DNA of 64,000 nt from an uncultured Bacteroidota bacterium (lineage in GTDB: Bacteria; Bacteroidota; Bacteroidia; B-17B0; Aurantibacillaceae): the NCBI GenBank assembly GCA_903893815.1, contig CAITNS010000015.1:1-64000 (forward strand), in the 5' to 3' direction. Positions 1-64,000 of this stretch are shown here, piece after piece (position 1 is the stretch's first letter; each line of letters begins with the position of its first letter). Both the position numbers and the translations under genes were made by a program. The notes under the pieces are model-generated. The model did not search any database. It worked only from the letters and a program-made list of their open reading frames with translations, and was not told the origin of the DNA.

Positions 1-182
1 ACAAACCTAAATTCTACTCTAGGTTATTAACAAATAAACACATATTAACAAAAGAAAAAAGAAGCAAAAAAGAAAAAGCTACACAAAATAGTATTAATTT
101 TAAATCATAAAAACATGTCAACCATTTTCAGGAAGAGACAATTAATTTGATTTCGTATATTTACAATCAGCCTTGCTAAATT

Positions 183-971
183 ATGAGTAACGAATTACAA
201 ATAATACCAAAAACTTTACTTGAAGATTTCCAAAAAAATGTTCCAGATAATCTTTCCATAACATTTGAAAAATTAACAGATGCTGAAATTTCAACAGATT
301 CATTTAGTTTTTATACATCTGTATCTTCTGTATTTTCAAGCAAAATAGAAGGTGAAAATATTGAATTAGATAGCTATATTAAACATAAAAAATTCGGAAT
401 AGAATTTCTACCAGATTACACTAAAAAAATAGACGATTTATATAACGCTTACACTTTTGCAAAATATAACAATCTAAACAAAGAAAACATTTCAGAAGCA
501 CATAAATTATTAAGTAAACATATAGTGGCGATTCATAGTCAAGGAAAAGTTAGAACTCAAAACATGTATGTATCTACGCCTGATGGAAAAATAGAATATG
601 TTGCAGCAACACCGTTCGAGGTGCCAAACGAAATGGCTAAATTTTATAATGATATTGATATACTATTGAAATTAAATTTAACTATTGAAGAGGTCTTTTA
701 TTTTGCAGCAATGATTCACTTAGTATTTGTGAAAATACACCCATGGAATGATGGAAATGGAAGGAGCGCACGTTTAATTGAAAAGTGGTTCCTTGCTCAA
801 AAACTTGGTGAGAAAGCTTGGTTTATTCAAAGCGAAAAAAATTACTATCAAAATCATCAAACATATTATAAAAATATCAGACTATTAGGATTAGAATATT
901 CAGAACTTGATTATTCAAAATCAATACCTTTTTTATTGATGCTTACTAGCTCATTAAATATTTCTATTTAA
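183..971 (+). CDS. Fic-domain protein (class II, predicted AMP transferase)
   Basis: A 262-residue Fic protein, predicted to transfer AMP or a related group from a nucleotide to a hydroxyl on a target protein. The core motif HPWNDGNGRSAR is at residues 186-197, with catalytic His186 and the phosphate-binding GNGR loop. An inhibitory-helix motif of the (S/T)xxxE(G/N) type is visible at residues 52-57 (SSKIEG), which places it among Fic proteins autoinhibited by an N-terminal helix. All catalytic residues are intact, so it should be active once relieved. It is the first gene of the cassette region and is followed, in the same reading frame after one TAA, by the tail of a DNA methyltransferase. 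No antitoxin-like small ORF is seen upstream. Target unknown; a toxin or regulator role is inference. Confidence 0.88.
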   Translation: MSNELQIIPKTLLEDFQKNVPDNLSITFEKLTDAEISTDSFSFYTSVSSVFSSKIEGENIELDSYIKHKKFGIEFLPDYTKKIDDLYNAYTFAKYNNLNKENISEAHKLLSKHIVAIHSQGKVRTQNMYVSTPDGKIEYVAATPFEVPNEMAKFYNDIDILLKLNLTIEEVFYFAAMIHLVFVKIHPWNDGNGRSARLIEKWFLAQKLGEKAWFIQSEKNYYQNHQTYYKNIRLLGLEYSELDYSKSIPFLLMLTSSLNISI

Positions 972-998
972 ACACCTTTCGCAAATAAAAAAAGAAAA

Positions 999-1844
999 GT
1001 GCCTCATTACTTTAATTACGAATTAATGAAGCAGTTAAATGGTGACAAACAAATGAAAGATGTTTGGAAATTACCCGCTATTGCACCCTGGGAAAAATCT
1101 TGTGCAAAGCATCCCACACAGAAACCTTTATCTGTTTTAACACGTTTAATATTAGCATCTACAAAACCAGACGCTTGGATTTTAGATCCATTCACAGGTA
1201 GTAGTACTACTGGTATTGCAGCTAACTTAGCAAATAGGCGTTTTTTAGGTATTGACCAAGAAACGGCTTTTTTAGAAATAAGTAAAAAGCGTAAACTAGA
1301 AATTGAAAACCCTACAACAGCCGCATTATATAAAGAAAAAATAAGTGGATTTAATGATAAAGCAGAATATTCATTATTTCTTAATTCGGAGCCTGACCCT
1401 GAAATAAATGTAGCATTAGGATTTTATCGTTCTAAAGAATTACCAGATATAGAAAATAAAAATAAATTTTATTTTCACGCCATTGAAAAAAATAATATTG
1501 TTCAAGATTTTCCAATAGGAATTTTAGATGCTAAAATATTGTTCATTTATTCAGGAGGTAGAAGTAAAGCATCTCACTTTACTGGTTATTATGCGAATAT
1601 TAAAAATGTTGTGCTAAAACATAAATCTAAAATTAAAGGAAAAGAAAATTCAGAAACAGAATTTTATTACGAAGTTGAATTAGAAAGCAATTTCATGAAA
1701 AATAAAAATTTAAAAGTTGAATTAAATCCAAAATCACTTTTAGAAGATGGTGGTAATAAAAACATTGAACTTTTTAAACAATTCTTACCTGCATCAACAA
1801 CTTTTAAAAAAGTATTAGCCGCTAATTTTCTGACATATATATAA
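999..1844 (+). pseudogene. C-terminal fragment of a DNA methyltransferase (N4/N6, beta-type order)
   Basis: A 281-codon frame encoding only the back half of a site-specific DNA amino-methyltransferase. KHPTQKP (residues 37-43) and the SAM-binding motif I DPFTGSSTT (63-71) are clear, followed by FLGID. The catalytic (D/N/S)PP(Y/W) motif, which in this class precedes these, is absent; the fragment begins only about 36 residues before KHPTQKP. The C-terminal 190 residues are not recognised and may be a target-recognition or accessory domain. The only starts are a GTG at 999 or an ATG at 1026. The frame continues upstream without a stop to the TAA that ends the Fic gene. It is most simply a remnant left when the Fic-containing DNA replaced the 5' part. 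Catalysis is not expected. Confidence 0.75.
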
Positions 1845-2185
1845 CCGCATAGATTACTAAGCCGCCACAACTTGTCGACCTGTGTGCATAGACCTAAGTG
1901 TTTAGACCTGTGTGTAATCTCCCCCACATTTTGCAAGCACATTTGGTCGCTTCTTTTTAAAGGAAGTAATTTATTTCTTGCGCCAAATAAGCTTGCAAAA
2001 TGGCTCGCGCTCCTCACAAGACGTAATTAGAACTGGCGGTTTTCCAAACCGCTTTTCCTATCGCGCTATAAAAAACTAAAAACTGTGTTCCAAAAAAAGC
2101 ATTCGGCAACCAACTAACCGCATAGACGCGTTACTGCTTAGTTCGGCAGACACGTACCTGTGTGTAAACTGTGTAGGGTGCACTT
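1845..2185. other. Non-coding stretch with hairpins between methyltransferase remnant and first cassette
   Basis: No convincing gene. It holds a perfect 12-bp inverted repeat (CATTTTGCAAGC at 1927-1938 with GCTTGCAAAATG at 1991-2002), a second short stem with a T-run at 2036-2056, three copies of an ACCTGTGTG-like word (about 1878, 1907 and 2157), and two copies of AACCGCATAGA (1843 and 2115). The large stem has the layout of the cassette-separating sites further on, so this is probably a decayed cassette or attC-like site. Confidence 0.5.
2036..2056 (+). terminator. Possible intrinsic terminator
   Basis: GCGGTTT at 2036-2042 pairs perfectly with AAACCGC at 2046-2052 across a 3-base loop and is followed by TTTT. 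It lies downstream of the Fic/methyltransferase unit. The T-run is short, so the call is modest. Confidence 0.4.
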
Positions 2186-2357
2186 CTGGTAACACACACT
2201 TTATTCAATTTGGGCGGACATCAAAGCATTTGCAAAATCGGTAGAATATTTTTTAATTTTTTCTTTGCAAATGCCTAGCAACATTGTATCTTTAAACAAC
2301 CGTTTCGGTAGACAATGTTTCAAATCCGCACAAGTGCTAGCTGCAAAACGTTACCGG
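2186..2357 (+). repeat. attC-like cassette recombination site 1
   Basis: Begins with the R''-like box CTGGTAAC and ends with the R'-like box GTTACCGG (2350-2357), with predicted crossover between G2350 and T2351. The interior holds an 11-bp stem, GCATTTGCAAA with TTTGCAAATGC, and the words GGGCGGACATCAAAGC, GTATCTTTA and TTTCGGTAGACAA, which recur in sites 2 and 6. About 170 bp, long for an attC but within the known range. It separates the methyltransferase remnant region from the first GNAT-like cassette. Confidence 0.65.
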
Positions 2358-2423
2358 CAAGGCTAGAACAGCAATTACATATAACAATTTTCATTTTTGA
2401 CAAGTTTTACTTATCTTTAAAGA

Positions 2424-2951
2424 GTGAAAAAGCCTATAAAACAACTTCTTGACTTTCATGTCGACAAATTGACAAACTCAATTGAAAACGTTATTACTAA
2501 AGACAGTTTTAAGACTGATATTTTACCTTTAAGTCCTAAAGACTTAAAAAATATTACAAAAAAAAATGGGTGGCGTTTTAATTGGTCAGACGAATTTAAA
2601 GCCTCTGACCGAACAGCATATAAACTTGTAATTGTAAATAATGTTTACATCATTCAAGGACTTATCAGTTTAACTCCACAACACGATAACGTTTTCATGC
2701 ATTTAATTGAGACCGCTCCTTTTAATTTTGGAAAAAACAAAATGTATGAAGGTGTTCCTGGTAATCTTGTTGCTTTTGCTTGCAGACAATCATTTCTGAG
2801 AGGTACTGAAGGCTATGTTTCTTTTCGTTCAAAAACAAATTTAATTAGTCATTACACAGAGACGCTTGGGGCAATACATTATGGCGGACATTTAATGATT
2901 ATTAATACTGAAGCAGCATTAAAACTAATCGAAAAATATTTTAAACAATGA
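2424..2951 (+). CDS. GNAT-like cassette protein, copy 1 (possible toxin or acetyltransferase)
   Basis: A 175-residue protein with a GTG start, chosen because its MKK N-terminus aligns with the ATG-started second copy at 7719. The C-terminal half resembles a GNAT acetyltransferase: YEGVPGNLVAFA (acetyl-CoA loop region), then a helix, GYVSF, SKTNLISHYTETLGA and a final strand and helix. The N-terminal half carries a conserved GWRFNW motif. The gene overlaps the next tiny gene by 4 bp (ATGA), suggesting translational coupling. Copy 2 is the same length and more than half identical by eye, and a third broken copy lies at 62832-63239. GNAT toxins exist in type II toxin-antitoxin systems, but there the antitoxin is usually an upstream ribbon-helix-helix protein, unlike here. 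Function not known; the GNAT call is from pattern only. Confidence 0.7.
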   Translation: MKKPIKQLLDFHVDKLTNSIENVITKDSFKTDILPLSPKDLKNITKKNGWRFNWSDEFKASDRTAYKLVIVNNVYIIQGLISLTPQHDNVFMHLIETAPFNFGKNKMYEGVPGNLVAFACRQSFLRGTEGYVSFRSKTNLISHYTETLGAIHYGGHLMIINTEAALKLIEKYFKQ

Positions 2952-3097
2952 AAAAGAAATTAAAACTTGACGACTTGGATGTAACATTTGATCCTACTCC
3001 GTTAACTGAAGACGAAAAACATCTTATAAGTGAATTTATTCGTCAGGACAAAGAGAAGCGTAGAAAAAAGAACGAACGTAAACGTATCGCTGCTTAA
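2948..3097 (+). CDS. Tiny charged partner of GNAT-like protein, copy 1
   Basis: A 49-residue ORF overlapping the stop of the GNAT-like gene by 4 bp (ATGA). Its N-terminal half is acidic (LDDLDVTFDPTPLTEDE) and its C-terminus very basic (KEKRRKKNERKR). It is real: the second GNAT-like gene is followed by a homologous 43-residue ORF with the same layout, MKKK, LDVxF, PLTxDE, then SEF/SEY and a Lys-rich end. No known antitoxin fold is recognised. As the second gene of a two-gene cassette it could be an antitoxin, a chaperone or a regulator that binds DNA or RNA through its basic tail; this is inference. Confidence 0.7.
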   Translation: MKKKLKLDDLDVTFDPTPLTEDEKHLISEFIRQDKEKRRKKNERKRIAA

Positions 3098-3107
3098 AAT
3101 AAAAGCC

Positions 3108-3283
3108 CATCCGGTAACACACGGTTTGCCTTATTTGGGCGGACATCAAAACATTTGCAAAATCGGTAGACAATTTTTCTATTTTTCTTTGCAATTGCAT
3201 AGCAACATGGTATCTTTATTTAAACATTTCGGTAGACAACGGTTTCAAAACGGCCGAAGCAAGCCGCGAAAACGTTATGCGGC
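3108..3283 (+). repeat. attC-like cassette recombination site 2
   Basis: R''-like CCGGTAAC at 3111-3118 is the exact complement of the GTTACCGG that opens this cassette at 2350, so the two ends of the excised circle would rebuild one site. The R'-like box is GTTATGCGG at 3274-3282. The interior carries TTTGCAAAATCGGTAGAC, CTTTGCAA, GTATCTTTA and TTTCGGTAGACAACGGTTTC, shared with sites 1 and 6. An open frame running through this site from 3030 is not a gene. Confidence 0.7.
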
Positions 3284-3333
3284 ATGCTTTAGAAGAAACC
3301 ATTCACTTGAAACAGCCTAATTGAGAACGAGAA

Positions 3334-3900
3334 ATGATTGAAATAAAAAAATATTTCCAAAAAATGGTTGCTATTTCTGAAAAAGATTGGGAATTCTTTT
3401 CATCTAAACTTGTAAGACGTGAATTTGCTAAAAATTCAATAATTTTAAAAGTAGGTCATAAAGAAAAATACTTATCTTTTATAGAGAAGGGAATTGTTAG
3501 AAAATGTATTCCACAAGAATTTGATGATTTAACTTTTGAATTTGCATTCGTCAATAATTTTGTGTCCGCATATGATTTTTTCTTGACACAAGAACCATCA
3601 ACTTACCAATTAGAAACCTTGACAGACACTATACTCTGGAGCGTATCGTATAATGACTTGGAAATAATTTATGACAATACGGAAATTGGCAACACAATTG
3701 GAAGATTGGCAAGCGAAGACCTGTTTATGAAAAAATCTAAGAGAGAATTATCTTTATTAATCCAATCTGCCCAGGAACGTTATTTGAAATTATTTACAGA
3801 ACAGCCCGAATTGTTGCAATTTATTCCATTAAAATACATAGCTTCTTATATTGGAGTAACGCCACAAGCGCTAAGTAGAATAAGAAAACGTATTTCTTAA
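3334..3900 (+). CDS. Crp/Fnr-family transcriptional regulator
   Basis: A 188-residue protein with the layout of the Crp/Fnr family: an N-terminal cyclic-nucleotide-binding-like beta roll (about residues 8-115, including FIEKGIVRKC), a long dimerisation helix, and a short C-terminal helix-turn-helix (PLKYIASYIGVTPQALSRIRKR, about 165-186; the recognition helix follows GVTP). Such short Crp-like proteins are common in Bacteroidota and often do not bind cAMP. It is the first gene of a two-gene cassette (3274-4588) and starts 60 bp after the crossover. The gene behind it has its own promoter, so the regulator may control it and itself; ligand unknown. Confidence 0.85.
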   Translation: MIEIKKYFQKMVAISEKDWEFFSSKLVRREFAKNSIILKVGHKEKYLSFIEKGIVRKCIPQEFDDLTFEFAFVNNFVSAYDFFLTQEPSTYQLETLTDTILWSVSYNDLEIIYDNTEIGNTIGRLASEDLFMKKSKRELSLLIQSAQERYLKLFTEQPELLQFIPLKYIASYIGVTPQALSRIRKRIS

Positions 3901-3910
3901 CCCAAGTTCA

Positions 3911-3941
3911 TTGTTTGAATTTTAGCTTATTAGTAATTTTG
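3911..3941 (+). promoter_or_regulatory. Bacteroidota-type promoter
   Basis: TTG at 3911-3913, a 20-base spacer, and TAATTTTG at 3934-3941, matching the TAnnTTTG -7 element. It lies 24 bp before the ATG of the SnoaL-like gene, so that gene can be expressed separately from the Crp-like regulator in front of it. Confidence 0.55.
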
Positions 3942-3965
3942 TAACTCATCAATTAAAAAAGAGTA

Positions 3966-4493
3966 ATGGAAAAATTATTATTATTGTTAGTATTATGTAT
4001 CGTTGCAGCAACTTCGCTAATTGCCCAAGACTTAAGCCCTTATCATTATATTATAAAGGGAATTGTAAAGAAGAACTTCAAATCTATAACAGAGCACCGT
4101 TATGACGAGGTTTTAAAGGGAGTTTCTAATAAAGAATTAGAACATACTTTTGCAGGTGATAACTGCTTAGGTGGTACACGCCATGATAAAGAAAGCTTGA
4201 AAAGATGGTTTGAAAGAGTGGGAATTGTACTTCCAAAACTTAAATTTGAGGTAACAGACATTCAGGTTAAAGGAAATTCAGCCAAAACCCTTGTTATTGC
4301 AAGGTGGACAGCAACTTGTCATTTATTAAATGGTGAGCCCTACATAAATAAAGGAGTTCATTTTATCACATTGAAATGGGGAAAGGCTGTTAAATTTGAT
4401 GTTTATGAAGATACTAAAACTGTATCTCATGGTTTAGATGTTCAATTTGAATCAGGTATCAAGGAAGCTAAAGCTCCCAAAATTGAAAGCTAA
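3966..4493 (+). CDS. Exported SnoaL/NTF2-like protein
   Basis: A 175-residue protein with a clear signal peptide (residues 1-20, hydrophobic LLLLLVLCIVAATSLIA, then QD). The mature part, HRYDEVLKGVS...LGGTRHDKESLKRWFERV...LVIARWTATCHLLNG...HFITLKWGK, has the helix-then-curved-sheet order of the SnoaL/NTF2-like fold. Such domains bind small ligands or act as isomerases or hydrolases; no substrate can be assigned. It shares a cassette with a Crp-like regulator. Only the fold is proposed, with moderate confidence; the export signal is firm. Confidence 0.65.
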   Translation: MEKLLLLLVLCIVAATSLIAQDLSPYHYIIKGIVKKNFKSITEHRYDEVLKGVSNKELEHTFAGDNCLGGTRHDKESLKRWFERVGIVLPKLKFEVTDIQVKGNSAKTLVIARWTATCHLLNGEPYINKGVHFITLKWGKAVKFDVYEDTKTVSHGLDVQFESGIKEAKAPKIES

Positions 4494-4579
4494 AAATTAC
4501 ATCTAACATAAACAGCTATGGCAATTGGTACTTTTGCTTGAATTGGATTAAAAGATTGGACGACAGTATAATAGCACGA

Positions 4580-4765
4580 CCGCATAACACAACCTAAATC
4601 CCATTTGGGCATTCGGCTTCGGCTTTTGCAAAAGCGGTAGCTCCCGCGAAAGACAATTATTTTCGCTTTGCAAATGTCTAATAAAATTATAGCTTTGTTA
4701 GTAATATTTCGGTAGAAACGGTTTCAAATCCCCAAACAGAAATAAACCGCGAAAACGTTAAAGGC
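4580..4765 (+). repeat. attC-like cassette recombination site 3
   Basis: R''-like CCGCATAAC at 4580-4588 is the exact complement of GTTATGCGG that opens this cassette at 3274. The R'-like box is GTTAAAGGC at 4757-4765. The interior has a stem of CTTTTGCAAAAGCGGTAG against CGCTTTGCAAATG, plus ATTTCGGTAGAAACGGTTTC as in the other long sites. Confidence 0.7.
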
Positions 4766-4774
4766 AATTAAAAT

Positions 4775-5518
4775 ATGACAAGAAAAGCCATAATGATAGG
4801 TTCACCAGGACCAAAAAATACTAAGCAGTATTTAAAGGGCGTAGATACAGATTTACATCACTTTGTAAGTTTTTTAAAATCACCTATTGGTGGTTCTTGG
4901 GAGGATAATGAAATTGCAGGACTGTTTAAATGCCCATCTGAAAATTTGATTGAATTATTCCAAAGTACTTATACTGATTTCTTACTTGTATATTTTTCCG
5001 GCCATGGTCATCAAGATTTAAAAGAAACCAATATTACAATAAACGACTCCGAATCACTTTCTGTTTCTCAACTAATTTCGATTATAAAAGCACCTAAAGC
5101 ACTAATAATTATTGATACTTGCCGAAAATACTTAGTTGAAGAATACTCAAGTTTCTCAGGCCCTGAATATTTATCCTTTGAATCAACTTTAAATCAACCA
5201 AATTCTAGTGAAAAATATATGCAAATAATTTCTGAAAGTATAGATGGTATTTCTTTAGCTTATGCTTGCTCTGTTGGTGAAATAAGTAATGATACAGAAT
5301 TAGGAGGCGATTATACTTATTCATTGCTAAAAACATCTCTGGAATGGCATGAGAACCAAAATAATCAAAGCGTATTATCTATAAATGGTGCGAATGATTT
5401 AGCTCATCAGTATTTGAAATTCAAATCAAATTTTGATCAGAATCCAAAAATTGTAACAATAAATGATAAAGAAGGAAACTTGAATTTCCCATTTGCAATA
5501 AAATTAAACAGCCTTTAA
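4775..5518 (+). CDS. Caspase-like peptidase (C14-type), cassette copy 1
   Basis: A 247-residue stand-alone caspase/metacaspase-like domain. The catalytic pair is visible: His77 in YFSGHGH and Cys116 in IIIDTCR, each after a hydrophobic beta strand. The GV-D-D helix and the SPIGGSW segment near residues 22-42 are shared with the paralogue in the next cassette (5709-6482), which has SPIGGAF. No extra domain, signal peptide or membrane segment. Bacterial caspase-like proteases act in programmed cell death and phage defence, for example cleaving gasdermins or other toxins, but no gasdermin, nucleotide cyclase or NLR partner is present. The gene starts only 10 bp into the cassette, and its TAA stop lies inside the recombination box at its end. 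Confidence 0.85.
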   Translation: MTRKAIMIGSPGPKNTKQYLKGVDTDLHHFVSFLKSPIGGSWEDNEIAGLFKCPSENLIELFQSTYTDFLLVYFSGHGHQDLKETNITINDSESLSVSQLISIIKAPKALIIIDTCRKYLVEEYSSFSGPEYLSFESTLNQPNSSEKYMQIISESIDGISLAYACSVGEISNDTELGGDYTYSLLKTSLEWHENQNNQSVLSINGANDLAHQYLKFKSNFDQNPKIVTINDKEGNLNFPFAIKLNSL

Positions 5519-5600
5519 CAGCGTGTAAGCAATATTGCCTTGCCCTTGCACATGCGGGACAACACAAGGCAACATCTCCTACACGCAAACCGTTACCACT
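5511..5600 (+). repeat. attC-like cassette recombination site 4 (short, strongly folded)
   Basis: R''-like GCCTTTAAC at 5511-5519 is the exact complement of GTTAAAGGC that opens the cassette at 4757. R'-like GTTACCAC is at 5592-5599. Between them GCGTGTA pairs with TACACGC and GCCTTG with CAAGGC, giving a classic attC hairpin in about 90 bp. It lacks the GGGCGGACATC and TTTCGGTAGAC words of the longer sites, so it is a second type of site within one array. The stop codon of the caspase-like gene (5516-5518) lies inside R''. Confidence 0.75.
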
Positions 5601-5654
5601 CATAGGAGTTGACAAAATTCGGCAGACAAATTTTCGGTAAGACAAAACATTTCT

Positions 5655-5662
5655 TACCTTTG
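5655..5662 (+). promoter_or_regulatory. Putative -7 element for second caspase-like gene
   Basis: TACCTTTG matches the TAnnTTTG consensus and lies 46 bp before the ATG at 5709. No good TTTG is seen about 20 bases further upstream, so the call is weak. Confidence 0.35.
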
Positions 5663-5708
5663 ATATATAGACAACAAAGAAGTTTTTACTCACTTTTATT
5701 TAACCATA

Positions 5709-6482
5709 ATGTTTACACGTCGTATTTTTATAGTTGGTTCTCCTGTTAATGAAGATGATGCTTTTCAAAGCGGTGTAAAGGCAGACGTTATTAATTACAA
5801 ACGTTATTTTCAATCACCGATAGGTGGTGCTTTTGATCCTGACCACGAGATTACAATTTTAAAAAATCCAAGTTGGAAACGATTAAAAGCTCATTTAATG
5901 TCTTCACCAGCCGACTTTACAATTTTCATTTATACTGGACATGGTTTCTTCGCGACTAATACAGGAAAGATAGTTTTTAATATCAGTGAGGAGGATGCTG
6001 TTGCGGCTCAGACCATTATTGATCATATCCAATCACCTAAAAAACTAATTATATCTGATGCGTGTCAGAGTTACATGGAAGGATATAATTACCTTGAGGG
6101 TATCGGCGATGTGGAACAATACATGAGTTTCCGTTCATCGGTCACAAAACCTCGTGCGCGTCAATTATTCAATCGTGCTATAATAGACAGTCCAAATGGG
6201 ACACAGCTTTTTATGTCATGTTCACGTGGACAAGAGTCAGTATTATCGCCAACTGGTAGCTTTTTTAGTTATGCTCTGCTAACTTCGTCTCAATCTTGGT
6301 CGAATACAAATTCGCATAATACTGTTTTGACTGCTCTTCAAGCTGGCAAAATGACGACTACTTTTCTTAAAAGGAAATATTCTTCAGAGCTAACAATCCA
6401 AAGATCTTCATGTTTGGTAACTAAACTAAGACCTAACTTTCCTATTGGTGTGAAATACGCTCCTCTCCAACTCCTGTATTAG
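5709..6482 (+). CDS. Caspase-like peptidase (C14-type), cassette copy 2
   Basis: A 257-residue stand-alone caspase-like domain, paralogous to the gene in the preceding cassette. Catalytic His78 lies in FIYTGHG and Cys119 in IISDACQ. RRIFIVGSP at the N-terminus, GVKAD, SPIGGAF and FMSCSRGQESV match corresponding segments of copy 1 (KAIMIGSP, GVDTD, SPIGGSW, YACSVGE). Both active-site residues are present in both copies, so neither looks dead, while the rest has diverged strongly. This points to two specificities rather than a recent duplication. It sits alone in its cassette, starting about 115 bp after the crossover. Role is unknown; defence or stress-induced proteolysis is inference from the family. 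Confidence 0.85.
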   Translation: MFTRRIFIVGSPVNEDDAFQSGVKADVINYKRYFQSPIGGAFDPDHEITILKNPSWKRLKAHLMSSPADFTIFIYTGHGFFATNTGKIVFNISEEDAVAAQTIIDHIQSPKKLIISDACQSYMEGYNYLEGIGDVEQYMSFRSSVTKPRARQLFNRAIIDSPNGTQLFMSCSRGQESVLSPTGSFFSYALLTSSQSWSNTNSHNTVLTALQAGKMTTTFLKRKYSSELTIQRSSCLVTKLRPNFPIGVKYAPLQLLY

Positions 6483-6730
6483 TAGGGTGTTAACCTTTTT
6501 GTTTTTATCGGCGGACAACTAAGTTAAATGTAAACTGGGTGTGACCCTACGAAGTGTTAACAGCACCTTTGCGTCAGCGGGCGGAAGTGTAATTTTTTTG
6601 CTTGTAATTTTGCCTGCTTCGCAGAAAGTTGTATCTTCCTACAAGCAAAAAAAGAGGCAGCATTTCGGTAACTAATTTATTTTTGTGGGTTTAGACAGTT
6701 GAGTGTTCTAAAGCCAGCCGAACGCAAAGC
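6483..6730 (+). repeat. Degenerate attC-like region 5
   Basis: No gene. It starts with GGTGTTAAC (6486-6494), one base off the complement of the GTTACCAC that opens this cassette. It contains ATCGGCGGACAAC, a perfect 14-bp inverted repeat (TTTTTTTGCTTGTA at 6593-6606 with TACAAGCAAAAAAA at 6640-6653), GTATCTTCC and ATTTCGGTAACTAA, all echoes of the other sites. The exact R' box cannot be placed; two sites may have merged here. Confidence 0.45.
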
Positions 6731-6766
6731 TCCAAACCTTTAATGGCAAGCACAAAAAACGACACA

Positions 6767-6798
6767 TTTGCTTTATACGTATAATATTTATATATTTG
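6767..6798 (+). promoter_or_regulatory. Bacteroidota-type promoter of the DUF6364/PIN pair
   Basis: TTTG at 6767-6770, a 20-base spacer containing the palindromic ATACGTAT, then TATATTTG at 6791-6798. It ends 18 bp before the ATG at 6817. The spacer palindrome could be the binding site for the antitoxin, which would fit autoregulation; this is inference. Confidence 0.65.
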
Positions 6799-6816
6799 TA
6801 CGTAAAAAAACAAATC

Positions 6817-7062
6817 ATGGACACAAAATTGACACTTAAGCTTGAACAGACAATTATCGAAAAGGCAAAAGACTATGCGAAACATCACGGAACTAGTCTT
6901 TCAAAATTAATTGAAAACTACCTGCTAAATATTACTAGTGAAAAAGGTAAGGAAGAAAAAATAACACCATTGGTTAAAAGTTTATCAGGGATAATAAATC
7001 TCCCAGAAGAATTTGACCATAAAAAAGGGTATTCTGATTTTTTAATTAATAAATACAAGTAA
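6817..7062 (+). CDS. DUF6364-type ribbon-helix-helix antitoxin
   Basis: An 81-residue antitoxin. The start is the ATG at 6817; a longer frame from TTG 6796 would begin inside the -7 promoter element and is rejected. The N-terminus MDTKLTLKLEQTIIEKAKDY and the following GTSLSKLIENYL form a ribbon-helix-helix with the usual TLKL strand. The remaining part (PLVKSLSGIINLPEEFD) is the toxin-binding tail typical of the family. Its TAA overlaps the ATG of the PIN toxin by one base. Expected to neutralise the PIN protein and repress the promoter in front. Confidence 0.85.
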   Translation: MDTKLTLKLEQTIIEKAKDYAKHHGTSLSKLIENYLLNITSEKGKEEKITPLVKSLSGIINLPEEFDHKKGYSDFLINKYK

Positions 7063-7490
7063 TGGAAAAAGTATTTGTAGACACAGATATAGTTCTTGAC
7101 TTATTAAGTAATCGTGAACCATTTTATTCTCACTCAGCTCAACTGTTTTCTGAAGCAGACAAAGGTAAAATAAGAATACATGTATCATCTTTAACTTTTT
7201 CCAATTTGAATTACATTTTGTCTAGGCAATATTCGGTAGATCAAGCAAGAAAAAAACTTCTTAAATTCAAAACATTAGTTACTGTTTTATCAGTTACAGA
7301 TAAAATTGTTGAACTTGCTCTATCATCAGATTTTAAAGACTTTGAAGATGGGTTACAATATTTTACAGCAATTGAAAACAATTTAAAGACACTATTGACT
7401 AGAAATTTAAAAGATTACAAGACTGCCGACATAACAGTTATGACGGCAGAGCAGTTTTTGAAAGGTAAAAAAAAATATGCCAGCCAGTAA
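7062..7490 (+). CDS. PIN-domain ribonuclease toxin (VapC-like)
   Basis: A 142-residue PIN-domain protein, predicted Mg-dependent ribonuclease and toxin of the pair with the DUF6364 antitoxin. The acidic centre is visible: Asp7 in FVDTDIVLD, Asp96 in DFEDGLQYF, and the TRNLKDY motif at 113-119 that contributes Asn115 and Asp118. These features match the DUF6364-linked PIN family, which has DFEDALQ in place of the usual VapC motif. The final TAA (7488-7490) lies inside the R'' box of the following attC-like site, as for the first caspase-like gene. Confidence 0.88.
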   Translation: MEKVFVDTDIVLDLLSNREPFYSHSAQLFSEADKGKIRIHVSSLTFSNLNYILSRQYSVDQARKKLLKFKTLVTVLSVTDKIVELALSSDFKDFEDGLQYFTAIENNLKTLLTRNLKDYKTADITVMTAEQFLKGKKKYASQ

Positions 7491-7656
7491 CACACGGTTT
7501 GCCTTATTTGGGCGGACATAAAAGCATTTGCAAAAGCGGTAGACAATTAGTTAATTTTCGCTTTGCAAAAGTCCATTAAACATTTATCTTTATTATTAGC
7601 GTTTCGGCAAACAACGGTTTCAAATAGCACTTTCGGTAGCTGCAAAACGTTAGGGG
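7481..7656 (+). repeat. attC-like cassette recombination site 6
   Basis: R''-like CCAGTAAC at 7484-7491 and R'-like GTTAGGGG at 7649-7656. The core stem is strong: TTTGCAAAAGCGGTAG against CGCTTTGCAAAAG. The opening ACACACGGTTTGCC, TTATTTGGGCGGACAT and TTTCGGCAAACAACGGTTTC nearly repeat site 2. The GTTACTGG expected at the start of the toxin-antitoxin cassette was not found, so that boundary has decayed. Confidence 0.68.
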
Positions 7657-7685
7657 TAATGACATGAAAAACCCGAAATGATAAC

Positions 7686-7713
7686 TAAAGATAAGAATTA
7701 ATTCTTATCTTTA
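7686..7713 (+). promoter_or_regulatory. Perfect 28-bp palindrome, probable operator
   Basis: Half-site TAAAGATAAGAATT is followed directly by its exact reverse complement, ending 5 bp before the ATG of the second GNAT-like gene. The right arm contains TATCTTTA, which resembles the -7 element; the same CTTATCTTTAAA precedes copy 1 (about 2409-2420) without the left arm. A dimeric repressor site overlapping the promoter, possibly bound by the module's own product, is the simplest reading. A hairpin in the mRNA is the alternative. Confidence 0.55.
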
Positions 7714-7718
7714 AATGT

Positions 7719-8246
7719 ATGAAAAAGCAGACAAAATATCGTAATGACTTTATCATTGACCGACTTACAAATTCAATACGGAATTGTATTTCGGGCGACA
7801 GCTTACCTACAGAAGTTTTACTATTATCAAAAGAAGACCTTAAACAGGTTCAGATTAAAAACGGATGGTTATTTAATTGGCATTCAGAATTGGTCTTGCC
7901 CGACAGGGAAGTTTATAAATTGACAGTTGTAAACAATATACATATTGTTCAAGGAATAACAAGTTTAACTATAAGGCCAGACCACATTTTTATACACTTA
8001 ATAGAAAACGCAACTTTCAATAAAGGGAAGGGAAAAGTTTACGAAGGAGTTGCAGGAAATCTTGTAGCATTCGCTTGTCGACTTTCATTCCAAAGAGGTA
8101 GTGAGGGTTTTGTTTCATTTCACGCTAAGACAAAATTAATAGACCATTATGTTGAATCTCTCGGCGCATATCATTATGGCAATCATCTTATGGTTATTGA
8201 CACTGAGGCAGCATTAAAATTAGTTGACAAATATTTTAAATCATAA
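7719..8246 (+). CDS. GNAT-like cassette protein, copy 2
   Basis: A 175-residue homologue of the gene at 2424-2951, collinear over its full length with no gaps needed. Shared blocks are LTNSI (16-20), NGWxFNW (48-54), YEGVxGNLVAFACR (about 109-122), GSEGFVSF, HY-ESLGA and the final EAALKLVDKYFK. The YEGVAGNLVAFA to HYVESLGA segment is the GNAT-like part. It starts with ATG just behind a perfect palindrome and is followed after 4 bp by the second small partner gene. Cassette boundaries are GTTAGGGG at 7649 and ACCCCTA at 8395. Same uncertainty of function as copy 1. Confidence 0.7.
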   Translation: MKKQTKYRNDFIIDRLTNSIRNCISGDSLPTEVLLLSKEDLKQVQIKNGWLFNWHSELVLPDREVYKLTVVNNIHIVQGITSLTIRPDHIFIHLIENATFNKGKGKVYEGVAGNLVAFACRLSFQRGSEGFVSFHAKTKLIDHYVESLGAYHYGNHLMVIDTEAALKLVDKYFKS

Positions 8247-8250
8247 TCAC

Positions 8251-8382
8251 ATGAAAAAGAAAACCCAAGAACTTGATGTAGACTTTATACAAAGCAAACC
8301 ATTGACTAAAGACGAGGAGCAAAAATTAAGTGAATATATCAAAAAACTTAAAGAGAAAACTGCGAATAAAAAAGCTGCCTAG
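8251..8382 (+). CDS. Tiny charged partner of GNAT-like protein, copy 2
   Basis: A 43-residue ORF starting 4 bp after the GNAT-like gene. It matches the 49-residue ORF at 2948-3097 in layout: MKKK start, LDVDF, a PLTKDE motif, SEYIKKLKEK and a Lys/Ala-rich end (NKKAA against KRIAA). Conservation of so short an ORF in the same place behind both copies is good evidence that it is translated. Function unknown. Confidence 0.68.
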   Translation: MKKKTQELDVDFIQSKPLTKDEEQKLSEYIKKLKEKTANKKAA

Positions 8383-8394
8383 AATAAGCCACAT

Positions 8395-8545
8395 ACCCCT
8401 ATCAGTAACTCCTATGTAAAGCAGCAAAAGTGTTCAACAAAATTCGGAAGCAACGCTACACCTCTTTAAAATAGAGAGAAATTCGGCCGAGCGGAGGCTT
8501 GAGCGTTTCTCTTTGTTTGAAAGAGGAAATTCTTGAACACAGAAT
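8395..8545 (+). repeat. attC-like terminal site 7 of the cassette array
   Basis: ACCCCTA at 8395-8401 is the complement of the TAGGGGT that opens this cassette, followed by CAGTAAC (8403-8409). A long imperfect hairpin follows: GTGTTCAA (8430-8437) with TTGAACAC (8534-8541), inside it CTCTTT with AAAGAG and AGAGAAA with TTTCTCT. No clear R' GTTA box ends it, so the array seems to stop here. AACTCCTATG at 8407-8416 is the complement of CATAGGAGTT just after site 4. Confidence 0.5.
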
Positions 8546-8759
8546 TTACCAACCAATAATTTTATTCAATTTTTTCTTTTTGCTCTCACTCCTATTTGTA
8601 GTCCGATAGAATTTCTATCAGCTAGCAGCATATATTATTCAATAAGAAAATAAACGCTTTCTGCTAACCTATGTAGTCATTTTCTGCTACCGGAAACCAT
8701 TCGGCTCTCGAGCGCATTAGAGAACCGAAGTACGAGTTGTGTTATTGTTTAATTTTTTC
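8546..8759. other. Non-coding stretch after the cassette array
   Basis: No gene is seen. Short palindromes are present (GATAGAATTTCTATC near 8606; TTCGGCTCTC against GAGAACCGAA near 8700-8730). It may be the decayed junction between cassette array and core chromosome. Confidence 0.4.
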
Positions 8760-8900
8760 AACCACATAGATACATAGGTTTATTTAGCGTATGCAAAAGG
8801 AGAAAAATAGACAGTTTCGCTGTTTCATAGGATTCTATGTTAAAACGAAGTTTTCTATACTAAACTTATTCTTGTTTTAGTTCTATGTTTCTATGTGGTT
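8760..8900. repeat. Short element with 18-bp terminal inverted repeats, copy 1
   Basis: Left end AACCACATAGATACATAG at 8760-8777 and right end CTATGTTTCTATGTGGTT at 8883-8900 are inverted repeats with one mismatch. The 141-bp element has no ORF. A second copy with the same ends and different interior lies at 40327-40472. Looks like a MITE or a structured interspersed repeat. It abuts the promoter region of the phosphodiesterase gene. Confidence 0.6.
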
Positions 8901-8951
8901 AATTTTTTACAACTACCTTTTTGTAATTCTAATTATTACTTTTACAATAAC

Positions 8952-9812
8952 ATGTTAAGATTCCTAACCATACTCCTGTTACTCTCTTGCATTTCTTGCA
9001 AAAAAGATCCCGCTACTTTTCATTTAGAAAATTTGAATAATAATGAAATTGGTTGTTTTGGTCATGCAGGTATGGGCTTTTACTCAGCTTATCCTGTTAA
9101 TTCTTGGCCCGGATTTGCATCTTGTTTAAACCGCGGTGCTGATGGAACCGAAATGGATATTCACATGACAAAAGACAGTGTGCTTGTGATTACCCATAGT
9201 AGTAATTTACAAGACAATACTTCTTGTTCAGGAGCTATTAAAGATATGAATTGGGCTGACATGAATAACTGTAAAGTGCAATCCAATTTTTTTAAAAACT
9301 CAAAATTACTTTCGCTCGAAGAGTTTATTGAGAAAATCCCTCATCCTAAAAACTACACCTTTACCTGGGATATTAAACTATCTGATTTTAATCAAGCCTA
9401 TTATGGCGTATATGCTCGTGCAATAGTTAACACCATCAATAAATATGATTTAAATGAACATGTGTTTATCGAAAATCCTTTTGCTGATTTTTTAATAGTG
9501 ATAAAGGATAAAAAAAACAATACCCATTTATTTATTTTAGCCGAAGATTTTGAGGAAGGTTTGCAACAAGTAAAACAACATGATTTTTTTGGTGTATCGA
9601 TGAACACGAATAAAGTAAGCGCAGAGCAAGTAAAGCAAGCTCACAACAACAATATACGTGTTACTATTTATGGCGTATTAACCGAAAAAGAAAATTATGC
9701 TGCTGTTGAAAAATGTCCCGACTTTATGCAAACCGATGATATCAATTATCTTTTAAAGATTTTTCAAAAATATAATAAAGGAAAAGGGTTTTTGTATGAT
9801 GTGACGAAGTAG
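8952..9812 (+). CDS. Glycerophosphodiester phosphodiesterase family lipoprotein
   Basis: A secreted GDPD-family TIM-barrel enzyme, expected to hydrolyse glycerophosphodiesters to glycerol 3-phosphate and an alcohol. The start is the ATG at 8952, which gives MLRFLTILLLLSCISCKK, a lipoprotein signal; a longer frame from 8895 adds a non-signal extension lying in the repeat-flanking DNA. Motifs: GHAGMGF (place of HRG), GADGTEMDIHMTKD with the metal-binding Glu and Asp, VITHS with the catalytic His, and TFTWDIK. The first His-Arg pair is replaced by GHAG, a common variant. First core gene after the cassette array; it converges on rnc with only 4 bp between stops. Confidence 0.82.
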   Translation: MLRFLTILLLLSCISCKKDPATFHLENLNNNEIGCFGHAGMGFYSAYPVNSWPGFASCLNRGADGTEMDIHMTKDSVLVITHSSNLQDNTSCSGAIKDMNWADMNNCKVQSNFFKNSKLLSLEEFIEKIPHPKNYTFTWDIKLSDFNQAYYGVYARAIVNTINKYDLNEHVFIENPFADFLIVIKDKKNNTHLFILAEDFEEGLQQVKQHDFFGVSMNTNKVSAEQVKQAHNNNIRVTIYGVLTEKENYAAVEKCPDFMQTDDINYLLKIFQKYNKGKGFLYDVTK

Positions 9813-9816
9813 AAAA

Positions 9817-10551
9817 CTAATTCTCACTTAATTTTTGCAATTTCTCCAACACAATTTGCGCCACTCTTTGCTCCGCTACTTTTTTGGATTTGTGCTCAAA
9901 CACAGCTTGTTCAACACCATCAATAGATAGTTGAATGGAGTAGGTTTTTTCTCTGCCGTTGTGCTCTTCTTTTAGGATGGTATATTCAAATTGTTTCTTT
10001 TGGCGCTGCATCATAATTTGAAACTGCGATTTATAATCGGTATCATTTTGCAATAATTCGTTTATATCCAAATGAACTTTGATGATATTATTTAAAATAA
10101 ATTTTTTTGTTTTTTCAAATCCTTTATCAATAAAAACTGCACCTATAAAGGCTTCAAAAGCATCGCCGTAGGCGCTAGAACTTAGTTTTTCCTTTTTGGT
10201 TAAACGAGAGTTTAATAACGTATCAAAACCAAATTTTTTAGAGAGGGCAAATAAATTTTGTCCGTTTACAATACGGCTTCGCATTTGCGTTAAAAAACCT
10301 TCGTCTTTTTTAGGAAATAATTTAAATAAATATTCAGCCACTACAGCGCCTAAAATAGCGTCGCCCAAAAACTCTAAGCGTTCGTTACTTTGTTGATGTT
10401 CATTAATTTCGCTGGATGAAGAGCTATGCCTAAAGGCTTGTTTATACAATGCCAAATTATCAGGATAAAATCCTAAGATGTTTTTGAGCTTTTGTTTAAA
10501 CTCTTTGTCTTTTTTTGAGAGGGGTGTTAATGCTGATAAAAGTTTTATCAA
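9817..10551 (-). CDS. rnc: Ribonuclease III
   Basis: A 244-residue RNase III that cuts double-stranded RNA in rRNA processing and mRNA turnover. The signature ERLEFLGDAIL is at residues 57-67, with the second acidic cluster in YGDAFEAFIGAVF. A double-stranded RNA-binding domain fills about residues 170-240 (DYKSQFQIMMQRQ, HKSKKVAEQRVAQ). It lies directly after fabF on the same strand (9-bp gap), giving the acpP-fabF-rnc order typical of Bacteroidota. Confidence 0.97.
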   Translation of the reverse strand: MIKLLSALTPLSKKDKEFKQKLKNILGFYPDNLALYKQAFRHSSSSSEINEHQQSNERLEFLGDAILGAVVAEYLFKLFPKKDEGFLTQMRSRIVNGQNLFALSKKFGFDTLLNSRLTKKEKLSSSAYGDAFEAFIGAVFIDKGFEKTKKFILNNIIKVHLDINELLQNDTDYKSQFQIMMQRQKKQFEYTILKEEHNGREKTYSIQLSIDGVEQAVFEHKSKKVAEQRVAQIVLEKLQKLSEN

Positions 10552-10560
10552 AACACTAAA

Positions 10561-11814
10561 TTAAGCGGTGTATTTTTTTACAACAACCGCTGCATTATGT
10601 CCACCAAAACCAAAAGTATTACTTATAGCAACATTAATAGTACGTTTTTGAGCCTTATTAAACGTTAAGTTTAATTTAGGGTCAATTTCAGGATCAACAT
10701 TCACGTGGTTAATGGTTGGAGGAGCAATATCATTTTGCACCGCTAAAACCGTTGCAATAGCTTCTACAGCTCCAGCAGCACCTAATAAATGGCCTGTCAT
10801 TGATTTTGTAGAGCTGATATTCATTTTATAAGCTTGCTCACCAAAAATATTGGTAATGGCTTTTAACTCAGCGCCATCGCCTAATGGTGTACTAGTACCG
10901 TGTGTATTAATATAATCTACTTCGTTTGGAGAAATTCCAGCATCTTCTAAAGCACGCTTCATTACTAAAGTTGCACCTAAACCTTCTGGATGTGGAGCAG
11001 TAATATGGTAAGCGTCGCCGCTCATACCACCACCAATAATCTCCGCATAAATTTTTGCACCACGTGCTAAAGCGTGTTCTAATTCTTCTAAAACTAAACA
11101 AGCACCACCTTCGCCTAACACAAAACCATCACGTTCCTTATCATAAGGACGAGAAGCTGTTTCAGGAGATTCGTTACGAGTACTCATAGCTTGGCAAGCA
11201 TTAAAACCACCTATGCCACTTTCGTTAATCGCCGCTTCAGATCCACCTGTAATAATAGCGTTAGCTCTACCTAAACGAATGTAGGTAAAAGCGTCGATTA
11301 AAGCAGTGGTTGAAGATGCACAAGCCGAAACGGTTGTAAAGTTTGGCCCTCTAAATCCAAAACGAATAGAAATATGCCCAGAGCATATATCAGCAATCAT
11401 TTTAGGAATAAAGAATGGATTAAAACGAGGTGTTCCATCGCCTTTGGCAAAATTAAAAGTTTCTGTTTGGAAAGTATCTAAACCTCCAATACCAGAACCC
11501 CAAATAACGCCAATTTCATTTTTATCAATACCTTCAGCGTCAATTCCAGAATCTTTTACTGCTTGCACCGAAGCAGCAATTCCGTAATGAGAAAAAGCAT
11601 CTAAACGTTGCGCTTCTTTTCTATCAAAATAATCTTCAAGTTTAAAACCTTTTACTTCGCAAGCAAAGTGTGTTTTAAATTTAGATGCATCAAAACGTGT
11701 AATAGGTGCGGCACCACTAACGCCGTTAATGATATTTGTCCAATAATCGTTAACATTACTGCCCAAAGGTGTAACAGCACCAAGTCCCGTAACTACTACG
11801 CGCTTAAATTGCAT
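10561..11814 (-). CDS. fabF: 3-oxoacyl-ACP synthase II
   Basis: A 417-residue condensing enzyme of fatty-acid elongation. The catalytic triad is visible: Cys165 in VSACASST, His305 in NTHGTSTPLGD and His342 in MTGHLLGAAG. Full family length with the glycine-rich C-terminal FGFGGHNA. It is second in the acpP-fabF-rnc operon and uses the acyl carrier protein encoded 28 bp upstream as substrate carrier. Confidence 0.97.
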   Translation of the reverse strand: MQFKRVVVTGLGAVTPLGSNVNDYWTNIINGVSGAAPITRFDASKFKTHFACEVKGFKLEDYFDRKEAQRLDAFSHYGIAASVQAVKDSGIDAEGIDKNEIGVIWGSGIGGLDTFQTETFNFAKGDGTPRFNPFFIPKMIADICSGHISIRFGFRGPNFTTVSACASSTTALIDAFTYIRLGRANAIITGGSEAAINESGIGGFNACQAMSTRNESPETASRPYDKERDGFVLGEGGACLVLEELEHALARGAKIYAEIIGGGMSGDAYHITAPHPEGLGATLVMKRALEDAGISPNEVDYINTHGTSTPLGDGAELKAITNIFGEQAYKMNISSTKSMTGHLLGAAGAVEAIATVLAVQNDIAPPTINHVNVDPEIDPKLNLTFNKAQKRTINVAISNTFGFGGHNAAVVVKKYTA

Positions 11815-11842
11815 AAAGAATAATTTTTAAAAAGTAAAGTTC

Positions 11843-12082
11843 TTAGTTTTTTGCGTTTGCTTCAATATAAGAGATAGCATCTCCTACAGTAGCAATTTTT
11901 TCAGCTTGATCGTCTGGAATAGCGATATTAAATTCTTTTTCAAATTCCATGATTAATTCTACTGTATCTAAAGAATCTGCTCCTAAGTCGTTTGTGAAAC
12001 TTGCAGTTGGAGTTACTTCTTTTTCTTCTACACCTAATTTATCTACGATGATAGATTTTACTTTTGATGAAATGTCTGACAT
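11843..12082 (-). CDS. acpP: Acyl carrier protein
   Basis: A 79-residue acidic helical carrier protein. Ser37 in [11 protein letters not shown] is the 4'-phosphopantetheine attachment site. It heads the acpP-fabF-rnc operon, behind a good promoter (12108-12137). Full length and typical. Confidence 0.97.
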
Positions 12083-12107
12083 TGTGTTTTAGTTTTTAAA
12101 TTCGGGA

Positions 12108-12137
12108 CAAAGATAGTTGTATGAATTAAAAAACAAA
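12108..12137 (-). promoter_or_regulatory. Promoter of the acpP-fabF-rnc operon
   Basis: On the minus strand TTTG (12137-12134), an 18-base spacer and TATCTTTG (12115-12108) match the Bacteroidota consensus. The -7 element ends 25 bp before the acpP ATG. Confidence 0.65.
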
Positions 12138-12261
12138 AAAAAAAGACATTTAGTAATTAACTGTTTATCAAACAATTAATTAAAAAACATCTTTTTTTAC
12201 CAACTGATAATTGTAATTCACGAATAAAAAGCGGCTTTTTAACAAATTCAATAATTTAAAT

Positions 12262-12519
12262 TTAGGCCGATTTTTTAATCACACGGTGATGATGATGGCG
12301 ATGAGAAATTGGTCGCACGCTGTTTTTTTCGTTTTTTTCATCTTCTTTTTCGTATTTCTTTGCAATTTTTAAAATAAAAAAAGCCAATACGCCAATGCCA
12401 ATTACCCAAGCAATGATAAAAAAACTTGCCTGACTGTCCTCAATAAGGTTATTGTAAATTTTAGTGAAAAAATTTGATGAGCCTTGAGCCTTTGCACAAA
12501 TTGAGAGCGATAATACCAT
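12262..12519 (-). CDS. Small membrane protein with His-rich tail, possibly frameshifted at its start
   Basis: An 85-residue protein, not recognised. It reads SICAKAQG (a signal-peptide cleavage-like site) near residue 12, one transmembrane helix at about 33-51 (FFIIAWVIGIGVLAFFIL), then charged residues and a tail with RPISHRHHHHR. The signal sequence is short and lacks basic residues. In the +1 frame just upstream an ATG at 12568 gives a Lys-rich start and a hydrophobic stretch (KKGILLTYGIIALNLC) that would complete a normal signal peptide if one base were gained or lost near 12485. So the true gene may start at 12568. Role unknown. Confidence 0.5.
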   Translation of the reverse strand: MVLSLSICAKAQGSSNFFTKIYNNLIEDSQASFFIIAWVIGIGVLAFFILKIAKKYEKEDEKNEKNSVRPISHRHHHHRVIKKSA

Positions 12520-12699
12520 ATGTCAGTAAAATGCCCTTTTTTTCTAAATCTTTAATTGTTGTTGCCATAATTTTAAAAAATTATGTTTTTCAATTTAAAG
12601 TAGCGGACAATTTATGAGTTGAAAAACGATTAAACGTTAATTTCGGGGGGTCTTTGATTGGTCTTACGATTAAAGTCATCTTTAGTTTCGTTAATATTA

Positions 12700-12731
12700 T
12701 TTGGTTTTTAAGAAAGAAGTGATTATATTTG
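12700..12731 (+). promoter_or_regulatory. Promoter of the rimP-nusA-infB operon
   Basis: TTTG at 12700-12703, exactly 20 bases, then TATATTTG at 12724-12731. This is a full match to the Bacteroidota promoter. The predicted transcript begins near 12738, leaving a leader of about 57 bases that contains a terminator-like hairpin. Confidence 0.75.
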
Positions 12732-12761
12732 TACCCGAAAATTAGATGATAGAAAAGATGA

Positions 12762-12783
12762 GGGACCGATAAGTCCCTTTTTT
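12762..12783 (+). terminator. Terminator-like hairpin in the rimP-nusA-infB leader (possible attenuator)
   Basis: GGGAC at 12762-12766 pairs with GTCCC at 12773-12777 across CGATAA and is followed by TTTTTT. It lies between the promoter and the rimP ATG (12795), not behind a gene, so it would end transcription of its own operon. Since nusA encodes a termination/antitermination factor, feedback control is plausible but inferred. Confidence 0.6.
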
Positions 12784-12794
12784 ATTTTACCAAA

Positions 12795-13259
12795 ATGATA
12801 AAAAAAGAAACAATAGTTAACCTAATCAATGAGCATTTTGCAGGCACCGATAAGTTTTTGGTGGATGTAAAAATCTTGAAAGGAAGTGTGATTGAAATTT
12901 ATATTGATGCGCCAAACCATATTTTAATTGCCGATTGCGTTGCGTTAAGCAGATTTGTAGAAGGTAATTTGGATAGAGAAAAAGAAGATTTTGAATTGCA
13001 AGTGTCTTCGCCAGGAGCAACAGAAGCTTTTAAGGTAGTTTCTCAATATAAAAAGTACGTTGGCACAAAAGTAAAAGTGGTAACTAAAGAAGGTGCAAAG
13101 CACGAAGGAATCTTGATGAGTGCTAATGATAATGAATTTGTGATTGAAGAAACTAGAAGAGAGAAAAAACCAGTAGGAAAAGGAAATCATACCGTAGTAG
13201 AAAATATAACGCTAACATATAATCAAACAAAAGAAACAAAATCAGTATTACCATTTTAA
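12795..13259 (+). CDS. rimP: Ribosome maturation factor RimP
   Basis: A 154-residue RimP needed for 30S subunit maturation. The N-terminal alpha/beta domain contains IEIYIDAPNHILIADCVALSRFVE and the segment FELQVSSPGATEAFK, which corresponds to the usual EVSSPG; the C-terminal SH3-like barrel is KYVGTKVKV to LTYNQTKETK. First gene of the rimP-nusA-infB operon, 12 bp before nusA. Confidence 0.93.
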   Translation: MIKKETIVNLINEHFAGTDKFLVDVKILKGSVIEIYIDAPNHILIADCVALSRFVEGNLDREKEDFELQVSSPGATEAFKVVSQYKKYVGTKVKVVTKEGAKHEGILMSANDNEFVIEETRREKKPVGKGNHTVVENITLTYNQTKETKSVLPF

Positions 13260-13271
13260 AAAAACAAAACA

Positions 13272-14534
13272 ATGGAAAGTGTAAATTTAATTGAATCATT
13301 CTCATTATTTAAAGAAGACAAAAACATTGATCGCGCAACGTTAATGAGCATCATCGAAGATGTATTTCGTGCTATGTTAATCAAAAAATATGGCTCAGAT
13401 AAAAACTTTGATATTATCGTAAATCCTGATAAAGGAGATATCGAAATTTATAAAAACAGAACCATTGTTGACGATGAGTTTGCTGAAGATTCGTTTGATT
13501 ATGATCCAAATAAACACATCAGTTTAACCGCCGCTCATAAAATTGAACCTGATTTCGAAATCGGTGAAGAGGTTACCGAGTTAGTAAAATTAGATGAAAT
13601 TGGTCGTCGTAATGTATTATCAGTTCGTCAAAATTTAGTTCAAAAAATTCTTGAATTAGAAAAAACTAGTATTTATAACAAATACAAAGAACGTGTTGGT
13701 GATATCATCAACGCTGAGGTTTACCAAGTTTGGAAAAAAGAAATTATGTTGTTGGATGATGAAGGCAACGAATTATTATTACCAAAAACAGAACAAATCC
13801 CTTCTGATTTCTTCAAAAAAGGAGATTCTGTAAAAGCTGTAGTTTATAAAGTAGAATTAAAAAACGGAACACCTTCAGTAATCATGTCTCGTACAGCGCC
13901 AACTTTCTTAGAGCGTTTATTTGAAATGGAAGTTCCTGAAGTTTTTGATGGTTTAATTACTATCAAGAAAATTGTTCGTGAACCAGGTGAAAGAGCTAAA
14001 GTAGCTGTTGAATCTTATGATGATAGAATTGACCCAGTTGGAGCTTGTGTTGGTATGAAAGGTTCTCGTATTCACGGTATTGTTCGCGAATTAAAAAATG
14101 AAAATATTGATGTGATTAATTATACATCAAATGCTCAATTATTAATTCAACGTTCATTAAGCCCTGCAAAAGTAACTTCGGTTAAATTAAACGAAGAAAC
14201 AAAACGTGCTGAGGTGTTTTTAAAACCTGATCAAATCTCTTTAGCAATTGGTAAAGGTGGTTTCAATATTAAATTAGCTGGTAAATTAACAGGATACGAA
14301 ATTGATGTATTCCGTGATAACGATGAAGCAGTTGTTGATATTGATGACGTTGACTTGGTAGAATTCTCTGATGAGATTGAAGAATCAGTAATTAATGCAT
14401 TACAAGCAATTGGTTGTGATACAGCAAAATCAGTATTAGAATTAGACGTTGCAGATTTAGTTCGTAGAACAGGATTAACGGAAGATGTGATTGAAGATGT
14501 GAAGCAAGTGTTACAATCTGAGTTCGAAGATTAA
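13272..14534 (+). CDS. nusA: Transcription termination/antitermination factor NusA
   Basis: A 420-residue NusA that binds RNA polymerase and nascent RNA and modulates pausing, termination and antitermination. N-terminal polymerase-binding domain about 1-130, S1 domain about 135-205 (AEVYQVWKKEIMLLDDEGNELLLP), KH1 with GACVGMKGSRIHGIVREL, and KH2 with AIGKGGFNIKLAGKLTGY. A short C-terminal helical region (DIDDVDLVEFSDEIEES to the end) replaces the two acidic repeats of E. coli NusA. Second gene of the operon. Confidence 0.96.
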   Translation: MESVNLIESFSLFKEDKNIDRATLMSIIEDVFRAMLIKKYGSDKNFDIIVNPDKGDIEIYKNRTIVDDEFAEDSFDYDPNKHISLTAAHKIEPDFEIGEEVTELVKLDEIGRRNVLSVRQNLVQKILELEKTSIYNKYKERVGDIINAEVYQVWKKEIMLLDDEGNELLLPKTEQIPSDFFKKGDSVKAVVYKVELKNGTPSVIMSRTAPTFLERLFEMEVPEVFDGLITIKKIVREPGERAKVAVESYDDRIDPVGACVGMKGSRIHGIVRELKNENIDVINYTSNAQLLIQRSLSPAKVTSVKLNEETKRAEVFLKPDQISLAIGKGGFNIKLAGKLTGYEIDVFRDNDEAVVDIDDVDLVEFSDEIEESVINALQAIGCDTAKSVLELDVADLVRRTGLTEDVIEDVKQVLQSEFED

Positions 14535-14618
14535 TAGATTGTTAAGTTTGAAGAGTTAGCTTTCTTTTAGTTAAATAAAAAAGCAATTTTGATACATAAA
14601 AAAGACGAGGAATAAGGT

Positions 14619-17468
14619 ATGTCAGACGTAAAAACAATGCGATTAAGCAAAGTAGCTAAAGAATTTAATTTATCCTTAGGGAAAATTACTGAGTTCTTGG
14701 CTTCAAAAGGTCGCCCGGTAGAAAACAATCCCAACGCCAAAATTGGCGATGATGAATATTCTTTGTTATCAAAAGAATTTTCGGGAGATAAGTCTGCCAA
14801 AGAAGAAGCTCAAACAGTGGGCCTTAATCTTAACAAATTAAAACGTGAGTCGTTAGTTGTTGAAGATATTAAGGCTATTAAAGCTAAAGAGCAAGAAGAG
14901 CAACGCGAAAAAGAATTAGCTGCAGCTGCCGCTCAAAAAGCAGCTGATGAAAAAAGAAAAGCAGAAGAAGCGAAAGCAGAAGCTGAAAGAATGGCTAAAT
15001 TAGTAACGCCAGTCGAAAAAACAGAAGCAACAGATAGTACTTCTACGTTAACTGGACCGAAGGTTTTAGGTAAAATGGACTTAAGTGCCTTAAACCAAAA
15101 AACCAAACCAGACAAAAAATCTAAAAAAGATAAAGAGGAAGAAAAAGCAGCAGAGGAAAAAGCGACTAAAGCAACAAAAGGTAAAAAGAAAAAAGAAGAT
15201 GAGCCTGTTGTTGAAGAAATAGCAGCTGTTGTTGTTCCTTCTGTTGAAGTACCTGAAGAAGCTGAAGAGCAAAAAGAGGTATTTCATGAAACGGTTTATC
15301 AAAAATTAGAAGGACCAAAAATTATGGGTAAAATTGAATTACCTGTAATTAAAGAAGTTAAAAAAGGCGGTGCACCAAATACAGCTACTGGAAATGCAGC
15401 TGATAAGAAAAAGCGTAAGCGTATTCGTAAAGGCGGCATGAGCCAAGAAGAAATTAAAAAAGTAGGTACTGAGCAAGCTCAGATAGCTAAAGATAGAGCC
15501 AAAGAAAAATATGGCGACCCTCGTGCTAAAAAACCTGCTACTCGCGAAGCTCGCCCAGCCTTAACAGACGTTGAAATTCAAGCACAAATTAAAGAAACAT
15601 TAGCTCGTTTAAGTAGCAAAGGCTCAAAATCTAAAACATCAAAATATCGTCGTGATAAACGTGATGATGTAAGAGAGAAAATGGCTGATGAACAAGAGGC
15701 TTCAGACTTAGAAAAGAAAACATTAAAAGTTACTGAATTCGTTTCGGCTAATCAATTAGCGCAAATGATGAATGTTTCTGTTACACAAATTATTTCTACT
15801 TGTATGAGTTTAGGGATGTTTGTATCTATCAATCAACGTTTAGACGCTGAAACTTTAGCAATTGTAGCTGAAGAGTTTGGATATAAAACGGAGTTTGTAA
15901 GTGTAGAGGTTCAAGAAGCGATTGAAGAGCAAGAAGCAGAAGATCCTAATGATTTAGTAGAACGTCCGCCAATTGTTACTATCATGGGTCACGTTGATCA
16001 TGGTAAAACATCATTGTTAGATTATATTCGTAAATCAAATGTAATTGCAGGAGAGGCTGGTGGAATTACCCAGCACATTGGTAGTTATAATGTGAAAATG
16101 GAAAGCGGTAAATCGGTTACATTTTTAGATACTCCTGGTCACGAAGCCTTTACTGCGATGCGTGCACGTGGTGCTAAAGTAACCGATGTTGTAATTATTG
16201 TGGTTGCCGCTGATGATAGCGTGATGCCTCAAACAAAAGAGGCTATTAACCATGCTCAAGCAGCTGGTGTACCAATGATTATTGCAATTAACAAGATTGA
16301 TAAGCCAGGCGCAAATCCTGATAAAATCCGTGAAGCTTTGTCTGCTATGAATATTTTAGTAGAAGAGTGGGGTGGTAAAGTTCAATGTCAAGAGATCTCA
16401 GCTAAAATGGGAAAAAACATTGATTTACTATTAGAGAAAGTAGTGTTAGAAGCAGAGATTTTAGACTTAAAAGCGAATCCAAAAGTAAAAGCATCGGGTT
16501 CTGTTATTGAAGCAAAATTAGATAAAGGACGTGGACACGTAGTTGATATTATTGTTCAAAAAGGAACAATGCGCGTTGGAGATATTGTTGTAGCTGGTTG
16601 CCATAGTGGTAGAGTAAAAGCCATGACTAACGAGCATGGTTTAAATGTTAAAGAAGCAGGACCTTCCATGCCAGTTCAGTTATTAGGTTTAAATGGAGCG
16701 CCAACAGCAGGTGATAAATTTAACGTGATGAGTGATGAACGTGAAGCGCGTGAGTTGGCAAACAAGCGTTTACAATTACAACGTGAGCAAGGTATCCGTA
16801 CACAAAAACATATTACATTAGATGAGATTGGAAGACGTTTAGCAATAGGCGATTTCAAAGAATTAAATGTTATTGTGAAAGGTGATGTGGATGGTTCTAT
16901 TGAAGCTTTATCAGATTCATTATTAAAATTATCAACAGAGAAAATACAAGTAAACATTATTCATAAATCAGTTGGTGCTATTAGCGAAACAGACGTTATG
17001 TTAGCAAGTGCATCAAACGCTATTATCGTTGGTTTCCAAGTTCGTCCTTCGGTTACTGCTCGTAAATTAGCAGAAACAGAAGAAATTGACATCCGTTTAT
17101 ATTCAATTATCTACGATGCAATTAATGAGGTGAAAGCAGCAATGGAAGGAATGTTGGCTCCTGAATTTGAAGAAAAAATTGTATGTAATATCGTTGTTCG
17201 TGAAGTATTTAATATCACTAAAGTTGGTACCATTGCAGGTGCTTATGTACTAGATGGTAAGGTAATGCGTAACACTAAAGTACGAGTGATTCGTGATGGT
17301 ATTGTTTTATTTACAGGTGGATTAGGCTCATTAAAACGCTTTAAAGACGATGTAAAAGAAGTAACTGCTAACTACGAATGTGGTTTAAATATTGATGGCT
17401 TTGATGATATTAAAGTAGATGATATCATTGAAGGTTACGATATGGTTGAGATTAAAGCGAAGCTTTAA
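14619..17468 (+). CDS. infB: Translation initiation factor IF-2
   Basis: A 949-residue IF-2 that delivers initiator tRNA to the 30S subunit. An N-terminal IF2_N helix bundle (about 1-50) precedes a long charged Lys/Glu/Ala-rich linker (about 70-370), then a second IF2_N-like segment ([20 protein letters not shown]). The GTPase domain begins near residue 455: [17 protein letters not shown] and NKID are all intact. Domains II to IV follow to a normal C-terminus ([16 protein letters not shown]). Last gene of the operon. Confidence 0.97.
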
Positions 17469-17554
17469 ATTACAATTTACGAAGTTTGAAGTACGAATGA
17501 AGAAATGGAGTTAACGTTTTCGTCACTCCAAATTCGTAATTCTCCCTTCGCATT

Positions 17555-17628
17555 GGGGGATTAGCTCATTTGGCTAGAGCGCTTCGCTGGCAGTGAAGAG
17601 GTGATCGGTTCGAATCCGATATTCTCCA
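17555..17628 (+). tRNA. tRNA-Ala (anticodon GGC)
   Basis: A full cloverleaf. Acceptor GGGGGAT pairs with ATTCTCC (two G-U pairs), D stem GCTC/GAGC, anticodon stem CTTCG/TGAAG around loop CTGGCAG with anticodon GGC, and T arm ATCGG/CCGAT with TTCGAAT. The CCA end is not encoded. It lies 86 bp after infB and is followed by a strong terminator. Confidence 0.95.
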
Positions 17629-17638
17629 CGTATAAATA

Positions 17639-17668
17639 AAAAGTCAGAAGTTTACTTCTGACTTTTTT
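17639..17668 (+). terminator. Intrinsic terminator after tRNA-Ala
   Basis: AAGTCAGAAG (17641-17650) pairs perfectly with CTTCTGACTT (17655-17664) across TTTA and runs into T residues. Confidence 0.85.
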
Positions 17669-17946
17669 GATTTTTGAATGAACGCAAACCGCATGGCGGA
17701 TTTACAGTGAAATAAAAAATAAAAAAGCGAGTCGATGGTATGGACTTTTGTTTTGCAATAATTTAATTATCGGGCTTTCAATCCAAAATTTCCCACTTAA
17801 TTTTCAGATTTATTTAGAACTTTTTTATTGGATTAACTATCTGGTTTACCATAATTATCTTTCTATAAATAAAGATTATATTATTAACACAATTTAAGAT
17901 GAATTACCTCTAATATTTGCCATATATCGGTTAAAAGTGTAAATTC
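17669..17946. other. Intergenic region without recognised features
   Basis: AT-rich, between the tRNA-Ala terminator and uppS. A weak -7-like AATATTTG near 17912 may serve uppS. No gene or RNA is recognised. Confidence 0.4.
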
Positions 17947-18708
17947 GTGACTATTAAATTAATGAATTTAGCTGAGCAAATAAATACACAAAAAGTGCCG
18001 CAACACATTGCTATTATTATGGATGGTAATGGGCGTTGGGCTAAGCAGCAAGGCGAAAATAGAATTTACGGACATTACGAAGGTGTGAATTCGGTTAGAG
18101 CAGTTGTTGAAGCTGCTGGAGAAGTGGGCGTTAAATACATAACACTTTACGCTTTTAGTACCGAAAATTGGAACCGCCCGAAAGAAGAAGTAGATGCACT
18201 AATGGAATTATTAGTTTCTACAATAAGTGCAGAAACACCTCAATTAAATAAAAAGAATGTTCGTTTACAAGCCATAGGTAACTTAAATAGTTTGCCACCA
18301 GATTGTTTGGAAGAATTAAATGAATCTATCGAATTAACTTCAAAAAACACAGGATTAACATTAGTATTAGCTTTGAGCTATTCTGCTAAATGGGAATTGA
18401 TAGACGCCGTAAAACAAATTGCTGCTCAAGTAAAAAATGGCACTTTAGCTATTGACGATATTAGTGAAAAACATTTTGAACAAGGTCTTTGTACTAAAAA
18501 TATTCCAGATCCTGAATTAATGATTCGTACAAGCGGAGAACATCGCATTAGTAATTTTTTATTATGGCAGTTAGCTTATGCTGAATTTTATTTTACAGAT
18601 AAGTTGTGGCCAGATTTCCGCAAGGATGACTTATACGAGGCTATTTTAAATTACCAAAACCGAGAACGTCGCTTCGGAAAAACCAGCGAACAATTAACTC
18701 AACCTTAA
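17947..18708 (+). CDS. uppS: Undecaprenyl (polyprenyl) diphosphate synthase
   Basis: A 253-residue cis-prenyltransferase making the lipid carrier for peptidoglycan and O-antigen. Motif HIAIIMDGNGRWAK (20-33) includes the metal-binding Asp26; later YAFSTENWNRP and the C-terminal RTSGEHRISNFLLWQ and YAEFYFTDKLWPDF blocks are intact. The start is GTG at 17947 or ATG at 17962; the latter (MNLAEQ) is equally good. It is 2 bp before bamA, and this uppS-bamA-skp order is usual for Bacteroidota. Confidence 0.95.
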   Translation: MTIKLMNLAEQINTQKVPQHIAIIMDGNGRWAKQQGENRIYGHYEGVNSVRAVVEAAGEVGVKYITLYAFSTENWNRPKEEVDALMELLVSTISAETPQLNKKNVRLQAIGNLNSLPPDCLEELNESIELTSKNTGLTLVLALSYSAKWELIDAVKQIAAQVKNGTLAIDDISEKHFEQGLCTKNIPDPELMIRTSGEHRISNFLLWQLAYAEFYFTDKLWPDFRKDDLYEAILNYQNRERRFGKTSEQLTQP

Positions 18709-18710
18709 TA

Positions 18711-21278
18711 ATGACATTTTTAAAATACGCTCTTTTCTTTTTTCTATTAGCTATTGGTAACATGGCTTCTGCTCAGATTATTTCTTCTGAATCATCTTCT
18801 GCAGAGCCCATTGATTGGTCTAAGCCAAAAGAATATACACTTGGTCCTATTGAAGTTGAGGCTAAAGAAACCGACAAAAATGTGATCCGACTTTTGTCTG
18901 GATTAACAAGTGGCGATAAAATTCAAATACCTGGAGATAAATTGTCGGAAGCCATAAAAAATTTATGGAAACAAGGTTTATTTGAAGATGTTCAAATTTA
19001 TTTAACTAAAACAATCGCAGATCAAGCATTTTTAAAAATCGTGGTTGTAGAAAAACCAAAACTATCTAAGTTTTCATTTAGAGGTAAGGTTAAAAAAAAT
19101 GATGCCGACGAAATTAGAGGTAAGATTCGCTTAGTAAGAGAGAAAGTTGTAACGGATTACACACTAGGTTATATTAAAAATATTGTAAAAGATTTTTATG
19201 TAAATAAAGGATTTTATAATGCAACTGTTGATATCACAACCGAGCCTGATAAAGCTGCTAAAACTCCGCATGTTATTGTTTACATTAATGTAAATAAAGG
19301 CAAAAAAGTACGCATCAAAAACTTAAATATTAATGGTAATACTGTTGTTGCTGATTGGAAATTACGTCGCAAAATGAGCGATAGTAAACCGTTTCGTTTA
19401 TATACATTTTGGAATTCAGGTAAATACTTAGAAGATAATTTAGAAAAAGATTTGCCATCTATTATTGCAAAATATAATAGTAAAGGATATCGTGATGCTC
19501 GAATTAAAAAGGATACTGTTTATTTCGTGAAAAAAAATCGAGTTAACATTGATATTGATATTGAAGAAGGGAATAAATTTTATTTTGGAAACATCAAATG
19601 GTTTGGTAATGCAAAATACCGTAGTGGACAGTTAGATACTATTTTGAATATCAAAAAAGGTGAAGTGTTTGATCAATCGTATCTCGACCAAAAATTATTT
19701 ATGAATCCAACCGGTTACGACATTTCTTCGTTATACATGGATGATGGTTATTTATTTTTTAATGTTACTCCTCAAGAAGTAAATGTTCATAATGACACCA
19801 TTGATATAGATATTCACATGTACGAAGGTAAACAAGCTACTATTAACCGAGTAACTGTAATGGGAAATACTAAGACGAATGATCATGTTATTTATCGTGA
19901 GATAAGAACAAGGCCAGGTCAATTATTCCGTCGTTCAGATATTATTCGTACGCAACGCGAATTAAGTCAGTTAGGTTATTTTGACCCTGAAAAATTAGGC
20001 GTTACTCCAACTCCAAATCCTGCTGATGGAACTGTGGATATTGAATATAAAGTAGAGGAAAAACCATCTGATCAAGTTGAATTATCTGGCGGTTGGGGCG
20101 GTGGCCGTATTGTTGGAACATTAGGCTTGTCGTTTAATAATTTTTCAATGAAAAATATTTTTAAACCAGGCGCATGGAGTCCACTTCCAACAGGCGATGG
20201 TCAAAAATTTAGTATTAGAGCGCAAACAAACGGTATTTTCTATCAATCCTATAACATCTCTTTCACTGAACCTTGGTTAGGCGGCAAAAAACCTAACTCA
20301 TTAAGTGTTTCTGCTTTCTTCTCTATGTTTAATACTACGGGAGCAAAAAAATATGTGAATAATAATGAAGGAAATAAGATTAGAAATCCAAACAGAAGTA
20401 CTATGAAAATTATTGGTGGTTCAGTTGGATTTGGTAAGAGATTAAAAAAACCAGATGATTTCTTTTCTATTTATACGGAGGCAAGTTATAACTACTATGA
20501 ATTAGAGAATTATCCTTACTTCATTTTAGCGAATGGTTACGCAAATGATTTTAATGGTAAAATTAATATTACACGTAATAGTGTAGATGCACCAATATTC
20601 CCTAAAAATGGATCTAACTTCTCAATTTTAGGGCAATTTACACCACCATATTCTTTATTTAACAATATAAATTACGAAACAGCTACGACTGCTGAAAAAT
20701 TTAAGTTTATTGAGTATCAAAAATATAAGTTTACTGCTGAATGGTTTACTCAGTTAACCAATAAAAAAGGGGGCGAAGGTAAAGAGGCTCGTAACTTAGT
20801 TTTAAGAACAAAAATTGGATACGGTATATTAGGAATGTATAATAGTAAAGTAGGTGTTTCTCCTTTTGAACGTTATTACATGGGCGGTAGTGGTTTAAGT
20901 GGTTTTCAAAACTTTGTTGCTCGAGAAATTATTGCTTTAAGAGGATATACAGATAACTCTTTATCCAGTACAAGTGGAGATCCACTTTGTGCTAGATATA
21001 CCATGGAATTACGTTACCCTATTTCATTAAATCCACAAGCAACCATTTTTGTATTAGGTTTTGCCGAAGCAGGAAATACTTGGGCGAGATATAAAGATTT
21101 CAATCCTTTTCAAGTTAAACGAAGCGCTGGTTTTGGTTTAAGAGTTTTCTTGCCGATGTTTGGTTTATTAGGTTTAGATTATGGATGGGGCTTTGATAAT
21201 ATTCCTGGTAATAGTGGTTCAGGTAATGGACAAGGCCAGTTCCACTTTACTTTAGGTGCTCAGCTTGGAGAATTATAA
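18711..21278 (+). CDS. bamA: Outer-membrane protein assembly factor BamA
   Basis: An 855-residue Omp85 protein that inserts beta-barrel proteins into the outer membrane. A signal peptide (about 1-21, ending SAQ) is followed by tandem POTRA domains (for example LWKQGLFEDVQIYL, NLNINGNTVVADWKLR, VTVMGNTKTNDHVIYREIRT). The 16-strand barrel runs from about residue 450, with the conserved barrel-closing region YMGGSGLSGF and the LRGY motif (ALRGYTDNSL). Intact. Confidence 0.95.
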   Translation: MTFLKYALFFFLLAIGNMASAQIISSESSSAEPIDWSKPKEYTLGPIEVEAKETDKNVIRLLSGLTSGDKIQIPGDKLSEAIKNLWKQGLFEDVQIYLTKTIADQAFLKIVVVEKPKLSKFSFRGKVKKNDADEIRGKIRLVREKVVTDYTLGYIKNIVKDFYVNKGFYNATVDITTEPDKAAKTPHVIVYINVNKGKKVRIKNLNINGNTVVADWKLRRKMSDSKPFRLYTFWNSGKYLEDNLEKDLPSIIAKYNSKGYRDARIKKDTVYFVKKNRVNIDIDIEEGNKFYFGNIKWFGNAKYRSGQLDTILNIKKGEVFDQSYLDQKLFMNPTGYDISSLYMDDGYLFFNVTPQEVNVHNDTIDIDIHMYEGKQATINRVTVMGNTKTNDHVIYREIRTRPGQLFRRSDIIRTQRELSQLGYFDPEKLGVTPTPNPADGTVDIEYKVEEKPSDQVELSGGWGGGRIVGTLGLSFNNFSMKNIFKPGAWSPLPTGDGQKFSIRAQTNGIFYQSYNISFTEPWLGGKKPNSLSVSAFFSMFNTTGAKKYVNNNEGNKIRNPNRSTMKIIGGSVGFGKRLKKPDDFFSIYTEASYNYYELENYPYFILANGYANDFNGKINITRNSVDAPIFPKNGSNFSILGQFTPPYSLFNNINYETATTAEKFKFIEYQKYKFTAEWFTQLTNKKGGEGKEARNLVLRTKIGYGILGMYNSKVGVSPFERYYMGGSGLSGFQNFVAREIIALRGYTDNSLSSTSGDPLCARYTMELRYPISLNPQATIFVLGFAEAGNTWARYKDFNPFQVKRSAGFGLRVFLPMFGLLGLDYGWGFDNIPGNSGSGNGQGQFHFTLGAQLGEL

Positions 21279-21443
21279 ATTCAAATGTTGACAAACTAGT
21301 ATTATTAAATGGCCTGACTTATTAGATATTACAAATGAAAAAGAATAAAAATTGAATATCAAAAAAATGTTAATTGTTAAAATAAATGTATCTTGGCACA
21401 CGTTATGATTATTACTAGAAACTCTAATAAAACAATAACTATT

Positions 21444-21968
21444 ATGAAAAAATTAACTCTATCATTTTTTGCTGTCATTTTAATGACAACGTTTTCGTTT
21501 GCCCAAAAAATTGGATACATCGATTCTGAATATATTCTTTCAAACATTCCTGAATATAAAGCTGCTCAAGCAGAAATGGATAAAATATCTGTGGATTGGC
21601 AAAAGGAAATTGAGGCAAAATATGCCGAAATCGATAAATTGTATAAAATATACCAAGCGGAGTCGGTATTGCTGACCGATGATATGAAGAAAAAACGCGA
21701 AAACGAAATCATCAATAAAGAAAAAGAAGTAAAGGAGTTACAAAAACAACGTTTTGGAGTTGATGGGGAATTGTTTAACAAACGTATGGAGCTGGTAAAG
21801 CCTATTCAAGATAAAATTTACAGTGCTGTTAAACAAGTAGCAGAAAGAGGTGGTTTAGCTTTTATTTTTGATAAAGCTGGCCAAGTATCTTTACTTTATT
21901 CAAATAGTAAATATGATAAAAGTGAAGATGTGTTAAACTTCATGGGATATAACAAATCAAAAAAATAA
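21444..21968 (+). CDS. OmpH/Skp-family periplasmic chaperone 1
   Basis: A 174-residue periplasmic chaperone for outer-membrane proteins. The start is set at ATG 21444, giving a signal peptide (MKKLTLSFFAVILMTTFSFAQ); a frame from 21393 would add 17 non-signal residues. The mature part has KIGYIDSEYILSNIPEYKAAQAEM followed by a long Lys/Glu-rich coiled coil (about 40-110) and the C-terminal closing strand (GLAFIFDKAGQVSLLYSN). First of two tandem skp-like genes after bamA. Confidence 0.9.
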   Translation: MKKLTLSFFAVILMTTFSFAQKIGYIDSEYILSNIPEYKAAQAEMDKISVDWQKEIEAKYAEIDKLYKIYQAESVLLTDDMKKKRENEIINKEKEVKELQKQRFGVDGELFNKRMELVKPIQDKIYSAVKQVAERGGLAFIFDKAGQVSLLYSNSKYDKSEDVLNFMGYNKSKK

Positions 21969-21988
21969 ATATAACAAATACAAAAACA

Positions 21989-22582
21989 ATGAAAAACTTA
22001 GTAAAATCAATTGCAATTGTTGTCTTAACAGTAGGAACTATTTCAATCAGTAAAGCTCAAAAAATTGCTCACATTAGTTTAGATTCTTTAATCACTACAA
22101 TGGCCGAAAGTAAGACCGCTCAGGAAGTAGCCCAAAAATATTTAAAAGATTTAGAAAATCAAGTAGCAACAATGGATACTGAGTTGCAAACGAAGTATGC
22201 AGATTATATGAAAAATAAGGATAGCTATTCTGCCTTAGTAGCAAGCACAAAAGAAAGCGAGTTACAAGATTTAAATAAGCGTATCGAAGATTTTAAAGCT
22301 CAAGCTCAACAAGATTACCAACGTAAATACGGTGAATTATCAAAACCAATATACGATAAAGCTAAAAAAGCGATTGATTTAGTGGCTAAAGAAAACGGTT
22401 ATAAATACGTTTTAGATACAAGTACTGGAAATGTATTGTATTCTGAATCCGCAGATGACATTTTACCATTAGTGAAGAAAAAATTAGACACAATGGAGCC
22501 AGCTCAAATACCAGGAGCACCAGGAACAACAAAACCACTTCCAGGAACTAAACCAGGTGGGGCAAAACCAGCTGGAAAATAG
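21989..22582 (+). CDS. OmpH/Skp-family periplasmic chaperone 2
   Basis: A 197-residue paralogue of the preceding gene, 20 bp downstream. Signal peptide to about residue 23 (ISKAQ), then KIAHISLDSLITTM, a coiled-coil arm (about 40-125) and the closing strand KYVLDTSTGNVLYSESADDILP. It differs by a Pro/Gly-rich tail (PGAPGTTKPLPGTKPGG) that looks unstructured. Tandem copies are usual in Bacteroidota. Confidence 0.9.
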   Translation: MKNLVKSIAIVVLTVGTISISKAQKIAHISLDSLITTMAESKTAQEVAQKYLKDLENQVATMDTELQTKYADYMKNKDSYSALVASTKESELQDLNKRIEDFKAQAQQDYQRKYGELSKPIYDKAKKAIDLVAKENGYKYVLDTSTGNVLYSESADDILPLVKKKLDTMEPAQIPGAPGTTKPLPGTKPGGAKPAGK

Positions 22583-22601
22583 TTTTTTATCTATTTTATT
22601 G

Positions 22602-22632
22602 AACCCATCTCGCAATGCGAGATGGGTTTTTT
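22602..22632 (+). terminator. Intrinsic terminator of the uppS-bamA-skp unit
   Basis: AACCCATCTCGC (22602-22613) pairs perfectly with GCGAGATGGGTT across a 3-base loop and is followed by TTTT. Confidence 0.9.
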
Positions 22633-22749
22633 GCTTTTAACGAGTGACTGTTAATAATCATTTTGTTTCACCTAAATAAAATTCGATAAAAGCATCAACT
22701 TTGATTTATTCATTAAATCGTTATAATGCTCATGCTTAAAAGTTGAATT

Positions 22750-24924
22750 ATGGGAAAGTTAAAGTTTATATTATCAGTTCTTGTTTTCTTTGTTTCATTA
22801 GCTACAATAGCTCAAAACAAGGATATTCAAGAAGACGCTGCAATTGCTTTCGATTCAAAAGATTATAAAAAAGCGTATGAGCTTTATGATAAGCTGTATA
22901 CTCAAGTATCCAAAAACTTTGAATATAAGTTTAGATTAGGCTACTCGTCATTATTTTATCCCGAAAAAAAGGCTAGAGCCATCGAAATTTTTGAAGATAT
23001 TAAAAGAACCGATAAATCTGCCGATGCAGACTATTACCTAGCTAAAGCCTATCATATTAACTATAAGTTTGATCAAGCAATTACTTCTTATGATGCTTAT
23101 ATAGCTGCAAAAGGAAATAAAATAAAAGAAGATGACAAATCATTTATAGCTGATGCTAAAATAGGCGTCATGAATTGTAATAATGGTAAGGAATTAATTG
23201 CTAAAAAAATTGTTGCAGACATCAAAAATATAGGTGCGCCTATTAATACTAACGAAACAGAGGGAGTTCCTGTAATTTCAGCCGATGAGTCTATTATGAT
23301 TTATACATACATAGGCGAAAAAAGTACTGGTGGTTTATTAAACGATATGTTAAAGCCGGATAAATTAGAAGGTACCTATCATGAGGATATTTTTAGCAGT
23401 ACAAGAAGTAATGATTCTACTTGGAATACGCCTGTCGCCATTTCATCATTAAATTCAAATTCTAATGACGCAGCTGTTGCTCTATCGCCAGATGGGCAAG
23501 TATTGTTTTCTTTCGCAAGCGATGTTAAAAATCCAGGAGATTTGTGCGCCAGTAAATTAGTTGGTACAGAGTGGAGTAAGCCCGAAAAATTAAATTCTAA
23601 TATTAATTCAGAATCATGGGAAGGTAGCTGTTCTATTACTGCTGATGGTAGATATTTATACTTTGCTTCTGAGCGCCCAGGTGGATTTGGCGGTAGAGAT
23701 TTATATATGTCTGAAAGAGTAAATGGAGATTGGGGTCCAGCAGTAAACTTAGGAGCGTCAATCAATACAGAATATAATGAAGATGCACCATTTATTCACC
23801 CAGATGGTATCACCTTATTTTTCAGCTCACAAGGACATAAAAGTATTGGTGGATATGATATTATGTATTCAATTAAAAAAGATAATAATTGGATTGAACC
23901 TTTAAGTATGGGTATTCCTTTAAATACAACCGAAGATGATAGATATTATGTAATTAATGCTAAAGGTGATGTTGGTTATTTTTCTTCAAACAGAGGTGGA
24001 GCAGGTGGAAAAGGTCAGCAAGATATTTATACCGTAACTCCTGGTATTCTAGGTGAGAAACCAATTTTAGCTTTATTAAAAGGTAGTGTATATGTGGATG
24101 ATAAACCAACGGAAGCAAAAATTGAAATTACTAAAATAGAAACAAATGAATTAATAGGACCTTATTACGCTAACTCAAAAACTGGTAAATACTTAATGGC
24201 TATTTCTCCAGGAAGTGGTTATAAAATTAAAATTACAGTTGCGGGAATAGATTCTATTGAAGAGCAAATTGATGTAGAAAAACTACAAAAATTTGTGGAG
24301 ATTAGAAAAGATTTTTATATGTATTCTCCAGGTTTTGAAAACAAGAAAAATCAAATTTCTGTAAAAATAATTTTAGATAGTTTATTAAATACGGCAACAA
24401 GTGTTGATGCATTTAAAAACGATGTTGTAATTAATAATTTAGTTGATGCTAATACATCAACTCCAATTACAAATACAACTACAACTACAACTACAAAATC
24501 TGTTGAGCCTGTAAAGCCTATAACTAATGTGCCTTGTGACGGTGCTACTCCTATAGATTTTTCAGCTGTTAAAGGTAAATCATTAAATGATCTAGCAGTT
24601 TACAAACAGTTTTTAGATATTGGTGGTAATATGTGTGCCGAAGGCATGGTGTTTAAAATTCAAATTGCTGCCTATCAACATCCCGAAAATTATAAATACG
24701 GGCATTTAAAACAATTTGGTAAACCAGAAGAAATTAAATACCCTGATGGCATTACACGTTTTACTCAATTAAGTTTTGCAACTATTAAAGAGGCTGAGGT
24801 TGCTCGCCAAAAAATAATCGCAAAAGGACAAAAAGATGCTTGGATAACTGTATTTATTGATGGTAAACGCTTTACCTTAGAAGAACTTATTTTAGTGAAC
24901 TTTAATGGTAAAACCATAAACTAA
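22750..24924 (+). CDS. TPR, PD40 beta-propeller and SPOR-like envelope protein
   Basis: A 724-residue exported protein (signal peptide about 1-21, ATIAQ). Domains in order: TPR-like repeats about 25-130 (DYKKAYELYDKLY, DADYYLAKAYHI); WD40-like PD40 repeats about 170-430, with repeated SPDGQVLFSFAS, TADGRYLYFASERPGGFGGRDLY and HPDGITLFFSS; a carboxypeptidase-regulatory-like strand region; a Thr-rich linker near 575; and a C-terminal SPOR-like domain (VFKIQIAAYQHPENY). The layout resembles PorE-type peptidoglycan-linked proteins of type IX secretion, but with SPOR in place of OmpA. Envelope or peptidoglycan attachment is inferred. Confidence 0.75.
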   Translation: MGKLKFILSVLVFFVSLATIAQNKDIQEDAAIAFDSKDYKKAYELYDKLYTQVSKNFEYKFRLGYSSLFYPEKKARAIEIFEDIKRTDKSADADYYLAKAYHINYKFDQAITSYDAYIAAKGNKIKEDDKSFIADAKIGVMNCNNGKELIAKKIVADIKNIGAPINTNETEGVPVISADESIMIYTYIGEKSTGGLLNDMLKPDKLEGTYHEDIFSSTRSNDSTWNTPVAISSLNSNSNDAAVALSPDGQVLFSFASDVKNPGDLCASKLVGTEWSKPEKLNSNINSESWEGSCSITADGRYLYFASERPGGFGGRDLYMSERVNGDWGPAVNLGASINTEYNEDAPFIHPDGITLFFSSQGHKSIGGYDIMYSIKKDNNWIEPLSMGIPLNTTEDDRYYVINAKGDVGYFSSNRGGAGGKGQQDIYTVTPGILGEKPILALLKGSVYVDDKPTEAKIEITKIETNELIGPYYANSKTGKYLMAISPGSGYKIKITVAGIDSIEEQIDVEKLQKFVEIRKDFYMYSPGFENKKNQISVKIILDSLLNTATSVDAFKNDVVINNLVDANTSTPITNTTTTTTTKSVEPVKPITNVPCDGATPIDFSAVKGKSLNDLAVYKQFLDIGGNMCAEGMVFKIQIAAYQHPENYKYGHLKQFGKPEEIKYPDGITRFTQLSFATIKEAEVARQKIIAKGQKDAWITVFIDGKRFTLEELILVNFNGKTIN

Positions 24925-24944
24925 AATTATATTATTTATTATTT

Positions 24945-24975
24945 AAAAGCGTGTATTTTAAATGCACGCTTTTTT
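24945..24975 (+). terminator. Intrinsic terminator
   Basis: AAAAGCGTG at 24945-24953 pairs with CACGCTTTT at 24965-24973, followed by further T residues, directly behind the TPR/PD40 gene. Confidence 0.8.
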
Positions 24976-25079
24976 ATGTTAAAAATATACAGTAAGCGTT
25001 AAGGATGTTTAAAATCATCAGATGCTTTGTGCGAATCGATTTTTGCAGATGTAATTTTGTAGTAGAAAAATAATAAACC

Positions 25080-25274
25080 ATGAATGATATTGACTGGGAA
25101 AATATCGAAGCTTTAGAAACCATCGCTAATCAATGTATCTATAAAGGAAAGGAAGTTGGCCAAGCTAGAGCTGCTTTAAAAGCTATTTATGGATACAACG
25201 TTACTTACGAAGACGAATTAGATGAAGATTGTGAGACTATAAATAAGCCTAAAGAAAAGAAAGGGCTTTTTTGA
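25080..25274 (+). CDS. Small acidic protein of unknown function
   Basis: A 64-residue cytoplasmic protein, acidic in the middle (YEDELDEDCE) with a Lys-rich end (PKEKKGLF). Predicted helical from IEALETIANQCIYKG to AARAALKAIYGY-like sequence. No family is recognised. It has a plausible length and start and stands alone between a terminator and the end of dnaN, on the opposite strand. A GCGCC/GGCG-type imperfect hairpin with flanking A and T runs at 25280-25312 may end both this gene and dnaN. Confidence 0.6.
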   Translation: MNDIDWENIEALETIANQCIYKGKEVGQARAALKAIYGYNVTYEDELDEDCETINKPKEKKGLF

Positions 25275-25330
25275 TCATAAAAAAAGCGCCTACTAGTTAG
25301 CAGACGCCTTTGTATTTAATAAAATGTAAA

Positions 25331-26452
25331 TTAGTTATTTAACATCACTGGCATTACTAACATCAAAACATCTTCAGCAGGGTTTGCTTTTTGTGTTGGT
25401 ACAATAATACCTGCGCGGTTAGGCGCACTCATTTCAATGGTAATTTCATCGCTTTCTAAATTGGTTAACATTTCTAATACAAATTTGGAGTTGAATCCAA
25501 TTTCCATATCTTCGCCAATATAAGTGCACATCAATGTTTCGTGTCCTTCGTTAGCAAAATCTAAATCTTCTGCCGAAATAGTTAATTTGCTTCCAGCAAT
25601 TTTTAAACGAATTTGGTGAGTGGCTTTATTAGCAAATACACTCACACGACGAATTGCTCCTAAAAATGCAGGACGATCTACTGTTAATTTATTTGGGTTT
25701 TGTTTAGGAATTACTGCTTCGTAGTTAGGATATTTTCCATCAATTAAACGACATACTAAGTTAATATGCCCGAAACTAAAGTAAGCGTTTGTTTTGTTGA
25801 ATTCTACTTTCACTGCATCATCAATACCAGCCAATAAATTCTTTAAAACGTTTAACGGTTTCTTAGGCATAATAAAAGAGGCAGAAGCGCCAGCTTTAGC
25901 ATCGTTACGTGTGTAACGAACTAATTTATGAGCATCCGTAGCTACAAAAATAGAGTTCTCATCTGTAAACTGACAAAACACTCCACTCATTACTGGTCTT
26001 AAATCGTCGTTACCAGTAGCAAAAATTGTTTTGTTAATCGCATTTCCTAGTACATCGCTTTTAATGATAACAGAGCTTGCAGAATCTACTTTTGGTAATT
26101 TTGGATATTCATCACCATTATGTCCCGTTAAGGTATAGTCACCAGTTTCTGTTTTTAGTTTTGCACTAAATTTTTTATTATCAATGATAAATGAAATGGG
26201 TTGTTCTGGTAAATTACTTAATGCTTCTAATAAAGTTTTTGCTGGAATAGCTAGGCAGCCATTTTCTGATGAATCAACTTTAATACTAGTAGTGATAGTT
26301 GTTTCCATATCGCTAGCAAATAGTGTTAAATTGCCATTATTAAGCTCAAATAAAAAACAATCTAAAATAGGAATTGTATTACTTGAGTTTAAAACTCCAC
26401 TGATAGATTTTAAATGTTTTAATAAGGTTGATGATGATACTACAAAGTTCAT
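25331..26452 (-). CDS. dnaN: DNA polymerase III sliding clamp (beta subunit)
   Basis: A 373-residue beta clamp of three similar domains that encircles DNA and tethers the polymerase. Typical segments: MNFVVSSSTLLKHLKSISGVL, LTGHNGDEYPKLP, MSGVFCQF, LIDGKYPNYEAVIP and the C-terminal VLMLVMPVML. It is the last gene of the gldF-gldG-DUF4340-dnaN cluster, and no dnaA is nearby, so replication origin features are not expected here. Confidence 0.97.
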   Translation of the reverse strand: MNFVVSSSTLLKHLKSISGVLNSSNTIPILDCFLFELNNGNLTLFASDMETTITTSIKVDSSENGCLAIPAKTLLEALSNLPEQPISFIIDNKKFSAKLKTETGDYTLTGHNGDEYPKLPKVDSASSVIIKSDVLGNAINKTIFATGNDDLRPVMSGVFCQFTDENSIFVATDAHKLVRYTRNDAKAGASASFIMPKKPLNVLKNLLAGIDDAVKVEFNKTNAYFSFGHINLVCRLIDGKYPNYEAVIPKQNPNKLTVDRPAFLGAIRRVSVFANKATHQIRLKIAGSKLTISAEDLDFANEGHETLMCTYIGEDMEIGFNSKFVLEMLTNLESDEITIEMSAPNRAGIIVPTQKANPAEDVLMLVMPVMLNN

Positions 26453-26541
26453 ATATGGCTAGTTTTTAATAAATCAAATTTAACGATATGAAAACGGTAA
26501 CTAGGTTTAAAAAGGATGTATTTATAAACTACTTTTTAACA

Positions 26542-27564
26542 TTATTTCCTAGGCAAAAAATAGGGATATGTTTGCAAAATTTTACCAAAAACATAAAATT
26601 GAGCAATTCCATAATCTTTTTTATTGTTATATCTTACATACAATTCATCAGGATCGTAGGTGTAGTTTTTGTTGTATTCCTCGTTTTTTGCTGCGTTTGA
26701 ATATTTATGAAAAAATTCACAAACATTTGTGCCATTATTCCTGTCGGTAATAGTTAAGGTGGCAAAAGGAATAGCGGATTTTGATAAAGAATCTACCAAA
26801 GGATTTCTTTTATCTAAAACAATTTCGCAGTTCACATTTTGAAAATAAGCTAGGTATTGTTTCATTTTACCTTCGTCAAATGGTTGATTTCCTTTGCTAG
26901 TTTTTAATCCAAAACGCTGCATACTATACAAATCAATCACAAAAGATGAGTCTGGAATTTCGTGTAATTCTAATTTTATTTGTTTAATTTGGGGTGGACG
27001 ATAATTAATTAATAAACGATCTCTCCAGTCAATTTCATTAGTATTGTAGCGCGTTGATAAAAAACCGTCGAAGCCAGGAATATGTGTAATGAAAGGTTCT
27101 TCGTAGTTTTCTCCAGTTTCTAAATTAGTTAAAAGCATATAAGTTCCAGTATGGTCTTGGGTATTATTTCCCACATAATATTGTTTTACTTTTTTGCCTT
27201 TACTATATATTTCTATTTTGGTAGATTTTGCCGCTAATACTTTTATCACGTTAACTTTACCTTGTTTAGATACAGGAGATTTAACTTCAACCGATTTAAT
27301 AGTGTACAACAAAACTTCAATAACATCCGGTCTTACATGAAATTTTCCATCCAATACCCATCCACTTTTTGTACGCTCTACTAAAACTTGTTTCCCGTCT
27401 TTATCCGCTAAAAATATTTTATCAACAGCTGCTGTGTCTTTAAATTTGAAATCACTGGCTTCTTTATCTAGGGTTGAGGTATTACTTTTTGTTTTATAGA
27501 TGTAAATTGATATTCCTGAAAGAGCTATTAAAATGGCAAGAATAATAAAGGTTGTTTTTTTCAT
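26542..27564 (-). CDS. DUF4340-domain membrane-anchored protein
   Basis: A 340-residue protein with an N-terminal membrane anchor (residues 5-23) and a DUF4340-like periplasmic region (VDKIFLADKDGKQVLVERTKSGWVLDG is its recognisable strand pattern, in the first 80 residues). It follows gldG by 17 bp. DUF4340 proteins regularly accompany GldG-like transport proteins in Bacteroidota and other phyla, so a role with the GldFG ABC system is likely, but its activity is unknown. Confidence 0.75.
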   Translation of the reverse strand: MKKTTFIILAILIALSGISIYIYKTKSNTSTLDKEASDFKFKDTAAVDKIFLADKDGKQVLVERTKSGWVLDGKFHVRPDVIEVLLYTIKSVEVKSPVSKQGKVNVIKVLAAKSTKIEIYSKGKKVKQYYVGNNTQDHTGTYMLLTNLETGENYEEPFITHIPGFDGFLSTRYNTNEIDWRDRLLINYRPPQIKQIKLELHEIPDSSFVIDLYSMQRFGLKTSKGNQPFDEGKMKQYLAYFQNVNCEIVLDKRNPLVDSLSKSAIPFATLTITDRNNGTNVCEFFHKYSNAAKNEEYNKNYTYDPDELYVRYNNKKDYGIAQFYVFGKILQTYPYFLPRK

Positions 27565-27581
27565 AAAGAACTATTTTGAAT

Positions 27582-29282
27582 TTATTTACTGTATTTTTTC
27601 TTGCGGATGTAAAACTGAATAATGCCAAAACATACAATGATCAATAATGGCAAACCAACATTGGTTAATTTCCATTTTGAAACTTGAGTAGCTATTTTCT
27701 TTTTATCTAACAATCTCAGTTTCACTTCTCGTGAGCGCAAGTTTAGTAAACTTTCATCATCTAATAAATAATTCATACAGTTTAATAAAAATGTTTTATT
27801 GGCAAATTGTTGGTTTGAATATCTATCGAAACCAACAGGGTAAATCATCCCTGTATTTATATTAAATTCGTTTTTAGCAATATCGCCATCCGTTATTACA
27901 ATCATTTTTGTCGGTACACTTTTATCTTTAAAATTAAAAATACTGTCTTCTAAAATAGCTCTCGTAATGCGGTTTTTGTAATTAGACTCAAAACTACCCT
28001 CCAGCAAACAAGCTACATTTTGAAATGAATTTTTAAACTGACTCTCTTGTGGTTTTAATTTTACTTGAGCAGCTAATATTCTGGCAGGAGTTGGTAAAGT
28101 TTTGGTATATCTTGAGGTTTGCAATAAAATAGTTTTGGTAACATCTTTTGCGAAAACAGTGTCCAATGTTCCAATGTATTCTGTGCGAATTAAATCTAAA
28201 TTTTTTACGATGGGATGATTGGCAGCTGGTAAAATTAATGGATAGTAATTCCAAGGGAAAGGTTTAAAATCAGGCTGACCTTTCTTTATTCCAACATTTA
28301 CAGGCACTTGTGCACATTGTAAATCTTGAACTAATACCTGATTTAATCTGACACCATACTTAAATAAAATATCATCTAAGTTAAGTTCGTTTTTAAAACC
28401 TAACGAAAACCCTCTGGTTGTTAAAGTATCACGATTCACATAAATAGGTTCAATTAGCCATAATGCTTTGCCGCCATGCATAATAAATTGGTCGATGATG
28501 AATTTATCTTTTTCATCAAACATTGAGTCAGGTTGTGCAATAACGATAGCGTCAGCTCCTTTTAAGGCATATAGTTTATGATTGATGTTTACACGTGACA
28601 CATTGTAATATTCCGTTAAAGAGCGCATAAAATCAGCGCCTCTGATCGTATCCAATTCGCCGTGACCTTCAACAAATAATACTTCAGGTTTTTTTAGTAA
28701 AGTTGTTTTTTTGATAGAATTAGTTAAACCATACTCTAGTTCTTGAACTGAAATATTAATGTTTTGTTCTTCAGATTGAGCAGATAATTGACGCTTAAAT
28801 ATTTGCCAAACAGATTCTTTGCCTTTATAGGTAACAATAGCTCCAGGCCAAATTAATGTTTCAGAAACTTTTTGATTACTGCGGTCAACAATTTGTTCAG
28901 GCATAATGCCTTTATCAAATAATTGTTTTTCAATTTTATCGGTCTCTTCCTTATTTGGATTATCTAAAGGATTGATTAATTCGTATTGCAAATTATCATT
29001 CGAATAGGCTCTAAACTCATCTAATATTTCTTTTGTTTCGTTTTTTAAACGGGTGAAGTTTGGATTGAAATCGCCTTGTAAATAAACTTTGATATAAACA
29101 ACGTCATCTAACTTCTTTAATAATTCTTTGGTAGATTCTGAGAGTGTGTAACGTTTTTCGGTTGTTAAATCAAAACGTTTAAATATAAAAGAAGCTACAA
29201 AGTTGATAAGAAATAGAATGGCAATCACCACTAAAACCATGGTGATATCTCTTTGTTTGCGTATAGATTTTTTCTGTGTCAT
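27582..29282 (-). CDS. gldG: Gliding motility ABC transporter auxiliary protein GldG
   Basis: A 566-residue protein with a membrane anchor near the N-terminus (ITMVLVVIAILFLINFVASF), a large periplasmic region with the DUF4350/GldG fold (VLFVEGHGELD, MHGGKALWLIEP), and a C-terminal anchor (VGLPLLIIVCFGIIQFYI). Starts 1 bp after gldF ends. With GldF and an ATPase (GldA, elsewhere) it forms an ABC system linked to gliding in Flavobacterium; it also occurs in non-gliding members. Confidence 0.92.
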   Translation of the reverse strand: MTQKKSIRKQRDITMVLVVIAILFLINFVASFIFKRFDLTTEKRYTLSESTKELLKKLDDVVYIKVYLQGDFNPNFTRLKNETKEILDEFRAYSNDNLQYELINPLDNPNKEETDKIEKQLFDKGIMPEQIVDRSNQKVSETLIWPGAIVTYKGKESVWQIFKRQLSAQSEEQNINISVQELEYGLTNSIKKTTLLKKPEVLFVEGHGELDTIRGADFMRSLTEYYNVSRVNINHKLYALKGADAIVIAQPDSMFDEKDKFIIDQFIMHGGKALWLIEPIYVNRDTLTTRGFSLGFKNELNLDDILFKYGVRLNQVLVQDLQCAQVPVNVGIKKGQPDFKPFPWNYYPLILPAANHPIVKNLDLIRTEYIGTLDTVFAKDVTKTILLQTSRYTKTLPTPARILAAQVKLKPQESQFKNSFQNVACLLEGSFESNYKNRITRAILEDSIFNFKDKSVPTKMIVITDGDIAKNEFNINTGMIYPVGFDRYSNQQFANKTFLLNCMNYLLDDESLLNLRSREVKLRLLDKKKIATQVSKWKLTNVGLPLLIIVCFGIIQFYIRKKKYSK

Positions 29283-29283
29283 A

Positions 29284-30024
29284 TTACCACTTCCTGCTTT
29301 CTAAAACTAGTTTGGATAATAAATTAAAAAAGGCGATTAAGGTCACAAAATAAACCACATCGCGGGTATCAATTACTCCGCGACTCATACTTACATAATG
29401 CGCATTCATTCCTAAACCTTTTACCAATGCATCGTATTTGCCAAATATACCTGAAGCTGAAATGAAATCGAAGCCGATATAAGTAATAAAACATAATAGT
29501 AAAGCCATAATAAAGGCAATGACCTGATTTTCGGAAATAGCAGATGCAAAAGTACCAACCGCTACAAAGCCAGCACCTAAAAATAATAAGCCAATATAAG
29601 AGCCCCACATACCACCAGTATCAATATTACCTTTTGGCGCACCTAATTGATGTACCGAATAATAATATATTAAAGTTGGAAGCAATGATACAATTACCAA
29701 AACTACGCCAGCAAAATATTTTGCTAATACAATTTGTAATTCGGTTAGTGGGCGAGTTAAGAGTAATTCAATGGTTCCTGTTTTCTTTTCTTCTGAAAAG
29801 CTACGCATGGTAATTGCTGGAATTAAGAACAAATACACCCAAGGCGCTAAAATAAATAAGGGGTCAATATTGGCAAAGCCATTTTCTAAAACATTTGAGC
29901 CAGCGCTTTCAGTTGGCACTAACCACATAAAAGTACCAATGCCTGTGATAAAAACTCCTATAGCAATATAGCCAATCAGTGAGCTTAAAAAACTTCGTAT
30001 TTCTTTAATTAATAAGGTAAACAT
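29284..30024 (-). CDS. gldF: Gliding motility ABC transporter permease GldF
   Basis: A 246-residue ABC-2-type permease with six predicted membrane spans. Conserved stretches are RSFSEEKKTGTIELLLTRPLTE after the second span and ASAISENQVIAF. First gene of the gldF-gldG-DUF4340-dnaN cluster. Confidence 0.92.
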   Translation of the reverse strand: MFTLLIKEIRSFLSSLIGYIAIGVFITGIGTFMWLVPTESAGSNVLENGFANIDPLFILAPWVYLFLIPAITMRSFSEEKKTGTIELLLTRPLTELQIVLAKYFAGVVLVIVSLLPTLIYYYSVHQLGAPKGNIDTGGMWGSYIGLLFLGAGFVAVGTFASAISENQVIAFIMALLLCFITYIGFDFISASGIFGKYDALVKGLGMNAHYVSMSRGVIDTRDVVYFVTLIAFFNLLSKLVLESRKW

Positions 30025-30114
30025 ACAAAAACAAAAATAGCAATAGATTTTAAAATATACTATTATCTTATACTAACTCGATTTTTTTTAATGTAATTTA
30101 GCATTCTCTTAAAT

Positions 30115-30747
30115 ATGATTAAAACGGCTAATATTATTTCTCATCTGTTTCATCCATTATTAATGGCTACTTACGGTTGTTTAATTGTTTTTTTTGGTCT
30201 AACAGATACCATTTATTTTATCTTTACCCCTTTTAAATTAAAGCTGGTTTTAACCTTCACTATTTTTTCTTTTACCTTTTTATTGCCAGTTTTAAATTTG
30301 CTTATTTTATATAAATTAGGATATGTTTCTTCTTTAATGGTTGAACATAGAAGAGAGAGAACGTTTCCATTATTAATGACTTCCTTATGCTATTTTGGAT
30401 TGTTTTATATGATTTATGATTTCAATATTTGGCCTGCTATTAAACTATTTATTTTAGGCGGAGGCTTATGTATTTTTTTTGCAGCTATTGTTACTTTATG
30501 GTGGCAAATTAGCGCACACATGATAGGTATTGGCGGCTTAATAGGTGCTTTATTTGCTATTTGTTATTTTATGCAAATGCCTATTTTAATGGCTATTTGT
30601 GCATGTTTAATAATAGCTGGTTGTATTGGTTTTGCTCGTTTAAAATTAAATGCACACACACCTGCACAAGTATATGTTGGCTTTATTTTTGGTTGCTTGG
30701 TACAATTTTCTTTATTTTTCTTGGCACAAAGCATTACATTTGTTTAG
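30115..30747 (+). CDS. PAP2-like integral membrane protein
   Basis: A 210-residue protein with about six hydrophobic helices. SAHMIGIGGLIGA and LNAHTPAQVYVGFIFG occupy the places of the PAP2 phosphatase SxxxxH and SRxxxxxHxxxDVxxG motifs, and HRRERTFPLL resembles the first, Lys/Arg-containing motif. Active-site residues are only partly kept (the His are present, the Arg and Asp unclear), so phosphatase activity is doubtful. Divergent from gldF; 10 bp before an epimerase-like gene. Confidence 0.65.
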   Translation: MIKTANIISHLFHPLLMATYGCLIVFFGLTDTIYFIFTPFKLKLVLTFTIFSFTFLLPVLNLLILYKLGYVSSLMVEHRRERTFPLLMTSLCYFGLFYMIYDFNIWPAIKLFILGGGLCIFFAAIVTLWWQISAHMIGIGGLIGALFAICYFMQMPILMAICACLIIAGCIGFARLKLNAHTPAQVYVGFIFGCLVQFSLFFLAQSITFV

Positions 30748-30757
30748 TTAACAAACT

Positions 30758-31771
30758 ATGAACTTAATAACAGGAGCCACAGGATTAGTAGGTGCACATG
30801 TTGCTCTGCAGCTTTTACAGCAAGGTAAATCGGTGGTTGCTATTAAGAGAGAAGGAAGTGATTTATCAAAAACTAAAAAATTATTTTCTTACTATACGTC
30901 TGATTCCGAACAGTTATTTAACCAGATAAAATGGGTAGATGCCGACATATCAGACATTTATTCAATATTGGATGCTTTAGAAGGTATTGAAACTGTTTAT
31001 CATTGTGCAGGATTTGTTTCATTTAATCATAAGCAAAAAAAGCAAATTCACACTATCAATACAGAAGGAACAGCAAATGTGGTGAATGCCTGTTTAGAGA
31101 AAAAAACAAAAGCCTTATGTTACGTGAGTTCTATTGCTACGCTTCAAAATCCGGATATCACTAAAAACATTGATGAATCAGTTTATTGGAAATCATCTCC
31201 ATCAGCCAGCGATTATGCAATTAGTAAATATAATGGTGAACGTGAGGTTTGGCGTGGAATGGAAGAGGGATTAAATGCCGTAATTGTAAATCCAGGAATT
31301 ATTTTAGGCCCAGGTTTTTGGTATCAAAGTTCAGGTAAATTAATTGATACTTGTTACAAAGGAAATCCATTTTATACAGAAGGTTCTAGTGCAACCATTG
31401 ATGCTAAAGATGTAGCGGCTTGTATGGTTCAATTAACAGAACAACATCATTTTGGAAAACGTTTTGTATTAATTGAAAATAATTATTCTTTCAAAGAAAT
31501 ATTATCTGAAACACACAAAGCCTTGGGTAAAAAAGAACCATACATGAATGCTGGAAAAGGATTACTAGTTCTAGCTAAGTGTATGGATAGTTTTAGGTGT
31601 ATGATTAGTGGTAAAGAACCAATCATTACGAAAGAAACAATTACAGCAGCTTTAGAAAAAAACACCTTCATTAATATGCGTATTAAACAAGCTCTTAATT
31701 ATTCATTTACCCCGTTAAAAGAAACTTTAAAATTTGTTTCAACTGCGTTTTTAAATGACCTTAAAAAATAA
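30758..31771 (+). CDS. NAD-dependent epimerase/dehydratase family protein
   Basis: A 337-residue extended SDR enzyme. The Rossmann start is TGATGLVGAH (5-14), and the active-site pair is YAISK (Tyr and Lys). The segment VYHCAGFVSFNHKQKKQ and VNPGIILGPG resemble NAD-dependent sugar epimerases and 3-beta-HSD/dihydroflavonol-reductase-like members. Substrate not assignable. The next gene starts 4 bp after its stop. Confidence 0.85.
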   Translation: MNLITGATGLVGAHVALQLLQQGKSVVAIKREGSDLSKTKKLFSYYTSDSEQLFNQIKWVDADISDIYSILDALEGIETVYHCAGFVSFNHKQKKQIHTINTEGTANVVNACLEKKTKALCYVSSIATLQNPDITKNIDESVYWKSSPSASDYAISKYNGEREVWRGMEEGLNAVIVNPGIILGPGFWYQSSGKLIDTCYKGNPFYTEGSSATIDAKDVAACMVQLTEQHHFGKRFVLIENNYSFKEILSETHKALGKKEPYMNAGKGLLVLAKCMDSFRCMISGKEPIITKETITAALEKNTFINMRIKQALNYSFTPLKETLKFVSTAFLNDLKK

Positions 31772-31775
31772 ATTC

Positions 31776-33002
31776 ATGTCTAAATATTTTTATAGTTTAA
31801 TTTTCATTTTAGCAGCGTCTGTTTTTTTTATTGCATGTAAAAGCAATGAAAAAACATTGGTTAAGGAAGAGTCACAAACAGTTGCTACAGAAGTGCCAAA
31901 AGAATTTGAAGCTCCAAAAACCATCACCTATTTGCTGCCACCTGCCGATTCTATTTCTGAAATATCCATTAATTTAGTGGGCGATTTAATGTGTCATTTA
32001 CCGCAAACTTATAACGCTAAATTAAGCGATGGCAAGTTTGATTTTAATCCAAGTTTCGAATACATTAAACCCTATTTGGCAGATGCTGATTTAACCATTG
32101 GTAATTTAGAAACAACTTTTGCGGGAACTAGTCAGCCTTACGCTGGATACCCCGCTTTTAATAGCCCCGACGAGTATTGTACAGCTGTAAAAAACGCAGG
32201 TTTTGATTTTTTGGTAACTGCTAATAATCACAGTATGGATACAAGAGAAGCTGGTTTATTAAGAACGATTGAAGTCATCAAAAAACATAATTTAGGTTAT
32301 GCTGGCACTTATTTAAATCAGCGCGATCACGACTCTATCCGCATCTTAACTATCAAAGGAATCAAATTAGGGATTTTAAATTATACTTATGGAACTAATG
32401 GTTCTTATCCCATTTCAGATCACAAATACATGCTTAATGTAATTGATTCTGCAGGAATTGTAACTGCCGTTAAACAAGCTAAAACACTAGGAGCAGAGAT
32501 AGTTTTAGTATTCTATCACATGGGTTTAGAAAACATAACAGAACCTACTCAAGCCCAAAAGGATGCTGTTCGTTTTGCTTTAGACGCAGGAGCTACATTG
32601 GTTATTGGAGCACATCCACACGTTGTAGGACCAACAAAACAAATGTATTCACAAGCCATAAATGATACGGTATTTGTAGCCTATTCGTTGGGTAATTTTT
32701 TATCAAATCAGTACTGGAGGTATACCGATGCGGGCGTTATTTTAAAGATAGTGATTCAGAAAAATTACACTAAAAAAAGAATTTTTTTTAAGGAGGCAAG
32801 TTTTACTCCAACATGGGTGTATAGAGGCGATGGAGCCAGAAAAATGCATGTTTTATTTCCTGCTCAATGGGGCTTAGATAGCATCAAATTGCCAGTTTTT
32901 ATTAGTAAATCTCATCAACAAAAAATGAAAGAAGCCTTTGATGATACTAAGTCAATTATGACTAAAACAAATTCTGAATTAAAGTTGAATTTGTTAAAAT
33001 AA
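31776..33002 (+). CDS. CapA-family lipoprotein
   Basis: A 408-residue CapA/PGSA-type metallophosphatase-like protein, named after a capsule (poly-gamma-glutamate) protein. The ATG at 31776 is preferred over 31755 since it yields a lipoprotein signal (IFILAASVFFIACK). Motifs: LVGDLMCHLP, IGNLETTFAG, TANNHSMD, GILNYTYGTNG, VFYHMG and IGAHPHVVGP. No capBC genes are near, so a capsule role is not implied; such lone copies are common in Bacteroidota. Confidence 0.85.
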   Translation: MSKYFYSLIFILAASVFFIACKSNEKTLVKEESQTVATEVPKEFEAPKTITYLLPPADSISEISINLVGDLMCHLPQTYNAKLSDGKFDFNPSFEYIKPYLADADLTIGNLETTFAGTSQPYAGYPAFNSPDEYCTAVKNAGFDFLVTANNHSMDTREAGLLRTIEVIKKHNLGYAGTYLNQRDHDSIRILTIKGIKLGILNYTYGTNGSYPISDHKYMLNVIDSAGIVTAVKQAKTLGAEIVLVFYHMGLENITEPTQAQKDAVRFALDAGATLVIGAHPHVVGPTKQMYSQAINDTVFVAYSLGNFLSNQYWRYTDAGVILKIVIQKNYTKKRIFFKEASFTPTWVYRGDGARKMHVLFPAQWGLDSIKLPVFISKSHQQKMKEAFDDTKSIMTKTNSELKLNLLK

Positions 33003-33108
33003 TTGGGTTTTTAAAGAAAATTGAAAAAAAAGCACTTTTTTTTTGGTTTAATAATAGAAAACTGTACATTAGTATATTATAAACCGAGATATTTTTAGAG
33101 AGAAATTT

Positions 33109-33726
33109 ATGCATATAGCAATTGCCGGTAATATCGGTTCAGGAAAAACAACATTAACATCGTTACTAGCCAAGCACTATAAGTGGACCCCTCACTACGA
33201 GGATGCCGACGATAACCCTTATTTGAACGATTTTTATGACGATATGCAGCGTTGGTCGTTTAATTTGCAGGTATATTTTTTAAACTCTCGTTTTGGTCAA
33301 GTTCAAGAAATTAGACAAGGCAAACAAAAAGTTGTTCAGGATAGAACAATTTATGAGGATGCTTACATTTTTGCACCAAATTTGCATGCAATGGGTTTAA
33401 TGACAACCCGCGATTACGAAAATTATTTCAGTTTATTCAAATTAATGGATAGTTTAGTAAAAGCACCAGATTTAATTATTTATTTAAGAGCTTCCGTTCC
33501 TACATTAGTAAAACAAATACAAAAACGTGGTAGAGATTATGAAAACTCTATTCGTTTAGATTATTTGAAAAGACTAAATGAAAGATATGAGGCTTGGATT
33601 ACAACATATGAAGGTGGTAAATTATTAATTGTAGATATTGACGAGGTTAATTTTTCTGAAAGTAAAGAAGACTTAGGAAAAGTAATTAGAATGATAGATG
33701 CAGAAGTAAACGGACTATTTAAATAA
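33109..33726 (+). CDS. Deoxynucleoside kinase
   Basis: A 205-residue deoxyadenosine/deoxyguanosine-type kinase that phosphorylates salvaged deoxynucleosides. The P-loop is GNIGSGKTT (7-15), followed by EDADDNPYLNDFY, the substrate-binding DRTIYEDAYIFA and the lid RGRDYENSI. Typical length. The downstream SiaB-like gene follows after 6 bp. Confidence 0.9.
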   Translation: MHIAIAGNIGSGKTTLTSLLAKHYKWTPHYEDADDNPYLNDFYDDMQRWSFNLQVYFLNSRFGQVQEIRQGKQKVVQDRTIYEDAYIFAPNLHAMGLMTTRDYENYFSLFKLMDSLVKAPDLIIYLRASVPTLVKQIQKRGRDYENSIRLDYLKRLNERYEAWITTYEGGKLLIVDIDEVNFSESKEDLGKVIRMIDAEVNGLFK

Positions 33727-33732
33727 GATATT

Positions 33733-34308
33733 TTGAGCGACAACTTACAAAGCGAAAAAGAATTTGTTCAAGAACAATACGAACAAATGTTGCTTGCTCA
33801 CCAGCAGGATGAAACCGTTTTGGTTTCTCATTATGGAGAATTGTCACAAAGTGTTATATCTAATTTAGAAGGAAATGTTGAAGAAAAAATTACTTCATTA
33901 GAAATATCAAAAGGCCCAATTAAGAAAATATTTTTTATTAGTGTAGAAACATTGCAAAACATGTTACTTCACGGGCATAAAAATAATAAAGGGGAGCAGC
34001 ATAACTTTTTTATTTTAGTAAAAAAAGGAGAAAATTTAAAAGTTATTTCTTCAAATTTAGTATCTAATACTTCTATCCCAGCTCTTGAAAAACAAATTAA
34101 TACAATCAATTCTTTTGATGATGAAAAAGCATTAAAAGCATATTATCTAGAGCATTTAGAAAATAATACCATGAGCGATAAAGGTGGTGCGGGTTTAGGT
34201 TTTATTACTATAGGCATGAAGAGTGGAAACAAACTAAAAGTTGATTTCAAAAAAATTAATGAGCAGTTTTCTTTATTTACTTTAACTTCTTCAGTTAATT
34301 TAAGCTAG
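33733..34308 (+). CDS. SiaB-like protein (DUF6272), TTG start
   Basis: A 191-residue protein related to SiaB, the kinase/anti-sigma-like partner of SpoIIE phosphatases (SiaA) in partner-switching systems. Recognisable are a QNMLLHG helix (SVETLQNMLLHGHKNNKGEQ, the N-box-like position) and DKGGAGLGFITIGMKSGN, which is the glycine-rich ATP-lid-like segment. The start is TTG at 33733, 6 bp after the kinase stop; no ATG gives the full domain. A SpoIIE phosphatase lies 4 kb away (38263-39423). Its 3' end overlaps the convergent amidohydrolase gene by 9 bp. Confidence 0.7.
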   Translation: MSDNLQSEKEFVQEQYEQMLLAHQQDETVLVSHYGELSQSVISNLEGNVEEKITSLEISKGPIKKIFFISVETLQNMLLHGHKNNKGEQHNFFILVKKGENLKVISSNLVSNTSIPALEKQINTINSFDDEKALKAYYLEHLENNTMSDKGGAGLGFITIGMKSGNKLKVDFKKINEQFSLFTLTSSVNLS

Positions 34309-35460
34309 TTTTTTTGCCAAGTAATTTCCTGAGGATCCTTCTATTAAATTAATTCCTGAATTTCTGTTTTTTTCTATTAATCCAAATTGGGTTTCTATTC
34401 CCAAAAATTGCGCTCCATTAAAGGTTGCTGCTTGCAATAGAACTTCTATTGAAAAATTTACTTGTTGTTTTAAAATTGTATTTATCTCATCAATAATTGA
34501 TAGTTGTGAATTACTTGCCAGACTGTCTGTTCCAATTGTAAGCTGGCAATTAGTTGAATGAAGTAAGGCAATATCGGGCAAAATGTTTTCTATATATAAA
34601 TTAGCATTTGGGCATAAACACCAATATAAATGCGAATGTGTTTTTTGAACGTTTTCAATATCATCTTTATTAGTAAATGTATTATGAACTAAAAGGGTAT
34701 TTATTTTTTTATGAAATTCTGATACGATACTTTGTAAGCTACTTTTTCCTGTTGCTTTAAAATAATCTATTGGAACGTTTATAGTATCGTATAATCTTAA
34801 ATAATCTCCCGATTTAGAATTAAAAAAATCATTTTCGGCATTACTTTCTTGATTATGAATACTGGTAGGTTTATTTAATTTACTGCAATCTTCTGATATT
34901 TTTTTTATCAGTTCCAAAGAAGCGCTGTAAGGTGCGTGTGGAGCTAGAGATGCTGATAATTGTGCTTTTGAAAATTCAGATAATAAGTGTTTTCCTGCAT
35001 CAAAAACTAAATCAGCACGCTCGGGGTTTAATGCAATTAATTCAATAAATGTGTGGTAAAATAAATCAGATTGTTTTTTTGCTTCAATAGATACGTTTGT
35101 ATTGCTTATGTCTCCAACTGCTACAATACCTTGTTCACGCATTTCTCTATCAGCTTGCCTAATTGCTTCTAGTTGAGCTTCTGGAGATTGATTATTTCGA
35201 TTTTTAATAACTGATAAGCCAAAATCTACAATACCTGTATGTTGCTTTATAACGTTTTTTAAATGACTTAATTCTAAATGACAGTGCGTATTAATAAATC
35301 CAGGCGTAATTATGCCTTTAAAATGTTCTACATTGCTTTTTTCTATAGAATCTAAAGATGTTATATCGCTAATTGTATTCTTGTCATCTAATACCAAAAC
35401 GGTATGAGATGGGAAGAATACTTTTCCTGAAAAAATCTGGTCGGCAGTAATGAAGCGCAT
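34300..35460 (-). CDS. Amidohydrolase, probable aminodeoxyfutalosine deaminase
   Basis: A 386-residue metal-dependent amidohydrolase of the TrzN/AtzA-like type. Metal ligands are visible: THCHLE (HxH), APHAPYSAS (His), IHNQES (His) and TIGTDSLASN (Asp). Since mqnB, mqnD and mqnC are in this window, the likely role is deamination of 6-amino-6-deoxyfutalosine to futalosine, the substrate of MqnB, as in epsilonproteobacterial and some other amidohydrolases. S-adenosylhomocysteine or guanine deamination are the alternatives. The start is set at ATG 35460 (MRFITADQIF), which fits the family; ATG 35484 is possible. Confidence 0.68.
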   Translation of the reverse strand: MRFITADQIFSGKVFFPSHTVLVLDDKNTISDITSLDSIEKSNVEHFKGIITPGFINTHCHLELSHLKNVIKQHTGIVDFGLSVIKNRNNQSPEAQLEAIRQADREMREQGIVAVGDISNTNVSIEAKKQSDLFYHTFIELIALNPERADLVFDAGKHLLSEFSKAQLSASLAPHAPYSASLELIKKISEDCSKLNKPTSIHNQESNAENDFFNSKSGDYLRLYDTINVPIDYFKATGKSSLQSIVSEFHKKINTLLVHNTFTNKDDIENVQKTHSHLYWCLCPNANLYIENILPDIALLHSTNCQLTIGTDSLASNSQLSIIDEINTILKQQVNFSIEVLLQAATFNGAQFLGIETQFGLIEKNRNSGINLIEGSSGNYLAKKLA

Positions 35461-35533
35461 GACCAAATTTAAGAACTTATTCATCTAAAATCATGCATCT
35501 TTTTAAGTATTTATAGATAACTTTGTAAAACGG

Positions 35534-36598
35534 ATGACATCAACCAAAAAAGATATACGCGCCTTAAGCGAAGCACAAATTATAGATATCCTAAAAGAAA
35601 AGGGAGAGGCTAAATTTCGTGCTAAACAAATTTATGAGTGGCTTTGGAAAAAAACAGCTCATAGCTTCGACGATATGTCTAATTTATCCAAACCATTACG
35701 CGATTGGTTAAACGAAACTTTTGTAATTAATGCGGTTACTGTTAGTGACATGCAAGTGAGCAACGATAAAACCATTAAATGTGCTATGAAATTAGCAGAT
35801 GGTAATGTGGTAGAAAGTGTTTTAATACCAACAAAGTCACGTATGACAGCTTGTATTTCATCGCAAGTAGGCTGTAGTTTAACTTGTAAGTTTTGTGCCA
35901 CAGGTAAATTGAAGCGTTTGCGTAATTTGAATGCTGATGAAATATATGATCAAGTTGCTTTAGTAAAGAATTTAGCAGAAACAAAATATAATCAAGCGCT
36001 AACTAATATTGTATATATGGGTATGGGCGAACCTTTGTTAAATTATGCGGAAACCATTCGTTCGGTTGATAGAATAACATCGCCAGATGGTTTAGGCATG
36101 AGTCCTTCTCGTATTACAGTCAGCACAGCTGGTATTGCTAAAATGATTATGAAGTTGGGCGATGATCAAGTGAAGTTTAATTTAGCTTTATCACTACATG
36201 CAGCTAATGATGAAAAGAGAAATCACATCATGCCGATTAATGAAACCAATTCATTAGATCATTTAGAAGAAGCTCTGAATTATTTTTATGAAAAAACCGG
36301 TTCACGTGTAACCTTTGAATATATTGTGTTCAAAGATTTTAATGATGGTATTATTGATGCACGTGAGCTAGGAGACTTTTGTAAAAAGACAACTGCCAAG
36401 GTAAATATAATCGAATATAATCCTATTGATGATGGTGAGTTCAAGCAAACAACTCCAGAACGATTAGAAGCTTTTGTAAAACATTTAGAGGGAAGAGGAA
36501 TTATTGTAAACGTTCGCAGAAGTAGAGGAAAAGATATTGATGCAGCTTGCGGGCAATTAGTTAATAAGAATAAATCAACGGTTCAAGTGTTTAAATAA
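35534..36598 (+). CDS. rlmN: 23S rRNA (A2503-C2) methyltransferase RlmN
   Basis: A 354-residue radical SAM enzyme methylating A2503 of 23S rRNA and A37 of some tRNAs. The iron-sulfur ligands are Cys114, Cys118 and Cys121 (CSLTCKFC). The catalytic Cys near residue 338 (DAACGQL) and the MGMGEPLLNY and FEYI segments are intact. A TAACTTTG at 35518-35525 may be its -7 element. Stop abuts the lepB start. Confidence 0.95.
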   Translation: MTSTKKDIRALSEAQIIDILKEKGEAKFRAKQIYEWLWKKTAHSFDDMSNLSKPLRDWLNETFVINAVTVSDMQVSNDKTIKCAMKLADGNVVESVLIPTKSRMTACISSQVGCSLTCKFCATGKLKRLRNLNADEIYDQVALVKNLAETKYNQALTNIVYMGMGEPLLNYAETIRSVDRITSPDGLGMSPSRITVSTAGIAKMIMKLGDDQVKFNLALSLHAANDEKRNHIMPINETNSLDHLEEALNYFYEKTGSRVTFEYIVFKDFNDGIIDARELGDFCKKTTAKVNIIEYNPIDDGEFKQTTPERLEAFVKHLEGRGIIVNVRRSRGKDIDAACGQLVNKNKSTVQVFK

Positions 36599-37639
36599 AT
36601 GAAAAAGTATATACCATTCAAACAATCAATCATCGAATGGTTTAAGGCTATTGGTATTTCTTTTGTGTGTGTATTAATGATTCGTACTTTTTTATTCGAA
36701 ATTTCACCTGTAGGTTCTCCGTCAATGGAAAAATCACTGATGACTGGTGATTATATGTTTATCAATAAATTATCGTACGGACCACGTTTATTAAAAACCT
36801 TATTTAGTATTCCTTTTATCAATCAAAGTTATTATTCGGATGTGGTTTCTTTACCTTACATGCGTTTATTTGGAAGTCCTGATGTGGAAAGGAATGAAGT
36901 GGTTGTTTTTAATTATCCAATGGAAGATGAATTTCCGGTAGATCATAGAACGTATTTTGTAAAACGTTGCGTAGCCATACCTGGTGATAGTTTTAAAATT
37001 GCGGATGGTTTAGTTTATGTGAATAATAAACTAATGGATGATGAAAATAGTTTACAATTTAATTATCACTTAAAATCGGATAAAGTTTTAGATTCAGTGT
37101 TTACATCTCAATACAACTTGGTTGAGGGAGGGAAAATATCTGACAATAACGATTATTCATTTACACTTACAAAGTCATTGGCAGATAATTTGCGAAGCAA
37201 AACATTTATTACTGAAATCCAAAAAAACAATGAGAAAAAGGAAATGTGGGATGAATTTGTATTCCCATTTAACGCTCACTATAAATGGAACGTAGATAAT
37301 TACGGCTCTTTAAAAATACCAGGAAAAGGAGATACTGTGAGTTTAGATTCATTGAATTTATGTATTTATGAAAGAATTATTTCCACTTATGAAGGCAATA
37401 CACTAGAATTGAAAAGTGATACAATTTTTATAAATGGCGAATATAAAACGAGTTATGTGATTAAACAGAACTATTATTTTATGATGGGCGATAATCGCCA
37501 TAACTCGCAAGATAGTCGCCATTGGGGATTTGTACCTGAAGATCATATTATAGGAAAAGCAACACGTATTATTTTCTCTAATGATAAATTATACCACAAA
37601 GGTATAAGGTGGGATAGATTATTTCAAGGCATAAAATAA
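36599..37639 (+). CDS. lepB: Signal peptidase I
   Basis: A 346-residue type I signal peptidase, anchored by one N-terminal helix (about 16-33). The catalytic Ser42 is in SPSMEKSL and Lys122 in FVKRCVAIPGD; the C-terminal MMGDNRHNSQDSRHWG box is intact. About 180 residues separate the two halves of the catalytic core, an insertion common in Bacteroidota LepB. Starts directly after the rlmN stop and is followed by wbqC. Confidence 0.94.
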   Translation: MKKYIPFKQSIIEWFKAIGISFVCVLMIRTFLFEISPVGSPSMEKSLMTGDYMFINKLSYGPRLLKTLFSIPFINQSYYSDVVSLPYMRLFGSPDVERNEVVVFNYPMEDEFPVDHRTYFVKRCVAIPGDSFKIADGLVYVNNKLMDDENSLQFNYHLKSDKVLDSVFTSQYNLVEGGKISDNNDYSFTLTKSLADNLRSKTFITEIQKNNEKKEMWDEFVFPFNAHYKWNVDNYGSLKIPGKGDTVSLDSLNLCIYERIISTYEGNTLELKSDTIFINGEYKTSYVIKQNYYFMMGDNRHNSQDSRHWGFVPEDHIIGKATRIIFSNDKLYHKGIRWDRLFQGIK

Positions 37640-37640
37640 G

Positions 37641-38252
37641 ATGAAAACGGTTTTATTGTCAACAGCTTATTTGCCTAATGTTCATTATCTTTCTCAAGTA
37701 ATTAATTGCGACACTATTGTTATTGAAAAACACGAAAACTTTGTCAAGCAAACCTACCGTAACCGTTGCGATATTGCAACGGCTAGTGGCAAATTAAGTT
37801 TAAGTATTCCATTAATTAAACAAGCTGACAAAGAACTGATTTCTGACAAAAAAATTTCTTATGCAGAAGATTGGCAAAAACAACATTGGCGAACTATAGT
37901 AAGTGCTTATAAAAATTCACCGTACTTTGAGTTTTTTGAAGATGAGTTTAAACCATTCTACGAAAACCAATTTGAGTTTTTATTAGATTACAATACACAG
38001 TTATTACAAACTATATTACATATTCTTCGAGTTAAAAAACAAATAGAATTCACTCAAACTTTTGAATTGAATCCACCGCAAGTAATTGATCTCAGAAATT
38101 TATCAGACATTGAAAAAATAGATGTTGTAGTAAAGTCCTACTATCAAGTCTTTGCAGATAAAATTGGCTTTACACCAAATGTAAGTTGTTTGGATGCATT
38201 GTTTAATATTGGTTTAACTACAATTGACACCTGTCAGGTTTCAAAAATCTGA
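37641..38252 (+). CDS. WbqC-like family protein
   Basis: A 203-residue member of the WbqC family (STAYLPNVHYLSQV, NFVKQTYRNRCDIAT, DWQKQHWRTIVSAYKNSPYFEFF). Function is not established; relatives occur in polysaccharide clusters, but in Bacteroidota it commonly sits next to lepB as here. The last ten residues (TIDTCQVSKI) are encoded by a dispersed palindrome (38227-38259) that supplies the stop codon, so the native C-terminus has been altered. Confidence 0.85.
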   Translation: MKTVLLSTAYLPNVHYLSQVINCDTIVIEKHENFVKQTYRNRCDIATASGKLSLSIPLIKQADKELISDKKISYAEDWQKQHWRTIVSAYKNSPYFEFFEDEFKPFYENQFEFLLDYNTQLLQTILHILRVKKQIEFTQTFELNPPQVIDLRNLSDIEKIDVVVKSYYQVFADKIGFTPNVSCLDALFNIGLTTIDTCQVSKI

Positions 38253-38259
38253 CAGGTGT
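38227..38259. terminator. Dispersed palindrome acting as bidirectional terminator, copy 1
   Basis: ACACCTGTCAG (38227-38237) pairs perfectly with CTGACAGGTGT (38249-38259) around GTTTCAAAAAT. It lies between the convergent wbqC and SpoIIE genes and overlaps the end of wbqC. A near-identical palindrome is at 61901-61933. Confidence 0.7.
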
Positions 38260-38262
38260 TTG

Positions 38263-39423
38263 TTAAACTCTAATCCCAACAACCAACACATCATCTGTTT
38301 GGTCTAAATCCTGTTTCCAGTTATTGAAAGAGTATTCTAAAAAAGCTTCTTGCTCATCCATATTCATCTCGTTAATTGTACTTAGCAAGTCTTTAAAATT
38401 TGTTTTATTTAGTTTTTTATTTTTCTCTCCTCCAAACTGATCGATGAATCCATCTGTAAACAAATAGATGCTGTCATTTTTTTGCAGCTGCATGAGTTGT
38501 GTTTCAAACGTTTTTTCAATACCAGAATAAAACCCAATAGGGTAGCGACTTCCCTTTAATTCGGAAATGCCCAATTTATTAGCTATTAGTATAGAACGAA
38601 ATGCACCAGCAAAAGCTAATTCATGTGTTTGTTTATCAATACGAATTAACGAAACATCCATGCCATCATTAAAAGTAGCGTCTTGATTTTTATTGATCGA
38701 TTTTGCTAACTCTTCATCGAGTGCTTTTAGTATTTCAGAAGGATTAGTTGTTTTTCGATTGATAAAGACTTCTTTAAACATGGAATTTGCTACCATGCTC
38801 ATCATAGCGCCAGGCACACCATGTCCAGTACAGTCAACTACAGCGATATATTTGTAAATTTCATCTTCATAAAACCAATAGTAATCTCCGCTTACAATAT
38901 CTTTTGGTTTGTAAAGTAAAAACGATTTTTCAAAATACTCACTCAACTGTTTTTGAGTTTGAAGTATAGATTGTTGTATACGTTGTGCATAATAAATACT
39001 ATCAGTAATATCTTTATTCTGTTCCAACAACTGCTTGTTGCTTTCTATTAAACGTTTTTCGCTTTGTTTAGCATCGGTTATGTCATAACCAATGCCAATT
39101 AATTGCTCTTCGTTTAAATAAGAAACATTCCAACGCACCCATTTAGTTCCGCCAGCCGAGGTTTTGAGTTTATGCTCAAAGGTTTGGGTAGTGATGGATT
39201 GATGATCAAATGCTTTTAAAATTTTGTGTTTTACTTCTTCGCCTTCAGGCTTCGAAAAGCGAATAATTTCCCACCAAGCATTGCCAAGTAGATCCTGAGG
39301 ATTATAGCCTAAGAGTTGTTGTGCTGATTTACTGACGTATTCTATACTGCCGCTTTTATTTAGCACGACTATTAATGTATTTAATTTGTCCAGGATTTGA
39401 TCCTGTATATCAATGGCAAACAT
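38263..39423 (-). CDS. PAS-domain SpoIIE-type serine phosphatase
   Basis: A 386-residue regulator: N-terminal PAS domain with PAC segment (about 10-125: SGSIEYVSKSAQQLLGY, GTKWVRWNVSYLNEEQLIGIG), a coiled-coil link (RLIESNKQLLEQNKDI), and a C-terminal PP2C/SpoIIE phosphatase (VDCTGHGVPGAMMSMVAN and YLFTDGFIDQFGG hold the metal-binding Asp residues). It would dephosphorylate an anti-sigma-antagonist in response to a signal sensed by PAS. A SiaB-like protein is encoded at 33733; the STAS partner is not in the window. Confidence 0.9.
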   Translation of the reverse strand: MFAIDIQDQILDKLNTLIVVLNKSGSIEYVSKSAQQLLGYNPQDLLGNAWWEIIRFSKPEGEEVKHKILKAFDHQSITTQTFEHKLKTSAGGTKWVRWNVSYLNEEQLIGIGYDITDAKQSEKRLIESNKQLLEQNKDITDSIYYAQRIQQSILQTQKQLSEYFEKSFLLYKPKDIVSGDYYWFYEDEIYKYIAVVDCTGHGVPGAMMSMVANSMFKEVFINRKTTNPSEILKALDEELAKSINKNQDATFNDGMDVSLIRIDKQTHELAFAGAFRSILIANKLGISELKGSRYPIGFYSGIEKTFETQLMQLQKNDSIYLFTDGFIDQFGGEKNKKLNKTNFKDLLSTINEMNMDEQEAFLEYSFNNWKQDLDQTDDVLVVGIRV

Positions 39424-39550
39424 GATGGGAAATTTTAAAATTTTAAAATGTGAAAACTGTTGGTACGACTAGCGCATAATAATACACCAAATTCGATTCG
39501 GGCAGAATCGATTCATATAATTACAATATGTTGTGGTGTTTTTCACAATA

Positions 39551-39575
39551 CAAATATAAACTAATATTTATTAGT
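39551..39575 (-). promoter_or_regulatory. Putative promoter with adjacent palindrome, SpoIIE gene
   Basis: On the minus strand TATATTTG (39558-39551) matches the -7 consensus. Just upstream lies the inverted repeat ACTAATA/TATTAGT (39560-39575), which could bind a regulator. It is about 130 bp before the gene start. A -33 TTTG is not evident. Confidence 0.4.
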
Positions 39576-39620
39576 TGTATTTGTTTTCGCGAAAAATTAA
39601 GATTTTGATAATATTAAAAT

Positions 39621-39645
39621 ACCTGACAAAATAAATTGTCAGGTT
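39621..39645 (-). terminator. Terminator downstream of folE
   Basis: ACCTGACAA (39621-39629) pairs with TTGTCAGGT (39636-39644); reading on the minus strand it is followed by ATTTT. It carries the same ACCTGACA word as the dispersed palindromes at 38227 and 61901. Confidence 0.55.
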
Positions 39646-39659
39646 GAAAAGCATTGATT

Positions 39660-40286
39660 TTAGTGAAGTTTAGTTCCAATCAAACTAATAAATTCTTTTC
39701 TTGTTGAATCTTTTAAAAATTCACCTGTAAAGGCAGAAGTGGTCGTAGCACTATTTTGTTTTTGTATGCCACGCATTTGCATACATAAATGAGAACATTC
39801 AATGACTACAGCAACACCATGAGGGTTTAATGTATTTTGAATACAATCTCTAATTTCGTTAGTTAAACGCTCTTGTACTTGCAATCTTCTTGCAAAGGCA
39901 TCAACTACACGAGGTAATTTACTTAATCCTACAATATATCCATTTGGTATGTAAGCAATGTGAGCTTTTCCAAAAAACGGCAATAAATGGTGTTCGCATA
40001 AACTATAAACTTCAATATCTTTTACAATTACCATTTGACTATAATCTTCTTTAAACATGGCCGAAAGTAAAATTTCAGCTGGATTCAAATCATAACCTTG
40101 CGTTAAAAATTGCATGGCTTTAGCCGCTCTTACTGGAGTTTTTAGTAAGCCTTCACGAGTTGGGTTTTCGCCTACATCGTCTAAAATATTTTTATACATA
40201 TCAGAAATCGAATCAACTAACTTATCATTATATTTATCAATTTTTTTGTAACCAGTTATATCGTGTTCAAATTCTTCGTTTAGCAT
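39660..40286 (-). CDS. folE: GTP cyclohydrolase I
   Basis: A 208-residue enzyme converting GTP to 7,8-dihydroneopterin triphosphate, the start of folate, biopterin and queuosine synthesis. Zinc ligands are visible: Cys97 and His100 in CEHHLLPF and Cys168 in SHLCMQMRG. It is on the same strand as queD, which uses its product; the two are separated by 220 bp containing an inverted-repeat element. Confidence 0.95.
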
Positions 40287-40326
40287 ATTTTATTTTTTTA
40301 GGTTTCGATCGTTGTTGTAAAAAAAT

Positions 40327-40472
40327 AACCACATAGGCACATAGTTTTTAAAAGAGAATTGTTTTGAGTAAAAAAATAGAAAACATAAGCTTGGAAGCGA
40401 TGCTTCTATCTATGCTATCTTATCTAATGACTCCAACTATTTCATAACCATTTTCTATGTTTCTATGTGGTT
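40327..40472. repeat. Short element with 18-bp terminal inverted repeats, copy 2
   Basis: Left end AACCACATAGGCACATAG (40327-40344) and right end CTATGTTTCTATGTGGTT (40455-40472). The right end is identical to that of the element at 8760-8900; the interiors differ apart from AT richness. Non-coding, 146 bp, inserted between queD and folE. Confidence 0.6.
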
Positions 40473-40509
40473 TAAAATTATTTATATAACAACAGAAATC
40501 AGCAAAAGT

Positions 40510-40920
40510 TTATTCTCCAAAATATTCAACGTAATTACTATCGGTTTCGTAAAGTTTAATGCCATGTAAAGCAGCACCCATTTCTTTGATTTTAGGTGCT
40601 AAAATGGACCATATAAAAATCGCCACATTTTCGGTAGAAGGCATAATAGGCATTCCCTTTACGTCCAGGTTTAGGTTTTTATGATCTAAAACTTTAGTTA
40701 CATCTGTTTTTATCAATGTACTCAAATCTTTTAAATTCACTACAAAGCCAGTATCTGGATTAATTTCTCCTTTAACAGTAACAAATAGTTCGTAATTATG
40801 TCCATGCCAATTTTTGTTAGCGCATTTGCCAAAAGTGGCATTATTTTGTTCTTCACTCCAAGCCGGGTTAAATAATTTGTGTGCGGCGTTAAAATGTTCT
40901 TTGCGGGTAATATAAATCAT
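40510..40920 (-). CDS. queD: 6-carboxytetrahydropterin synthase QueD / PTPS family
   Basis: A 136-residue member of the 6-pyruvoyl-tetrahydropterin synthase family. Zinc His residues are in HFNAAH (His14) and WHGH (His39, His41), with catalytic Cys33 in GKCANKNWHGHN, and LDHKNLN contains the proton-shuttle His. QueD converts dihydroneopterin triphosphate, the FolE product, to carboxytetrahydropterin for queuosine. Assignment to QueD rather than a biopterin enzyme rests on size and the CxxxNWHGH pattern. Confidence 0.88.
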   Translation of the reverse strand: MIYITRKEHFNAAHKLFNPAWSEEQNNATFGKCANKNWHGHNYELFVTVKGEINPDTGFVVNLKDLSTLIKTDVTKVLDHKNLNLDVKGMPIMPSTENVAIFIWSILAPKIKEMGAALHGIKLYETDSNYVEYFGE

Positions 40921-40954
40921 AGTAAATTAACGGTTGTAAAAATACTAATTATAA

Positions 40955-41614
40955 ATGAACATTTTAGTTGTATCAGCCACAGAATTTGAAGTAAAACCAT
41001 TACTCGGGTTTCTTGGAATTGCAATCCCAACTATAGGTATGCATAACGCCAATATCGATTTTGAAGATAAAGAAATTCAGGTGCTAATTACTGGCGTTGG
41101 CATGGTAAATACAGCACTCATGATGGGAAGGCATTTAAAAGATGGATATGATTTAATTATCAATGTAGGAGTTTGTGGGGCTTTTGATAAAAATTTGGAG
41201 TTAGGAGAATTAGTTCATATTACCGAAGATGTTTTAAGTGAAATGGGCGCAGAGGATGGCGGAGAATTTCTAAAATATGATCAATTAAATATTCTCGGAC
41301 AGCATGTTTTTTCTGAAAATTCCAAGGATTCTTATTTAATGATTGATCTCTTAAAAAAAGTAAACGGTATAACGGTGAATACAGTTCATGGTAACGATGT
41401 AAGTATTGAAAATGTAAAACAACTGTATCATCCTGATGTAGAAAGTATGGAGGGTGCTGCTTTTTTTGCAGCTTGTTTAGGAACGAAAGGAAACTCTATT
41501 CAAATACGAGCGATTTCAAATTATGTGGAGAAGCGTGATAAAGATAAATGGCAAATGCCTTTGGCTATAAAAAACTTAAATGATTTTTTAATAACATTTA
41601 TTAAAAATGTGTAA
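40955..41614 (+). CDS. mqnB: Futalosine hydrolase
   Basis: A 219-residue nucleosidase of the MTAN/PNP fold that removes hypoxanthine from futalosine in menaquinone synthesis. Seen: NILVVSATEFEVKPLLGFL, VLITGVGMVNTA, the NVGVCGAF strand, and VESMEGAAFF, the SMEGA motif with the substrate-binding Met-Glu. MqnB identity rather than MTA/SAH nucleosidase is supported by mqnD 82 bp downstream and mqnC at 46200. Confidence 0.9.
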   Translation: MNILVVSATEFEVKPLLGFLGIAIPTIGMHNANIDFEDKEIQVLITGVGMVNTALMMGRHLKDGYDLIINVGVCGAFDKNLELGELVHITEDVLSEMGAEDGGEFLKYDQLNILGQHVFSENSKDSYLMIDLLKKVNGITVNTVHGNDVSIENVKQLYHPDVESMEGAAFFAACLGTKGNSIQIRAISNYVEKRDKDKWQMPLAIKNLNDFLITFIKNV

Positions 41615-41696
41615 GTTTTTATCTGATAAAATGAATAACTAACTTTACCATGCTTAATAACTCATAACTTATATCTCATAATTCATAACTATCATC

Positions 41697-42527
41697 ATGA
41701 ACTTCTCTCTCGGTTTTTCTCCTTGCCCAAACGATTGTTTTATTTTTGATGCTTTGGTGCATAAAAAAATCGACACTCAAGGTGTTGATTTTACTATTGT
41801 GATGGAAGACGTAGAAGCCTTAAATAACAGAGCTTTTAAAGAGGAATTGGATATTACAAAATTAAGCTACCATGCCTTTTTATACTTAACCAATCAATAT
41901 GCTTTATTAAATAGTGGTAGTGCTTTGGGTTTTAACTGTGGACCACTTTTAGTAAAAGATTCAAAAATCAAAATTGAAAATATCGATACCGCTTGTATTG
42001 CTATTCCTGGTAAATACACAACGGCTAATTTTTTATTATCGTTGGCATTTCCAAATGCAAAAAATAAAAAAGAAATTTTATTTAGCGATATTGAAGGAGC
42101 TGTGTTATCACATCAAGTGGATGCAGGTTTATTAATTCATGAAAATCGTTTTACTTACGAAGAAAAAGGCTTAGAAAAAATCATTGATTTAGGGGAATTT
42201 TGGGAAGGCTTAATTCATGCACCAATTCCACTAGGAGGTATTGTGGTTAAGAGAAATGTTGATACTAAACTTCAAAAAACAATTGATGCTTTGATAAAGC
42301 AAAGTGTTGAGTTTGCTTTTGCTAATCCCGAAAGTTGTATGCCATTTGTAACACAACATGCACAAGAAATGAGTGAAGAGGTGATGGAAAAACACATTGC
42401 TTTATATGTCAACCAATTTTCGGTTGATTTAGGAAAAATTGGAAAAAATGCCATTCAGTTATTATTTGATAAAGCCAATGAAAACGGCTTAATCGAGGGG
42501 GTAGCCCCTCAAATTTTTGTAGGCTAA
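41697..42527 (+). CDS. mqnD: 1,4-dihydroxy-6-naphthoate synthase
   Basis: A 276-residue MqnD, a periplasmic-binding-protein-like enzyme converting cyclic dehypoxanthine futalosine to 1,4-dihydroxy-6-naphthoate. The family N-terminus GFSPCPNDCFIFDALVH (SPCPNDTF in others), DITKLSYHAF, IAIPGKYTTA and HAPIPLGGI are clear. It directly follows mqnB, its predecessor by two steps in the pathway. Confidence 0.93.
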   Translation: MNFSLGFSPCPNDCFIFDALVHKKIDTQGVDFTIVMEDVEALNNRAFKEELDITKLSYHAFLYLTNQYALLNSGSALGFNCGPLLVKDSKIKIENIDTACIAIPGKYTTANFLLSLAFPNAKNKKEILFSDIEGAVLSHQVDAGLLIHENRFTYEEKGLEKIIDLGEFWEGLIHAPIPLGGIVVKRNVDTKLQKTIDALIKQSVEFAFANPESCMPFVTQHAQEMSEEVMEKHIALYVNQFSVDLGKIGKNAIQLLFDKANENGLIEGVAPQIFVG

Positions 42528-42612
42528 TTCCGTTCATCAACAGAAATGAACGATTCATATAAAAATTGACCATTTCTTGATAAAATCCTTTTATATTTAT
42601 AAAAAATACATT

Positions 42613-44628
42613 ATGCAAAAATTAGTTTTAATAGCTTCTTCTCTTTTTTTGGGAGCTAATGGGTTTGCTCAAACGCTTACGCCCGGTATTAATTTAAGTT
42701 ATATCGATTCATCGGTAAGTCCTCGCAACGATATTTATAAATTCGCCAATGGCAAATGGTTAAATACTCAAAAAATACCAGCAAGTGATGGTAGTTGGGG
42801 CAGCTTTAATGAAATCAACGAAAATAACGTTGCTAATTTGAAAGCTTTGATGTTACAAGTTTCGAAAGATACAAAGGCATTGCCTGGAACTAATATTCAA
42901 AAATTACGTGATTTTTATTCAACAGCTATAGATTCAGCAAAAGCTGATAAAGATGGAATTAAACCAATTAATGCTGATTTAGCAGCTATTGATTTAATTA
43001 AAACTAAAGATGATTTATTAAAAACAACGGCAGCTCTTAATAAAAAAGGTGTTGGTGGTATGCTTGGTTTTTATGTGTATTCAGATTTTAAAAATAGTAA
43101 TGCCAATACATGCTATTTAGCGCAATCTGGATTAGGCTTACCTGATAAAGATTTTTATTTCGAAGCACAATATGAATCTGTAAAGAAAGAGTATAGCGAA
43201 CACATTGCGCGTATGTTTGAATGTTTGGGTAATTATCCTGAATCTGCGCAAGCAAATGTAGCAACTATCATGAAAATTGAAACGGAGTTGGCAAAAAATT
43301 GTCAAAATGCTGTTGAGCAACGCGATATACAAAAACAATATAATCCTTTTACAAAAGCTGAGTTAGTAAAGTTGACACCTAATGTAAATTGGGATGTGTA
43401 TTTCGCCACTACAGGAATTGCAACCCCTGAAAATATTGTCATCAATCAGCCAAAGTATTACGAAGGTTTAAATACGTTAATTAATTCTATTTCAATTGCG
43501 GAGTGGAAAGTGTTTTTAAAATGGAATTTAATTCAAACAGCGGCACCTTATTTATCTAGCAAGTTTGTAAATGAAAATTTTAAATTTCAAGGAACGGTTT
43601 TAGCTGGTAAAAAAGAAATGAAGCCTCGTTACAAAAGAGTGCAAGGTTCTACCGACGAAGCATTAGGAGAAGCATTGGGTAAATTATATGTAGAGAAATA
43701 TTTTGATGATAAATCAAAAAAACGTGTGAATGAGATGGTAGATAATTTAATTGCTGCTTATCGTGTACGCATCGAATCTCGTGATTGGATGAGCGCAGAA
43801 ACTAAAGTTCAAGCTCAATTAAAGTTAGATAAGATTATTAAAAAACTAGGTTTCCCAGATAAATGGATTGATTATACAGCCTTAACTATTACAAAAGATT
43901 CGTATTGGAAAAATATTTCAGCTGCACGTGAATTTCAATATAAAAGAATGTTAGATAAGATTGGTAAGCCAGTTGATAGAATGGAGTGGGGCATGACTCC
44001 TCCAACAGTTAATGCGTATTATAATCCAACATCAAACGAAATTGCATTCCCTGCAGGAATTATGCAAGTGCCATTTTTTGATGTAAATGCAGATGATGCC
44101 TTTAATTATGGTGTAATGGGCTCTATTATTGGTCATGAGTTAACGCATGGCTTTGATGATCAAGGTTCGCAGTTTGATGCTGATGGAAATTTAAAAATGT
44201 GGTGGACAGAAACTGATTATAAAAACTTTACAGATAAAACCAAGTTGATAATTGAACAATTCGATGCTCTTGTGGCGATTGATACATTGCATGTTAAAGG
44301 AGAATTAACGCAAGGAGAAAACATTGCTGATTTAGGTGGTTTAACGATGGCCTATTATGCATACCAAAAATCATTGAACGGAAAAAAATCACCTGTAATG
44401 GTTGGTTTTACTGGCGAACAACGTTTCTTCTTAGCATGGGTACAAGGTTGGAAAACCTTAATGCGTGATGCCTATTTAAAACAAATGATTGCTACTAATC
44501 CACATTCACCAGGAAATTTCAGAGCAGTTGCTCCATTAAGCAACATGCAAGAATTTTATGATGCCTTTGGTGTAAAAGAAGGTGACGGTATGTTTAGACC
44601 AGTTGCTAAACGCGTAAATATTTGGTAA
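42613..44628 (+). CDS. M13-family metallopeptidase (neprilysin/PepO-like)
   Basis: A 671-residue secreted zinc peptidase. The start is set at ATG 42613, which gives a signal peptide (LVLIASSLFLGANGFAQ); a frame from 42577 extends it needlessly. The N-terminal M13 domain opens with RNDIYKFANGKWL. The zinc site is GHELTHGFDD near residue 510 with the third ligand in GENIADLGG, and NAYYNPTSNEIAFPAGI precedes it. Full family length; degrades peptides up to about 40 residues in the periplasm or outside. Confidence 0.94.
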   Translation: MQKLVLIASSLFLGANGFAQTLTPGINLSYIDSSVSPRNDIYKFANGKWLNTQKIPASDGSWGSFNEINENNVANLKALMLQVSKDTKALPGTNIQKLRDFYSTAIDSAKADKDGIKPINADLAAIDLIKTKDDLLKTTAALNKKGVGGMLGFYVYSDFKNSNANTCYLAQSGLGLPDKDFYFEAQYESVKKEYSEHIARMFECLGNYPESAQANVATIMKIETELAKNCQNAVEQRDIQKQYNPFTKAELVKLTPNVNWDVYFATTGIATPENIVINQPKYYEGLNTLINSISIAEWKVFLKWNLIQTAAPYLSSKFVNENFKFQGTVLAGKKEMKPRYKRVQGSTDEALGEALGKLYVEKYFDDKSKKRVNEMVDNLIAAYRVRIESRDWMSAETKVQAQLKLDKIIKKLGFPDKWIDYTALTITKDSYWKNISAAREFQYKRMLDKIGKPVDRMEWGMTPPTVNAYYNPTSNEIAFPAGIMQVPFFDVNADDAFNYGVMGSIIGHELTHGFDDQGSQFDADGNLKMWWTETDYKNFTDKTKLIIEQFDALVAIDTLHVKGELTQGENIADLGGLTMAYYAYQKSLNGKKSPVMVGFTGEQRFFLAWVQGWKTLMRDAYLKQMIATNPHSPGNFRAVAPLSNMQEFYDAFGVKEGDGMFRPVAKRVNIW

Positions 44629-44652
44629 TCTATAATGATGCTATTGTAATTT

Positions 44653-44678
44653 AAAGGGGACGTATGTCCCCTTTTTTT
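44653..44678 (+). terminator. Intrinsic terminator after the M13 peptidase
   Basis: AAAGGGGAC (44653-44661) pairs perfectly with GTCCCCTTT (44666-44674) across GTAT, followed by TTTT. Confidence 0.9.
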
Positions 44679-44697
44679 GTTTATTATTCTAAAACAT

Positions 44698-44800
44698 GGG
44701 ACACAGATGACGCTGATAGGTATGATTACACTAAGGGTTATGATTTGAATCAGTGAAAATCTGCTCAATCAGTCCTATCCGTGTTCCAATTGTCTTCTTT
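44698..44800. repeat. Dispersed intergenic repeat of the ACACAGATGACGCTGAT type, copy 1
   Basis: Left part GGACACAGATGACGCTGAT and right part CAATCAGTCCTATCCGTGTT form imperfect terminal inverted repeats (the right end reads AACACGGATAGGACTGATTG on the other strand). A related element with CAGTTTTATCCGTGTT is at 60899-61005. Non-coding; nature inferred from shared ends. Confidence 0.45.
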
Positions 44801-44908
44801 TCAGGACTACTAACCCGCATTCGTTAATAAGTTTGATTGATTTACTGAACAATAGCCCTCATTATAAATAAATTTAATCTGTTACAATAACGATAGCTAA
44901 AATTCATT

Positions 44909-46075
44909 ATGAGCGATATACAACATTTTTTTAAACCTATTGAACTAGAAAGAGATTCTTATTCCGAAAATCAAATTGGTAAAGCGGTTAGTGCTTATAC
45001 AGCAGATTCTGATTTTCCTGATTTACAAGATATAGACATGGCAATTGTTGGTGTATGCGAAGATAGACGAGCTTACACAAATGTAGGTTGTGCAACAGCG
45101 CCTGATAAAGTAAGAGATTATTTTTATTCATTATATCCAGGTAGTTTTCGTCCGCGCATTGTTGATTTAGGAAACATACAGCCAGGACACGATGTAGAAG
45201 ATACTTACTATGCTGTAAAATCAACGGTTGAATATTTAATTCGTAATAATGTTATTCCTATTATCATTGGCGGAAGTCAGGATTTAACTTACGCTCAGTT
45301 TTTGGGTTACGAAAAATTAGAACAAACCATTAATATTGCTGCCATTGATTCTACTTTTGATTTAGGTAATCCAGAGGAAGATGTAACAAACACAGCCTAT
45401 TTAGGGAAAATCATTTTACATCAACCAAACTTCTTATTCAATTATAGTAATATTGGATATCAAACCTATTTAGTGGATCAAACTGGCTTAAGTATGATGA
45501 ATCGTTTGTATTTTGATACTTATCGTTTAGGGCAAGTTCGCGACGCGATTGAAGAATCAGAGCCAATTATTCGTCACGCTGATATGTTAAGTTTTGATAT
45601 TACGGCAATCAAACATAGTGATGCACCTGCTAATCCAAATGCCTCGCCAAACGGATTTTATTCGGAAGAAGCCTGCCAAATGATGCGTTACGCTGGTATG
45701 AATGATAAATTATCTTCTGTAGGTATTTATGAAATTAATCCAGAATATGATACACAAGGCAAAACAGCTAACTTAGCAGCACAAATGATTTGGTGTTTTA
45801 TGGATGGTTTTTATAATCGTAAAAATGATTTCCCTTCTCGCACAAGTCCTGATTATGTTAAATTTCATGTTGTATTGCATGAAGAGAAATATGAAATTAA
45901 TTTCTTTAAGAGTAAAAAAAGCGACCGTTGGTGGATGGAAATACCTTACCCTCCAACCAAAGGATTAAAGTTTGAACGACACACATTATTACCTTGTTCC
46001 TATAAAGATTACGAGATGGCGGTGAATAACGAAATTCCTGACCGTTGGTGGCAAACTTATCAGAAACTAGCTTAA
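44909..46075 (+). CDS. Arginase-family protein with degenerate metal site
   Basis: A 388-residue protein with the arginase/agmatinase/formimidoylglutamase fold (VGVCEDRRAYTNVGCATAPDKVR, IPIIIGGSQDLTYAQF, IAAIDSTFDLG, MLSFDITAIKHSDAP). The manganese ligands of active members, GGxHS, DAHxD and SFDxDxxDP, read GGSQD, DSTFD and SFDITAIK. The two His and some Asp are lost, so arginase-type catalysis is unlikely. Such variants are annotated as formimidoylglutamase in Bacteroidota. A C-terminal extension of about 80 residues (FHVVLHEEKYEINFFKS) is also unusual. Role unknown. Confidence 0.75.
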   Translation: MSDIQHFFKPIELERDSYSENQIGKAVSAYTADSDFPDLQDIDMAIVGVCEDRRAYTNVGCATAPDKVRDYFYSLYPGSFRPRIVDLGNIQPGHDVEDTYYAVKSTVEYLIRNNVIPIIIGGSQDLTYAQFLGYEKLEQTINIAAIDSTFDLGNPEEDVTNTAYLGKIILHQPNFLFNYSNIGYQTYLVDQTGLSMMNRLYFDTYRLGQVRDAIEESEPIIRHADMLSFDITAIKHSDAPANPNASPNGFYSEEACQMMRYAGMNDKLSSVGIYEINPEYDTQGKTANLAAQMIWCFMDGFYNRKNDFPSRTSPDYVKFHVVLHEEKYEINFFKSKKSDRWWMEIPYPPTKGLKFERHTLLPCSYKDYEMAVNNEIPDRWWQTYQKLA

Positions 46076-46090
46076 AATAGTTATAAATAG

Positions 46091-46122
46091 AGCCCTTTTT
46101 AAACATTAAAAAGGGCTTTTTG
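46091..46122 (+). terminator. Intrinsic terminator after the arginase-like gene
   Basis: AGCCCTTTTTAA (46091-46102) pairs perfectly with TTAAAAAGGGCT (46106-46117), followed by TTTT. Confidence 0.88.
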
Positions 46123-46199
46123 TTTCTCTATATAAAACGTACTTTTACTGAGTAAAATTACCTCCTTCGCTAAAGCTATGGAGGATAAAATAAAATATA

Positions 46200-47327
46200 A
46201 TGAATGTTCAGTCACTTTTAAAACGCGCCCTTAATTTGGAGTTTTTATCCATTGAAGAAGGGGTGTTTTTATATGAAAATGCTTCTACATCAGAATTGAC
46301 TTTTGTAGCAAATGATATCAGAAAAATCAAGAAACACAATTCTAATAAAGTTACTTGGCAAATTGATCGTAATTTAAATACGACTAATGTTTGTATCGCT
46401 AACTGTAAGTTCTGTAATTTCTATCGCATTCCAGGTCACGCTGAGGCTTATATCACAGATATAGAAACTTATAAAAAGAAAATTGAAGAAACCATTAAAT
46501 ATGGTGGCGACCAACTATTATTGCAAGGAGGTCATCATCCTGATTTAGGTTTAAGTTTTTATATAAATTTATTTAAAGAATTAAAAGCTTTATATCCTAG
46601 CATTAAGTTACATTCATTAGGACCACCAGAAATAGCACATATTACTAAACTAGAAAAATCTACTCATACCGAAGTTTTAAAAGCCTTAGTTGAAGCTGGT
46701 TTAGATAGTTTACCTGGTGCAGGTGCCGAAATTTTAAATGATCGTGTGCGTCGTTTAATCTCAAAAGGAAAGTGCACAGGACGTGAATGGTTAGATGTGA
46801 TGCGTGCTTGTCACCAATTAAATATTACCACATCTGCAACGATGATGTTTGGGCATGTAGAAACTATTTACGAACGCTTTGAACACTTAGTATGGTTGCG
46901 CGAAGTTCAATCCGAAAAGCCAGCTCACGCAAAAGGTTTCTTAGCATTTATTCCATGGCCATTTCAAGATGATGGAACTTTATTGAAACGTGTAAAAGGA
47001 GTTTCTAATAATGTGAGTGCCGATGAATACATTCGTATGCTAGCATTAAGCCGCATTATGTTGCCAAACATTGAAAACATTCAAGCAAGTTGGTTAACTG
47101 TTGGTAAAGCAACAGCACAAATTTGTTTACACAGTGGCGCTAATGATTTTGGCAGTATTATGATTGAAGAAAATGTAGTAAGTGCTGCAGGAGCCCCGCA
47201 TCGTTTTACATACAAAACTATTCAGGATGCTATTAAAGAAGCAGGATTTGAGCCTCAGTTAAGAAATCAACAGTATGGTGAAAGAGAATTACCAGCAAAC
47301 ATACAAGAACAGGTTGTAAATTATTAA
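46200..47327 (+). CDS. mqnC: Cyclic dehypoxanthinyl futalosine synthase
   Basis: A 375-residue radical SAM enzyme of the futalosine menaquinone pathway. The cluster ligands are Cys65, Cys69 and Cys72 (CIANCKFC), followed by NFYRIPGHAEAY, LQGGHHPDLGL, SLPGAGAEIL and the C-terminal VVSAAGAPHR, all typical of MqnC rather than MqnE. It acts between MqnB and MqnD, encoded 4 kb upstream. The SDR gene follows after 5 bp. Confidence 0.93.
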   Translation: MNVQSLLKRALNLEFLSIEEGVFLYENASTSELTFVANDIRKIKKHNSNKVTWQIDRNLNTTNVCIANCKFCNFYRIPGHAEAYITDIETYKKKIEETIKYGGDQLLLQGGHHPDLGLSFYINLFKELKALYPSIKLHSLGPPEIAHITKLEKSTHTEVLKALVEAGLDSLPGAGAEILNDRVRRLISKGKCTGREWLDVMRACHQLNITTSATMMFGHVETIYERFEHLVWLREVQSEKPAHAKGFLAFIPWPFQDDGTLLKRVKGVSNNVSADEYIRMLALSRIMLPNIENIQASWLTVGKATAQICLHSGANDFGSIMIEENVVSAAGAPHRFTYKTIQDAIKEAGFEPQLRNQQYGERELPANIQEQVVNY

Positions 47328-47332
47328 GAGCT

Positions 47333-48016
47333 ATGAATGTTATCATTACAGGAGCAAGCAGAGGAATTGGTTTTGAATTAGTTCAGCAGTTTTTAAATGC
47401 TGGTGATACCGTTTTTTGTTTGACAAGAAATTTAGAATCTTTAAAAGCTATTTCACATCCTAATTTAAAATCTATCTCTACCGATTTGAGTTCTCAAGAA
47501 AGTATGGATGATGCTGTTGCTTTTATAAAAAAAGAAGTAAAGCAAATGGATTGTATTATTCATAATGCAGGTTCTTTAGTAAATAAACCCTACGAAACTA
47601 TTTCTTATAAAGAATTAGGGGAAGTTTATAAGGTAAATGTATTTGCACCTTATTATTTAACCCAACAATTATTGCCTTTACTAGGAAAAAAATCGAAAGC
47701 ACATATTGTTAATATTAGTAGCATGGGAGGCTTTCAGGGTAGTTCTAAATTTGCAGGGCTATCAGCGTACAGTTCATCAAAAGCAGCTTTGGTTGGTTTA
47801 ACGGAGTGTCTAGCTGAAGAATTAAAAGAAAAAAATATCTCCGTTAATTGTTTAGCTATTGGTGCAGTGCAAACAGAAATGTTAGCAGAAGCTTTCCCTG
47901 GATATCAAGCTCCTTTGTCTCCCTTGCAAATGGCTGAATATATTTTTGATTTTGCTGCTAAGGGGCATCTATATTATAATGGAAAAATATTACCTGTATC
48001 TTCTAGCACACCATAA
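47333..48016 (+). CDS. Short-chain dehydrogenase/reductase
   Basis: A 227-residue classical SDR. Cofactor motif TGASRGIG (6-13), HNAGSLV (NAG motif), SSMGGF with the catalytic Ser, and YSSSK with Tyr and Lys. The Arg after TGAS suggests NADP. Substrate not assignable; it is 5 bp after mqnC, which is probably operon convenience. Confidence 0.88.
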   Translation: MNVIITGASRGIGFELVQQFLNAGDTVFCLTRNLESLKAISHPNLKSISTDLSSQESMDDAVAFIKKEVKQMDCIIHNAGSLVNKPYETISYKELGEVYKVNVFAPYYLTQQLLPLLGKKSKAHIVNISSMGGFQGSSKFAGLSAYSSSKAALVGLTECLAEELKEKNISVNCLAIGAVQTEMLAEAFPGYQAPLSPLQMAEYIFDFAAKGHLYYNGKILPVSSSTP

Positions 48017-48024
48017 TATATCAA

Positions 48025-48495
48025 GTGAAATATTTTTTTGTCTACATATTTCTAATTGTTAATTTATTTTCTTTTTCACAGTCAAGAAAAACGAAAGTAA
48101 AAATAGTTCAGTATATGCCATATTGTGGAGGTGCAAGGCCAAACAATGATTTAAAAAATACGCCTAATAAGGGAATTGCTTATTCTAATAAGAAATTGAT
48201 TTACATTTCTGATAAGCAAAAAATTGATACACTTATTACCGATAAATATGGCTATTTGAAATTGAATTTGCCTTATGGAACTTATTTTGTTTATGAGCCT
48301 TGGAAGTATTATATGAAAATACCAAAGGGGATGGATGAACAAAATCTAAATAGACAATGTTTAAAGGAAGAGTGGGCAAGAGAAGATATGAAAATTACTA
48401 TTTCTAAAAAAACCATCACAATTGCTGATAATTTGAAACTCCCAAAATGTCCTTATCAATTTCCTTGTTTAATTATTAAGCAATTGCCTCAGTGA
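48025..48495 (+). CDS. Exported protein of unknown function
   Basis: A 156-residue protein with a signal peptide (YFFVYIFLIVNLFSFSQS) read from a GTG at 48025. The mature part has MPYCGGARPNNDLKNTPNKGI and a short regulatory-like strand pattern (DTLITDKYGYLKLNLPYGTYFVYEPW) resembling a prealbumin/carboxypeptidase-regulatory domain. Three or four Cys could form disulfides. It ends at the start of the TonB receptor gene, so the two are probably cotranscribed and may act together in uptake. Confidence 0.65.
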   Translation: MKYFFVYIFLIVNLFSFSQSRKTKVKIVQYMPYCGGARPNNDLKNTPNKGIAYSNKKLIYISDKQKIDTLITDKYGYLKLNLPYGTYFVYEPWKYYMKIPKGMDEQNLNRQCLKEEWAREDMKITISKKTITIADNLKLPKCPYQFPCLIIKQLPQ

Positions 48496-48497
48496 GT

Positions 48498-50861
48498 ATG
48501 AAATATTTTTTGATTTTACTATCTATCTTTTTGATTAACACGGTTTTCTCTCAAGAATTGACACAAACTATTCGCGGAACTGTTTTAGATAAACAAACGC
48601 AAAGTCCATTGCCTGGTGCTGTTATCAGTATTTTAAATTCAGAGCCAATAAAAGCAACAACTACTGATGAAAACGGGAAATTTCGTTTTGATAATGTGTT
48701 GTTAGGTAGAAAGCAATTAAAAATTTCCTTAATTTCTTATAAAGAAAAATCTCAAACAGTTGTTTTAACTACAGGAAAAGAAACCGTTTTAAATATTGAA
48801 TTAGAGGAAAGTGCGGTGCAAGGGCAAGAAGTTGTTATATCAGCGGAAATTGATAAAACAAAATCTAACAATAAAATGGCAACGGTTAGTTCTCGTATTT
48901 TTAGTACGGAGGAAGCAAACCGTTATGCCGGTAGTAGAGGCGATCCAGCTCGTATGGCAGCAAACTTTGCTGGTGTAAGTGGCGCCAACGACAGTCGTAA
49001 TGATATTATTGTTAGGGGAAATTCTCCTTTAGGAATTTTATGGCGGTTGAATGGTTTGGATATCCCTAATCCTAGTCATTTTGGTAGTATGGGTTCTTCG
49101 GGTGGACCAATCAGTATTTTAAATAATAATACGTTGGATAATTCTGATTTTATGACAGGTGCTTTTCCTGCGGATTATGGCAATGCAACTGCAGGCGTAT
49201 TTGATTTGAAAATGCGTTCAGGCAATAATGAAAAATATGAGTTTTTGGGAATGGTTGGTTTTAATGGATTCGAATTAGGAGCAGAGGGCCCATTTAGCAA
49301 GAAAAAGAAAAACGCATCTTTTATGGTTAATTATCGGTACTCAACACTTTCTGTTTTTAAATACATAGGGTTGGATTTTGGAACCGGGAGTGCCGTGCCA
49401 CAATACCAGGATGTAACGTTTAAAATAGATTTACCTTCTAAAAAATTAGGTAAGTTTTCTATTTGGGGCATTGGCGGCTTAAGTTATGCAGAGTTGTTGC
49501 AAAGTCAGCAATCAAAAGACAATAACTTGTATGGTTATAGTGGGCGAAATATGTTGTTCAGATCAAATGTTGGTGCTGGCGGAATTTCACATACTTATTT
49601 AATGAGCAGCAGTTCTTATATCAAAACAAATATTGGTGTATCTGGTCAATACAACTATATTTTAGCTGATAGAGTGGATACAAGTGCGACTCCTGAAACA
49701 ATCAGACCAGAGTATCGAAATACATCTTATACAACTAGATATTCTATTAATACTACCTATAATAAGAAATTTAATTCTCGTAATTTCTTAAACGCAGGTT
49801 TTTATGCCGATTTGTATAATACAACATTTGTAGACAGTATTGATAGTTATGGAACTGGCTTTGTAACACTGCGAAACTATAAAGGGCAAACTGCCTTAAC
49901 TCGCGGCTTTATTCAATTGAAACATAACTTTAGTGAAAAGTTTTATGCAAACATTGGATTTACGTATCAGTACTTGTTGCTAAATGGCTCTCAATCGCCT
50001 GAACCACGCTTAGGCTTAAAGTATGAAATTAATAAAAAACAATCTCTAAGTTTTGGCGCAGGATTACATAGTCAGGTGCAGCCTTTATATGTGTATTTTG
50101 CCACGGCAAATATAGGTAACGGCAAAGTAAAAGAAACCAATCGTAATTTAGATTTCACAAAAGCAGCACATGCAGTGCTAGCGTATGATGTGAATTTATT
50201 CAATAGTGTACGTATTAAAACAGAATTGTATTATCAATATTTGTATCGAGTGCCAGTTAAAACACGTCAAGATTATTTTAGTACGGCTAATTTGGGTGCA
50301 GATTTTAATAGCCCGAATGTTGATAGCTTAGTAAACAATGGAACAGGAGAAAATTATGGGATTGAATTGACCTTAGAGAAATTTTATAGCAAAGGCTACT
50401 ATTTTTTAGTAACGGCTTCGTTATTCGAAAGTAAATATACTGGCAGCGACGGCGTTTATAGAAACACGGCTTTTAATGGTAATTATGTGTTTAATGCGCT
50501 GGCAGGTAAGGAATTTAAAATAAAAGAAAAACATATTTTAGCCTTAGATGTAAAGGTGACTTATGCAGGAGGCAAACGTTATGTACCAATTGATATTCCT
50601 GCATCTATTGCTTACCAGGATGAAGTAAAAGATGGAGCGCAGGCTTACAATCCTCAATATGATCCGTATTTCAGAATTGACGTAAAACCTTCTTATAGAG
50701 TAAATACCAAGCGTTTTACTCATGAGTTAAGTGTGGATATTCAAAATGTAACCAAACACAATAATATTTTTCAGCAACAATACGATTTAAATACTCAATC
50801 AATTAAGACAGATTATCAGCTGAAGTTTTTTGTTATTCCTCAATACCGATTAACTTTTTAA
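48498..50861 (+). CDS. TonB-dependent outer-membrane receptor with carboxypeptidase-regulatory domain
   Basis: A 787-residue receptor. Signal peptide to about residue 19; CarboxypepD_reg-like domain about 24-108 (TIRGTVLDKQTQSPLPGAVI, GKFRFDNVLLG); TonB plug about 115-230 (SRGDPARMAANFAGVSG, NDIIVRGNSPLGILWRLNGL); then the barrel to the final aromatic residue (QYRLTF). Start: ATG at 48498; a GTG at 48492 would overlap the preceding stop. No SusD partner follows, so a SusCD pair is excluded. Substrate unknown. Confidence 0.9.
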   Translation: MKYFLILLSIFLINTVFSQELTQTIRGTVLDKQTQSPLPGAVISILNSEPIKATTTDENGKFRFDNVLLGRKQLKISLISYKEKSQTVVLTTGKETVLNIELEESAVQGQEVVISAEIDKTKSNNKMATVSSRIFSTEEANRYAGSRGDPARMAANFAGVSGANDSRNDIIVRGNSPLGILWRLNGLDIPNPSHFGSMGSSGGPISILNNNTLDNSDFMTGAFPADYGNATAGVFDLKMRSGNNEKYEFLGMVGFNGFELGAEGPFSKKKKNASFMVNYRYSTLSVFKYIGLDFGTGSAVPQYQDVTFKIDLPSKKLGKFSIWGIGGLSYAELLQSQQSKDNNLYGYSGRNMLFRSNVGAGGISHTYLMSSSSYIKTNIGVSGQYNYILADRVDTSATPETIRPEYRNTSYTTRYSINTTYNKKFNSRNFLNAGFYADLYNTTFVDSIDSYGTGFVTLRNYKGQTALTRGFIQLKHNFSEKFYANIGFTYQYLLLNGSQSPEPRLGLKYEINKKQSLSFGAGLHSQVQPLYVYFATANIGNGKVKETNRNLDFTKAAHAVLAYDVNLFNSVRIKTELYYQYLYRVPVKTRQDYFSTANLGADFNSPNVDSLVNNGTGENYGIELTLEKFYSKGYYFLVTASLFESKYTGSDGVYRNTAFNGNYVFNALAGKEFKIKEKHILALDVKVTYAGGKRYVPIDIPASIAYQDEVKDGAQAYNPQYDPYFRIDVKPSYRVNTKRFTHELSVDIQNVTKHNNIFQQQYDLNTQSIKTDYQLKFFVIPQYRLTF

Positions 50862-50973
50862 TAAATTTATTTTTAGAACTCTTTTCAAAAAAGTTCAATT
50901 TTCATTTAACAATTTCTGTTTTTAATTGTTATGTTTATGCAGTCAAATAATTTAATTTAAAATACTCATAATA

Positions 50974-51291
50974 ATGGTACAAATTAGCACAGATAACGAT
51001 TTTGAAAGTTTACTAAAAAGTAATAGTAAGGTTATAGTAAAATATTATGCCGATTGGTGCGGCTCTTGTAAATTATTTGCACCAAAATTTAAGCGTCATT
51101 CAAACGATGAGCAAAATGCAGATATTTTATTTTTAGAAGTAAATGCTGAGGAAAATGAAAATGCTCGTAAACTAGGAGGAGTTGATAATTTGCCCTATTT
51201 AGCAAGTTTTAAAAATGGTGTTTTATTAGAAGGCACAGCTACTAGTAAGGAAGAGTATTTACAAAAAATGATGGATGATTTAAAGGGATAA
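50974..51291 (+). CDS. Thioredoxin-family protein
   Basis: A 105-residue cytoplasmic thioredoxin with active site WCGSC (Cys29, Cys32) after KYYADW, and the cis-Pro in NLPYLASF. CGSC rather than CGPC suggests altered redox potential. Monocistronic-looking; a small DUF6952-like gene follows at 51435, a pairing often seen in Bacteroidota. Confidence 0.9.
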   Translation: MVQISTDNDFESLLKSNSKVIVKYYADWCGSCKLFAPKFKRHSNDEQNADILFLEVNAEENENARKLGGVDNLPYLASFKNGVLLEGTATSKEEYLQKMMDDLKG

Positions 51292-51434
51292 TTGGGAATT
51301 TGATGCGAATATAAAAATCTGTGTACGAGCTAGTATACATAGCTAGCAAACACAGATGCACACCTAGATTCGTATACTCGTAAATAATTCGTAATCATTT
51401 TTTACAAATAAATAACCTTTCAAATAAATAAAAA

Positions 51435-51674
51435 ATGCAAATTCCAATAATAAAAAAATTAGTAGAGCAATATTCCTTAGCTCAACTCCAATCTGCTGAA
51501 GAAGCGATGTTAGAAGAACAAAAACCTGCTATTGAAGTAGAAGGGAAAGATGAAGGTGAATGTTTAACTCATGTACTTGCCTCTATTTACATTAAAGAGA
51601 AGATGGAACAAGGCAGTGCTTTTAATCAGGCTTTAAGAGATTTTAGCCAAAGAGTTAGAAAAAGTATTAGTTAG
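51435..51674 (+). CDS. Small conserved protein (DUF6952-like)
   Basis: A 79-residue acidic helical protein (MQIPIIKKLVEQYSLAQLQSAEEAMLEEQ is its first 29 residues in outline; EVEGKDEGECLTHVLASIYI follows). It resembles the small family usually encoded next to thioredoxin in flavobacteria and relatives. Function is unknown. Confidence 0.7.
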   Translation: MQIPIIKKLVEQYSLAQLQSAEEAMLEEQKPAIEVEGKDEGECLTHVLASIYIKEKMEQGSAFNQALRDFSQRVRKSIS

Positions 51675-51910
51675 TTTATTCAGTTATACTTGTGGCCTTA
51701 ATTCGTTTTTTATTTAAAGCACATTAAGGTTATCATACCTTGGTAACGGTTCGGTTGTCCAGATAGGTATTGGGATTGACAATTTGGAGCGAACCATCAT
51801 TCATGTTGTCTGCTGAGGGGCAAATGGAGGGTAGCGAATTGTCTTGAATTTTTAGTTATTTTTTAAAAGAAAAGAACAAGAAAATAAATTTACTTTCTGA
51901 AGAAATATTA
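51675..51910. other. Intergenic region between convergent genes
   Basis: Less AT-rich in its middle (51745-51835) than its surroundings, with GGTAACGGTTCGGTTGTCC and GGAGCGAACC. No ORF or RNA structure is recognised. It could be a remnant of an inserted element. Confidence 0.35.
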
Positions 51911-53347
51911 TTATTTAACCAACTCAAACACTTTTTTCATATCTACATCTTCTCCATTTAATACATTCTTTTTTGTATAGTTTGTTGGATAATCTGGCAT
52001 TAAGCCTCTTCCTTTATTTTTCACATCAACATCATGATACAAATGATATAAGGGAATGTGAACTATAACCTTTGAATTAGGTAGAATTATTTTTCCACTG
52101 ATAGCGGCGTTGCTGCCAGCAACATTCGCACCTATTTCTTCTCCTATAATAATTGCGTTGCTTTTGTGTTTCAAGTAAGTAGAAGTGACTCCACTCATCG
52201 AAAAAGATCTGCCGTTTGTTAACACATAAATTTGGCCTTTAAATTGTTTTCTTTTTTTTGGAAACGCCATGAAATAATGCCTTAACCTGCCATTTTTAAA
52301 TCGTTCTGGTGGTTGCAATGCAAACATAATTGGAACAACGCGCATCCCAAAACCCATTTTATATTTTGGATTAAATGCGGTTGTATTTATTTTTTTGTCA
52401 AAGGGCAATACTATTTTTTTATTTATTAGGTAAGATAATAAATTTAATCCCAAATTTATCTGTCCACCGCCATTATCTCTTAAGTCAATCACTAAATGTT
52501 CAATATTTTGATGATTAATATCTTTAAAAGTTTTTCTAAAAAAACTTCGCCAATATTTTCCTTTAAAGGCGTTAATATCTATAAGGGCAATAGGGCTGCT
52601 ATTTTTAATAACAGAGTAACTGCAGGTTTTAATTTTTCTTAATGGAACTAATGAATCTTTTTTTGATAGAATGAGCGTATCTTTTAACGATGAAATACCT
52701 CTTAATTTATAATCATAAATACGATTATTTTGATGTTTTATTTTTACTGTATAATCAAATTTAAAACCGTAACAAAAAGAATAATAGTATTTAAATGAAT
52801 TATAACGCGCGCTCTGTTTTTTATAAGTTTGGTTATATCCATCAGATGTAGTGATTGAATAGATGGTTTTTAAAATAGAATTAATAGATCGTTTGTCGAT
52901 ATTTAATATTTCATCTCCCGGCTTAATGGTTGTGTCAGAGGAAAGATTATTCAATACAATTACTCTATTGGAATCTGTTACAAAAACATTAAGTGGTAAA
53001 ATTGGTCGATTTGTTTTTTTTATCGCCTTAGCATATTTTTTTGATGCCGCTGCGTCGGTATGACCGCAGCCTATTTTTGCGACAATACGTTTAATATAAA
53101 AACGTATTTGCATTTCAGTTAATGGCGTATCAATCTTTGCTTTTTGATTTAAAACAAAAGCATGTAAGCTATCTTTACTAATATATCTAAAAGGATCTGG
53201 ATGAAATTTGATAAGGTATTTTTCAGTATAATCAATATCTTTTAATACCTCTTTTACAGAATATTTTTTCTTGATATCAAATTCCTTTTTTTGAGAAAAA
53301 CTACTCAAGCAAATTATAAAGCATAATATACTTAAGTAGCTCTTCAT
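51911..53347 (-). CDS. S41-family peptidase (C-terminal processing protease-like)
   Basis: A 478-residue exported protein (signal peptide about 1-18, SSFSQ). An N-terminal helical region is followed by a PDZ-like segment (IKPGDEILNIDKRSINSIL), then the S41 catalytic domain: VIDLRDNGGGQINLG, YVLTNGRSFSMSG (nucleophile Ser in the SFSMSG stretch) and IIIGEEIGANVAGS. Likely a periplasmic or lipid-anchored protease. The start ATG overlaps the gldC stop by one base (TAATG). Confidence 0.87.
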   Translation of the reverse strand: MKSYLSILCFIICLSSFSQKKEFDIKKKYSVKEVLKDIDYTEKYLIKFHPDPFRYISKDSLHAFVLNQKAKIDTPLTEMQIRFYIKRIVAKIGCGHTDAAASKKYAKAIKKTNRPILPLNVFVTDSNRVIVLNNLSSDTTIKPGDEILNIDKRSINSILKTIYSITTSDGYNQTYKKQSARYNSFKYYYSFCYGFKFDYTVKIKHQNNRIYDYKLRGISSLKDTLILSKKDSLVPLRKIKTCSYSVIKNSSPIALIDINAFKGKYWRSFFRKTFKDINHQNIEHLVIDLRDNGGGQINLGLNLLSYLINKKIVLPFDKKINTTAFNPKYKMGFGMRVVPIMFALQPPERFKNGRLRHYFMAFPKKRKQFKGQIYVLTNGRSFSMSGVTSTYLKHKSNAIIIGEEIGANVAGSNAAISGKIILPNSKVIVHIPLYHLYHDVDVKNKGRGLMPDYPTNYTKKNVLNGEDVDMKKVFELVK

Positions 53348-53676
53348 TAATCTTTCACTAAAACACCCATGCGTTTTCCTAATCCGCTCATGTATTCTCT
53401 TAATTCTTTTACAGTAGCTTCATCATTAGTGGCACGCAAATAAGTGTCTGTTAGTGTTGTAATGTTTTGGTGAAAAAATTTCTTCATTTCATCCACACTC
53501 ATGTCTTTTGTCCAAAGGTCAATACGCATGGTGTTGTTTTCTTTTTCGTCCCATAAAGCAAGCATCATACTTTTGCAAATACTACCTTCCTTAGCATCAG
53601 GTGCTTCCCATTCAATTTTATGTGGTAATTGGTTTTCGTCAACCGTAATTTTTAATTTAATTTCAGATGTTGTCAT
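53347..53676 (-). CDS. gldC: Gliding motility protein GldC
   Basis: A 109-residue protein with the GldC pattern (TSEIKLKITVDENQLPHKIEW, MMLALWDEKENNTMRIDLWTKDM, GLGKRMGVL). GldC is a small cytoplasmic accessory of gliding in Flavobacterium, helpful but not essential, and widespread in non-gliding Bacteroidota. Translationally coupled to the S41 peptidase gene. Confidence 0.9.
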   Translation of the reverse strand: MTTSEIKLKITVDENQLPHKIEWEAPDAKEGSICKSMMLALWDEKENNTMRIDLWTKDMSVDEMKKFFHQNITTLTDTYLRATNDEATVKELREYMSGLGKRMGVLVKD

Positions 53677-53804
53677 AATCAGTTTTAATTATAGTTGGAG
53701 GTATAAGTTTTAATCTTAAATTTTTAACTTTATTTGTTGCTAAATTAATTAAAAAATAGCTTTAAACGACTACGAAAAACTAATAATAACGATACATTTG
53801 TGGT

Positions 53805-54989
53805 ATGATAGAATATCCAAGATTAACTTTACATAATGGCAAAGAATTACCTGTATTACGATTTCACCCGTGGATTTTTTCGGGAGCTATTAAAACTCAA
53901 GATTCGAACATAGCTGATGGCGATATTGTAGAGGTTTATTCGGCTAAGCAGCAGTTTTTAGGTATGGCTCAATACCAAAAAGGAAGTATTACTGGACGCA
54001 TTATCTCTTTCAGTAAGAAACAAGTTAATGTTGATTTTTGGGTTAAAAAAATCGAAAGAGCTTTTGCTTATCGTCAGTTTTTAAATTTGGCAAATAGCCC
54101 TCATACAAACGTGTATCGTTTAATATTTGGAGAAGGAGACGGTTGTCCGGGTTTAATTATGGATTTTTATAACGGACATGTTGTTTTTCAAGCTCATAGT
54201 ATTGGAATGCATAAATGCAGATTAGATATTACAGAAGCTTTAAAAAATGTGTATGGTGCTAATTTAAAAAGTGTGTATGATAAAAGTTCTGAAACACTTC
54301 CAAAAGATTATGCTGCCGGTTTATCTAATGAATTTTTATACGGTGCTTGTGATGAAGAATTAGTTGTTATTGAAAATGATGTTAAATTTTACATTGATTT
54401 TATTAATGGTCAAAAAACAGGTTTTTTTATCGACCAGCGAGAAAATAGAGCTTTGTTGGGCAATTATAGTAAAGATAAACGTATTTTAAATACATTTTCA
54501 TACACTGGAGGTTTTTCTATGTATGCTGCAAAAAACGGTTGTGAAATTGTTCATTCGGTTGATTCGAGTGTGAAGGCGGTTGACATGTGTCATAAAAATG
54601 CCATTTTAAATAATGTAACTAATCACGAAGGTTTTGCAGTTGATACGTTTGATTATTTAAAAGACCACGGAAAAGATTATGATATTATTATTTTAGATCC
54701 ACCAGCATTTGCAAAAAGTAGAGATGTATCTCATAATGCTGTTATTGGATACAAGCGTTTAAATCAAATGGCTTTGTCAAAAATTAAAAAAGGCGGAATT
54801 TTATTTACATTTTCTTGCTCAGGAGTTATCGATAAAAAATTATTTTATAATACAGTTACGGCGGCAGCAATTGAATCAAGGCGACATATTAAATTATTAC
54901 ATACGTTGTCGCAACCTGCCGATCATACCATTACTCCTAATTTTCCGGAAGGTGAATATTTAAAAGGGTTAGCATTTTATGTTGAATAA
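53805..54989 (+). CDS. Class I SAM-dependent rRNA methyltransferase (RlmI-like)
   Basis: A 394-residue enzyme with an N-terminal PUA-like domain (LRFHPWIFSGAIK, GDIVEVYSAKQQFLGMAQY), then EGDGCPGLIMDFYNG, the SAM-binding NTFSYTGGFSMYAAKNG, and the catalytic-region DPPAFAKS and FSCSG with Cys. This matches RlmI/RlmK-type 23S rRNA cytosine-C5 methyltransferases. Starts a set of + strand genes; DUF3050 follows after 9 bp. Confidence 0.9.
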   Translation: MIEYPRLTLHNGKELPVLRFHPWIFSGAIKTQDSNIADGDIVEVYSAKQQFLGMAQYQKGSITGRIISFSKKQVNVDFWVKKIERAFAYRQFLNLANSPHTNVYRLIFGEGDGCPGLIMDFYNGHVVFQAHSIGMHKCRLDITEALKNVYGANLKSVYDKSSETLPKDYAAGLSNEFLYGACDEELVVIENDVKFYIDFINGQKTGFFIDQRENRALLGNYSKDKRILNTFSYTGGFSMYAAKNGCEIVHSVDSSVKAVDMCHKNAILNNVTNHEGFAVDTFDYLKDHGKDYDIIILDPPAFAKSRDVSHNAVIGYKRLNQMALSKIKKGGILFTFSCSGVIDKKLFYNTVTAAAIESRRHIKLLHTLSQPADHTITPNFPEGEYLKGLAFYVE

Positions 54990-54998
54990 TAAAAAATT

Positions 54999-55787
54999 AT
55001 GAAAATGAATGAACAAATAGAAAAAATTAGAAAAAACATTGAACCATTACGGCAAGAAATTATGAATCACAAAGTGTATTCTGTGATTAATGATTTAGAT
55101 GATTTAAGAATATTCATGAAGTATCATGTTTACGCTGTGTGGGATTTTATGTCGTTATTAAAAGCACTGCAAAATAATTTAACTTGCACTTCTATTCCAT
55201 GGTTTCCAAAAGGATCAGCGGATACAAGATTTTTAATAAACGAGATAGTTGTTGGAGAAGAATCTGACGTCGATTTATTTGGAAATCGAAAAAGTCATTT
55301 TGAATTATATTTAGATGCAATGCATCAATGTGATGCGAATACTGTTCCTATCCAAAAATTTATTGAGGCTTTAAAACATACTGGTAATTTTAATGAGGCT
55401 TATCAATCTTCTGAAACACCTAGTGAAGCTAAAGATTTTGTGAATTTTACATTTAAAATTATTGAAAGTAATAAAGACTATTTGCAATCTGCTATTTTTA
55501 CGTTTGGACGAGAAGATTTAATTCCGGGAATGTTTATTTCTATCATCAACGATATTCATAAAAAATTCCCTGATAGCATTTCTATTTTTAAATATTATCT
55601 CGAAAGACATATTGAGGTGGATGGCGACCATCATAGTCATTTAGCTTTACAAATGACCTCAAATTTATGTGGAACAAATGATGCGTTTTGGCATGAAGTT
55701 GAATTAGCAAGTATTGAATCTCTTAAAAAAAGAAAAGCTTTATGGGATGGTGTTTATAATGAAATTTCTTTAAAAAAAGCAGTTTAA
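54999..55787 (+). CDS. DUF3050-family protein
   Basis: A 262-residue cytoplasmic, mainly helical protein of the DUF3050 family (HKVYSVINDLDDLRIFMKYH, VWDFMSLLKALQ, GDHHSHLALQM). The several conserved His and Glu (HVYAVWDF, EVDGDHH) suggest a heme-oxygenase-like helical fold with a possible metal site. No experimentally known function. Confidence 0.8.
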   Translation: MKMNEQIEKIRKNIEPLRQEIMNHKVYSVINDLDDLRIFMKYHVYAVWDFMSLLKALQNNLTCTSIPWFPKGSADTRFLINEIVVGEESDVDLFGNRKSHFELYLDAMHQCDANTVPIQKFIEALKHTGNFNEAYQSSETPSEAKDFVNFTFKIIESNKDYLQSAIFTFGREDLIPGMFISIINDIHKKFPDSISIFKYYLERHIEVDGDHHSHLALQMTSNLCGTNDAFWHEVELASIESLKKRKALWDGVYNEISLKKAV

Positions 55788-55904
55788 CTTTTAATAATTA
55801 TGATTTATAATAATTTAAAGCAACATCTAAATTTGTTTTACCACCCATCGTATTTGTCTAATTTATTAAATCTTAATAATTAAATTCGCTTATCAAATTG
55901 CAGT

Positions 55905-56855
55905 ATGAAACCAATTTTAGAAGTAAAAAATATACATAAGCATTATGCAAATCATGTTGCTTTAAAAGATATTAGTTTAATAGTTGAACCTCAAAAAATA
56001 TTTGGTTTGTTAGGGCCAAATGGTGCTGGTAAAACATCCTTAATTAGAATCATTAATCAAATTACAGGGCCTGATAGCGGAGAAGTGTTATTTAATGGCG
56101 AACGTTTGTCGCCAAAACATGTTGATTATATTGGCTATTTGCCCGAAGAACGCGGTTTGTATAAAAAAATGTCGGTTGGTGAGCAAGTTATGTATTTGGC
56201 CCAATTAAAAGGTTTAAAAAAAGCCGACGCTAAAGCAAAATTACAACACTGGTTTAAAAAATTTGAAATAGAAAATTGGTGGGATAAAAAAATTGAAGAG
56301 TTAAGTAAGGGCATGCAGCAAAAAATACAATTTATTGTAACTGTTTTGCACGAACCTAAATTATTAATTTTAGATGAACCTTTTAGTGGCTTCGACCCAA
56401 TTAATGCTCAACTTATTAAAAGTGAAATTTTGGAACTGAGAGATAAAGGCGCTACCATTATTTTTTCTACACACAATATGGGTAGTGTTGAAGAATTGTG
56501 CGATAACATTGCCCTGATAAACAAAGCAGAAAAACTATTGGATGGCTCTGTTAAAGATATTCGTAAAAATTATAAAAGCGATACGTTTGATATAAGTTTT
56601 AGAGGAAACTTAGTTGGCTTTATTAATGCCTTATGGGCTGGTGCTGAATTGTTGGATAAAAAATCAGACGATGATGTACATAGTGTTACCGTAAAAATGT
56701 TGCGACAAAATAAGCCAAACGATTTATTGCAAGCTGTTTTAAATCATGCTGAAATATTATCTTTTCAGGAAATTGTTCCTTCAATGAATGATATTTTTAT
56801 TGCTGTTGTTGAAAATAAAACAACACTAAATACTCAAAGCAATTTCACCGAATAA
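55905..56855 (+). CDS. ABC transporter ATP-binding protein (NatA-like, DUF4162)
   Basis: A 316-residue ATPase: Walker A GPNGAGKTS (about 36-44), signature ELSKGMQQK, Walker B LLILDEPFSGFDP and the H-loop STHNMGS. The C-terminal 90 residues correspond to DUF4162. It pairs with the ABC-2 permease 11 bp downstream as a NatAB-like exporter; substrate unknown. Confidence 0.9.
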   Translation: MKPILEVKNIHKHYANHVALKDISLIVEPQKIFGLLGPNGAGKTSLIRIINQITGPDSGEVLFNGERLSPKHVDYIGYLPEERGLYKKMSVGEQVMYLAQLKGLKKADAKAKLQHWFKKFEIENWWDKKIEELSKGMQQKIQFIVTVLHEPKLLILDEPFSGFDPINAQLIKSEILELRDKGATIIFSTHNMGSVEELCDNIALINKAEKLLDGSVKDIRKNYKSDTFDISFRGNLVGFINALWAGAELLDKKSDDDVHSVTVKMLRQNKPNDLLQAVLNHAEILSFQEIVPSMNDIFIAVVENKTTLNTQSNFTE

Positions 56856-56866
56856 AATCTTAAATA

Positions 56867-58210
56867 ATGAACAAATTATTTTTAATCATTCAACGAGAAT
56901 ATTTTTCCCGAGTTAAGAAAAAATCATTTTTGATAATGACAATCTTAGGCCCTTTGCTAATGGCTGGTTTAATGATTGTTCCAGTTTGGCTAGCAATGCG
57001 CGATCAAACTGAACATCAAATTTTAGTATTAGACCATAGCGGTTTATTTATTGATAAATTGCCAAACACAGAGCAAATTAAATTTACGTATGGCGCCGAA
57101 TCTATACAAACAGCTAAGGCAAAATTAAAAGATGGTCCCTTTGATTTAATTATGGAAATTAAAGGAGATGCAATAAATGATTCAAAAACAACACCTGTTT
57201 TATATTATAAAAAACAACCAGGTATAAATGTGGAGCAATATATTACCAACACAATGGAAAATATTTTGTTTGATTACCGTTTGCAAGGCGATAGTATTGA
57301 TTTAAATAAAATTGATAAGGCACGCCGTCCTGTTGAAATTTTAACGCTTAAAGTAACAGAAGAAGGAAAAGATGAAAAAACCAACACAGAAATTAATATG
57401 GCTATTGGTTTTGGTTGCGCTATTGCTATTTATTTTATGATATTTTTATATGGCTCGCAGGTTATGCGCGGTGTTATTGAAGAAAAAACCAATCGTATTG
57501 TGGAGGTTATTGTGTCTTCTGTAAAACCATTTCAGCTCATGTTGGGTAAAATTATTGGTGTAGCATTAGTAGGTTTAACACAATTTATTTTGTGGATTGT
57601 GTTAACTTTATTTATTAGCACTGCAGTTAATACTTTTTTATTCAAAGATCAAATTGCTGATACGATGAAACATAATTCACAAATAGAAAAAGTGATGAAA
57701 GATGATTTAACAGCAGGTGTTGATAAAATGGAAAAAATTAATTCGCCAAATGAAGTCATAGACCTATTTAATAATTTTAATACGATTAATATCAGTAAAA
57801 TTTTAGTGTGCTTTGCATTTTATTTTTTATTTGGTTATTTGTTGTATGCAGCCTTGTTTGCAGCTGTTGGTTCAGCTGTAGATAGTGAAGCTGATACGCA
57901 GCAATTTATTTTACCAGTTACAATACCATTAATTGCAAGTTTTATAATTGCGCAAAGTGTAGTAACAGATCCTGATAGTTCGATGGCGCAGTTTTTCTCT
58001 ATCTTTCCGCTAACGTCTCCTATTGTAATGATGGTGCGTTTGCCTTTTGATGTGCCAGGTTGGGAATTAGCCTTATCGATGTTTTGTTTAATAGTGGGCT
58101 TCCTATTTTTTACATGGATAGCCGGAAAAATTTACCGCACAGGAATTTTAATGTATGGTAAAAAAACAAGTTGGAGAGAACTAGGGAAATGGTTGTTTTA
58201 CAAGGGGTAG
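56867..58210 (+). CDS. ABC-2-type permease (NatB-like)
   Basis: A 447-residue permease with one N-terminal span (SFLIMTILGPLLMAGLMI), a periplasmic loop of about 150 residues, and a cluster of about five C-terminal spans. The conserved EEKTNRIVEVIVSSVKP before the second cluster is typical of NatB-type exporters. Partner of the ATPase just upstream. Confidence 0.9.
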   Translation: MNKLFLIIQREYFSRVKKKSFLIMTILGPLLMAGLMIVPVWLAMRDQTEHQILVLDHSGLFIDKLPNTEQIKFTYGAESIQTAKAKLKDGPFDLIMEIKGDAINDSKTTPVLYYKKQPGINVEQYITNTMENILFDYRLQGDSIDLNKIDKARRPVEILTLKVTEEGKDEKTNTEINMAIGFGCAIAIYFMIFLYGSQVMRGVIEEKTNRIVEVIVSSVKPFQLMLGKIIGVALVGLTQFILWIVLTLFISTAVNTFLFKDQIADTMKHNSQIEKVMKDDLTAGVDKMEKINSPNEVIDLFNNFNTINISKILVCFAFYFLFGYLLYAALFAAVGSAVDSEADTQQFILPVTIPLIASFIIAQSVVTDPDSSMAQFFSIFPLTSPIVMMVRLPFDVPGWELALSMFCLIVGFLFFTWIAGKIYRTGILMYGKKTSWRELGKWLFYKG

Positions 58211-58292
58211 GGTTTTTCGATAAAAAGCCTATTTTTTCACAACCAAAAACTTTGCTATTGATTCAAATTTCATATATTCGTAGTGATATATT

Positions 58293-60101
58293 ATGCAAAA
58301 AGAGGTATTACTAGAGGTTAAAAATTTAGTTACTGAGTTTAAATCAGATGGCGAATTAATGAAAGCAGTAAACGATGTATCGTTTACACTTCATAAAGGC
58401 GAAACTATTGGTATAGTAGGCGAGAGCGGTTCAGGTAAATCTGTAACTTCTTTGTCTATCATGCAATTAATTCCCAATCCTCCAGGTCGCGTTTCTGGTG
58501 GTGATATTATATATCATTCCAAAAGTAAAGGTGTTGTAAACCTTAGAAATATTCCTGCTGAAGAAATGCGGTCGTTTCGTGGAAACGAAATTGCGATGAT
58601 TTTTCAGGAACCAATGACAAGCTTAAATCCTGTTTATACATGCGGTAATCAGGTGATGGAAGTAATTTTATTACACCAAAAAATATCAAAAAAAGAAGCT
58701 AAAAAGAAAACGTTGAAGTTGTTTGAACAAGTTCAATTACCCGATCCAGAACGTATTTTTAGCGTCTATCCTCATCAAATTTCAGGCGGACAAAAGCAAC
58801 GTGTGATGATTGCTATGGCAATGAGTTGTAATCCACGTGTATTAATTGCCGATGAGCCTACAACGGCTTTAGATGTTACCGTACAAAAAACCATTTTAGA
58901 TTTAATGTTGCAATTGCAACGCGAACACGAAATGGGCATTATGTTTATTACCCACGATTTAGGTGTTATTGCTGAGTTGGCTGATAAAGTAATGGTCATG
59001 TACAAAGGGAAGGTGGTGGAACAAGGCCCCGTTTTAGAAATATTCTCTAATCCAAAACATCCTTATACAAAGAGTTTATTAGCTTGCCGTCCTCCTTTAG
59101 ATAAACGTTTAATGCGTTTACCTGTTTCAGCTGATTTCATGAAAACAGATGATGCAGGTAACATGATTGAAATTCCGACAACGGTTAGTGAAGCCATTAA
59201 TAGTGTAATCATTACCAAGGAACATCGTGACAATGAACACAAAGAATTATATAACCGTTCTAAGATTTTAGAAATACAAAACATTAAAACCTATTTCCCT
59301 AAAAATAAAACATTCCTTGGTAAAACTATCGACTACGTGAAAGCGGTTGATGATGTGACCTTAGATGTGTATGAGGGAGAAACATTAGGTTTAGTAGGTG
59401 AGAGTGGTTGTGGTAAAACGACTTTAGGAAGAACAATTTTAAGGTTAAACGAACCAACTGAAGGAAAAATATTTTTTCAACATAATGATTTATTGCGTTT
59501 GAAACCAAATGATATGCGTCAACTGAGAAAAGATATGCAAATCATTTTTCAAGACCCTTACTCTTCTTTAAATCCTCGTATTACTGTTGGTGAGGCTTTA
59601 ATGGAGCCGATGCAGGTACATAACATTTTATCAAATAATAATCAGCGCAAAGAAAAAGTACACGAGTTACTAAAAAAAGTTGGTTTAGAAGAAAAACAAT
59701 TTGGTCGTTATCCGCATGAATTTAGTGGTGGACAACGTCAACGTGTATGTATTGCCCGCGCTTTATCTCTAAATCCAAAGTTTATTATTTGTGATGAGAG
59801 TGTAAGTGCTTTAGATGTTTCGGTTCAGGCACAAGTATTAAATTTATTGAACGATTTAAAACGTGAGTTTAAGTTTACCTATATTTTTATTTCACATGAT
59901 TTATCGGTTGTTAAGTTTATGAGCGACCGCATGTGTGTGATGAACAAAGGAAAGATAGAAGAGATGGGCGATGCCGATCAAATTTATTTAAATCCACAAT
60001 CAGATTACACGAAGAATTTAATTAGCTCTATTCCAAAAGGTCAGTTAACCGACATCAAAGCCAGCATTGAAAAGAAGAGAATGACCTTTGATTTAGCTTA
60101 A
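58293..60101 (+). CDS. Fused dipeptide/oligopeptide-type ABC ATPase (DppD-DppF)
   Basis: A 602-residue protein with two complete nucleotide-binding domains. First: GESGSGKS, ISGGQKQRV and IADEPTTALDV; second, from about residue 325: GESGCGKT, FSGGQRQRV and CDESVSALDV (DES in place of DEP). Each has the C-terminal oligopeptide-transporter segment (KHPYTKSLL; QSDYTKNLI). The fusion corresponds to separate DppD and DppF (or YejF). No permease or binding protein is adjacent, so the partners lie elsewhere. Confidence 0.92.
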   Translation: MQKEVLLEVKNLVTEFKSDGELMKAVNDVSFTLHKGETIGIVGESGSGKSVTSLSIMQLIPNPPGRVSGGDIIYHSKSKGVVNLRNIPAEEMRSFRGNEIAMIFQEPMTSLNPVYTCGNQVMEVILLHQKISKKEAKKKTLKLFEQVQLPDPERIFSVYPHQISGGQKQRVMIAMAMSCNPRVLIADEPTTALDVTVQKTILDLMLQLQREHEMGIMFITHDLGVIAELADKVMVMYKGKVVEQGPVLEIFSNPKHPYTKSLLACRPPLDKRLMRLPVSADFMKTDDAGNMIEIPTTVSEAINSVIITKEHRDNEHKELYNRSKILEIQNIKTYFPKNKTFLGKTIDYVKAVDDVTLDVYEGETLGLVGESGCGKTTLGRTILRLNEPTEGKIFFQHNDLLRLKPNDMRQLRKDMQIIFQDPYSSLNPRITVGEALMEPMQVHNILSNNNQRKEKVHELLKKVGLEEKQFGRYPHEFSGGQRQRVCIARALSLNPKFIICDESVSALDVSVQAQVLNLLNDLKREFKFTYIFISHDLSVVKFMSDRMCVMNKGKIEEMGDADQIYLNPQSDYTKNLISSIPKGQLTDIKASIEKKRMTFDLA

Positions 60102-60102
60102 T

Positions 60103-60179
60103 GTCATGCTGAACTTGTTTCAGCATCTCCTAAGACCCTGAATTGTAAAATCGTCGGAGCCAAACAAGTTCAGGGTGAC
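60103..60179. repeat. Dispersed palindromic repeat (GTCATGCTGAACTTGTTT type)
   Basis: Left end GTCATGCTGAACTTGTTT (60103-60120) and right end AAACAAGTTCAGGGTGAC (60162-60179) are terminal inverted repeats with two mismatches; a CATCTCC/GTCGGAG inner match adds to the stem. It lies just behind the ABC ATPase stop and may also end its transcript. Repeats of this kind are common in many Bacteroidota genomes. Confidence 0.6.
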
Positions 60180-60248
60180 GGATAATTAATAAATCATTAA
60201 CTCCTTATTTCTAATCACTGCTCTTGTGAATTTATTTTACCTTTGCCT

Positions 60249-60872
60249 ATGTTTGATTTCCTAAAACAACTCACAGACCCTCAAAGCATTATTCATTATG
60301 GTGGTTTATGGTTATTGTTATTTGTTGTGTTTGCAGAAACAGGTTTATTGGTTGGTTTTTTTCTTCCTGGTGATTCATTGATTTTTATTTCAGGATTATT
60401 ATGTGCAACTAAACCTGATTTGCTAAATACCTCACTTATTGAGTTACTTATTTTGTTGATGTTAGCTGCAATTATTGGTAATGTTTTTGGTTATTGGTTT
60501 GGAAAAAAAGTAGGCAAAAATTTATATACTAGAAAAGATAGTTTTTTATTTAAAAAGCAGCATTTAATTACAACCAAAGCATTTTACGATACACATGGCG
60601 GTAAAGCATTAATACTAGGGCGCTTTTTACCTATCATCAGAACCTTTGCTCCAATTTTAGCAGGTGTTATTAAAATTGATTTTAAAAAATTCATGCTCTA
60701 TAACATTATTGGCGCTGTTGCTTGGATTGGAAGCATCGCTAGCATTGCTTATTTTTTAGGTAAACAATTTCCTTGGATTGAAAACTACATTGGTTATATC
60801 GTGATTGGATTAATCGTTATTACGACTATTCCTGTTTTGATAACGTATTTAAGAAATAGGAAGAAAAGTTAA
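60249..60872 (+). CDS. DedA-family membrane protein
   Basis: A 207-residue inner-membrane protein of the DedA/SNARE-associated family: ETGLLVGFFLPGDSLIF near the start, GNVFGYWFGKKVG, and GRFLPIIRTFAPILAGV, the conserved E, G, FxRxxP positions. Four to five hydrophobic helices. DedA proteins are linked to membrane lipid and polyprenyl-phosphate transport. ATG 60249 is chosen over TTG 60243. TACCTTTG at 60238-60245 resembles a -7 element so close to the ATG that a leaderless transcript is possible. Confidence 0.9.
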   Translation: MFDFLKQLTDPQSIIHYGGLWLLLFVVFAETGLLVGFFLPGDSLIFISGLLCATKPDLLNTSLIELLILLMLAAIIGNVFGYWFGKKVGKNLYTRKDSFLFKKQHLITTKAFYDTHGGKALILGRFLPIIRTFAPILAGVIKIDFKKFMLYNIIGAVAWIGSIASIAYFLGKQFPWIENYIGYIVIGLIVITTIPVLITYLRNRKKS

Positions 60873-60898
60873 TCCTACTAGCAACTTGCTCGTAAGTA

Positions 60899-61005
60899 AT
60901 AGGAACGCTGATGATTCGGATTTAGAGGATTTGCACGGATTTTTTTATGGTATAATAATCTTTGGAAATTCGCTAAATCAGTTTTATCCGTGTTGCAATT
61001 TTTAT
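60899..61005. repeat. Dispersed intergenic repeat related to 44698-44800, copy 2
   Basis: Begins with GGAACGCTGATGATTCGGAT and ends with CAGTTTTATCCGTGTTGCA. Its right end shares CAGT..TATCCGTGTT with copy 1. Non-coding, after the DedA gene. Confidence 0.4.
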
Positions 61006-61030
61006 TAATATGGAACAAATAGAAATGATT

Positions 61031-61867
61031 TTATTGTTTTATGTTTTCCTTCACAAATACCTCAATCTTTTTCCAAACTTCTTCGTTATTCATAATCGAA
61101 TTATGATCTTCATTGACTTCTAAAGCATCTGTCTTACCTTTCCATGCCTCTTTTAATTTATATGCATGATGTTTTGGAATGATTTGATCGTTTGCAGAAA
61201 TAAGCGCTAGCATAGGACTAGAAATGTTTGGCGCATATGTATCCGATTCAAAACGATGTTTGATCAATAAACTGATTGGAACAAATGGATATTTTTCAAA
61301 TGCCACATCAATCATGTTTTCGTAAGGTGTAATTAAAACCGTAGCATTGGTTTTGCGTTGCGATGATAAGTAAGTAGCTACACCAGTTCCAATGCTTCTA
61401 CCAATTACAATAATGTTATTAGCATCTATCTTAGGATTTGTAATTAATTCATCATACACTTCCAAAGCATCGCTAAACATTGTTTTTTCTGAAATAGTAC
61501 CCTGACTTAATCCAAAACTTCTGTAATTAATTAATACCATTATTGTATTTGGGAAATAATTTTTCTTTTCCGAAAGGTGTGAAACCTCTTCGGCATTACC
61601 ACCAAAATAAAGTACTAATGGTAATTTTTCTTTAATGGTATCTTTAGAAATATAACCACAAGTTTTGTTGCCATCATTCATTACAAAAGTTAGCGTATCA
61701 AACTCCGGCGCTGCTTCTAAAATTTTTGAAACATCCTCTAATGTTTTTGGTTTTGGATGAAATAATAAATCATCTTGATTTAAATATAACAGAGTGCAAA
61801 TACCAATATACATTATCGCTAAAACAATAACAGAAATTTTAAAGAATTTGATGAGTTTTTTATTCAT
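61031..61867 (-). CDS. Membrane-anchored alpha/beta hydrolase
   Basis: A 278-residue hydrolase with one N-terminal transmembrane helix (FFKISVIVLAIMYIGICTLLYL) and the BEM46/ABHD13-like pattern: QDDLLFHPKP, LVLYFGGNAEEV, INYRSFGLSQG, IVIGRSIGTG with nucleophile Ser, ANDQIIPKHHAY with Asp, and NEDHNSIM with His. Start ATG 61867 is chosen; a longer frame from 61918 would translate a dispersed palindrome into 17 extra residues. Substrate unknown. Confidence 0.87.
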   Translation of the reverse strand: MNKKLIKFFKISVIVLAIMYIGICTLLYLNQDDLLFHPKPKTLEDVSKILEAAPEFDTLTFVMNDGNKTCGYISKDTIKEKLPLVLYFGGNAEEVSHLSEKKNYFPNTIMVLINYRSFGLSQGTISEKTMFSDALEVYDELITNPKIDANNIIVIGRSIGTGVATYLSSQRKTNATVLITPYENMIDVAFEKYPFVPISLLIKHRFESDTYAPNISSPMLALISANDQIIPKHHAYKLKEAWKGKTDALEVNEDHNSIMNNEEVWKKIEVFVKENIKQ

Positions 61868-61900
61868 ACTTAAAGATAGGAAAAATGCCTGTAAATAAAA

Positions 61901-61933
61901 ACACCTATCAGGTTTCAAAAACCTGACAGGTGT
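61901..61933. repeat. Dispersed palindrome (ACACCTGTCAG type), copy 2
   Basis: ACACCTATCAGG (61901-61912) pairs with CCTGACAGGTGT (61922-61933) with one mismatch, around TTTCAAAAA. Same element as at 38227-38259. It lies between the toxin gene end and the hydrolase start. Confidence 0.65.
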
Positions 61934-61977
61934 TTATGAATAAATTATTTCGCATAAGTCGTAGTTCGTACTTAACT

Positions 61978-62289
61978 TTATTTACTTATTTTCTTCATTT
62001 TTTGTGGATTTTGTCTACAATCGAAAACATCTGTTATGTATACATTACTATCAATTACTCGATAAATTATTTTATAATTTCCTTCGACTAAATAACGATG
62101 TTCTTGTTTTAACTCAATCAAGTTTTCTTCTATTTGCCCAATAAATGGTTGTTTGATCAAGGGTTTAGTAGCATTGAAAATGGATTTTCTTATTTTATCA
62201 GCTACTGTTTCATTTGCGACCATGCGATAGTATATGTAAATACTTTTAAGTTCAGAAATAGCTAGATTGGTCCAAATAATTTGTCCCAT
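61978..62289 (-). CDS. RelE/ParE-superfamily toxin
   Basis: A 103-residue toxin-like protein: WTNLAISELKSIYIYY at the N-terminal helix hairpin, then EENLIELKQEHRYLVEGNYKIIYRVIDSNVYITDVFDCRQNP. The R-Y-L...YKIIYRV and DVFDCRQNP strand pattern is typical of ParE/RelE fold toxins. It follows its antitoxin gene by 5 bp. Gyrase poisoning or mRNA cleavage cannot be told apart from sequence here. Confidence 0.85.
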   Translation of the reverse strand: MGQIIWTNLAISELKSIYIYYRMVANETVADKIRKSIFNATKPLIKQPFIGQIEENLIELKQEHRYLVEGNYKIIYRVIDSNVYITDVFDCRQNPQKMKKISK

Positions 62290-62294
62290 AAAAA

Positions 62295-62540
62295 TTACCA
62301 GTTTTTTGATTGAATCTCTAACTCTTTTTGAGTTAACACATGCCCTTTTTTAATTTGCTTATTCGAAAATTCAGCTCTTTCAATTAGGTCTTCTTTTGTA
62401 AATACAATATCGTTTGGTTTAACTGATTTGAAGCTTTTATGAATTGTAGCTTCTACTTTTGTAAATATTTTTTCATCCTGAATCCCTAATAGGTATTCTA
62501 TAAGGCTCATTTTTCGCAATTGAAGATTTGAAGATTTCAT
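62295..62540 (-). CDS. Antitoxin of the RelE/ParE pair
   Basis: An 81-residue protein read from ATG 62540 (MKSSNLQLRKMSLIEYLLGI); a longer frame from 62561 is less likely. The KMSLIEYLLGIQDEKIFTKVE helix and the ERAEFSNKQIKKGHVLTQKELE tail (SxxxIxxGxVxxxxEL pattern) are typical of the small antitoxins paired with such toxins in Bacteroidota. Cotranscribed with the toxin. Confidence 0.78.
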   Translation of the reverse strand: MKSSNLQLRKMSLIEYLLGIQDEKIFTKVEATIHKSFKSVKPNDIVFTKEDLIERAEFSNKQIKKGHVLTQKELEIQSKNW

Positions 62541-62596
62541 TTTTAAAAATTCTTTAATCAAAGGTACAAAAAATGACTGTAAATAAAAAACACTTG

Positions 62597-62835
62597 TTAT
62601 CGTTTTATAAATTTATCAGAAGTTATAATCGTATTGTCTTGTTCAATACAAATAAAGTAAATACCTTGTGTTAAATCATTTAATAAAAAGGATTGAAAAC
62701 TGCCTTCAAATGCTTGTTTTAGTATTTTTTCGCCAATCGAATTATATATTAAAAATACGAAATTTCCGGGTTTCTTAGTTTGCACTTTTATCTCGTCTGA
62801 TAATGGATTAGGCCATACTAATACGTTTGAGCTAT
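62597..62835 (-). pseudogene. Fragment of a secreted protein: type IX sorting domain (T9SS type A)
   Basis: About 79 codons matching only the C-terminal sorting domain of type IX secretion substrates: SSNVLVWPNPLSDEIKV (PNP motif), FLIYNSIGEKIL, LNDLTQGIYFICIE and the basic end ITSDKFIKR. Whatever protein carried it is missing upstream; instead the DNA runs directly into a truncated GNAT-like pseudogene. The only start codon in the frame is a TTG at 62851 inside that pseudogene, so this is a remnant and not a gene. Confidence 0.8.
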
Positions 62836-63239
62836 TTTTGATAATGTTCAATTAAAACTGTCTTACTGTCAAATGCTACGTAACCCTCATAACCTCTGTC
62901 AAACGAAACTTTACAAGCGTAAGCAACTAAATTACCTGGAACTCCAAGATATATTTTATGTTTGCCAAGATTGAATTTTGAACTTTCAACAAGATGCATA
63001 AAAATATGGTCGTCTTTGTCCTCAATACTTAAAAGTCCTTGAATAATTGTCGGATTATTTGTAGTTGTTAATTTAAAGATTTGCTTAGATTTATCTTTGA
63101 ATTCGGATTTCTAATTGAATTGCCAGTCCTTGTTTTTAATAGTCTTAAAGTCCTTATTGGTAATACGTGTAATTTCAGTATCGAAAACTTCTCCTGTTAA
63201 AGTGTTTTCAATAGAATTTGTCAGTATTGATTTTTTATC
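62832..63239 (-). pseudogene. GNAT-like cassette protein, third copy, inactivated
   Basis: No long open frame exists here, but one minus-strand frame reads LTNSIEN, KDWQFN, then TAG (63113-63111), then KSEFKDK, FKLTTTNN, IIQGLLSI, DHIFMHLVES, GVPGNLVAYACKVSF, RGYEGYVAF, SKTVLIEHYQK, then TAG (62834-62832). This is collinear with the proteins at 2424 and 7719. The internal TAG stands where both have the Trp of FNW, a TGG-to-TAG change. The first dozen residues are unclear and the last 35 or so are missing at a junction with the sorting-domain fragment. No small partner gene remains. Confidence 0.85.
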
Positions 63240-63260
63240 TTTATTTTTACAATAACATCA

Positions 63261-63986
63261 TTATTTTGATATTAAATCATCGAATAATTCAGGAAAAGTA
63301 TGATATCCTGTGAGTAAAAATGAATCACTGAATATAATTAAATAAAATAATAATGTTATTATTGAAAATACTGATATTAGAATTACTATCTCTGACGATA
63401 ATGTAAAATAATATTTATTTTCTGTAAAAATTTTAGTTGGATAAGTTTTTTTTAAGATTATCATTGAAATTAAAACTATTGTAGGGAACATAAGGCAGAA
63501 AATTAAATGACGTAACACAGTAATGTCGGCAAATCTAAATGAAGCATCGTGGTAATTATCACCTATTAAAGATACAAATAGGCAGACCAATAAAAGCAAT
63601 TTAAGTATATTCTCTAAAATAATAAAAATTAATTGAGGTATATTTTTAACATTATTTCTTGAATTAACTAATAGAAAGACACCATATGCTAATAAAAGCA
63701 ACCCAAGCGTTATAAAGAAGGGCAATGAGTCAATGTGTTTTTTTATTAATTCATTTCGTTTCTTTAAAATTATCAACGATTGGTTTTCTGTATAAAATGG
63801 TGTATGATTATATTTAAGCTGAACTTTCTTTAATTCTTTGGCGCTATCAAATGTCTTTTGTGCCCAATCCCGATTTTGATATTCAGCACCGCATACAAAA
63901 AATATAACGATACTTACTAAAATTATAAAAATACTTCTGTTAAAAAATTTCATTTCACTTTTTTGATTGTCATACGTGTCACTCAT
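63261..63986 (-). CDS. Multi-span membrane protein of unknown function
   Basis: A 241-residue protein with about five hydrophobic helices (near 17-33, 88-107, 117-140, 158-178 and 195-220) and a periplasmic or cytoplasmic loop between the first two (residues 35-85). No family is recognised. Its stop lies a few bases before the GNAT-like pseudogene, on the same strand, which suggests the two arrived together. ATG at 63986, 14 bp from the window edge. Confidence 0.6.
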   Translation of the reverse strand: MSDTYDNQKSEMKFFNRSIFIILVSIVIFFVCGAEYQNRDWAQKTFDSAKELKKVQLKYNHTPFYTENQSLIILKKRNELIKKHIDSLPFFITLGLLLLAYGVFLLVNSRNNVKNIPQLIFIILENILKLLLLVCLFVSLIGDNYHDASFRFADITVLRHLIFCLMFPTIVLISMIILKKTYPTKIFTENKYYFTLSSEIVILISVFSIITLLFYLIIFSDSFLLTGYHTFPELFDDLISK

Positions 63987-64000
63987 AGCAGTTTGTTTTT

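What the first reader, a model, noticed from the sequence alone, without database searches (positions are those of the whole stretch)
62832..63239. Hidden third copy of the GNAT-like gene, killed by a Trp-to-stop change and truncated
Found by reading a stretch without a long ORF. One continuous frame aligns with both cassette copies, interrupted only by TAG exactly where both have TGG for the Trp of FNW. It lies more than 54 kb from the array and without attC-like sites, showing that the family also spreads or persists outside the array. Loss of function here may mean that this module is costly once its partner is lost.
Basis: seen in the sequence. Interest (0 to 1): 0.65.

Follow-up and report, generated by a model that had tools for sequence, protein, structure and literature searches.

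The report
Broken copy of toxin-like gene pair
This is a recently killed and doubly cut copy of the larger gene of a small, mobile, two-gene unit common in Bacteroidota that looks like a toxin with its antidote; the copy itself is dead, but the pattern of its relatives, where the larger gene breaks and the small one stays, makes the toxin idea testable.

Summary
Window 62835-63224 (minus strand) matches codons 16-145 of the array's 175-residue gene (tblastn E 3e-42), with TAG at the Trp of FNW (63111-63113). Both ends are cut, no partner gene is detectable, and a type IX secretion tail fragment abuts the 3' cut. Of 34 columns conserved in at least 95% of 169 intact relatives, only that Trp is changed, so inactivation looks recent. 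It is not a copy of the array genes (48-54% identity) but a separate lineage in a strain-specific stretch.

The family is a mobile two-gene module: a GNAT-fold protein (closest by VIA-align to TacT3, a tRNA-acetylating toxin) plus a roughly 55-residue partner. All 167 assessable intact close-family copies have the partner; 20 of 25 assessable broken ones still have it. In 87 genomes, 16 of 50 partners lack an intact GNAT gene beside them, while 0 of 34 intact close-family GNAT genes lack a partner. Copies sit in integron-like cassettes or between long direct repeats of host sequence, as restriction-modification systems do. Toxicity is inferred, not shown.

The parts
62835..63224 (-). remnant of the GNAT-like gene, codons 16-145 of 175, one frame
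   Evidence: tblastn E 3e-42; profile match over positions 16-158, the last dozen or so past the 3' cut; alignment
63111..63113 (-). TAG in place of the Trp54 codon of FNW
   Evidence: sequence; Trp54 is invariant in the 64-row alignment and at 1.0 in the 79-row alignment; note that one of the two search patterns that fetched these rows contains this Trp
62832..62834 (-). second TAG, at the 3' cut
   Evidence: sequence
62597..62851 (-). type IX secretion C-terminal sorting domain fragment abutting the 3' cut; the last 30 codons of the GNAT-like gene and the partner are missing here
   Evidence: Por_Secre_tail E 1.1e-10, TIGR04183 E 1.3e-11; no partner match in L011 (best E 0.53)
63261..63986 (-). 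241-aa hydrophobic ORF of unknown function directly upstream of the 5' cut
   Evidence: ORF; no relative in the other 86 family genomes
61978..62289 (-). ParE-like toxin gene
   Evidence: PF05016 E 1.4e-11
62295..62561 (-). small ORF next to parE, probable antitoxin by position
   Evidence: ORF; no family above cut-off
61031..61918 (-). hydrolase gene, last syntenic gene; similarity to sister genomes ends at 61935
   Evidence: synteny
2424..2951 (+). intact GNAT-like gene of the array, copy 1
2948..3097 (+). its partner gene (49 aa), overlapping by 4 bp
7719..8246 (+). intact GNAT-like gene of the array, copy 2
8251..8382 (+). its partner gene (43 aa)
3107..3283 (+). attC-like repeat following copy 1; similar repeats at 2185-2353, 4658-4760 and 7480-7624
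   Evidence: 19 places in the genome, the query included

Best explanation
The feature is a dead remnant of the larger gene of a mobile two-gene module. The 175-residue protein has the GNAT acetyltransferase fold and most likely acts as an intracellular toxin (by analogy, acetylating aminoacyl-tRNA with acetyl-CoA). The roughly 55-residue protein encoded just downstream most likely binds and neutralises it. Such a pair is kept as a pair; when it decays, the toxin gene is lost first or together with the antidote, because losing only the antidote would poison the cell. This copy belongs to a lineage of its own, not to the array's, lies in a strain-specific stretch at the end of the contig, and was inactivated recently by rearrangements that cut both ends and removed the partner, plus a Trp54-to-stop change. 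SHOWN: homology, stop, truncations, missing partner, strain-specific location, partner co-occurrence, asymmetric decay. PREDICTED: GNAT fold. INFERRED: toxicity, tRNA target, neutralisation by the partner, order of the lesions.
For: Homology and stop. Recent loss: of 34 columns conserved in at least 95% of 169 intact copies and within the remnant's span, only the Trp is changed; at 90%, 2 of 42. Separate lineage: 54% and 48% to the array copies, up to 63% to other genera. Island: none of the 4 sister loci (of 12 given) that continue past the hydrolase matches the stretch right of 61935. Fold: model pLDDT 86, pTM 0.83; VIA-align's best rows are TacT3 at Z 12.9 (rmsd 2.6, 139 aligned) and 12.5, then other GNATs at 11.6 and below, AtaT and AtaT2 at 10.9-11.1. 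Pairing: partner in 166 of 167 assessable intact close-family copies by profile, and in the remaining one (L337) by eye. Asymmetry: partner kept in 20 of 25 assessable broken copies; in 87 genomes 16 of 50 partners lack an intact GNAT gene beside them against 0 of 34 intact close-family GNAT genes lacking a partner, Fisher P 1e-4; dropping three weak or partial partners 13 of 47, P 4e-4, and dropping also two tandem partners 11 of 45, P 0.002. The same domain is the C-terminal part of a MuF head protein of Fusobacterium phage phiPaco, followed by an overlapping 58-aa ORF, the layout of a MuF toxin with its immunity gene.
Against: No activity was measured. GNAT is a common fold; TacT3 leads the next family by only about one Z unit, and Foldseek ranks another acetyltransferase (CBU0801, E 6.6e-6) above TacT3 (E 3.7e-5). 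The window's partners and the three distant ones scanned match no Pfam family, and the window's two match no NCBIfam model above cut-off; none has a recognised DNA-binding domain; gene order is toxin first. The longer gene would break first by chance about three times out of four; chance alone gives no partner-only lesion in 20 with probability 0.004, but loci are related, so this is approximate. More distant relatives do without this partner: 14 of 15 low-scoring copies have none, and the one that has (L343) is probably a broken close copy that my score threshold set apart; the 9 distant relatives in the 87 genomes have none and are left out of the 34. Some of the 11 partners without a GNAT gene are weak, partial or interrupted (G041:C10, G036:C323, G080:C40).
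Confidence: 0.68

Rival explanations
1. The module is not toxic: the GNAT-fold protein is an ordinary acetyltransferase (for example resistance or metabolism) and the small protein a stabiliser or activator; copies decay because the function is often useless.
For: GNAT is common; many non-toxin GNATs score Z 10-11.6 and Foldseek's first match is not a known toxin; 14 of 15 low-scoring relatives have no detectable partner; a 2009 survey judged GNAT-RHH and GNAT-Xre pairs more likely to be resistance operons (PMC2701414, passages).
Against: A stabiliser should be lost as freely as the enzyme; instead partners without an intact GNAT gene are common and intact close-family GNAT genes without a partner were not seen. 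Fusion to a MuF head protein suits a toxin better.
Confidence: 0.2
2. One reading: the partner was lost first, the GNAT gene then became costly and was killed by the Trp-to-stop change.
For: The remnant has no partner and its coding sequence is otherwise well conserved.
Against: No intact close-family GNAT gene without a partner is seen among 167; 20 of 25 assessable broken copies keep the partner, so GNAT-first loss is the rule. The 3' cut removes the end of the GNAT gene and the partner together, which a single event explains.
Confidence: 0.1
3. The stop is a base-call or assembly error and the gene is otherwise alive.
For: Draft genome near a contig end; no reads available.
Against: Codons 1-15 and 146-175 are missing as well, there is no start codon before the homology, and the partner is absent.
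Confidence: 0.02

Closest known systems
GNAT toxin-antitoxin systems (TacAT, AtaRT, KacAT; aminoacyl-tRNA acetylating toxins)
   Same: GNAT fold with TacT3 as VIA-align's best match; two-gene operon; intact toxin gene not seen without its partner in the close family; up to several copies per genome
   Different: No sequence match in the PDB set; partner about 55 aa with no Pfam match, encoded downstream, not the DUF1778 (RHH) or DUF4065 antitoxins reported for GNAT toxins (PMC9177977, passages); activity unknown
MuF polymorphic toxins with immunity proteins
   Same: A homologous domain is the C-terminal part of a MuF (PF04233) protein in Fusobacterium phage phiPaco, followed by a small overlapping ORF
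   Different: The two window proteins have no MuF domain and the Bacteroidota copies are read as single-domain ORFs of about 175 residues; no GNAT or acetyltransferase term occurs in the held text of PMC3482391 (first 300,000 characters) or in PMC12226406 (term search)
Restriction-modification systems inserted with long target duplication
   Same: Addiction-like module flanked by variable direct repeats (30-333 bp in the two samples), some of which copy host gene ends; single-copy empty site in sister genomes for the C59 copy
   Different: Not an RM system; the passages seen tie the pattern to RM systems (PMC3874152, PMC3031569)
Toxin-antitoxin cassettes of integrons (super-integrons)
   Same: Window copies lie between attC-like repeats; PMC2654758 (passages) describes whole TA operons as cassettes
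   Different: No integrase over the IntI cut-off in this genome; for Bacteroidetes the passages seen of PMC9024848 name one complete integron, in Salinibacter ruber

Membership tests
GNAT acetyltransferase fold | GNAT fold over most of the protein | tested here: met
   Model pLDDT 86; 627 of 999 chains aligned score Z 8 or more, led by GNATs
GNAT acetyltransferase fold | acetyl-CoA loop (Q/R-x-x-G-x-G/A) | tested here: inconclusive
   Y-x-G-V-[PAG]-G-N-L conserved, with Pro often at the second Gly position; motif recalled, not tested structurally
GNAT toxin-antitoxin (TacAT/AtaRT) | catalytic Tyr | tested here: inconclusive
   Tyr144 invariant in the 64 rows at the place expected from the recalled motif; residue-level structural alignment not available
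GNAT toxin-antitoxin (TacAT/AtaRT) | RHH (DUF1778) or DUF4065 antitoxin | tested here: not met
   The window's two partners and three distant ones match no Pfam family; the other partners were not scanned
toxin-antitoxin module in general | intact toxin gene always with antitoxin; antitoxin may stand alone | tested here: met
   0 of 34 intact close-family GNAT genes lack a partner; 16 of 50 partners lack an intact GNAT gene beside them
toxin-antitoxin module in general | growth inhibition relieved by the partner | not testable with these tools
   needs expression in a laboratory strain
MuF polymorphic toxin | MuF domain fused to toxin, immunity gene downstream | tested here: not met
   Met only by the distant phiPaco relative; window proteins have no MuF domain
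integron cassette (the remnant) | gene directly followed by attC | tested here: not met
   No convincing attC-like similarity at the remnant; degenerate site 0.8 kb upstream inconclusive
insertion with long target duplication (the remnant) | direct repeat on both sides | tested here: not met
   No direct repeat better than E 0.2 between the two flanks
insertion with long target duplication (the C59 copy) | flanking copy of host sequence and a single-copy empty site in relatives | tested here: met
   80-bp copy of the mrp 3' end on each side; 3 of 17 sister loci align on both sides over 1 kb and show a single copy and no module

The most novel reading that the evidence does not exclude
An unnamed, Bacteroidota-wide family of selfish GNAT toxin and mini-antitoxin modules, about 0.7 kb long, which carry no recombinase yet move in two ways, as integron-like cassettes and by insertion with long target duplication like restriction-modification systems, and which leave behind orphan antitoxins and dead toxins such as this one. 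The same toxin domain is borrowed by a phage MuF head protein.
Probability: 0.45. Interest if true: 0.7.

Novelty: new variant of a known kind. Interest (0 to 1): 0.45.

Why it matters
The remnant alone is an ordinary pseudogene. If the pair is a toxin and antidote, it gives Bacteroidota a large TA family with a new small antitoxin, and its repeats offer a clean system for asking how addiction modules without a recombinase insert with long target duplications.

Tried and rejected
Recent duplicate of the array gene: rejected (54% and 48% identity). Close intact orthologue: not found in 395 phylum genomes (best 63%); the 241-aa neighbour has no relative in 86 other family genomes and the island is absent from the 4 informative sister loci of 12 given. 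Insertion repeat at the remnant: none. attC at the remnant: none convincing by similarity; DNA folding of the upstream candidate inconclusive, and folding also failed to separate two of four array repeats from shuffles, so it was dropped as a test. Rfam gave nothing relevant. PADLOC and PHROGs gave no usable match. Phages and plasmids: 1 phage and 8 plasmid records, all under 60% identity; viral contigs 2 loci. A search by order returned the same 87 genomes as by family. Folding of the two proteins as one chain was considered and left out, because the tool gives no contacts.

Limits of the counts: the 79 loci are best hits, so biased to intact copies; the 'broken' status was set by a script (stop, frame change or missing end), and some may be assembly errors; 'close family' was set by a score threshold, which put 15 low-scoring copies apart (one of them, L343, probably a broken close copy that keeps its partner); the two direct-repeat samples overlap in part; at the looser limit of E 1e-3 inverted repeats appear too, in 5 of 63 modules and 3 of 600 controls; repeats include both attC-like arrays and host gene-end copies, and of the 14 loci inspected for gene ends only about 6 show one clearly. 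Rows dropped: 2 intact and 2 broken copies with too little sequence downstream; 2 partner hits (G037 at a contig end, G047:C23 in a 766-codon frame); 9 distant relatives in the 87 genomes.

Full report
WHAT IS THERE. On the minus strand, 62835-63224 reads as codons 16-145 of the 175-residue gene that occurs twice in the window's array. tblastn in the own genome gives E 3e-42 and 53% identity. TAG at 63111-63113 stands where the family has Trp54 of FNW, a residue invariant in the 64-row alignment (one of the two patterns that fetched those rows contains it). Codons 1-15 and 146-175 are missing, there is no ATG, GTG or TTG in frame between the upstream stop and the homology, and a second TAG lies at the 3' cut. 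The 3' neighbour is a type IX secretion sorting-domain fragment (62597-62851; E 1.1e-10) whose domain begins where the homology ends. No partner gene is detectable within contig positions 60000-65198 (best E 0.53). So it is a real pseudogene, truncated at both ends.

AGE AND ORIGIN. Within the remnant's span, 34 columns are conserved in at least 95% of 169 intact copies; the stop is the only change (at 90%, 2 of 42). With an earlier, smaller set and a 97% threshold, 45 of 50 columns inside the span were kept, the others being the stop and four mild substitutions. The gene was therefore probably under selection until recently. Its identity is 54%, 48%, 56% and 54% to the other four copies of the genome (2424, 7719, C59, C55) and up to 63% to genes of other genera: a lineage of its own, not a copy of the cassettes. 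Left of it, the order ABC transporter, DedA, hydrolase is shared with sister genomes; DedA matched in 11 of 12 sister loci and the hydrolase in 5, of which 4 continue beyond it, and none of those matches anything right of 61935. The remnant thus sits in a strain-specific stretch with a ParE-like toxin gene and its neighbour and a 241-aa ORF not found elsewhere in the family.

30 of 87 genomes of the own family and 78 of 395 sampled genomes of the class have a match, distant ones included. Neither Pfam nor NCBIfam has a model whose cut-off the window's GNAT-like or partner proteins reach. AlphaFold2 with 64 sequences gives pLDDT 86, pTM 0.83. Foldseek and VIA-align return GNATs: Foldseek ranks the acetyltransferase CBU0801 first (E 6.6e-6) and TacT3 third (E 3.7e-5); VIA-align ranks TacT3, a tRNA-acetylating toxin, first with Z 12.9, rmsd 2.6 over 139 residues, then general GNATs at Z 11.6 and below. 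Tyr144 is invariant, at the place where the recalled GNAT motif puts the catalytic Tyr. A short charged protein, mostly 43-78 residues, is encoded directly downstream: of 166 intact pairs, 24 overlap by 4 bp and 130 lie 1-19 bp apart.

WHY TOXIN AND ANTIDOTE. Of 196 unique close-family copies, 169 are intact and 27 broken. Among the 167 intact copies with at least 250 bp downstream, 166 have the partner by profile and the last one (L337) has it on inspection; one short call (L269) is a full 47-residue frame. Among 25 broken copies with room, this finding included, 20 keep an open partner gene. One of them (L304) carries its stop at the same Trp54 as this remnant and keeps its partner. A direct search for partners in 87 genomes gave 52 hits: 34 beside intact GNAT genes, 5 beside broken ones, 11 without one of their own, 1 at a contig end and 1 probable chance hit. 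Of the 11, two are second partners behind a complete module (G080:C41, G051:C207) and three are weak, partial or interrupted (G041:C10, G036:C323, G080:C40). Two of the 11 have what may be the last 20 or so codons of a GNAT gene in front (E 0.09-0.28, weak). Thus 16 of 50 partners lack an intact GNAT gene beside them, and 0 of 34 intact close-family GNAT genes lack a partner (Fisher P 1e-4; 13 of 47, P 4e-4, and 11 of 45, P 0.002, under the two stricter counts). Length alone would spare the partner in all of 20 single-gene lesions with probability 0.004 (related loci make these figures approximate). Against this, more distant relatives do without the partner: 14 of 15 low-scoring copies and the 9 in the 87 genomes. 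Finally, the domain forms the C-terminal part of a MuF head protein of Fusobacterium phage phiPaco (PF04233 at residues 201-307; family domain after about residue 350), with a 58-residue ORF overlapping its end. Distant plasmid relatives in Paenibacillus polymyxa and Treponema succinifaciens likewise have a small gene next, though the small ORFs of all three do not match the partner profile convincingly.

HOW IT MOVES. In the window the module sits between attC-like repeats that recur at 19 places in the genome, query included; no integrase passes the IntI cut-off. A 98% identical module lies in different flanks, with attC-like repeats nearby, in a genome of the same genus (L153). Elsewhere, long direct repeats flank the module: 23 of 63 loci against 21 of 600 control intervals at E 1e-5, inverted repeats 0 and 0 at that limit but 5 of 63 and 3 of 600 at E 1e-3; in a second, partly overlapping sample 29 of 89 against 7 of 377. 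Some repeats are attC-like and recur in arrays; others copy the end of a host gene (mrp on C59, and ORF ends in L035, L064, L071 and L019); for several two-copy loci no gene end was seen. On C59, 775 bp holding the module lie between two copies of about 80 bp of the mrp 3' end; 3 of 17 sister loci align on both sides over 1 kb and have one copy and no module. This is the 'long and variable target duplication' described for restriction-modification systems (PMC3874152 and PMC3031569, passages). A search of the held library for 'long target duplication' with 'toxin-antitoxin' gave 5 papers; I saw passages of three and the listing of two, and none of the passages reports it for a GNAT pair.

The sequence reading was right in almost every detail. 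The cause offered is the reverse of what the family shows. The remark that the family persists outside the array is right, through the intact copies on C59 and C55 and not through this remnant alone.

STATUS OF STEPS. Shown: homology, lesions, pairing, asymmetry, repeats, empty site. Predicted: fold. Inferred: toxicity, acetylation of aminoacyl-tRNA, neutralisation, and the order of events in this copy.

Noticed in passing
contig C16 of the same genome, 243-23576 (L182, L183): Eight attC-like repeats on the minus strand in a row, followed by two ORFs that match the integrase profile below its cut-off (538 aa on the minus strand, 332 aa divergent on the plus strand); this may be an integron-like system with an unusual integrase.
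   Followed up: partly
L009 16939-17226 (contig C59): A third, 288-bp fragment of the mrp 3' end with its downstream flank lies about 7 kb from the module insertion, suggesting another event at the same target.
   Followed up: no
L351 1445-3192 (Fusobacterium phage phiPaco): Gene annotated as minor head protein carries this GNAT-like domain at its C-terminus and is followed by a small overlapping ORF.
   Followed up: partly
G038:C102 6494-6797 (L387), G051:C207 26772-27088 (L228), G080:C41 3839-4229 (L153): Tandem partner genes, with one GNAT gene or none, as if antidotes accumulate.
   Followed up: partly
L019 3006-4823: Three copies of a 74-bp repeat, the last at the 5' end of a 104-aa ORF, spaced about 870 bp apart, one spacing holding the module: possible repeated insertion at one target.
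   Followed up: no
window 4775-5518 and 5709-6482: Two neighbouring array ORFs of similar beginning (MTRKAIMIGSPGPKN, MFTRRIFIVGSPVNED) with a caspase-like look, by eye and recall only.
   Followed up: no
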